Shown here in pieces: positions 1 to 28,958 of a DNA stretch of 28,958 nucleotides. A program made the translations under genes and the position numbers. Source of the stretch: a virus. The notes beneath the pieces are model-generated. The model made no database searches, was not told where the DNA came from, and saw nothing but the letters and a program-made list of their open reading frames with translations. Location: the IMG/VR virus record IMGVR_UViG_3300033141_000689, positions 1 to 28,958 of that record; one strand, 5' to 3'. How positions within the stretch are numbered: the first letter of the stretch is position 1; every line of letters starts with the position of its first letter.

Positions 1-210
1 AGACGTGACACGTATTCAAAACGAATGAACAAAATTGATGAAGCGCTATTTAGAGCCGCTGAGCAAGGTGATTGCAAGGCGGCTGATTTATTATATAGGC
101 GATTTGACGGGTGGAACCCAAAGATCGTCGAGGAAACAAACAACTACTATAATTTCGCTGACCTAGTTAAGGGTGTGCAGAAGGCGACGATTATTAAGAG
201 GAAGCTATAA
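1..210 (+). CDS. terS: Terminase small subunit, C-terminal end (partial)
   Basis: The frame is open from base 1 with no in-frame stop, so the ATG at 25 is probably internal and the gene begins left of the window. The visible 69 residues contain a helical AAEQGDCKAADLLYRRFDGW-type segment followed by a short polar tail. This resembles the C-terminal end of phage small terminase subunits, which recognise DNA and hand it to the large subunit. The position directly upstream of terL supports the call. It ends with TAATG, overlapping the next ORF by one base. The DNA-binding N-terminus is not in the window, so the identity rests on context and this short segment. Confidence 0.6.
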   Translation, partial: RRDTYSKRMNKIDEALFRAAEQGDCKAADLLYRRFDGWNPKIVEETNNYYNFADLVKGVQKATIIKRKL

Positions 211-326
211 TGAAGAAAAGACCGCTGAAGCGTAGGAAGCTAAAAACGACATTGGGACGTAAGAGCGAAAAGGAGAAAGCGGCGATAGCGCAGGGCACGC
301 CATTGAAGTTGTTCAAGGGTAAATAA
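210..326 (+). CDS. Small highly basic protein (38 aa)
   Basis: A 38-codon ORF starts at the ATG that overlaps the terS stop (TAATG) and ends in a stop that overlaps the terL ATG (TAATG at 324-328). This exact back-to-back coupling at both ends argues that it is translated. The product starts MKKRPLKRRKLK and is rich in Lys and Arg with few acidic residues, so nucleic-acid binding or a role in translational coupling is plausible. No family is recognised. It could also be only a coupling leader for terL. Confidence 0.6.
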   Translation: MKKRPLKRRKLKTTLGRKSEKEKAAIAQGTPLKLFKGK

Positions 327-1750
327 TGGACGAACTCTCTCCAGACGAAGCTAAATCATTATGGGAACATTGTAAGGACAATCCTGTATATTTTTGTGAA
401 GAAGTACTAGGCGTCCAACTCTGGGAGAAGCAGGAAGAGATCATTGAGAGTGTTAAGGAAAACCCTAACACCGCAGTCGCCACTGGTCACGGGGTAGGCA
501 AAACGTTCATATCAGCCTGTACCACACTTTGGTTTCTGTGTTGTCATTATCAGAGCCGAGTGATTACCACAGCGCCGACGAACCGGCAGGTGGAAAGCAT
601 CCTGTGGGCTGAAATATGGAATTTATATAAGAATGCACGAGTCCCACTCGGAGGGAGGTTGCTGAAGACTTCCCTTAATATGGAGGAGAAATGGTTTGCT
701 CTCGGACGATCGACCGACGACCCCGACAGGTTTGTCGGGCATCATGCTAAAGATTTACTGCTTGTTATGGATGAAGCTCCAGGGGTCGACCCGAAGATCT
801 ACGAAGCCGCTCAGGGGATTCTTACTCAGGCGCATTCGCGAGCTTTATTGATAGGAAACCCGACGGCAAGTTCGGGTCCGTTCTTTGATTGTTTTAAAAA
901 TAAGTTGTGGACAACGTTTCACATAAGCTGCTACGATTCACCCGCGATACGCGACCCAGAGGCTTTCCCGACGCTTACGACACAGAAATGGATCGACGAG
1001 CGTAAAGAGGCATGGGGCGAGACCAGCCCTATATTCCAGTCACGTGTTCTGGGTGAGTTCCCGCTGGAAGGCGAGGACACGCTTATACCGTTGAACTGGT
1101 GTGAGAAGGGCGTGTCACGGTGGCATAAGAACCGTGACCTGAAGCGCTTAAACACTCATGTGTTTCTTGGGTTGGACGTAGCTCGGTACGGTACAAACAA
1201 AACTGTACTGACGGATTACGTACCTCCTCGGATACGCGAGATAAAGAAGATTCAGAAGAAGTCCACAACGGAGGCAGTGAACTTGGTTATCCAGGCGGGC
1301 ATAAGTGCTGGCGCTAAGCTTCAGCAAGTCACGGTAGACGATACTGGAGTTGGTGGAGGAGTAACGGACAGGCTGAGGGACTTAAAGTACCCAGTCATTC
1401 CTATCAACTTCTCGCAGAAGCCCGCAGACCCAATGCATTTTCGTAGCATTAGGGACGAGCTATATTGGTATCTTAGAGAGATGTTCAGGTCTGGTGAGAT
1501 TGAGATACCACCGAACGACGATTTGATAGCACAGTTGTCCGCGATCAAGTACAAGATCAACGCGCGCAACGGACGTATCGAGATTGAAAGTAAAGACGAC
1601 ATGCGCAAGAGAGGTGTTGAATCCCCCGATGAGGCTGATTCCCTCGCGATCGCAGTATATGGGGCACGGAGACACACAGGCTCAATCACATTTAGGAAGC
1701 GCGTACCAGCGTCGAGGTCGAGCAAATACCACGACATGGCGTACTATTAA
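326..1750 (+). CDS. terL: Terminase large subunit (packaging ATPase/nuclease)
   Basis: This is the DNA-packaging motor and headful or cos nuclease. The N-terminal ATPase shows a Walker A motif GHGVGKT at residues 54-60, a Walker B LLLVMDE at 144-150 and an IGNPT coupling motif near 176-180. The C-terminal RNase H-like nuclease has its acidic residues in GLDVARYG (Asp284), VDDTGVGGG (Asp338/Asp339) and SPDEADSLA (Asp435, Asp438). At 474 residues it has the normal length for a compact TerL. The ATG overlaps the stop of the small basic ORF, and an AAGGG lies upstream. All the motifs expected of a working enzyme are present. Confidence 0.97.
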   Translation: MDELSPDEAKSLWEHCKDNPVYFCEEVLGVQLWEKQEEIIESVKENPNTAVATGHGVGKTFISACTTLWFLCCHYQSRVITTAPTNRQVESILWAEIWNLYKNARVPLGGRLLKTSLNMEEKWFALGRSTDDPDRFVGHHAKDLLLVMDEAPGVDPKIYEAAQGILTQAHSRALLIGNPTASSGPFFDCFKNKLWTTFHISCYDSPAIRDPEAFPTLTTQKWIDERKEAWGETSPIFQSRVLGEFPLEGEDTLIPLNWCEKGVSRWHKNRDLKRLNTHVFLGLDVARYGTNKTVLTDYVPPRIREIKKIQKKSTTEAVNLVIQAGISAGAKLQQVTVDDTGVGGGVTDRLRDLKYPVIPINFSQKPADPMHFRSIRDELYWYLREMFRSGEIEIPPNDDLIAQLSAIKYKINARNGRIEIESKDDMRKRGVESPDEADSLAIAVYGARRHTGSITFRKRVPASRSSKYHDMAYY

Positions 1751-1760
1751 GGAGGAAATT

Positions 1761-1817
1761 ATGAGCGTAATTAAAGTAAGAAAAGGAATGCGCGGTAAAG
1801 GCGGAAAGAAAAAATAA
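1761..1817 (+). CDS. 18-residue basic mini-protein or portal leader peptide
   Basis: A textbook ribosome binding site (GGAGGAAATT, 1751-1760) precedes an ATG opening an 18-codon ORF whose product is MSVIKVRKGMRGKGGKKK. Its TAA is followed immediately by the portal ATG (TAAATG). The portal start itself has only a weak purine stretch upstream. The ORF may therefore deliver ribosomes to the portal gene by reinitiation, or make a functional basic peptide. Nothing comparable in known families can be assigned by eye. Confidence 0.55.
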   Translation: MSVIKVRKGMRGKGGKKK

Positions 1818-4088
1818 ATGGCTAATCGAGAGATTAAGAACGAGATACGTCCAGACAATCCAGAAGACCTAGAGACAGATGGCGGAGCAACGGATGAAGC
1901 AAACTTTTTTAATCCGAACCTTATCCGTCTCGACGAGGATACGCAGGCACGTCTCGTCGCTATTGTTAAGGAAGACTACACTAACGCTTTAGAGGCACGG
2001 TCCAAGACTAACTGGGGCACGAACGATTTTGGAGACGGGGTTGACTTCGACACTAAGTTCGCCGGTTTGATTGCTCTTTATGAAGGGGAAGATTCTCTTC
2101 GTCCAGAGAGATGGATGTGCGGACGATCTCTTAAGATCGCGCAAGCCATCGTCGAGATGTTGGTAGCACGCCTTATGCCTGCAGTATGGAACACCGATTT
2201 AGTACGGTGGCGTCCCGTCGAGGCTACCGATAAACCACGGGTGGAAGCTGTCAATAAGATAATGCCGTGGGTGTTTGACGTATGGATGAAGATAGAAGCG
2301 GACGTTGTCAAGATAGTTCGTTCCTGCGTTATGATGGGAACTACCTTCGTCGAGAGTAAGTGGGATGTCAAGAAGAAAGATTTAGACCAGGTTGAACAAA
2401 CTCCCGTCGTAGACGAGAATGGTCAACCGGTAGTTGATGAAGCAACTGGAGGACCTATGCTCGTCGAGCAGAAACTCCTAAAGGTACAAGAGAAGCCAGC
2501 CGTAAAGATTATCCCTATAACAAAGTTGCTAACGCAGCCAGGGTGTTTAGATATTCAGAAAGAGCCGGTTATTAACCAAGAAGATTTTTATTACCATGAG
2601 CTAGTAGCATTATCTGAACAAGGGTTGATGGAAAATGTAACAGATAAACTTAAAAATTCTGTTGACAAAACATTACGCTCGAAGCTGGGAGATGTACTGG
2701 AACAAGCAGAAAAGATTGCGGACGTAGATGCAAAGCGAAGAGCGCACGTTGTAGAGACATTGATATGGTACGGGAATTATGACGCAGACAAAGATGGATT
2801 CGCTGAAGAGATATGCTGCATGGTGGCATTAAAAGAAGAATTATTTTTAAGAGCATTTAAGATAGCAAAGGTAAATCGTAAAGGTGAACGACCCATTCGT
2901 CAAATTAATTTTATTAATCGCATTCATAAGCTTCTTGGAATTGGCGTACTTGAGCAGGTCAAACCACTCGCGGAGGAAATAGATGCGGTCTTCAGACAGA
3001 TTCAGGATGCTAATACGTTATCAATCCTTAAATGGGGATTTTACGATCCTAATTCTGATTACTCTCCCGACGAGCACATCGCTAAACCAAGAGCCATGTA
3101 TCCAGTCACAAATCCATCGCAGAATGTATTTTTCCCGGATATGACAGTACCGACAGAAAGGTTGTTGAATGCAATCAGACTTGTACTTGAGTTTGTCGAA
3201 CGACTCACTGCCGCGTCTAGCTTCGTTATGGGGAAAGAGGGCAATTTCTCAGGAGGGTCTGGAACGGCTACGAAGACAGCCGCTATCGTTAGTTCTGCAG
3301 AGCAGAGATTTAATTTACCAACCACTAATATGCGAAGAGGACTCGGACAAGTCTTAACGGATATTTTTGATTTATGCTTCCTTAATATGCCAGCCGGTTT
3401 AGAGAAGAGAATCTTGGGAGAAAATAATGAGCCGATCTTTGAAACGTCTGAACAGGTGCGAGACGCCTTCCTTCAAGAAATGGATGCTTATTTGTTACCT
3501 AACGCATCCTTTGGTGATGCTTCAACTGAGCGCGAGCTTGCCGTTATGCTCTATGACAAGTTTGTCGTCGGTGGTAACCCGTTTGTCGTTGGGAACCCGG
3601 CTAAACTATGGAAAGCTACGGCAAATATATTCAAAGCGTTTGGTGAAGACCCGGCAGAATGGCTCGGAAAATCTCCGTCGCAGAAGCCGTCGAATGACCC
3701 GCTCGATGAACATACGATGATAAGAGAAGGTATGGTCATTCATGCCGAACCGCAGGAGAATCACTTAGAACATTTAATGGTGCATAATCAGTTGTTGAAC
3801 AGTCCTGACATTCTATTATGGGATAAAAATATGATAGAAATTTTGAGGGCGCATATGGAAGAGCATCAACAGTTGATGACTATGATTATGCAGTTCCAAG
3901 CTGGACAGAGTAAAGGAGGAGTCGGTGGAGAAGAAGACGGCGGACTTGGCGGAAGACCAGCAGAAGAAGGGGGAGCAGCTAGCCCAGCTTCAGGAAAATC
4001 TGGTGTTTCAGGATCTGCAAACCCAGCTGATTCAGCTATGCAAAACAAAACGCAGGGAACAACGCTCGGCACTCCTAAAGTCGGATAG
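1818..4088 (+). CDS. Portal (head-tail connector) protein, P22-like size
   Basis: At 756 residues, directly after terL and before scaffold and capsid genes, this is the dodecameric portal through which DNA enters and leaves the head. The length matches the large portals of P22-type podoviruses (about 725) rather than the roughly 500-residue portals of lambdoid or HK97 phages. The body is mixed alpha/beta with a long helical stretch around residues 260-300. The last ~70 residues are a low-complexity Gly/Ala/Ser/Glu tail. That tail is read in another frame by the next gene, which may explain its odd composition. Assignment rests on size, position and sequence character. Confidence 0.9.
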   Translation: MANREIKNEIRPDNPEDLETDGGATDEANFFNPNLIRLDEDTQARLVAIVKEDYTNALEARSKTNWGTNDFGDGVDFDTKFAGLIALYEGEDSLRPERWMCGRSLKIAQAIVEMLVARLMPAVWNTDLVRWRPVEATDKPRVEAVNKIMPWVFDVWMKIEADVVKIVRSCVMMGTTFVESKWDVKKKDLDQVEQTPVVDENGQPVVDEATGGPMLVEQKLLKVQEKPAVKIIPITKLLTQPGCLDIQKEPVINQEDFYYHELVALSEQGLMENVTDKLKNSVDKTLRSKLGDVLEQAEKIADVDAKRRAHVVETLIWYGNYDADKDGFAEEICCMVALKEELFLRAFKIAKVNRKGERPIRQINFINRIHKLLGIGVLEQVKPLAEEIDAVFRQIQDANTLSILKWGFYDPNSDYSPDEHIAKPRAMYPVTNPSQNVFFPDMTVPTERLLNAIRLVLEFVERLTAASSFVMGKEGNFSGGSGTATKTAAIVSSAEQRFNLPTTNMRRGLGQVLTDIFDLCFLNMPAGLEKRILGENNEPIFETSEQVRDAFLQEMDAYLLPNASFGDASTERELAVMLYDKFVVGGNPFVVGNPAKLWKATANIFKAFGEDPAEWLGKSPSQKPSNDPLDEHTMIREGMVIHAEPQENHLEHLMVHNQLLNSPDILLWDKNMIEILRAHMEEHQQLMTMIMQFQAGQSKGGVGGEEDGGLGGRPAEEGGAASPASGKSGVSGSANPADSAMQNKTQGTTLGTPKVG

Positions 4089-4212
4089 AGACACAGTGTT
4101 CCGGTTGGAAGCAGAGATTTGCGGCATTGAAGAAATTTTTAAGGTGTACGATGGACAGTGTAAGAAGTTGGACAAACTAACTGAAGGCTCGCCCACGGTC
4201 TTCAAGTACTAA
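3925..4212 (+). CDS. Coiled-coil protein overlapping the portal 3' end
   Basis: A GTG start at 3925 lies five bases after an AAAGGAGGA ribosome binding site (3912-3920). The 95-residue product is almost entirely charged helix with Gln/Leu/Glu heptads, typical of a coiled coil, and ends in SPTVFKY. Its first 164 bases overlap the portal gene in a different frame, where the portal encodes only low-complexity sequence. The strong binding site, the clean stop just before the scaffold binding site and the sensible protein favour a real gene. A head-assembly or scaffold-accessory role is inferred from position only. Confidence 0.75.
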   Translation: MEKKTADLAEDQQKKGEQLAQLQENLVFQDLQTQLIQLCKTKRREQRSALLKSDRDTVFRLEAEICGIEEIFKVYDGQCKKLDKLTEGSPTVFKY

Positions 4213-4230
4213 ACAAAGGTGGAGGTAAAC

Positions 4231-5103
4231 ATGCAATGGTTCTTTGACAAAGCAGTACGTATGTTATCGAACGAGGACGGGTTCGCCGGTCCTAAGGACG
4301 ATGACGAAGAGGACGACGTTATTATCGGAGACGATGAAGACGATGATGACGATGATGACGTCGAGATTGATCTTGACGAAGACGATGATGACGAGGATGA
4401 TAACAAGCCTGGTAACAAAGCGTTCGCAGCGATGCGGGTTGAGAACAAAGAGTTAAAGCAGACAGTTGACAAATTAAATCAGTCTGTTGAAGATCTCAAG
4501 ACCGCGGCACCTGCAGCAGCGCCTTACGTTGCTCCAATAGCAGCGGATCCAAACGATCCACGTAAGTGGACAGAAGACCAGTGGGACGCGCTCGCAAAGA
4601 CAGACTGGAAGAAAGCTGTCGATATGCGTTCCAAGATGCAGGCTGAAGATCAGATAAGTCAATCAAGTCAGACAACTGAGTTCAACAGGGTCATGGAAGA
4701 ATCCAAGACGTCTGTACTCACACGTCATCCAGAGTTAAACGATCCAAATAGCGAGAAGGCAAAAGTTTATAGAAACATTGTCACCGCTAATCCAGAGTAC
4801 ACGAATCAAAAGAAGGGACCTCTTAGCGCCATGTATGAGATGGAAGATTACATGGAAAAGAACATGGGGTACAAGCGAGAGGACATCGTCAAAGCGGAGT
4901 TAAATGCCCGCGCAGATGAGTCAGCCCGACATAGCAGAGTTCAGTTGACCTCTACCACGGGGCACAATTTAAGTGGAGGAAACAAGATCATCATTTCAAA
5001 GGACGAAATGGATTTTTGTAAACTTCAAGGAATTGACCCTAAAGTATATGCGACCAACAAAAAGAAGTTGGAGTCAGCAGGTAAAGGAGGCGTACAATTA
5101 TGA
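4231..5103 (+). CDS. Scaffolding protein (acidic, coiled coil)
   Basis: Located between portal and capsid genes, this 290-residue protein has an N-terminal region (about residues 22-58) made almost only of Asp and Glu, then a heptad-containing stretch (MRVENKELKQTVDKLNQSV), an Ala/Pro linker and a helical C-terminal half. This is the composition of phage scaffolding proteins that line the procapsid and leave on DNA packaging. I chose the ATG at 4231 because GGAGG at 4221-4225 is correctly spaced from it. The GTG at 4219 would place that binding site inside the gene. The gene ends in ATGA overlap with the next one. Confidence 0.85.
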   Translation: MQWFFDKAVRMLSNEDGFAGPKDDDEEDDVIIGDDEDDDDDDDVEIDLDEDDDDEDDNKPGNKAFAAMRVENKELKQTVDKLNQSVEDLKTAAPAAAPYVAPIAADPNDPRKWTEDQWDALAKTDWKKAVDMRSKMQAEDQISQSSQTTEFNRVMEESKTSVLTRHPELNDPNSEKAKVYRNIVTANPEYTNQKKGPLSAMYEMEDYMEKNMGYKREDIVKAELNARADESARHSRVQLTSTTGHNLSGGNKIIISKDEMDFCKLQGIDPKVYATNKKKLESAGKGGVQL

Positions 5104-5663
5104 ACAAAGCTAATACTAAAAAGATCTCGGAACCTGAAAAGGTTTCTGAAGTTGTCCAAGAAGTTAAAGAGGTGCCTTCGGCAAGCCCTCAGCCAGCTCA
5201 GGTTTTATCTCAGCAAGATACTTATGTGTCTGACTTAGTAAAAGAGCAGCCAAAGACAGTATCTGAATTACGCTCGATGAATGACCTGAAGATGCGTGAT
5301 ATTCTTGCGTTGCCAGAAGAATGTGAGGAGCTTCACAGAGTAAAGTATCGCTACCGATGGTTGGCGAAAAATAAAAACCTGGAAGCGACTCTGCGCAGTA
5401 GCATATGGGCACTGTGCACACGGGATAATTCTCCCTACATTAAGGAACGTCGGTTTAAATCACACGGCGCGGTAGAACAATCTGGAATGCTCCTAGCATT
5501 CTGTGCAGAAGACACGGGTAAAGTCCGTGAGGCAGCACCGGCTCAAAAGAGCGCTGCTTTAGTAAAACATTACACAGAAGACTTAGCGAAGCAGGAAGAG
5601 AAGGGGTTCTATCAGCCTGATACCGGCGATACTGATGAAGGTGAGGGTTTCGAAATGGACTAA
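5100..5663 (+). CDS. Unknown head-region protein
   Basis: The ATG overlaps the scaffold stop (ATGA), implying translational coupling. The 187-residue protein has a Lys/Glu/Val/Pro/Gln-rich disordered N-terminus of ~60 residues, a conserved-looking helical core (SELRSMNDLKMRDILALPEE onward) containing two Cys, and an acidic tail. I do not recognise a family. Position between scaffold and the decoration and capsid genes suggests a head-assembly or capsid-associated role. Confidence 0.8.
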   Translation: MNKANTKKISEPEKVSEVVQEVKEVPSASPQPAQVLSQQDTYVSDLVKEQPKTVSELRSMNDLKMRDILALPEECEELHRVKYRYRWLAKNKNLEATLRSSIWALCTRDNSPYIKERRFKSHGAVEQSGMLLAFCAEDTGKVREAAPAQKSAALVKHYTEDLAKQEEKGFYQPDTGDTDEGEGFEMD

Positions 5664-5687
5664 AATAGAACTTACAGGAGTTAAAAA

Positions 5688-6248
5688 ATGGCTAACGTCA
5701 ATTTTCCACGCGGTCTGCAACCGTACGGTAACCTCCTTCAAGTGACTGAATATACGCTGTCCTCAGGATATGCGCAGGACCTATTCATCTGGGATCCAGT
5801 TGTTGTTAACGGTACAGACCGCAATGTTGTTATTGCGACTGCCGGTACCTCCAACGCAATCTCCGGTGTTATTGTTGGGATCTATGATCTTAACAAGGTT
5901 CCTCTGCAGACTTGGGAAAGTGGTCATACAGGTATCGGATACGTTCTGGTAGCCGATGACCCGCGGCAGTTATTCATCGCTCAAGGAGATGGCGCTGTTT
6001 CCTATCTTGACATCAACGATTGTAACGGTAACGTTAACTTAGTGGCTGGTGCTGGTAGCACTGTGAACTATCTTAGCGGCTGGGAACTCGATGATTCGGA
6101 TACAGGTGGGAACACGGCTGACGATCAAATTCGTTTGATCCGTCCGGTGCAACAGGTGGACAACGAAGTCGGCATTGCTAATGCTGATTGGTTGTTCCGA
6201 ATTAATAACCACACTGCTAATGCCGGTATTGTCGGCGTAGGCGTATAG
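5688..6248 (+). CDS. Capsid decoration/head-associated protein
   Basis: The 186-residue product begins MANVNFPRGLQPYG, the opening seen in a widespread phage family located beside the major capsid gene. Its body is beta-rich with the pattern of alternating Val, Ile, Gly and Thr, including segments such as SNAISGVIVGIYDL. No signal peptide or membrane segment is present. The start has an AGGAG upstream. A role as a trimeric cement or decoration protein on the capsid exterior is inferred from family resemblance and gene order. Confidence 0.75.
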   Translation: MANVNFPRGLQPYGNLLQVTEYTLSSGYAQDLFIWDPVVVNGTDRNVVIATAGTSNAISGVIVGIYDLNKVPLQTWESGHTGIGYVLVADDPRQLFIAQGDGAVSYLDINDCNGNVNLVAGAGSTVNYLSGWELDDSDTGGNTADDQIRLIRPVQQVDNEVGIANADWLFRINNHTANAGIVGVGV

Positions 6249-6260
6249 GAGAATTAAACC

Positions 6261-7157
6261 ATGAATAGATCACAGTTTAATAAAGCCGTGGTTCCTGGTT
6301 TGTTCTCCTTTATGTCCAGCTCTTTCCAAGAGACTAAACCCTATTGGAAACAGTTGGTGACGACTAAAACGTCAAGGAGATCCTACGAGGAAAACGCGTA
6401 TTACGCAGGCTTGGGACTCGTTCCTGAGAAACCAGAGGGTGAACCGATTAAGTACGACGATTTCATCCAGGGTCCTACCAAACGATGGGTGCATGTCACT
6501 CGCGCGCTTGGTGTAAGGATTACGGAAGAAATGATCGAAGACTCGTTGTATCCTGACATTCCTTCGGAAATGTCTGATATGACCAAGGAACTCGGTCGAT
6601 CGGTTCGTGAAACTCAAGAAATCCTTGTGCATGATATGTACAACGGTACTACTAAGACTGCGGCTGATGGAGTTGCTGTTTTCAGCACTTCTCATACAAA
6701 GCTTGGTGGTGGGACCTGGTCTAACTTGTTGTCTCCGGCTGCTGATTTGTCTACCGCTTCATTGCGTCAGGCGATCACTCAGATTGAGACTACAACAGAT
6801 GACAGGAACAAACAGCAGGTCATCAAGCCGAAGTATTTGCTTGTCGCTCCTGCGGGTGAATGGGGAGCACGTGAAATTCTGAATTCTGCATATGACCCTG
6901 AGAGCGCTAATAACGCTATCAATCCGTTGCAGAGCAGGAATCTTACGTTGATCGTCGATCCGTATTTAACGGACGAAGATTCTTGGTTTTTACTTCCAGA
7001 GTCTGGTAGGAACCCTATCATCACGTTTAATCGACGTAAGGTCAAGTTCGGACGTGACGGGGATTTCGAAACAGGTGATTCAAAGTTTAAGGTCTCGTTT
7101 AGACAATCTACCGAAGTGTCGTATCCAATGGGGTTACTGAAGAGCGCGGGAGCTTAA
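6261..7157 (+). CDS. Major capsid protein (HK97 fold, Mu gpT-like)
   Basis: The 298-residue protein has the features of Mu-type major head subunits: an N-terminal helix region, an extended-loop segment with Arg and Tyr, a LGRSVRETQE spine-helix region and the typical ending LLVAPAGEWGAREIL, followed by NLTLIVDPYLTDEDSWFLL. It follows scaffold and decoration genes with an AGGAG binding site. It should form the icosahedral shell. It ends at a natural C-terminus, so the inserted endonuclease gene downstream does not interrupt it. Confidence 0.93.
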   Translation: MNRSQFNKAVVPGLFSFMSSSFQETKPYWKQLVTTKTSRRSYEENAYYAGLGLVPEKPEGEPIKYDDFIQGPTKRWVHVTRALGVRITEEMIEDSLYPDIPSEMSDMTKELGRSVRETQEILVHDMYNGTTKTAADGVAVFSTSHTKLGGGTWSNLLSPAADLSTASLRQAITQIETTTDDRNKQQVIKPKYLLVAPAGEWGAREILNSAYDPESANNAINPLQSRNLTLIVDPYLTDEDSWFLLPESGRNPIITFNRRKVKFGRDGDFETGDSKFKVSFRQSTEVSYPMGLLKSAGA

Positions 7158-7183
7158 AGTAACTTCTTGATTCAATGTTCAAA

Positions 7184-7225
7184 CCATGTCATAATAATCT
7201 CTAAAAGGAGGTTATTATGACATGG
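7184..7225 (+). promoter_or_regulatory. Hairpin burying the RBS and start of the HNH gene
   Basis: The arms CCATGTCATAATAA (7184-7197) and TTATTATGACATGG (7212-7225) are a perfect 14-base inverted repeat. Pairing continues inward through CTC/GAG and two G-U pairs to an AAAA loop at 7203-7206, giving 19 stacked pairs. The Shine-Dalgarno GGAGG (7207-7211) and the start codon (7217-7219) are both fully paired. No U tract follows, so this is not an intrinsic terminator. The effect expected is repression of translation on long transcripts, as known for RBS-sequestering hairpins of T4 homing endonuclease genes such as I-TevI. Confidence 0.85.
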
Positions 7226-7618
7226 GATAAAGAAAAGTGGGACGCGTATAACAAAAAGTATTATGTTAAACGTAAGGAAGAATTAAAAGCAAGACGAAGA
7301 AAGTATTATCGTGAAAATGTAGAGAAGTGTCTCGAATGTTCTAAGAAAGCCAACCTATCCGAAGAAGCTAAAAAGCGAAAGGCGGATAGGCAAAGGGATT
7401 CTAGAAAAAGATTTCCTGAAAAACATAGGGCACGAAAGGTTCTTCAACGAGCTGTAAAGGCTGGAAAAATTAGTAAGACAGCATGTGAAATGTGTGGGAG
7501 CATAAATGTTGAGGCACATCATGCTGACTATTCTCTTCCCCTATCTGTGAGATGGCTGTGCAAGCATTGTCATAGAGTTGTGGAAGGGAAATCTATAACA
7601 GTGTCCCGAACGGGGTAA
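7217..7618 (+). CDS. HNH-type endonuclease (free-standing homing enzyme)
   Basis: The 133-residue protein has a very basic, helical N-terminus (Lys/Arg/Tyr repeats, residues 10-85) and a compact C-terminal HNH/zinc module. Cys90/Cys93 and Cys115/Cys118 form the metal-binding pairs, around His101-His102 and Asp104 in a VEAHHADY motif typical of phage HNH proteins. It sits between the capsid and a decoration gene without interrupting either, as free-standing homing endonucleases do. Its binding site and ATG lie inside a 19-bp hairpin, so translation is likely tightly limited. Target site is unknown. Confidence 0.85.
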   Translation: MTWDKEKWDAYNKKYYVKRKEELKARRRKYYRENVEKCLECSKKANLSEEAKKRKADRQRDSRKRFPEKHRARKVLQRAVKAGKISKTACEMCGSINVEAHHADYSLPLSVRWLCKHCHRVVEGKSITVSRTG

Positions 7619-7643
7619 GTCCCAGCGCAACTCTGGGAGGCAC
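7601..7643 (+). other. GC-rich multi-hairpin segment at HNH 3' end
   Basis: Around the HNH stop codon are two adjacent hairpins: CCC-GAAC-GGG (7605-7614) and TCCCAG / CTGGGA (7620-7625 and 7633-7638) with a 7-base loop. GTG (7601-7603) and CAC (7641-7643) could close them into a small three-way junction. There is no U tract. It may be an mRNA structure that limits read-through or shields the downstream binding site, or a remnant of the inserted element. Function is not known. Confidence 0.35.
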
Positions 7644-7659
7644 AGAAAGGTAGGATGAA

Positions 7660-8043
7660 ATGGGCTTAACAAATTTTCCTAATGGGATAAAAACAGACAA
7701 AGACGGCATTCTCTATGCAGAGATCGCCGACGTATCTGCAGCAGCAAGTTCTTGGTCAGCGGCATTGCCGTTTGACGTAGAGATTCTTGGCGCATATGTC
7801 ACTATCGACACGGCTATTACGGTAGCTGATGCAGATATTACATTTGAAATTGGAGGGACAGCAATCACTTCAATGTTAGCGACTATTGTGAACGGAACAT
7901 CAGCAGCGGGAGCAACGTACGCTGCGGTCGCTCCTACAGCAGAGTACACTTTGGCGGCAGGAACGCCGATTGAAATCATTACCGATGGCGGGTCAACAGA
8001 CGCGTCCAAAGGAACAGTAGGCATAGCTTATAAACGTGTTTAA
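7660..8043 (+). CDS. Small beta-rich virion protein (decoration-like)
   Basis: A 127-residue protein beginning MGLTNFPNGI, an N-terminal signature common to small phage head or fibre-associated proteins. The rest is hydrophobic and Thr/Ala/Ile-rich with predicted beta strands and ends GTVGIAYKRV. No Cys, signal peptide or membrane segment. The start follows AAAGGTAGG. Position after the capsid gene (with the HNH gene inserted between) suggests a second decoration or head-fibre protein. Confidence 0.75.
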   Translation: MGLTNFPNGIKTDKDGILYAEIADVSAAASSWSAALPFDVEILGAYVTIDTAITVADADITFEIGGTAITSMLATIVNGTSAAGATYAAVAPTAEYTLAAGTPIEIITDGGSTDASKGTVGIAYKRV

Positions 8044-8045
8044 TT

Positions 8046-8076
8046 TATAGGGGAAGGGTTTCGGCTCTTCCCTATA
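8046..8076 (+). terminator. UUCG-loop hairpin, possible attenuator
   Basis: A hairpin with a TTCG loop (8060-8063) and a GGGAAGGGT / GCTCTTCCC stem (8051-8059 with 8064-8072, including two G-U pairs) is extended by TATA/TATA pairing with one bulged G. It lies between the decoration-like gene and the next gene. The sequence after it is ATAAAGGAG, with no run of T, so it is a weak terminator at best. mRNA stabilisation or partial attenuation between head and fibre genes is the likelier role. Confidence 0.4.
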
Positions 8077-8088
8077 TAAAGGAGAGCT

Positions 8089-8703
8089 ATGCTTAATAAG
8101 CACAATACTGAGAAGTACACATGTGATCGTTGCGGATTCGATTATCTAAAAAGCAAACTCAAGCGGCAAAGGGGCATGTACCTCTCGCACGATTGCTTTG
8201 ACGATTTAAGCAAAATTTCTACACATAGACCACGGTTCGGAACACCGAATGATTTTCAATCTCTTGGCATTCCGCCGGAGGCAACGCCGGAGGTCTATAC
8301 TGTGACCGCAGCCGCGGGCATAGCTCAATTAACACAGTCACACTCTCTGTCAGAACGACGAGACGGAGAGCATCTAAGCACATTTATGCAGGTTATCAGC
8401 GACGGTGGAGCTGTAGATATTACGGCAGTCCCGGAGATCGTTGCTGGTCAAAATGGTGATATTTTAACGATTAGAGGGACATCTAATACGGACACAGTGC
8501 AATTGGACGATTCAGACACGTTACATCTTATTGGCGGATACAGTATGATATTAAAGGAAGGCGACACGATAAATTTGGTTTACAATACGTTTGATGTAGC
8601 GGTAGGCGGATGGGGCGTGAGTCAATGGGGAACAACCGGATATGGATTTGGAGGTGCCACCGAAGGATGGGTCGAGGTGTCACGATATAAGGGAGGAATA
8701 TAA
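8089..8703 (+). CDS. Virion protein with N-terminal zinc knuckle
   Basis: The 204-residue protein starts with a small Cys-containing module (Cys12-x2-Cys15 and HDC at 34-36 in KYTCDRCGFDY) like the CDRCG knuckles of phage structural proteins. After a linker it is beta-rich (about residues 65-190) with repeated strand-turn patterns. It has an AAGGAGAG ribosome binding site and its stop overlaps the next ATG (TAATG). A role as a fibre- or capsid-attachment protein is inferred from its place in the fibre-like gene block. Confidence 0.75.
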   Translation: MLNKHNTEKYTCDRCGFDYLKSKLKRQRGMYLSHDCFDDLSKISTHRPRFGTPNDFQSLGIPPEATPEVYTVTAAAGIAQLTQSHSLSERRDGEHLSTFMQVISDGGAVDITAVPEIVAGQNGDILTIRGTSNTDTVQLDDSDTLHLIGGYSMILKEGDTINLVYNTFDVAVGGWGVSQWGTTGYGFGGATEGWVEVSRYKGGI

Positions 8704-9602
8704 TGGGGAGTAACACAACCAATTACAATTTGTACAAACCTGCAGTCGGGGAGACCGGTTGGGGCGCTGCTGTAAACTCCTCCACCGACACGGTTGATAC
8801 GACTATGAAGTTGAACGCCGACGGAGTAGCGGGTGTTCCTGCTAATACCGCACATAGAACTAGCGATGGTAAAGATCATAGCGACGTAGTCACCAATAAC
8901 GCAAAGATTTCTTATACCGACGCTGCCGATGTGGGGTCAAACACAACTCATAGAACTAGCGATGGTAAGGACCATAGCGACGTCGTAACCAATAATGCAA
9001 AGATTTCTTATACCGATGCGGCAGCTGTTGGATCAAACACAACTCATAGGACAAGTGATGGGAGCGACCACTCTTTTCTTGACCAGTCCGTAGTCAGCGG
9101 GGCGACGCCGACATTCGGAGCGGACAACTTATCCGACGGTGGGGGAAATGCAATCATCACTACTACTCAGGAGACGAACTTTGAAACAGCGTACACTCAC
9201 GCTTCTTCTTCTGGCAGCGATCACAGCTTGGTTAATTCTAGTCTTGTATCTACTATCAATTTTATCATTGATGGCGGAGGTGCGGCGATTGATACCGGAA
9301 TAAAAGGGGACATTGAGATACCGTTTGCGTGCACTATCAACCAGGTAACGCTTCTCGCTGACCAAGCAGCTACGTCCGTCATAGATATATGGGGAGAGGA
9401 CTACGCTAACTTCCCACCTACCGACGCGGATACGATTACGTCGGCAACACCTCCAACGATCACAGCTGCGCTTAAGTCGCAGGACAGCACGCTTACGAGT
9501 TGGACAACGTCGATAACGGCGGGAGACATATTGAGGTTTAACGTAGACTCGAACGATGTGGCAGAGCGTATAACCATATCAATAAAAGTGACTAAGACGT
9601 AG
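8703..9602 (+). CDS. Fibre-like protein with 32-residue repeats
   Basis: The 299-residue product opens with [13 protein letters not shown], a start common in phage fibre proteins, followed by two and a partial third copy of a 32-residue repeat containing [10 protein letters not shown] and [11 protein letters not shown]. The C-terminal domain (about residues 195-299) is the beta domain with [13 protein letters not shown] and [10 protein letters not shown] that ends many phage fibres with [10 protein letters not shown]. The C-terminus is therefore natural and not cut by the HNH gene that overlaps its last 11 bases on the other strand. It likely forms a trimeric head or tail fibre. Confidence 0.85.
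8853..9074 (+). repeat. 96-bp tandem repeat in the fibre gene
   Basis: The segment starting CATAGAACTAGCGATGG at 8853 recurs at 8949 and, partly, at 9045, giving an exact 96-bp period (32 codons). The first two copies differ mainly at third codon positions, so the protein repeat is conserved while the DNA drifts. A more degenerate relative (SGSDHS) occurs further downstream. Confidence 0.9.
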
Positions 9603-10068
9603 TCTTACGGCACTCTTTACATTCAGGGCGATAACCTAGTAGACTGGAAGACATTTTATGGAAATTACTAATAGGAAACCATTTGCGGCAGATAGAGCAG
9701 AGTTTCTTTCCGTTTTTTATTCGGGATATTCTATTGTGGTGTACGGCGTGCACAGAATTGGACAGAAGTTCAAGGTTTTCGATCCTGTCATCATCACGAA
9801 TACCGTTCTTGTGGTGAACAATTTCTTCAGGAAACGGTTTGAGGGGACGGTCAAGATGCTGTTCCATTACATGGCGATAGCGTTTAACCCTTTTGCCATT
9901 TATGGTGAGCATCCAGTACCCATGAACGTCAAGACCGCCAACGCCATCAGGGTTTTTAAGAGTTTTGTTAGGGCTACCGTGTTTTCTCCAACGGGTGTAA
10001 TGTTTCGAACACCATCCTCGTCCGTGAGAAGGTTTATCACAGTCTTTAATCGAACATTGAGTTCTCAT
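9592..10068 (-). CDS. HNH endonuclease on the opposite strand
   Basis: The 158-residue protein has an N-terminal zinc-knuckle module (CSIKDC ... [10 protein letters not shown], residues 5-27), a central HNH_3 core ([20 protein letters not shown], residues 81-100, with His85, His86 and Asn98) and a C-terminal CxxC...CxxC finger (124-153). This layout is typical of phage homing endonucleases. I start at the ATG at 10068 because homologues begin this way; a TTG at 10086 would add six residues. It is the only minus-strand gene. It has its own promoter, and its 3' end overlaps the fibre gene by 11 bases. Confidence 0.85.
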
Positions 10069-10074
10069 TTTGGA

Positions 10075-10102
10075 AGTATAACACAAATTACCCGTATGTC
10101 AA
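10075..10102 (-). promoter_or_regulatory. Near-consensus sigma70 promoter for the minus-strand HNH gene
   Basis: Read on the minus strand, TTGACA (10102-10097) is followed after 16 bases by TATACT (10080-10075). The predicted transcription start, 6-8 bases after the -10 box, falls on or next to the HNH ATG at 10068, and no Shine-Dalgarno lies before that ATG. The transcript may therefore be leaderless. This is the clearest host-type promoter I noticed in the window. Confidence 0.7.
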
Positions 10103-10145
10103 TAATAGGGAGGGCACCATCGCCGGGAATAATCTAAATACGAAG

Positions 10146-11513
10146 TTGTTGCTTCATATGACTGGTGCGGATGGTTCTACGACGTTTACAGATTCCAGCG
10201 TAGCCGCCCCAACTCATGTCCCTGTAGCACAGGGCGACGCGCAAATAGACACTGCTATTAAAAAGTGGGGGACGGGATCAGGGTTGTTCGACGGCACGGG
10301 AGACTATGTAACGGTTCCTGACTCGGCGGATTGGGATATTATGGGCAGCAACTCTGATGACCAAACAGTTGACTTACAAATGAACATAGCAAATACCGTA
10401 GGCACGCAAGCCTTATTGACACAGAGAGCAAGTAGTTCTAGCTTTTGGCAGATAACTGTGAGTAATGGTGGAGGTCTCGGTGTTTATGGATGGGATGGAG
10501 CCTATATTGGGCGGCTGTCTCAAAATCCTGTAGTTACAGCTTCAACATGGCAACACATCGCATGGATTAAAGTTGGTTCTATTTACAGTCTATATCTTGA
10601 TGGCATTCAAGTTGATTATGGATGGGATGATAGAACAATATCTGTTTCAGCGCCATTGTTTATTGGACAAGAAGATACGCTAAGTTATGAGTTTGAAGGA
10701 AACCTCGACGAGGTAAGAGTCCAATCCGACAACTACTTCCTAGCCGCACCTAACTCTTTCCCCGCGGCACCACTTTTACTCTATGGAGAGGGCGTGGATG
10801 AAGCGACCACTATGTCTAACGATGGGTATAGCGGAGCGGTTACGATGTCTGGGGGAGCAAAGCTTGACGATGGGCAGAAGAAGTTTAATGCTACCACCTC
10901 GATGTTCTTTGATGGGGCGAGCGACTATCTCTCTGTGGTTGATACCAGTGGCACGGATTATGATATTGCGGCGTCGCTTACCGACTCTTGGACTATTGAC
11001 CTTTGGTTCAAACCTGATAGTGCAGGGGCTACGACATCTGAAACGTTGATACAACAGCACGACGGAACTGACCATTGGGAGTTATATTGGAATGCCTCAG
11101 AGAATGTTCTGTTTCGCATTAAAGACGATGCTGTAACTTTGTTAAGTATTGCTAGCACAAGCGAGCCAGCAGGACTGGCGTGGCACCACGTTGCTATTAT
11201 TAAGTCAGCAGCCAATTACGGACTATATGTTGACGGAACTCAAGAGGCTTATGGTTCTATTGCATCAACAATCGCTCCTGCCGCAAGTCTTAGCATTGGA
11301 CTTTGGGCAGGAGGTTTATATCCATTTGGCGGGAACATGGAACAAATACAGATAACCAAGGGGAATAAGTTTGGGGTTGTTCCGAACGTAGGGTTAACAA
11401 GCACGCTCACTGTCCCAACAGCAGTCCTAACCCAGGACACAATCACCGAGCCGACAGAGGAGTATTCACCGGACGCAAATTTAGCAAGAAGTCAAGTGGT
11501 TATAATCGCATAA
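10146..11513 (+). CDS. Double LamG-like fibre/adhesin protein
   Basis: The protein has two concanavalin/LamG-type jelly-roll domains (about residues 1-200 and 210-420). Each has the typical KLLLH-type first strand, a FDGTGDYVTV or FDGASDYLSV strand, and a WQHIAWIKVGS or WHHVAIIKSAA strand before YLDG or YVDG. Such domains on phage virions bind surface glycans. No ATG starts the full domain: the TTG at 10146 is the first usual start codon and has no binding site. An ATC at 10119 preceded by AGGGAGG gives a protein starting I-A-G-N-N, so the natural start may be there. It is separated from the previous fibre gene by the HNH insertion. Confidence 0.85.
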   Translation: MLLHMTGADGSTTFTDSSVAAPTHVPVAQGDAQIDTAIKKWGTGSGLFDGTGDYVTVPDSADWDIMGSNSDDQTVDLQMNIANTVGTQALLTQRASSSSFWQITVSNGGGLGVYGWDGAYIGRLSQNPVVTASTWQHIAWIKVGSIYSLYLDGIQVDYGWDDRTISVSAPLFIGQEDTLSYEFEGNLDEVRVQSDNYFLAAPNSFPAAPLLLYGEGVDEATTMSNDGYSGAVTMSGGAKLDDGQKKFNATTSMFFDGASDYLSVVDTSGTDYDIAASLTDSWTIDLWFKPDSAGATTSETLIQQHDGTDHWELYWNASENVLFRIKDDAVTLLSIASTSEPAGLAWHHVAIIKSAANYGLYVDGTQEAYGSIASTIAPAASLSIGLWAGGLYPFGGNMEQIQITKGNKFGVVPNVGLTSTLTVPTAVLTQDTITEPTEEYSPDANLARSQVVIIA

Positions 11514-11525
11514 AAGGAGAACAAA

Positions 11526-11876
11526 ATGGCATCAACAATCGGAGTATGGAAAATTTTTGACGCGGAAGTGATCGGAGCCGGTGGGACAGCCACGTCTGCT
11601 CCGATCGAGATGGGTACAGCGTTAGCATTAGCGTTGCACGTAAACTCTATCGCTGGAACAACGGAAGACGTGACATTTACGTATTCTCTAGGGAACACTA
11701 GGGACGATACGTTTATCATACCGTCGTCGCCAGCAACTATTGGGGCTAATATAGGCGCTGTGGATGTACTTGATTTTGCGCCGGAGTTAGCAAAATACAT
11801 TAAGATCATAGCTACGAATAATGATGTAGCGGGTGTGACGCTTACAGCAACGTTAACCGTTCAGGAAAATAGTTAA
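11526..11876 (+). CDS. Small beta-rich virion protein
   Basis: A 116-residue protein with an AAGGAG binding site before the ATG. It is almost all beta-strand pattern with Thr, Ala, Val and Ile, including a GTATSAPIEMGTALALAL segment and a C-terminal VTLTATLTVQ strand. No Cys, signal peptide or membrane helix. The family is not recognised. Its place in the fibre-like block suggests a small fibre or decoration subunit. Confidence 0.7.
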   Translation: MASTIGVWKIFDAEVIGAGGTATSAPIEMGTALALALHVNSIAGTTEDVTFTYSLGNTRDDTFIIPSSPATIGANIGAVDVLDFAPELAKYIKIIATNNDVAGVTLTATLTVQENS

Positions 11877-11886
11877 GGAGAACGAT

Positions 11887-12393
11887 ATGGGTTTAGCATC
11901 AGGTCCTAAAGATAAAACAGAGACGATCATTAAAAAGGTTATAGAGAAGGTCGTAGAAAGACCTAAGTTCGTCGATGTTATCATCGAACGACCTGTGTAC
12001 CGCGATAAGATCGTCGAAGTTCCGGTAATTAAAGAAGTGGAAGTTATCAAGGAAGTCGTGAAGATTGTTGAAGTGGAGAAGATTGTGGAGGTACCTAAGT
12101 TCGTCCACAAGACAGTCGATGTAGTGAATGTTAAGGTACAGCCAAAGATTGTCTACGACGCTAAGATCGTAGAGAAGATCGTACCAGTGTCAAAGCCGGA
12201 GATACGGATTAAGCATATCGAGGAAGTGGTACGCGTCCCGAAGATCGTTTACAATGAGATACAGAAGGAGATTGTAGTTCCTGTGTTGAAGGAAAAGGAC
12301 ATCATTGTAAGCCGACCGAAGTTTGTGGACAAGGAAGTAACTGTCGTTAAACCTAAATACGTATGTCAGAAATGCGGGCATGAGGTAAGATGA
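11887..12393 (+). CDS. Alveolin-like VxVP-repeat protein with CxxC tail
   Basis: The 168-residue protein is composed of short repeats of alternating Val/Ile with Lys/Glu and a Pro, such as EKIVEVPKFV, DKIVEVPVIKEV and RPKFVDKEV. This is the pattern that defines alveolins, the cytoskeletal proteins of alveolate protists. It has no membrane segment. It ends with a small zinc-knuckle-like CQKCGH (Cys160, Cys163, His165). The alternating residues would suit an extended beta fibre or solenoid. It has an AAGGAG binding site, and its stop overlaps the next ATG. No phage function is known to me; a virion fibre or shaft is inferred from context. Confidence 0.75.
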   Translation: MGLASGPKDKTETIIKKVIEKVVERPKFVDVIIERPVYRDKIVEVPVIKEVEVIKEVVKIVEVEKIVEVPKFVHKTVDVVNVKVQPKIVYDAKIVEKIVPVSKPEIRIKHIEEVVRVPKIVYNEIQKEIVVPVLKEKDIIVSRPKFVDKEVTVVKPKYVCQKCGHEVR

Positions 12394-12995
12394 GAGCTGT
12401 ACAGCATACAAAAGAAGTTGGGGATTTTGATTACTTCAACACGTACACGTTGACGAATCTATACGTTGAGCAGGTGTTTGGAGAGCATATCTCCACCATC
12501 AACATAACGAACGATTCGACAACGGACACCGTTCAGTTCAGCTTTGATGGGGCTACGCTGGCGGGTGAAGTGAAGCCGGGAGAATCGCTCCGCCTTAACG
12601 TAGATCAGAAATACAGCGTCTATGTTAAGGGAACGGCAGGCGGGGACGACATACGGATATGGAGTTATGCGGACATCAGCGCGTCGTCTGTGACCGCGGC
12701 GTTCGCTCCATTGGGCGTTGTGAATAAGTCTTATGAGGGGACGTTAACAGCAGGAGTGTCTCCGTTGATTATCGACTTCAACGCTGATTCTGGGCGTAAT
12801 GCGAAAGAGGGCTGGATAACTTGCGATGGAGTAGGGGTTGAGATGACAGTAGCCTTCTCTAGAGATGGCGCAACATTCGGGGACCCGTGGACAATGAGGT
12901 CGGGTGAGAACACAAACTTTACAAACTTCGATGTTGACCAATTACGATTGGTACACACTGGGGATGACGTGCCATATAGGGCGGTGCTAATATAA
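12390..12995 (+). CDS. Beta-rich structural protein
   Basis: The ATG overlaps the preceding stop (ATGA), so it is coupled to the VxVP-repeat gene. The 201-residue protein seems to have two beta domains: residues ~30-100 with NITNDSTTDTVQFSFDG, and ~115-200 with a similar strand pattern. The ending RLVHTGDDVPYRAVLI resembles small phage fibre or baseplate-associated proteins. No catalytic motif, signal or membrane segment is visible. Function beyond a probable virion role is unknown. Confidence 0.75.
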   Translation: MRAVQHTKEVGDFDYFNTYTLTNLYVEQVFGEHISTINITNDSTTDTVQFSFDGATLAGEVKPGESLRLNVDQKYSVYVKGTAGGDDIRIWSYADISASSVTAAFAPLGVVNKSYEGTLTAGVSPLIIDFNADSGRNAKEGWITCDGVGVEMTVAFSRDGATFGDPWTMRSGENTNFTNFDVDQLRLVHTGDDVPYRAVLI

Positions 12996-13390
12996 TGTCT
13001 GACTTCAAGCCAAGCCAAATCTCAGGTGATGTAGATGCGACAGCGACGATAGAGGGCATCTCGCTAACGAAGTTCAGCTCTACAGGGGTTGCCAGTAACG
13101 TGCCGGATACTACGACAACGACAGTGCATACGCAGTCGTATGTAGCAGGGACATTTGAGAACTTGGTGATAGTGTCTTGCAGTGGATCGACGAACGCGAA
13201 GTTTACTCTATATAAGAACACGATTCTGTTTGACACAATGAGGAGCTCTCCACAGCGTAACGTAAGCTTTGATTTTACAGGAGCCCCGTTAGCCTTAGCT
13301 CTTGGAGACACGATAGACGTTAAGGTGGAGCACTTCCATACAGGTGTATTGGAGACCTTTGAAGCAACAATATATGGATACCCAGCATAA
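12995..13390 (+). CDS. Beta-rich structural protein
   Basis: The start overlaps the previous stop in TAATG. The 131-residue product is beta-rich and Thr/Ser/Val-rich (VPDTTTTTVHTQSYV), followed by strands like NLVIVSCSGSTNAKFTLYK and a C-terminal FEATIYGYPA. It looks like a small jelly-roll or Ig-like fibre domain. I do not recognise a family. Coupling to its neighbours suggests that it acts in the same virion substructure. Confidence 0.75.
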   Translation: MSDFKPSQISGDVDATATIEGISLTKFSSTGVASNVPDTTTTTVHTQSYVAGTFENLVIVSCSGSTNAKFTLYKNTILFDTMRSSPQRNVSFDFTGAPLALALGDTIDVKVEHFHTGVLETFEATIYGYPA

Positions 13391-13650
13391 TGGCGGACAC
13401 AGGAGTACCATCACAAGATTTAGCGAAGCCGACAGTCCAAGTTCAGCGACTATGGTACGACGACCAAATCGCAGAGAAGAAGTACCAGCTGTCAAGAGTC
13501 AAGGCAGATGTCGAGCGCTTCGTACAAGGGACGATAAAGAAGATGGAAGCAGATGTGATTATGTTGGACAGGGAGATAGCCGAGCTCATGCGTAAGAAGG
13601 ATGAGCTTGAGAAGTATGGGAGCCAGGAAGTTATTGAATTGAAACGTTAA
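13390..13650 (+). CDS. Coiled-coil protein
   Basis: The ATG overlaps the preceding stop (TAATG). The 86-residue product is a single long amphipathic helix after a short N-terminal tail, with heptads through QIAEKKYQLSRVKADVERF and IMLDREIAELMRKKDELEKY. It may trimerise or act as a chaperone or spacer for the surrounding fibre-like proteins. No family recognised. Confidence 0.7.
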   Translation: MADTGVPSQDLAKPTVQVQRLWYDDQIAEKKYQLSRVKADVERFVQGTIKKMEADVIMLDREIAELMRKKDELEKYGSQEVIELKR

Positions 13651-13664
13651 CCAAGGAGGACACA

Positions 13665-14663
13665 GTGGCAGATGGTAATTTGAAGACAGAGATTTCACGT
13701 AATGAATTAGAGAACACAGCGTCAAACGTTGTGTTCACTCAAATCGCGGACGACGCGGGCAACGTTGCTAGTATTACAACCGGTGCGTTAGATGTTAACG
13801 CGTCAGTAGTATTGGACACATCCTATGTTGATGACAGCGTGTTCGTTATCGGCACAGACAGAGTAAACGCTCAAGGTTTCTTGGCTGATGAAACAGCTAC
13901 GGACAGCGTGGACGAAGGGGACATTGGTCTTGCTCGTATGACGTTGGACAGACGGATGATTACTTCGTCTGAGCAGTCTGGGACATGGGACATCGGTACG
14001 GTAACGACCTTAACCGGTATTACCAATGTTGTCAGCGTTGACGACAATGCCGGATCGCTTACTATCGACAATTCCACATTAGCAGTGGTCGGTGGCGGGA
14101 CAGAAGCAACTGCGTTAAGGGTGACTATCGCTAATGATTCGACAGGTCTCTTGTCCATTGACGATAATGGCGGAAGTATTACCGTTGATGGTTCTGTGAC
14201 AGTGTCCGCGACTGATCTGGACATCCGTAGTTTGACCCACGTTTCTGATAGCGTTTCTATCGGCGACGGGACAGATACACTAGCCGTTAACACAGACGGA
14301 TCAATCAATGTTGTCTTTGGTGTAGCAGCAACTGGCAGTGAGATATGTGATTACGACACAGCCAACGTAGCTTCAGCAGGGACATCTAACCACGACTACA
14401 CTGTCGCTAACGCAACGTTCCTTTGTGAGCGCGTGTCGTTCGGCGGTTCCGGTCGTATGAAGGTGGAGATTCAAGCAGGACCTGTAGCATCGCTTGTGAC
14501 CAAGGCTGTTCGGTTCACTAAGAGGGACACGTCTGATGACCAGGTGTTCGACCCGGCATTGGTTGTACCTGTTGCTAGCACAGGAACGCTAAGGGTCATT
14601 CGTACCCAGCGCTCTGCAGGAACGCTTGATGTTTACTCTACCATTATGGGAAATGATATTTAA
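13665..14663 (+). CDS. Fibre-like structural protein
   Basis: The GTG start is preceded by a perfect AAGGAGGA (13653-13660). The 332-residue protein carries LADETATDSVDEGDIGLARMT, a motif repeatedly seen in phage fibre or structural proteins, then a stretch of short beta repeats (SLTIDNSTLAV, SITVDGSVTVSAT, DTLAVNTDGSINV) that suggests a beta helix, and a C-terminal beta domain. It ends TIMGNDI, overlapping the next ATG (TAATG). A trimeric fibre or head-fibre protein is the best guess. Confidence 0.8.
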   Translation: MADGNLKTEISRNELENTASNVVFTQIADDAGNVASITTGALDVNASVVLDTSYVDDSVFVIGTDRVNAQGFLADETATDSVDEGDIGLARMTLDRRMITSSEQSGTWDIGTVTTLTGITNVVSVDDNAGSLTIDNSTLAVVGGGTEATALRVTIANDSTGLLSIDDNGGSITVDGSVTVSATDLDIRSLTHVSDSVSIGDGTDTLAVNTDGSINVVFGVAATGSEICDYDTANVASAGTSNHDYTVANATFLCERVSFGGSGRMKVEIQAGPVASLVTKAVRFTKRDTSDDQVFDPALVVPVASTGTLRVIRTQRSAGTLDVYSTIMGNDI

Positions 14664-14845
14664 TGGTTAAGAAAAAGACTGCTGTAAAGAAACCTGAAGG
14701 CGTGCAACTTGTCGAGGGGAACGGTCTGCGCATACAGATCGCTCTTCTCGATAAGATTGCACGGAAACTTGATAACATCGACGCTAACATTGTAGCCCAG
14801 AATGATATGCTCATGGAGATTCTGGAGAAGGTGAACGATGGCTGA
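14663..14845 (+). CDS. Small coiled-coil protein
   Basis: The 60-residue product starts at an ATG overlapping the previous stop. It has a basic N-terminal tail (MVKKKTAVKKPEG) followed by a helix with Leu/Ile heptads (LLDKIARKLDNIDANIV). The 3' end overlaps the next gene by eight bases. Possible trimerisation or assembly factor for the neighbouring fibre proteins; function unknown. Confidence 0.65.
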   Translation: MVKKKTAVKKPEGVQLVEGNGLRIQIALLDKIARKLDNIDANIVAQNDMLMEILEKVNDG

Positions 14846-15365
14846 CGATAACAACGTAACAGATAACGCTTCTATTTGGGATGAGCTTGGCGACAGGGCG
14901 GTTACAGTGACGACCGACGGGGCTAAGGAACGTCTCGACTGTAACATGGATGGTAGTGAGGTCATTATATCTGACAGTGAGTCGGCAACGAAGTATCAGA
15001 TGAAGACGGACTTCGACGCTGTCGGGGACCTTCTAAATGTAACCACCGATACCGTCTTGCATAGCGTTACCGGAACAGGAACGCTTGATTTTGTTGCGGT
15101 TACCGGGTCTAACGCCAACTTTGAGATAACCATTGAGGTTGATGGGGTAGAGCGTATCAGAATTACGATGGCTGAATTATCTGCTATTGGATTGTCTAAC
15201 GCTACCAATGTTCCGTTCTGGGCGGAGACCGCTAATAAGAACTTTCGGTACAGCCCTAACATCCCGGTAGGTTATACAGCAAGCTTCCGAATCCTAGCGA
15301 AATCAACAGGGAGCCCGATAGCAACAGTAAAACATCTTACGTTGTACAGAGAGAGGATAACGTAA
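14838..15365 (+). CDS. Beta-rich structural protein
   Basis: The start overlaps the preceding gene and has GGAGAAGG upstream. The 175-residue product opens with a short acidic leader (MADDNNVTDNASIWDELGDR) and continues as a beta domain with paired strands such as GTLDFVAVTGSNANFEITIEVDGVE (cut here in two for description at about residues 80-105), ending HLTLYRERIT. It resembles phage virion proteins with jelly-roll folds. No enzymatic motif. Confidence 0.75.
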   Translation: MADDNNVTDNASIWDELGDRAVTVTTDGAKERLDCNMDGSEVIISDSESATKYQMKTDFDAVGDLLNVTTDTVLHSVTGTGTLDFVAVTGSNANFEITIEVDGVERIRITMAELSAIGLSNATNVPFWAETANKNFRYSPNIPVGYTASFRILAKSTGSPIATVKHLTLYRERIT

Positions 15366-15697
15366 TGAGTGTACTAAAAGAAGTAACGTTCCTCGACGAG
15401 GAGATTAGAGATACGAGTTCGCATGATGGGAGCACAGTCTTCAATGGGTCGTACATCGTTAAGACTATTGTTATCGAGAATGAGTTGAATCAGGCTGTCA
15501 CGTTTCAGTGTCAAGCGTCTATGCACGATGACTTCTCCAACAGTTTTGATGTCGGGGCAACATGGGACGTATCGGCAAACACAAACTCTTATCAAACCTG
15601 TGAGAGTTATTTTCCCTATTGGAGATTGGTAGCGACATGCGCATCCTCTCCGTCGTCGGGGGACTTAACTGTCCACATACTGGGAGTACCCTCATAA
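15365..15697 (+). CDS. Small beta-rich structural protein
   Basis: A 110-residue protein coupled to its neighbours by TAATG at both ends. Strand patterns (TIVIENELNQAVTFQCQASM, then WRLVATCASS and LTVHILGVPS) suggest a small beta sandwich like those in phage fibre or cap proteins. Three Cys residues could be structural. No family recognised. Confidence 0.75.
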   Translation: MSVLKEVTFLDEEIRDTSSHDGSTVFNGSYIVKTIVIENELNQAVTFQCQASMHDDFSNSFDVGATWDVSANTNSYQTCESYFPYWRLVATCASSPSSGDLTVHILGVPS

Positions 15698-15888
15698 TGG
15701 CTGGTACACTAGATCAGACACCATCATCGGTAGTAAAAAGATTCAGTAAAATCCTTGACATTGACGGAATGACACGTCCGCAGACAAAATCGGCACTTGA
15801 TAACTTCCTAAACAAAGGATGGAGGCTCTCAGCTATTTACAATGAGGGAGGGAAGAACAGGGCGGTCTTGGTAAGGGAAGCGGAATGA
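15697..15888 (+). CDS. Small protein, DUF4177-like pattern
   Basis: I start at the ATG at 15697, which overlaps the previous stop and has GGGAG at 15682-15686. An upstream in-frame ATG at 15619 would lie deep inside the preceding gene without a binding site. The 63-residue product has LDNFLNKGWRLSAIYNEGGK, the xGWxL pattern of small DUF4177-type proteins that are common in phages. It ends in ATGA overlap with the next gene. Function unknown. Confidence 0.65.
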   Translation: MAGTLDQTPSSVVKRFSKILDIDGMTRPQTKSALDNFLNKGWRLSAIYNEGGKNRAVLVREAE

Positions 15889-16142
15889 CCGAATACGTCA
15901 TCGCCCTCGGTACCATTGTTGCAGTAGTAGGGCTGGTTTGGAAGATTGCACATGAAATGAAAAAGTCCTGTGATGATAAAATAGCAAGGATGTACTCAAG
16001 ATTCGATGAGCATAAAGAACACATGGAGGACACCCACGTGAGTAAGGAAGTGCACGATTTGAAATACGATCAAATGAAAGAGACAATGGATGAGATAAAG
16101 ACGGACGTTAAAGAGCTGTTGAATAGAGGCAAGGGTGAGTGA
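15885..16142 (+). CDS. Single-pass membrane coiled-coil protein
   Basis: The 85-residue product has one N-terminal membrane helix (residues ~4-22, YVIALGTIVAVVGLVWKIA) followed by a basic turn and a long charged coiled coil. This layout matches small phage membrane proteins of lysis regions, such as Rz-like inner-membrane spanins or XhlA-like accessory proteins. It is coupled to the previous gene by ATGA and overlaps the next ORF by eight bases. Role in lysis is inferred. Confidence 0.7.
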   Translation: MTEYVIALGTIVAVVGLVWKIAHEMKKSCDDKIARMYSRFDEHKEHMEDTHVSKEVHDLKYDQMKETMDEIKTDVKELLNRGKGE

Positions 16143-16311
16143 ATTATGGATTCGTATGAACTACCAAACGTTAATGCACCTTATGACATCATTAGAGAAG
16201 GCACACAATGATCTACAGCAGGCTATGGACAAGGCGGCAGCGGACCCGGAGCGGTGTAAACCAAATACGTGTATGAAACTTACTTGCAAGGAGAGAATGA
16301 CAGATGAGTGA
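16135..16311 (+). CDS. Small protein with C-terminal cysteines (58 aa)
   Basis: A GTG-started ORF bridges the membrane coiled-coil gene and the next gene, overlapping each by eight bases. AGAGG lies just upstream of the GTG. The product is helical (HLMTSLEKAHNDLQQAMDKA) with three Cys in its C-terminal part (RCKPNTCMKLTCKERM). It has no signal or membrane segment. The perfect fit in the gap and the double overlap are the evidence that it is real. Family unknown. Confidence 0.55.
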   Translation: MSELWIRMNYQTLMHLMTSLEKAHNDLQQAMDKAAADPERCKPNTCMKLTCKERMTDE

Positions 16312-16768
16312 AAATTTACTTCAGCTGATAAGCGGGCTTAAAATCCTCCTCGTGGGGGCGTTTGCTATGTTATACGGTATGGGCGGTATCAGCGGCAAAT
16401 GGAAACGGCGATTTATCGCCCCGGTTGTTTACGTGACCGGCATATGTGGGTTTAGCTTATGGACAGGATCCTTCAGTGTTTGGTACTTGCTTTGTGCGCC
16501 CTTGTTCTTTGGTGCATTGAGTCTGGGATATGGCGCAAGCACAACGGTAGAAAAGATTAAAAAGCGTTCAATCTGTGGACTTGCCTATGCGTTTGCAACA
16601 CTGCCTATTTTCGCAGTGCAACAGGCTTGGACTCTTTGGGCTTTACATATATTGATTTGTGTATCTACGTCGGTCGTGGCAGGCGTTTGGAATCAGACAT
16701 CTTCGGCAAGGGCTGAGGAGACTATGATTGGGGCAGCAATCGTATTAATACCAATCTTCACTATATAG
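16304..16768 (+). CDS. Multi-pass membrane protein, possibly holin-related
   Basis: The 154-residue protein has about five hydrophobic segments (around residues 7-30, 40-58, 62-78, 92-106 and 110-128) linked by short basic loops, plus a final hydrophobic stretch. The ATG at 16304 follows AAGGAG (16288-16293). It sits among other small membrane proteins and next to a lipoprotein, so a part in lysis (holin or antiholin) or a virion or host-membrane function is possible. No specific family is recognised. Confidence 0.75.
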   Translation: MSENLLQLISGLKILLVGAFAMLYGMGGISGKWKRRFIAPVVYVTGICGFSLWTGSFSVWYLLCAPLFFGALSLGYGASTTVEKIKKRSICGLAYAFATLPIFAVQQAWTLWALHILICVSTSVVAGVWNQTSSARAEETMIGAAIVLIPIFTI

Positions 16769-16777
16769 GAGACTATA

Positions 16778-16966
16778 ATGAGCAAGAAAGGTGAGGTTGT
16801 TATCGGAGTTATCCTAGTAGCGGCTGTTATCTCGTCGCTAACTACTCTTGGTTTGTATAAAACAAAAGAGAATGGGGTGCTTAAAAATAATGGTAAAAAG
16901 ATTTGGTGTAAAATGCAGAACAAAGGGGAAGCCTTTTGTAATGCGGAATACCCAGATCCAGTGTAA
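16778..16966 (+). CDS. Small single-pass membrane protein
   Basis: A 62-residue protein with a membrane helix at residues ~6-26 (VVIGVILVAAVISSLTTLGL), two Lys before it and a short polar tail with two Cys (IWCKMQNKGEAFCNAEY). AGGAG precedes the ATG. It is placed directly before the lipoprotein gene with nine bases between. The pair could be a small inner- and outer-membrane spanin set, but the tail is short for an i-spanin. Confidence 0.65.
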   Translation: MSKKGEVVIGVILVAAVISSLTTLGLYKTKENGVLKNNGKKIWCKMQNKGEAFCNAEYPDPV

Positions 16967-16975
16967 GGAGAAGAC

Positions 16976-17326
16976 ATGAAGAAGTTTATTTTGTTAGCAA
17001 TCGTATGTGCAGTATTCGTAGGATGTTCACAACCAGCAGAGGCACGTGGGCATAAAGAACCGTGTGAATCATTCTTAAGCTCTGTACTTAATGAGTGTGA
17101 CCCACATCCACAAGCAGAAGAGAAGTTGGAAGCTGGTGTTGGGCTAGACATTCTTCTTTGGGAGAATGACAAGCTTATCGTAGACCAAGAGAATAAGTTG
17201 AATCTCAATGGTGGGGCGATCGACGAAGGCGACTTCTCTACATATACAGTATTCAAACCAAAGATGGAAAAAGGAATCCTGCAAAGCATTGGTGACTTCT
17301 TTTCCGGATTGTTCAATAGGGAGTAA
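16976..17326 (+). CDS. Small lipoprotein (possible outer-membrane spanin)
   Basis: The N-terminus is a clear lipoprotein signal: MKK, a hydrophobic core (FILLAIVCAVFVG) and a lipobox VGC with Cys17 as the modified residue. The mature part (about 99 residues) is soluble with two more Cys and a helical C-terminus. An AAGGAGAAG binding site precedes the ATG. Position next to small membrane proteins suggests an o-spanin or superinfection-exclusion lipoprotein. It implies a host with a lipoprotein export and processing system and is most natural in a Gram-negative host. Confidence 0.75.
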   Translation: MKKFILLAIVCAVFVGCSQPAEARGHKEPCESFLSSVLNECDPHPQAEEKLEAGVGLDILLWENDKLIVDQENKLNLNGGAIDEGDFSTYTVFKPKMEKGILQSIGDFFSGLFNRE

Positions 17327-17328
17327 CT

Positions 17329-18018
17329 ATGGCTATCGTATGGACAAAAGATTGGGGACCCGCTGATGACGGTACAATCATCAAAGGGATTGACCTGAAG
17401 AACATTCAGGATGACATCAACACCACTGGGCTTGCTGATGCGGATGCTATCCAGGGATTTCCAGTAGATGCCCCAACTGCAACGGATGATGGTAAAGCAC
17501 TTATTTACGATCATGCAAACGCTAAGTTCATATATGGAAGTCTTTCAGGCATTCCAGCTGGGGTATACATTCCGTATGGCGGAGCGACTGCCCCTGCTGG
17601 ATGGCTGTTGTGCTACGGACAGGCTGTTTCACGTGCAACATATGCAGACTTGTTCACAGCTATTGGGACTTTCTTCGGAGTCGGTGATGGTAGTACCACG
17701 TTCAATGTTATGGATATACGTGGGAGGCTCCCTCTTGGTAAAGACGATATGGGTGGGGCGTCAGCGGATAGAGTCACAGATGCCGCGGCGGACAGTATCG
17801 GGGGATCTCTAGGAGCAGAGAGTAAGAATATAGATCACACGCATACTGGGACTACAGGAACAGCAAACTCCACCGTCCTTGTAGACGATAACTCTGGTGG
17901 TACAGATTATCAAGTTCCTAACGACTCTTCCACTTACTCGTTCACTACAAATAGCGGCGGGTCTATTCAAAATGTAATGAATCCTGTTTTAACAGGGAAC
18001 TATATTGTAAAAACATAA
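17329..18018 (+). CDS. Tail fibre with phage tail-collar domain
   Basis: The 229-residue protein has an N-terminal module (MAIVWT ... DDGT ... KGIDL ... NIQDD) shared with the glycine-rich fibre at 22342, then a tail-collar domain at about residues 74-145. That domain has the signature PAGVYIPYGGATAPAGWLLC, with YADLFTAIGTFFGVG and DIRGRLPLG. A His-rich HTHTG segment near 188-195 is typical of collar-fibre C-termini. It likely forms a short trimeric fibre attached through the shared N-terminal module. It is oddly located inside the small membrane-protein cluster. Confidence 0.9.
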   Translation: MAIVWTKDWGPADDGTIIKGIDLKNIQDDINTTGLADADAIQGFPVDAPTATDDGKALIYDHANAKFIYGSLSGIPAGVYIPYGGATAPAGWLLCYGQAVSRATYADLFTAIGTFFGVGDGSTTFNVMDIRGRLPLGKDDMGGASADRVTDAAADSIGGSLGAESKNIDHTHTGTTGTANSTVLVDDNSGGTDYQVPNDSSTYSFTTNSGGSIQNVMNPVLTGNYIVKT

Positions 18019-18028
18019 GGAGGTTATT

Positions 18029-18184
18029 ATGTTAAAAGGGTACAAAACATATTTGGTTATGATAGTTGGTGTTATTGCTAATGGTGCGTTTGCTATGGGA
18101 GTAATCCCGGTAGAGTACCTTGGATTTGTTAACGCTATTCTCGGCTTCTTAGGGTTAGGGGCTCTACGAGCAGGGGTTAAATAG
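18029..18184 (+). CDS. Small holin-like membrane protein (51 aa)
   Basis: A 51-codon ORF with a perfect AAGGAGG binding site (18017-18023) encodes two hydrophobic helices (TYLVMIVGVIANGAFAMG and VNAILGFLGLGALR) split by an IPVEYLG turn, with a basic C-terminus. This VIPxEYxxxxN...LGLxxLR pattern is widespread among small phage holin-like proteins. It is coupled to the next gene (TAGTG). A pore-forming role in lysis is the likely function. Confidence 0.7.
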   Translation: MLKGYKTYLVMIVGVIANGAFAMGVIPVEYLGFVNAILGFLGLGALRAGVK

Positions 18185-18405
18185 TGGCAGCAAACGCTAT
18201 AGCCAGTGCAATTTCTGAGGGCTTTAAGCTCGTACGTCAGATAAGAGAAACGTCTGTAATACGTAAGATGCGTAAGGCTATTGAGTATGCTGAGAAGTAT
18301 ATTCAGGTCAATGAGAAAGAGGGTGAGTTCGACTATCTCAACGACGATCAACAGAAGAAGAAGCTTAAGCATTATCAAAGAAAGTTTTTTAAGCACAATA
18401 ATTAA
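18184..18405 (+). CDS. Small helical partner of the holin-like protein
   Basis: The GTG overlaps the preceding TAG (TAGTG), with AGGGG upstream at 18172-18176. The 73-residue product has an N-terminal amphipathic helix (SAISEGFKLVRQIRET) and a charged helical C-terminal half (AIEYAEKYIQVNE ... HYQRKFFKHNN). Similar small basic proteins often sit beside small holin-like genes in phages. No enzymatic motif is present. It may control or assist the holin-like protein. Confidence 0.7.
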   Translation: MAANAIASAISEGFKLVRQIRETSVIRKMRKAIEYAEKYIQVNEKEGEFDYLNDDQQKKKLKHYQRKFFKHNN

Positions 18406-18410
18406 GATAT

Positions 18411-18489
18411 GGGTGGCGCAAACCAAGGTCAAACATAACCAACCCAAGCCCTAGGGCATTGCCTAATGAGTCTTGAGTTTGCGCCGCCC
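18411..18489 (+). ncRNA. Structured intergenic RNA candidate
   Basis: GGGTGGCGCAAAC (18411-18423) pairs with GTTTGCGCCGCCC (18477-18489) over 13 positions with a single G-U pair. Pairing continues as CAAG/CTTG past a one-base bulge. The roughly 45-base apical region holds a perfect palindrome GCCCTAGGGC (18448-18457) that could form a small inner hairpin or dimerise. There is no T run after the stem, so a simple terminator is unlikely. The element fills the gap between the holin-partner gene and the adaptor gene and ends just before the adaptor's AAAAGGAGAG binding site. Confidence 0.5.
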
Positions 18490-18505
18490 TTAAAAGGAGA
18501 GATAT

Positions 18506-19684
18506 ATGGGAGTCATCAAAGGAACATCCACATTTATAGGAGTGATCCCGTTCACTGAGCTTTACGAACGATTACTCAATCTCGGTCGCATTGACTCTCC
18601 GAATAATTCCGATTACGCTAAGGGAATTGTCAACGATTCCTATACGCGAACTCTGCCACGGGTGGAAGATTGGGACGCTATTATAACAGAGTCAACCTTG
18701 ACAACGGTCGCTACATATAAAACTGGAACGATAGCTGTGACAGTGGGTTCAACAGCAGTGACAGGAACAGGTACAACTTTTACATCTGCAATGATAGCTG
18801 AGAACGGGTACAAGGTTAAGTTTTCTGGCAACCGCGACATTTATACGTTCGAATATGTGTCTGCAACGTCTGGGACAATTTCGCCTGCTCTATCTGGTCC
18901 AAACGATTTAACTGGTAGAACCTTTGAGATATTCAAAGACGAATATGATTTATCCGCGGACCATGATCGGTTCCTTAAGAACGGGTCTGTTTACGTGTAT
19001 TCAGATGGGCGTGTACAGGACGTTATTAAGGAAGTGCCACGGGACATGTTTCGCGAAGACTTTGTGGCGAGCAGACAGGATCCAATACGACGGGTGATTC
19101 AGACAAGGGTCAACGCAAATACAGGAAGCAAGATGCTCCGTGTGAACCCATACCCAAATACGATTTACAATTACCCGTACGAATATATCAAGAAGCTTAC
19201 CCCCATGAGTGAGTATCGTACTGGTACGGTAGAAGTGACAAATGCGAGTGCTACCGTTACCGGTACGGATACGTTCTTCTCCTCCAATACGTCCGCTGGC
19301 GATTACTTCCGCGTAGATGGTAATGGCATAGCAGAGTCGTCCATTTGGTATAAGGTCGCGTCTGTGGACAGCAATACCCAACTGACTTTAGAATCTGTGT
19401 ATGGCGAGAGCTCAGAGGCTTCTCTAGATTACACAGCATCGGGTTCCCCGAAAGCATTCCCGTCGGAGTTCCACGAGTTCATTCTATATGACGGATTAGT
19501 CATTGTAGGAGGAGAGCAAGGCGATCCGAACGCTACCGGATTCAGTGTTCGTAAAGAAGAGATACTTACAGATTTGAAGAAGAATTACAAATCACGCAGG
19601 ACAAATTCTCAATTTAGAGTAGGTGACGACGGTATTCGAAGTGGTCAATATGACCGTGACGATGACGTGAGCTATCGAAGGTAA
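18506..19684 (+). CDS. Head-tail adaptor-like protein with beta inserts
   Basis: The N-terminal ~75 residues (helical ELYERLLNLGRI, YAKGIVNDSYTRTLPRVEDWD and STLTTVATY) match the pattern of phage adaptors that dock under the portal (P22 gp4-type or T7 gp11-type). Two copies of a beta module (TGTIAVTVGSTAVTGTGTTF at ~74-150 and TGTVEVTNASATVTGTDTFF at ~239-313) interrupt the core, and a helical tail follows. At 392 residues it is far longer than P22 gp4 (about 166), mostly because of these inserts. The order adaptor then hub-like protein fits a podovirus tail. Confidence 0.75.
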   Translation: MGVIKGTSTFIGVIPFTELYERLLNLGRIDSPNNSDYAKGIVNDSYTRTLPRVEDWDAIITESTLTTVATYKTGTIAVTVGSTAVTGTGTTFTSAMIAENGYKVKFSGNRDIYTFEYVSATSGTISPALSGPNDLTGRTFEIFKDEYDLSADHDRFLKNGSVYVYSDGRVQDVIKEVPRDMFREDFVASRQDPIRRVIQTRVNANTGSKMLRVNPYPNTIYNYPYEYIKKLTPMSEYRTGTVEVTNASATVTGTDTFFSSNTSAGDYFRVDGNGIAESSIWYKVASVDSNTQLTLESVYGESSEASLDYTASGSPKAFPSEFHEFILYDGLVIVGGEQGDPNATGFSVRKEEILTDLKKNYKSRRTNSQFRVGDDGIRSGQYDRDDDVSYRR

Positions 19685-19694
19685 GGAGAATGGA

Positions 19695-20267
19695 ATGGTT
19701 GTAACGAAAGCAGAGTCGAATAAAAGATATTATTTGAAGAATAAAGAGGTAATAAAAGAATACCAGGAAGAATATAGGGTCAGGTATTCAGATAGACTGT
19801 CGAAATTATCTAAAGAGCATAGGCATACGTTTAACGGGTGGTTATCGGAAGTTTGGGGGTCTATGAGGAGACAGTGTAGGAAGAGGGGGCACGCTCTCCC
19901 TACATTTACAAAGAAAGAATTGGGCGAGTGGGTACAAAAACAAAACAGGTGTAGAACTCTTTTCGATACATGGAAGTGCGCAGGATATGGGACCGATTTT
20001 AGACCTAGCATAGATCGTCTGGACAACTTAAAGTCCTATTCGTTTGATAATGTTCAGCTGACTACTTGGTGCGAAAATAATGCGAATGGGAGAGAGTACA
20101 GAAGGGTACGTGTTATACGTACAGATGCTGAGACGGGTATCATGGTAGTGTACCAGTCTATAACAGAAGCGGCTAAGAAAACTCATGGCGGGAATCGTAG
20201 AGCTATAGGGGCGGCTATATTAGGCAAGACTAAACAATCTGCAGGATATAAATGGGAGAAGGTGTAA
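19695..20267 (+). CDS. HNH-type homing endonuclease
   Basis: The 190-residue protein has a basic helical N-terminus (MVVTKAESNKRYYLKNKEV) and a central module with SIDRLDN (105-111) and FDNVQLTTWCENN (117-129), the SIDRID...DNVxxxxxxxNN pattern of phage HNH enzymes. Its C-terminal part (YQSITEAAKKTHGGNRRAIG) is like the NUMOD/IENR1 DNA-binding repeats of homing enzymes. AAGGAG precedes the ATG. It lies between two tail genes without breaking either, so it is a free-standing insertion. Confidence 0.8.
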   Translation: MVVTKAESNKRYYLKNKEVIKEYQEEYRVRYSDRLSKLSKEHRHTFNGWLSEVWGSMRRQCRKRGHALPTFTKKELGEWVQKQNRCRTLFDTWKCAGYGTDFRPSIDRLDNLKSYSFDNVQLTTWCENNANGREYRRVRVIRTDAETGIMVVYQSITEAAKKTHGGNRRAIGAAILGKTKQSAGYKWEKV

Positions 20268-22094
20268 ATGTCTATCGGTCCCTCTAATCGGACAAGCACA
20301 GTAAACTTAGAAGACCTAGGTGGAATGGGTGTGAATTATGACGAGGACATTACATCCCTTAAAGATACTGAATGCCCTAATGCAATAGACATAGAGTTTG
20401 ACGATACAGTAATCCGTAAACGTCCTGGATACGTGTCCATAACTGACGCTACGGGTTCAGCAGACCAAGGGTACGAGAGTGTGAACTTCGGTAATGACGC
20501 TGGTGTGCAGAAGCTGGTTACACATCAGGGGAATGCTGTACGTACGCTCGATAATCTTAATGGAGCTCAGACGACTATTCGAGCTGGTGTAACACGGGTG
20601 CAGTCGTACTTCGGGTCTGTGAATAAGTACCTCGTGCATACCTTTGAAGATCACGGGGACCCGTATTACTGGGACGGGACTGCTGCATCTATGTCCCTCC
20701 TTAGCGCAAGTGCTCCTGGATTTAAGCACGTGACAGAGTCTGCTGGTTTCCTTCTAGGAGGGAACGTGAGCGGTGAGCCTCTGCGTATTTATTATGAGGA
20801 CACGAACAGCATGATAGGCGGTACGTACACAGAGTTCTTTACTCTATCCGGTGGACGTGATGACGAGATCACAGGGTTCTTTGAATATAACGGGAAGCCT
20901 TACGCTACAACAAAGACCGGAGTGTTCCTGCTTAGTTTCGTTGGCGGTGTTGTGGTATGGGAGTTCAAGAAGGTCATCGACACGTCTGGTGTTGTCCCGC
21001 GTACAGCGAGGACAGTAGCCACGGATGAGTTCGGAGAGGTCGTCCTGTTTATGGGATATGACCTGAACATATACGCGTACAATGGAACGAGTACGCTACA
21101 GATTATCTCTGACAAATACCGGAAGCCGAATAACGATACGAAGATTGCGCTCGGCTATCTGGACAGAGGGAAGATAGCCAACAGCCACGCTATTTACGAT
21201 ACAATCCGTAGGATTTACCGACTGTTCGTAACGAAGAAGGGCGACGACACAAACGAGTATTGTCTGAATGTGGACGTACGGACGTTTAGCTATTACCCGT
21301 ATCAGAACATGCACTTCGCTTCTGCAACAATCGCTCAGGATGGTATAGGGCGTTTGTTCCTTGTCGGCGCGGATTACACAGGGAAGTTGCACAAACTGTT
21401 TACCGATGTGAATGACGATGACGGAGAGGTGATTGTTGAGGAGTATGAGAGCCCTCCGTTAGGGCAGGCATTGGAGAGATTTAAGAAAGCTGAGACGGTT
21501 GATTTGCATTTCACTCCTGTAGCGAACTACAAGCTTTATTACGAAGATCGTACGGACTTCGACAGGACGTGGCACGGGCGTACGCGAGTAGCAATGTATA
21601 ACACACGTGACCGGTTTCTTGGTGAGAACGCTGTATTGGGAACGTCCGCTATGCTCGGTAGTGACGTTGCTGTTCTAGGACACCATGTCAATATACCGGT
21701 TACCTCAAATATGTATAGGTTCCGCCTGCATACAAATGGAGTTTCTGGAGAAATCTGTAGGTATTCGACAGGTACCGTAGCCGGAAATGGCGGTGACACG
21801 GCTATAACCGGTACGGACACTGTCTGGACAGCGGACATGACAGCAGCAAACGGGTGGAAGATATGGGTAGAAGACGGGGAGCACAAAAACTTTGTTTACG
21901 ATTTCACGTACGTCTCCGCGACGTCCGCGACTGTGAGCACTATGACAGGGGCGTCCCCGGCGGACGACTTCACGGGAGCCGATTACGAGGTGTACAAGAC
22001 TGGCGATGCGGCGTGTGCAAAGCGCTGGGAGCTGTTAAAGATCGACTACAACGTAAAGGCAATGAGCATAGGAAAAGGGACTAAGATAAGATAA
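20268..22094 (+). CDS. Tail hub/stabilisation protein (P22 gp10/T7 gp12-like)
   Basis: The 608-residue protein opens with GGMGVNYDEDITSLKDTECPNAIDIEFDD, here at residues 18-46, followed by VIRKRPGYVSI, the start typical of podovirus tail hub proteins of the beta-propeller type. Repeated four-stranded blade patterns (for example TDEFGEVVLFMGYDLNIYAY) run to about residue 430. A beta module (STGTVAGNGGDTAITGTDTV, ~499-580) related to those in the adaptor is inserted just before the final strands (WELLKIDYNVKAMSIG). It probably forms the lower part of the short tail to which fibres attach. GGGAGAAGG precedes the start. Confidence 0.8.
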   Translation: MSIGPSNRTSTVNLEDLGGMGVNYDEDITSLKDTECPNAIDIEFDDTVIRKRPGYVSITDATGSADQGYESVNFGNDAGVQKLVTHQGNAVRTLDNLNGAQTTIRAGVTRVQSYFGSVNKYLVHTFEDHGDPYYWDGTAASMSLLSASAPGFKHVTESAGFLLGGNVSGEPLRIYYEDTNSMIGGTYTEFFTLSGGRDDEITGFFEYNGKPYATTKTGVFLLSFVGGVVVWEFKKVIDTSGVVPRTARTVATDEFGEVVLFMGYDLNIYAYNGTSTLQIISDKYRKPNNDTKIALGYLDRGKIANSHAIYDTIRRIYRLFVTKKGDDTNEYCLNVDVRTFSYYPYQNMHFASATIAQDGIGRLFLVGADYTGKLHKLFTDVNDDDGEVIVEEYESPPLGQALERFKKAETVDLHFTPVANYKLYYEDRTDFDRTWHGRTRVAMYNTRDRFLGENAVLGTSAMLGSDVAVLGHHVNIPVTSNMYRFRLHTNGVSGEICRYSTGTVAGNGGDTAITGTDTVWTADMTAANGWKIWVEDGEHKNFVYDFTYVSATSATVSTMTGASPADDFTGADYEVYKTGDAACAKRWELLKIDYNVKAMSIGKGTKIR

Positions 22095-22333
22095 TGGCTA
22101 AGATACAGGATTTCGACTTATCAAAGGAACGGTTAGACCTTCAGGACTTTGCTGACGAGGTACGGTCTATTATCAATAACGGGAACATAGAGATTGACGT
22201 TACGGCTGCAACTTCTCCGGCGTTTGATGCGCCACAAGAAACTAAGATTGTGCTATCTATATTTGGAGCACAGTACCGATTGTACATAAGTTACCTCGGT
22301 GATTGGTATTATACAACCTTCGCAAAACTATAG
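22094..22333 (+). CDS. Small tail-region protein
   Basis: The ATG overlaps the hub gene stop (TAATG). The 79-residue product has an N-terminal charged helix (FDLSKERLDLQDFADEVRSI) and a C-terminal beta part (KIVLSIFGAQYRLYISYLGDW). No family recognised. Its coupling to the hub gene and position before a fibre gene suggest a minor tail protein or fibre adaptor. Confidence 0.7.
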   Translation: MAKIQDFDLSKERLDLQDFADEVRSIINNGNIEIDVTAATSPAFDAPQETKIVLSIFGAQYRLYISYLGDWYYTTFAKL

Positions 22334-22341
22334 GAGTAACA

Positions 22342-23340
22342 ATGGCTATTGTATGGACACATTATTGGGGCGGTACGGACGACGGAACTACGTTGAAGGG
22401 GATAGACCTTCGAAACATTCAGGACGATCTAGCCGTAGTCCAGACTATAGATGATGTCCTGACTATTCCTGGACAGACACAGGGAGATGTTATTTATTAC
22501 AACGGGTCAGCTTGGGTACGTCTTCCTGCTGGCACAGATGGGCAGATATTGGTAACAAAAGGAGCTGGGGCTAATCCTGAGTGGGGAAACTTAGATTCTG
22601 GCGGCTCCCCAACAGAGGGAGACATACTGTATTGGGACGGAAGCAGCTGGGTTACAATTAGTCCTGGTACAGCAGGAGATGTGCTTACGTCCAATGGAGC
22701 GGGGACGGCGCCATCGTTCGAACTTTCTCCTGGAGGAACTAGGATATTCACAGCAGACGGAACGTTCACGCCATCCACGGGAGTTACTGCCATCTCTCTT
22801 ACAATGATTGGTGGAGGCGGTAGTGGCGGAAACCAAGGGTTCGGTACAACTAATGACGGCGGTGCAGGAGGTGGTAGCGGAGCTTGGGTTAATGACCTCA
22901 TGGTACAGGTAACGCCAGGAGTAACTTACACCATTCAAGTAGGTGTTGGTGGAGCTGGTGGAGGAGCTCCTGCCGACGGTGAAGATACTATATTTGATGT
23001 TGGTGGGACGGAGATAAATTGTGACAGCGGTAAGGCTGGCGGGAATGGGACTACGGTAGGAGCTGGAGGAACAGGCGGACAGGATATGATCCCAGTTCAG
23101 ACGGCGCCTGGCTTGTACCTCATAAACGATGGGGTTGATGGGGGAGAAGCCTCTGGATTCCAGACTAATTCTGGTGCGGGAGCGGGATCTCCGTTCGGGT
23201 CTGGGGCGGCAGGAGTTGGAGCTACTACTGACGGTCTTGATGCTACAGTTGGATTTGGATGTGGGGGAAGTGGCGCTGGCTTTGGAGCAGGACAAGTCCC
23301 TGGGGGCGGGTCAGATGGATTCGTAATGATACATTATTAA
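22342..23340 (+). CDS. Glycine-rich tail fibre / adhesin
   Basis: I start at the ATG at 22342, preceded by AGGAG; an earlier in-frame start at 22303 lies inside the preceding gene. The 332-residue protein has the N-terminal module shared with the collar fibre (MAIVWT, DDGT, KGIDL, NIQDDL), then two short repeats (QGDVIYYNGSAWV and EGDILYWDGSSWV), and a C-terminal ~190 residues rich in Gly. The Gly-rich runs (MIGGGGSGGN, GGAGGGSGAW, GGAGGGAPADG) resemble the polyglycine receptor-binding domains of adhesins such as T-even gp38. It is the likely receptor-binding protein. Confidence 0.85.
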   Translation: MAIVWTHYWGGTDDGTTLKGIDLRNIQDDLAVVQTIDDVLTIPGQTQGDVIYYNGSAWVRLPAGTDGQILVTKGAGANPEWGNLDSGGSPTEGDILYWDGSSWVTISPGTAGDVLTSNGAGTAPSFELSPGGTRIFTADGTFTPSTGVTAISLTMIGGGGSGGNQGFGTTNDGGAGGGSGAWVNDLMVQVTPGVTYTIQVGVGGAGGGAPADGEDTIFDVGGTEINCDSGKAGGNGTTVGAGGTGGQDMIPVQTAPGLYLINDGVDGGEASGFQTNSGAGAGSPFGSGAAGVGATTDGLDATVGFGCGGSGAGFGAGQVPGGGSDGFVMIHY

Positions 23341-23349
23341 GGAGAGATT

Positions 23350-24261
23350 ATGAGACCAAGTAAAGAGTTTACGATACACCTTTTAGACGATGCTGACTTC
23401 GATCTCCTTCCTTATAACGGAACACGGGACGCTCTCGGATTGTCCGATATGAAAAAGAAGACGGCGTTCATCCGTAAGACTGGCGTGAAAGAATTAGACA
23501 TGGGGACAATCAACCATGAGTTCGACGAGCTTATGCAGGAGACGTCACCACATGAGATCGACGGGATACGGTACAAGAGTGGCTCAGGATGGGGAAAAAT
23601 CTTCGGACCCATCATCGGAACTATCGTTGGGATGTTTAATCCAGTTTTAGGTGCCGCGGTTGGCGCAGCTATTTCAGGAGGGACGCAGGCACACAGTCAG
23701 TCGGTTAAGCCTGAGAAATACGGCTCTGGTTTCGGAGGTATAGCTAAATCTGCTGCTCTCGGAGGAGCTGGTGCGTATGGAGGCGCAAGTCTTATAAATG
23801 CCGGACGAGTGGCGGCTACGAACGCGGCGATTGCGGGTGGCACCGGGAACACTCTAGCTACATTCGGGGCTGGTCTAAAGGGAGCGGCATCTGCGGCGGC
23901 ACCGCAGTTAGCGTCTGCAGGGTTTGATAAGATTACCAGTATGGGTACAGCGCCACAACAACAGACTATGCCTGGGTTTGCTCCACAAGCGCCCGCGTTT
24001 AACCCGTCGCAGACTACAGCAGCGTTTGCACCGCAAGCACAGTCGGCATTGTCCAGAACTGATTTCGATACGAGCATGGCTAAGTTAACCAGCAATGCAG
24101 CGGCGAGGGAGAAGAGTGTGTTTGAGAGATTTCGAGGGTTAGGTGGGTCCGACAAGAACACAGCTTTCTCCGGAGCACTTAGCTCTGCCAGATCGAGTTC
24201 TGACTTAGCACGTAAACAGTTCCTACAAGACCAAAAGACATTAGGATCGACGTTTGTATAA
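23350..24261 (+). CDS. Putative ejection protein with HEFDEL domain
   Basis: The first ~78 residues form a domain shared with the gene at 24616. It has H56-E57-F-D59-E60-L, MQETSPHE (His68, Glu69) and DGIRYK, a spacing that could bind a metal. After it comes a hydrophobic Gly/Ala-rich region (IFGPIIGTIVGMFNPVLGA and following, to about residue 200) with membrane-active character, then a Gln/Pro/Ala-rich linker and a helical C-terminus. This recalls P22 gp7/gp16/gp20 or T7 gp14-16 internal virion proteins that leave the capsid and enter the envelope. Function is inferred. The stop overlaps the next ATG (TAATG). Confidence 0.7.
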   Translation: MRPSKEFTIHLLDDADFDLLPYNGTRDALGLSDMKKKTAFIRKTGVKELDMGTINHEFDELMQETSPHEIDGIRYKSGSGWGKIFGPIIGTIVGMFNPVLGAAVGAAISGGTQAHSQSVKPEKYGSGFGGIAKSAALGGAGAYGGASLINAGRVAATNAAIAGGTGNTLATFGAGLKGAASAAAPQLASAGFDKITSMGTAPQQQTMPGFAPQAPAFNPSQTTAAFAPQAQSALSRTDFDTSMAKLTSNAAAREKSVFERFRGLGGSDKNTAFSGALSSARSSSDLARKQFLQDQKTLGSTFV

Positions 24262-24647
24262 TGGACGAAGCACAGCAACAGTACTATTACGATATGTTAT
24301 CACGTGGTAGAGCGGCAATTATTCTAAATGATGGACACGTGGCAGGAGTTTTAACGTTCTTTGTAGGAGATGACGATAAGAAATTTTTAACGCACCACGT
24401 TCCATGGACGATTGTAGAGGACGATCCCAACGGAACGATATTCTACATAGATCAATTATTGTCGTCTAAGGTCAGGAATATGGGGGATAATATACATAAT
24501 TTGTTAAGTGACATATTGAGAGACTCAAAGAAGAAATTTAAGAACATAAACAAAGTGAAATGGGTGAGAGTAGGGGCTCAGTTCAGGAAGAACAAAATAA
24601 CCGAGGGAGTTACAAATGTCATACACTGTAAAAATCTTAAGTTCTGA
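24261..24647 (+). CDS. GNAT-like acetyltransferase-related protein
   Basis: The 128-residue product has the layout of a small GNAT fold: RAAIILNDGHVAGVLTFFVG as the first strands, VPWTIVEDDPNGTIFYIDQL as the central strand pair, then a helix with LSDILRDSKKKF and a last strand KVKWVRVGAQF. The usual acetyl-CoA loop RxxGxG/A is not obvious, so activity is doubtful. T7 gp13 and similar podovirus proteins next to internal virion genes belong to this class. It overlaps both neighbours (1 and 32 bases) and lies exactly between the two HE-motif paralogues. Confidence 0.6.
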   Translation: MDEAQQQYYYDMLSRGRAAIILNDGHVAGVLTFFVGDDDKKFLTHHVPWTIVEDDPNGTIFYIDQLLSSKVRNMGDNIHNLLSDILRDSKKKFKNINKVKWVRVGAQFRKNKITEGVTNVIHCKNLKF

Positions 24648-25890
24648 TAACTTCGACAAGCTGCCATTCGAGCGGGCGAAGACTTCCCTCGGTGCAGCGA
24701 ATGTAAAGAACCGTACCGCATATGTACGTGACACGGGGTACAACGATATAACCAAAGGGACAATCTCCCACGAACTCGACGAGCTTATGCAGGAGAAATC
24801 ACCGCATGAGGTTGACGGTATTCGGTATAAAGATTTCAGCCAATCGTTCGGTAACTTTGGGAGCAGTCTACCATTTATAGGTAAAGCCGCGGGACCTGTT
24901 CTTGGAGCCGTCGGAGGTATTGGAGATTTGTTTGGGTCTGGCATGAGTAAGGTAGGGTTACCGAGCTTCAATATGGGGAATCCTTCAGTATCGCAATTCA
25001 GTAATCAGGTTAAGGCGGACAAATTGTCGGGATTCGGGTCATCTGCAATACGAAGTGGGGTGGACAGCGCTGCGGCTAATTATCCTTCCCCTTCCGGAAG
25101 AGCGTCTAGCGGCACCAGTTTCCTAAATCAGATGATGCCGAAAGATAGTTTATCGGATATGTTCTCTGGAATACGTGGCACGTCTACACCGTCAGCCCCA
25201 GCACAAGCACAAGCGCCGACTGGTGGAGGAGGACTCACAGACTTCTTGAGTAATTTATTTGTAGGTAAAGAAGGAGAACAAACCAATCTTCAGAAGTCAC
25301 TTCCAGGAGCTCTAACGGCTCTCCTTGGTGGGATGGCGGCACCTAAAGTAGGCGCTGTAGATTTCAGCGGAATACGGGATGACTTAAAAGGGAAAATGGG
25401 AGCAGAGGGGGGAAGCCCAGCATACGATCTTGGGTTCGGTGAGGCTAAACGTATCATTGATTCACCGTTTGGAGTTGTTCCACAAGAGATGTTCGATCCG
25501 ATTGATTTCAGATTGAAAGAAAATATCACCGCTCTGGAGAGCAGATTCCGTTCAGCGCAAGGTGGAGGAGCATTGAGTGAGTCTGACACGAGTCAATTCG
25601 GACGACTGCGTGCACAGCTCGTCGATCAAGCAGAGAAGGAGAAGGCTCAGCTAGAGTTCCAGTACGAACAGCAACAGCAAGCTAACAAGATCGTAACTAT
25701 GCAAGAGTTGCTTCGTTTGGATACAGCACAGTTCACTCAATACGCTAAACTTGCTGAGTTGGACATGTCCGAGCTTATGATGCAGACTGGTGTTGACGTA
25801 CAGACGGCAACCGAATTTAAACAATTATTTAGCGGTATTGGTGAGTCGATGATACGTGGAGCACTCGACCCGCAAACTGCAACCGCATAG
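24616..25890 (+). CDS. Putative ejection protein with HELDEL domain (paralogue)
   Basis: The first ~75 residues repeat the domain of the gene at 23350, including H52-E53-L-D55-E56-L, MQEKSPHE (His64, Glu65) and DGIRYK. A short hydrophobic Gly-rich stretch (PFIGKAAGPVLGAVGGIGDL) follows, then a long Gly/Ser/Pro/Ala linker and, from about residue 265, a helical region with a coiled coil (QLVDQAEKEKAQLEFQYEQQ) . The ATG has GGGAG upstream and overlaps the GNAT-like gene by 32 bases. The paired organisation suggests two different partners in the same ejection apparatus. Confidence 0.7.
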   Translation: MSYTVKILSSDNFDKLPFERAKTSLGAANVKNRTAYVRDTGYNDITKGTISHELDELMQEKSPHEVDGIRYKDFSQSFGNFGSSLPFIGKAAGPVLGAVGGIGDLFGSGMSKVGLPSFNMGNPSVSQFSNQVKADKLSGFGSSAIRSGVDSAAANYPSPSGRASSGTSFLNQMMPKDSLSDMFSGIRGTSTPSAPAQAQAPTGGGGLTDFLSNLFVGKEGEQTNLQKSLPGALTALLGGMAAPKVGAVDFSGIRDDLKGKMGAEGGSPAYDLGFGEAKRIIDSPFGVVPQEMFDPIDFRLKENITALESRFRSAQGGGALSESDTSQFGRLRAQLVDQAEKEKAQLEFQYEQQQQANKIVTMQELLRLDTAQFTQYAKLAELDMSELMMQTGVDVQTATEFKQLFSGIGESMIRGALDPQTATA

Positions 25891-25899
25891 GAGGAAGCC

Positions 25900-26598
25900 A
25901 TGTTAGCACCAAGTCCAATGGACTCATTTAATATCGGGAAACAAATAGGCACAGCCAATAGCCCGTTCTCTGGACTAAAGGATGTCATTGAAAGTCTCGT
26001 CGAGACTGCCAAGAAGAAAGGGCTCCTGCAAGCTGGACAAGACATTAAGACACAGGGCGCGGTAGACGTGGCACAAGCCACGCAACCCTTTGAACGTGAT
26101 AAGATGCAATTTGAGAGTGACCTTAAAACGGAACAAGCTACCGCTGAGGCAGGAGCGATGGAGCAGTTCAAGATAAAAGCAGGGGAGCGTGATACGGCAC
26201 AGGCGGTAGAACAGCAGAGGCTGATTGGTCCGATGAAGACAACGGAGGCTGTTACCCAAGCAGAAAAAGTGCAGCCGTTTGCGGAGAAGACTGCCAAAGC
26301 ACAAGTAGCGGCTCAAGGATTGAGGGATATAGCAACAGAAAAACGGGCTACGATTAGGGCGGGGAATATCCCGGATCAACCAGACCCTGAAATCTTCCGT
26401 GATGACGTGACAGGTAAGACAATGGTGCGAAATTATAAATATGATAAGAACACGGGACAATGGATTGCGACAATATCTCCAGCGTCTTTCAATCTTATTG
26501 AACAGATTATGGGTGGAAAAGGCGGTTCCGCAATTACAGGCGGCGCACCGCTGGATGAGAAATTAGATTCCATATTGAATAACCTATTCCAGGAGTAA
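25900..26598 (+). CDS. Coiled-coil internal virion protein candidate
   Basis: The 232-residue protein has an AGGAGG binding site and is mainly helical. After a short N-terminal tail (MLAPSPMDSFNIGKQIG) a long Gln/Ala/Glu/Lys-rich coiled coil spans about residues 55-150, then a small beta segment (FRDDVTGKTMVRNYKYDK) and a short helical end LDEKLDSILNNLF. No signal or membrane segment. Its place between the HE-motif proteins and a very long ORF fits the ejection-protein block of podoviruses. Function inferred from context. Confidence 0.7.
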   Translation: MLAPSPMDSFNIGKQIGTANSPFSGLKDVIESLVETAKKKGLLQAGQDIKTQGAVDVAQATQPFERDKMQFESDLKTEQATAEAGAMEQFKIKAGERDTAQAVEQQRLIGPMKTTEAVTQAEKVQPFAEKTAKAQVAAQGLRDIATEKRATIRAGNIPDQPDPEIFRDDVTGKTMVRNYKYDKNTGQWIATISPASFNLIEQIMGGKGGSAITGGAPLDEKLDSILNNLFQE

Positions 26599-26602
26599 CC
26601 GA

Positions 26603-28958
26603 ATGCCTATATTTCCACGAATGGCTGTAGGAGCCCTTCCGACTACCACGCAAAGTCTTGACCCGTCTGTCGAACCGCAAAGTCCTGGGAGACAGTTAAA
26701 CCCAAAGGCTGTAGACGCTCTGCGCGAGCTGTCCGCTTTACCGGAGTTCCAAGAACGCGTGTCGCCGGATAGACAGAAGAAAGTGCAGGCTATCTTAGCT
26801 GGAGTGGGTCCCGATTATAAGTTTTATAAGTATGGGATGGAATCTGGTCCTGGGGACATTGGTGTACTTCCGTGGGTCAATAAGAAAGTCAATCCATTTG
26901 TTCCGGACGAAGAGTTTGCTCCAGGAGAACAGAGTATTTATGGGGACATCTTCTCTCGTCAAGGAGCCGGTGTACGTGGAGCTATGCGTGCGCATGGGGC
27001 ACAGCAGGCTTCAGCTAAACCTGAGTTAGAGGCACTGGAGGCAGAGTACGAAGCTGCCCCAAGTTATCCAGGGAAGGGTTACGAGTTTCAGAAACGACGC
27101 CGAGATCTGCGAGCAAAAGCAGCGCAAGAATTTGAAGGAACGTCTCCTGGGCAAGCGTATTTGGAAGGTGTGTCGTATCCTAGATCCGTAGAGCCATTCC
27201 AAGGTGAAACACTGGATAAGTTCTATTCTCGCCCAGATATTTCCGAAGCTGTGGCACAAGGGGGTCTCCCTGAGTTGGGAGCAAATATCAGAGGATTTGG
27301 TGAATCGGCTAAAGGATTAGCAAGAGACATATTCTCGAATCCAGCAGACATCGCACTTATGGGAGCACCTATACCTAAATCTTTACAACGTGTAGGAGAC
27401 GTTAAGGTTGGAAAAGGTTTCGTAAAAGGTTTGAAAGGAGCGGTCAGTCCTGGCAAGACCACGAAAGCCGGGGTAAGTGCCGCGGAAGAAACCATCAAAG
27501 CTAGCCTTGCTAAAGCTGAGGCTGCCGGTAAACAGTTTGAATTTCCATTTGCGAAGAAAACAGCTGAGCCCGTGGCTGCTCAGCCAGCGGCAGTTGGGGC
27601 TAAAGGACAGATGGAGTTCCCATTCGTTAAAGAGGCGCCTGTCAAACCTTCCGGTAAAGGGCAACTGGAATTTCCGTTTAAGGACGCGCCTGCCAAGGTC
27701 GCGAAGGGTCAGAAGACCCTCAGGTTTATGAAGAAGGGTATTAAAGACGGTATTACATCTCCAACTGTCAAAGACTTACCGCCTGTACCTAAGACCCCTA
27801 AAGCAGATGTCCGTCCTCAGTTCAAGACAGGTAAAGAGCCTAAACTTTTGAATTATTTGAACGAGCATTTCACAGGGCATCAGGTCGTGAGGATGGCTGA
27901 CGCCGATCGTGTACGTTTAGGAAATATGACCGCGGCACAACTGCGGGATGAGATTACTGCAATGAAGAACGTAAAACTGGACAAGCCTAAAGTTACAAAG
28001 GAAGCAGTAACACCGTTCGGTAAGAAGATGCAGAAGCAGGCTGTCACAGGAGAGGAAGTTCCGCTCCATCCTGCTGCAGTTGGCAAAGCAGCAGAAGCTG
28101 CGCGTACTCCAAACATTATTGAGCAGGGCGCAGGAAAAGTATATGACAAGAAACCTGTAACTCCATTTGGGAAAGCCTTAAAAGGTAAGATGCACGCTAA
28201 GGAAAACGTGCCCCTTCATCCGGCACAAGAGGGCAAGCGTCAGTTAAAGAATATCGTAAAGCGTACACGGAAGAAAGGTCTTGGTAAGAAAGGTGAGGTT
28301 GATACAGATGTACGAGAGTTCACAAAAGTTGAGAAAGTAACTTTGAGCAATGTCATACGTGCAGTTAGGAAACATGTGACTAATGTATCAGATGACCCTC
28401 TTCACACATCCGTCATAACTCCTGAAGGAGTGCACATTGACGCCAGTCAATTTGAGCATTCAGAAATAATACAAATGATTAACAGCGTGTTAAAGCAAAA
28501 CAGGTACATACCAAAGGGGTACGTCCGCAAATCATATGATGGTGGGTATACTATTGGTGGGATAGACGATGTGGACGCAATCAGAGTAGTAGCACGAGAC
28601 ATTGATTTAGCGATATTTAGAAAAGGTTCGCGTCTTTCTAAAGGACCAAAAAAGAAAATAAAAGTTGATGTGGGTGCTGGAAACTCTGTTGAATTTACAG
28701 TGGATGAATTCTTAAACCGAGACAATTTCAAAAATTTCTTGACGAAAAAACATTCAACTGAAAATCTACGCCTTCAAGCACAGTATAAGCCGTCTAAACT
28801 CGGTAAGAAAGGTCAAGCACGCTTCGACAAGATGAGCAAGGCAGAGCTGAAGAAGAAGTTAGCCGCTGCAGAACGCGCTGGTAACGATATGATGATAAAT
28901 ACGTACAAGCAGGCGATAGCTAATAAAGGGAAGGTGAATCCTTTGAAAGTAAAGAAGA
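26603..28958 (+). CDS. Very large virion-associated protein, N-terminal part (partial)
   Basis: From the ATG at 26603 (AGGAG at 26590-26594) the frame stays open to the right edge for 785 codons, so the gene continues outside the window. The N-terminal ~300 residues are mixed helical. Three copies of a QxEFPF motif lie near residues 311, 336 and 354 in an Ala/Lys/Pro-rich linker. A two-copy 50-residue repeat (TPFGK ... VPLHPA, starting near 28010 and 28160) follows, then a folded alpha/beta domain (about 580-720) and a basic helical end. It follows the ejection-protein candidates, and its length suits a giant internal virion or polyvalent protein. The catalytic part, if any, is not visible here. 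Confidence 0.75.
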   Translation, partial: MPIFPRMAVGALPTTTQSLDPSVEPQSPGRQLNPKAVDALRELSALPEFQERVSPDRQKKVQAILAGVGPDYKFYKYGMESGPGDIGVLPWVNKKVNPFVPDEEFAPGEQSIYGDIFSRQGAGVRGAMRAHGAQQASAKPELEALEAEYEAAPSYPGKGYEFQKRRRDLRAKAAQEFEGTSPGQAYLEGVSYPRSVEPFQGETLDKFYSRPDISEAVAQGGLPELGANIRGFGESAKGLARDIFSNPADIALMGAPIPKSLQRVGDVKVGKGFVKGLKGAVSPGKTTKAGVSAAEETIKASLAKAEAAGKQFEFPFAKKTAEPVAAQPAAVGAKGQMEFPFVKEAPVKPSGKGQLEFPFKDAPAKVAKGQKTLRFMKKGIKDGITSPTVKDLPPVPKTPKADVRPQFKTGKEPKLLNYLNEHFTGHQVVRMADADRVRLGNMTAAQLRDEITAMKNVKLDKPKVTKEAVTPFGKKMQKQAVTGEEVPLHPAAVGKAAEAARTPNIIEQGAGKVYDKKPVTPFGKALKGKMHAKENVPLHPAQEGKRQLKNIVKRTRKKGLGKKGEVDTDVREFTKVEKVTLSNVIRAVRKHVTNVSDDPLHTSVITPEGVHIDASQFEHSEIIQMINSVLKQNRYIPKGYVRKSYDGGYTIGGIDDVDAIRVVARDIDLAIFRKGSRLSKGPKKKIKVDVGAGNSVEFTVDEFLNRDNFKNFLTKKHSTENLRLQAQYKPSKLGKKGQARFDKMSKAELKKKLAAAERAGNDMMINTYKQAIANKGKVNPLKVKK

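Follow-up and report, generated by a model that had tools for sequence, protein, structure and literature searches.

The window analyzed here, the whole 28,958-nt stretch of DNA from an uncultivated phage, carries an HNH endonuclease gene right after the capsid gene, as had been originally predicted. All evidence on this gene and on the hairpin over its start site is computational. The features of the locus are the following.

6261 to 7157, plus strand: major capsid protein gene, the upstream neighbor and presumed source of read-through RNA (PF25209, 1.3e-17; annotated phage capsid homologues)
7167 to 7172, plus strand: −35-like hexamer TTGATT (TTGACG in the relative L001)
7184 to 7202, plus strand: left arm of the hairpin, nearly all of it missing from an RNA begun at the predicted transcription start near 7202
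7190 to 7195, plus strand: −10-like hexamer CATAAT inside the left arm, with an extended TG at 7187-7188 and a 17-nt spacer, conserved in L001
7203 to 7206, plus strand: AAAA loop, from sequence and folding
7207 to 7225, plus strand: right arm, with the Shine-Dalgarno (SD) sequence GGAGG (7207-7211), the ATG (7217-7219), and codons 2-3
7217 to 7618, plus strand: HNH endonuclease gene, 133 aa, a probable free-standing homing endonuclease (phrog_2340, 2.5e-22)
7597 to 7662, plus strand: structured leader before the next gene, holding the HNH stop codon and marking the downstream edge of the slot (8 of 12 pairs covary; model matches)

The only plausible start of the HNH gene is the ATG at 7217, as the frame extends just four codons upstream and none of these is a start; the next in-frame methionine is codon 92. 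The product is probably a homing-type endonuclease, judging from its phrog_2340 match, its conserved HNH-like residues, and a slot found in empty, occupied, and decayed states among relatives. Pfam gave no HNH match for it at E ≤ 0.1. The motifs CxxCG, HHxxY, and WLC with the following histidine are invariant across seven related proteins encoded in the same slot, and the genome collection contains seven distant relatives that are 38-54% identical to a portion of the protein. Downstream lies a small gene (7660-8043) with no family match, which we take, by its position only, to be decoration-like.

We surveyed the slot 3′ of the capsid stop codon in 43 capsid relatives. Most have no endonuclease gene there and show a G+C-rich hairpin, often followed by the conserved leader element. 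HNH genes of the same family occupy the slot in L010, L012 (where the gene is cut by the contig end), L018 (where it is frameshifted), L020 (the same as L001), L021, L023, L027, L041, and L060, and LAGLIDADG-like genes, recognized by a LIDGEG-type motif, occupy it in L030, L038, and L040. In L013, the slot is decayed: positions 1986-2110 hold an HNH remnant of 21 C-terminal codons, closest to the L001 type, adjoining a near-perfect palindrome of 19 bp that follows the capsid stop codon. Empty, occupied, and decayed slots form the pattern that a homing cycle would leave, and the gene may home. In other phages, relatives of this HNH gene (L121, L122, L107, and L098) are often preceded by a gene encoding a protein with an SSB-like acidic C-terminal tail (...IPF), suggesting a second favored slot.

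The leader element spans about 65 nt and consists of an outer stem (UGUC/GGCA), a conserved GUAAG, and a 6-bp hairpin capped by a T-loop-like 7-nt loop, followed by an SD. It stands directly 5′ of the post-capsid gene in the window and in L002-L005, L008-L011, L014-L023, L027, L146, L147, L150, L152, and L153, and is present even beside capsids that are only 26-39% identical. Its GGUAAG and UUCRANU sequences are reminiscent of tRNA D- and T-loops. It has no match in Rfam and is possibly a new phage RNA family.

At the HNH start, positions 7184-7202 pair with 7207-7225 through 17 Watson-Crick and 2 G-U pairs around the AAAA loop. Arms, loop, and pair count were all correct as first described, and the whole GGAGG and the ATG are indeed paired, both lying inside the right arm. 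The isolated hairpin has a predicted folding energy of −26.3 kcal/mol and is the longest short-range inverted repeat of the 29-kb window. Thermodynamic folding of 7150-7260 placed it far beyond chance (−31.1 versus −14.7 ± 2.9 for shuffled sequences; z = −5.6; 0/200 shuffles as good). Opening the region from the SD to the ATG is predicted to cost 22.4 kcal/mol, a value reached by none of 192 control genes taken from the window and related loci (4.5 ± 2.5); the remaining window genes that were measured cost 0.5-10.6. The SD is thus covered by a very stable predicted RNA structure, as in start-site hairpins of the I-TevI, mobE, and segB type. Rfam covariance models did not match the hairpin, even with the threshold relaxed to E ≤ 1, and nothing reached the gathering score in the window and ten relatives; the one sub-threshold match, of a microRNA model to the long L023 hairpin, is a chance one.

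Other functions were also considered for the hairpin. It does not resemble an intrinsic terminator, as the stem is followed by GATAAAG, with no U-run, and is absent from the list of terminator-like sites. The idea that it could respond to temperature found no support, because in the model the SD stays about 95-97% paired at 70-80 °C, so that even the upper end of this range frees only about 5% of it; a role as an RNA thermometer is therefore unlikely by this modeling. Simple translational coupling to the capsid gene also seems unlikely, because a ribosome terminating at 7157 would stop 27 nt short of the hairpin.

The same hairpin is found in one close relative, L001, which encodes a 61% identical protein in the same slot. 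Five pairs differ between the two phages: three are compensatory, one changes from C-G to U-G, and the outermost is broken. All four right-arm differences (4/4) lie opposite left-arm differences, and three pairs are restored by compensatory change in L001 despite altered codons 2-3. By our own arithmetic, four changes placed at random in the right arm would have a probability of 5/3876 of all facing the five changed left-arm positions. Pairing was lost when the arms were slid out of register, and a DNA pattern for the hairpin matched only the L001 contig. Since the column-shuffle control is weak with two sequences (64/500), we regard this covariation as good, not overwhelming, evidence. It fits the original prediction that a start-site hairpin like that of I-TevI would silence read-through RNA. 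The expectation that related phages would share the pairing holds for L001; more distantly related HNH genes of this slot lack the shared hairpin and have other predicted SD-blocking structures. The hairpin is a genuine, conserved, and well-placed regulatory element.

Could the hairpin serve mainly the capsid message, protecting its 3′ end or ending transcription in place of the G+C-rich hairpin of empty slots, with the block on the HNH gene as a by-product? Empty relatives do carry a hairpin directly after the capsid stop codon, with U-runs in L150 and L152. The stem in the window, however, is A+T-rich, begins 27 nt past the capsid stop codon, and has the non-terminator features described above, while in the window and L001 alike its right arm coincides exactly with SD and start codon. 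Moreover, start hairpins also occur in L105 and L122, where the gene does not follow a capsid gene. We consider a capsid-message role improbable.

A promoter-like site overlaps the left arm. The window has TTGATT-17-CATAAT and L001 has TTGACG-17-CATAAT, both with an extended TG and at equal distance to the start codon; boxes and spacing are kept while the spacer sequence has diverged. The match in the window is 9/12, a score that the region yields at chance level, and refers to a sigma70-like consensus that may not be that of the host; the weight of the site comes from its conservation, position, and enrichment. The predicted start near 7202 adjoins the loop, placing the SD near the 5′ end of the resulting RNA. 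With RNAs of successively later 5′ ends, the predicted opening cost fell from 21.4 (7184) to 11.9 (7190), 3.8 (7196), and 0.9 kcal/mol (7202 on), and it was 2.0 kcal/mol for an RNA starting 7 nt after the CATAAT box. In L001, the cost fell from 21-22 on the long RNA to 6 on the RNA from the promoter start. At the sequence level, a candidate promoter thus lies close to the gene, and its RNA would be unable to form the hairpin. An internal start removing the left arm, which had been raised in passing, proves central to our reading, with a sigma70-like −10 box in the left arm of both phages. Reading of 7158-7216 revealed no T4-type late promoter (TATAAATA), and sigma70-like boxes are found there instead.

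The combination of a closed start site, a promoter-like site, and relief by truncation was enriched among HNH-family genes with a strong SD (7/21, versus 1/214 controls; Fisher p = 1.2e-7), a p value that is indicative only because the thresholds were chosen after first looks and the genes belong to one family. For the window, the enrichment script credited most of the relief to an overlapping weaker box, TTCAAT-16-AATAAT, and not to CATAAT. The single positive control is itself a LAGLIDADG-like homing endonuclease gene, the one that occupies the slot in L030.

The boxes could instead be accidental, with the hairpin silencing read-through RNA and the start site opened by a nuclease of the RNase III or RNase E type that cuts within the stem or upstream of it, or hardly ever opened, which would keep the gene close to zero expression. 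A 9/12 promoter match is not rare alone, a nuclease could conceivably target a 19-bp stem, and the T4 segG and segB RNAs are processed by RNase E (PMC2988022). We nevertheless judge this reading unlikely, as boxes and spacing are kept in L001 though the spacer has diverged, and near-perfect promoters occur in same-slot relatives. Less likely still, and in our view very improbable, is that the inverted repeat is a DNA operator at which the endonuclease or another protein represses the promoter. The repeat does cover the −10 box, and I-TevI acts as its own repressor, by way of a promoter operator resembling its homing site (PMC2988022). Yet the G-U pairs at the SD (two in the window and three in L001) would be needless in a DNA palindrome, and the hairpin region has no similarity to the empty slots or other places in relatives, where a copy of an operator or homing site was sought and rejected. 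Cleavage, a capsid-message role, and a DNA operator are possible explanations that account for less than a promoter-driven switch.

From what was computed, namely the hairpin, its covariation in one relative, the boxes overlapping an arm, the truncation relief, and the family enrichment, we infer repression, promoter activity, and timing, and we think it probable that the HNH gene, inserted ahead of the next structural gene, is controlled by a two-state translational switch in which read-through RNA is closed and the gene's own sigma70-type promoter makes a short, open RNA. RNA reading in from the capsid region would carry both arms and bury the SD and AUG, so that little endonuclease would be made from it. 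The sigma70 −10 hexamer, forming part of the left arm, would direct a second, short RNA beginning at about 7202; lacking the left arm, this RNA could not form the hairpin and would expose the strong SD near its 5′ end. The endonuclease would then be supplied by the gene's own modest promoter rather than by the plentiful capsid messages, the short RNA probably being made when a host-type RNA polymerase reads the phage DNA. Given a host-type promoter and silenced RNA from a normally late region, production of the endonuclease would therefore be early, or else low and constant, rather than late.

Most described cases of homing endonucleases controlled by hairpins come from T4-like phages, where the late promoters are phage-specific. 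In T4, the long I-TevI RNA has a stable SD hairpin, and transcripts from a close promoter begin so far downstream that the hairpin cannot form (PMC2988022). The locus described here shares both the predicted SD hairpin on the long RNA and a nearby candidate promoter whose RNA could not form it. However, the T4 promoter is a phage late promoter and the silenced RNA is early or middle, whereas in the window the boxes are sigma70-like and the RNA that would be silenced is from the structural, normally late, region; I-TevI is also a GIY-YIG enzyme encoded in the td intron, unlike the free-standing HNH gene in the window. Aeromonas phage Aeh1 mobE, an HNH gene, and T4 segB are, like the gene here, free-standing endonuclease genes with an SD hairpin (PMC2988022, PMC3014915). 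These lie in nucleotide-reductase or tRNA regions of T4-like phages and use late promoters, in contrast to the post-capsid position, unrelated capsid, and host-type promoter here. The start-site hairpins of T4 e and soc are similar in that the long RNA is closed and the close-promoter RNA lacks the 5′ part of the structure, as described for gene e (PMC3014915), but these are not endonuclease genes and they have T4 late promoters. A T4-like off/on switch has apparently been rebuilt in the window with a host-type promoter.

Beyond positions 7184-7225, the part of most interest is the presence of several unrelated SD-blocking designs at one post-capsid site. Next to the promoter-in-hairpin design of the window and L001, a long hairpin in L018, L021, and L023 encloses promoter, SD, and start. 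The L023 promoter, TTGACA-17-TATAAT, is the full consensus (12/12) and that of L021 matches at 11/12, and in both the distance to the ATG is close to that in the window; the promoter of L018, whose gene is frameshifted, is degraded. The left arm of these long hairpins is predicted to be absent from the RNA of the enclosed promoter, and truncation gave clear relief in L021 (9.4 to 0.7 kcal/mol) and small relief in L023 (7.0 to about 5). In L010, L012, L027, L041, and L060, the loop of an upstream hairpin, constant in position, is complementary to the SD region, and L029 shows a similar complementarity one gene further on. Loop and SD change and stay complementary (CCGCAATT/AATTGCGG, CCGCAAGT/ACTTGCGG, CCACATG/CATGTGG, and GGTCTCCCCAGG/CCTGGGGAGGTT), which suggests a predicted SD pseudoknot, a class that was partly paired by hand and whose chance frequency per sequence ranges from 0/2000 (L041) to 410/2000 (L029). 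No conserved promoter of their own was seen in this class, and those of its members that were scanned gave no Rfam match. Family members away from capsid genes (L105 and L122) have start-covering hairpins too.

The window contains two further endonuclease genes. A second HNH gene (10068-9592, minus strand; HNH_3) is antisense to structural genes and has a near-consensus TTGACA-16-TATACT with a predicted start almost on the ATG, suggesting a transcript that may be leaderless. A third, endonuclease VII-like gene (19695-20267; phrog_1035) has an opening cost of 2.1 kcal/mol; its start site is open, and therefore not every endonuclease gene in the window is hidden.

We consider it possible, though short of probable, that the slot was invaded repeatedly by endonuclease genes, its HNH genes bearing at least three unrelated SD-blocking designs, that silence on the capsid message is a convergently satisfied condition for persisting beside highly expressed phage genes, and that host-type promoters lead to early instead of late endonuclease. 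The control logic of the T4-like phages appears here in an uncultivated phage whose capsid is unrelated and whose promoter is of host type, and related genes sharing the slot show other solutions. The arrangement has a simple searchable signature, an ATTATG start site facing a −10 box of CATAAT, and "must be quiet on the host operon" becomes a testable rule for the sites of selfish genes.
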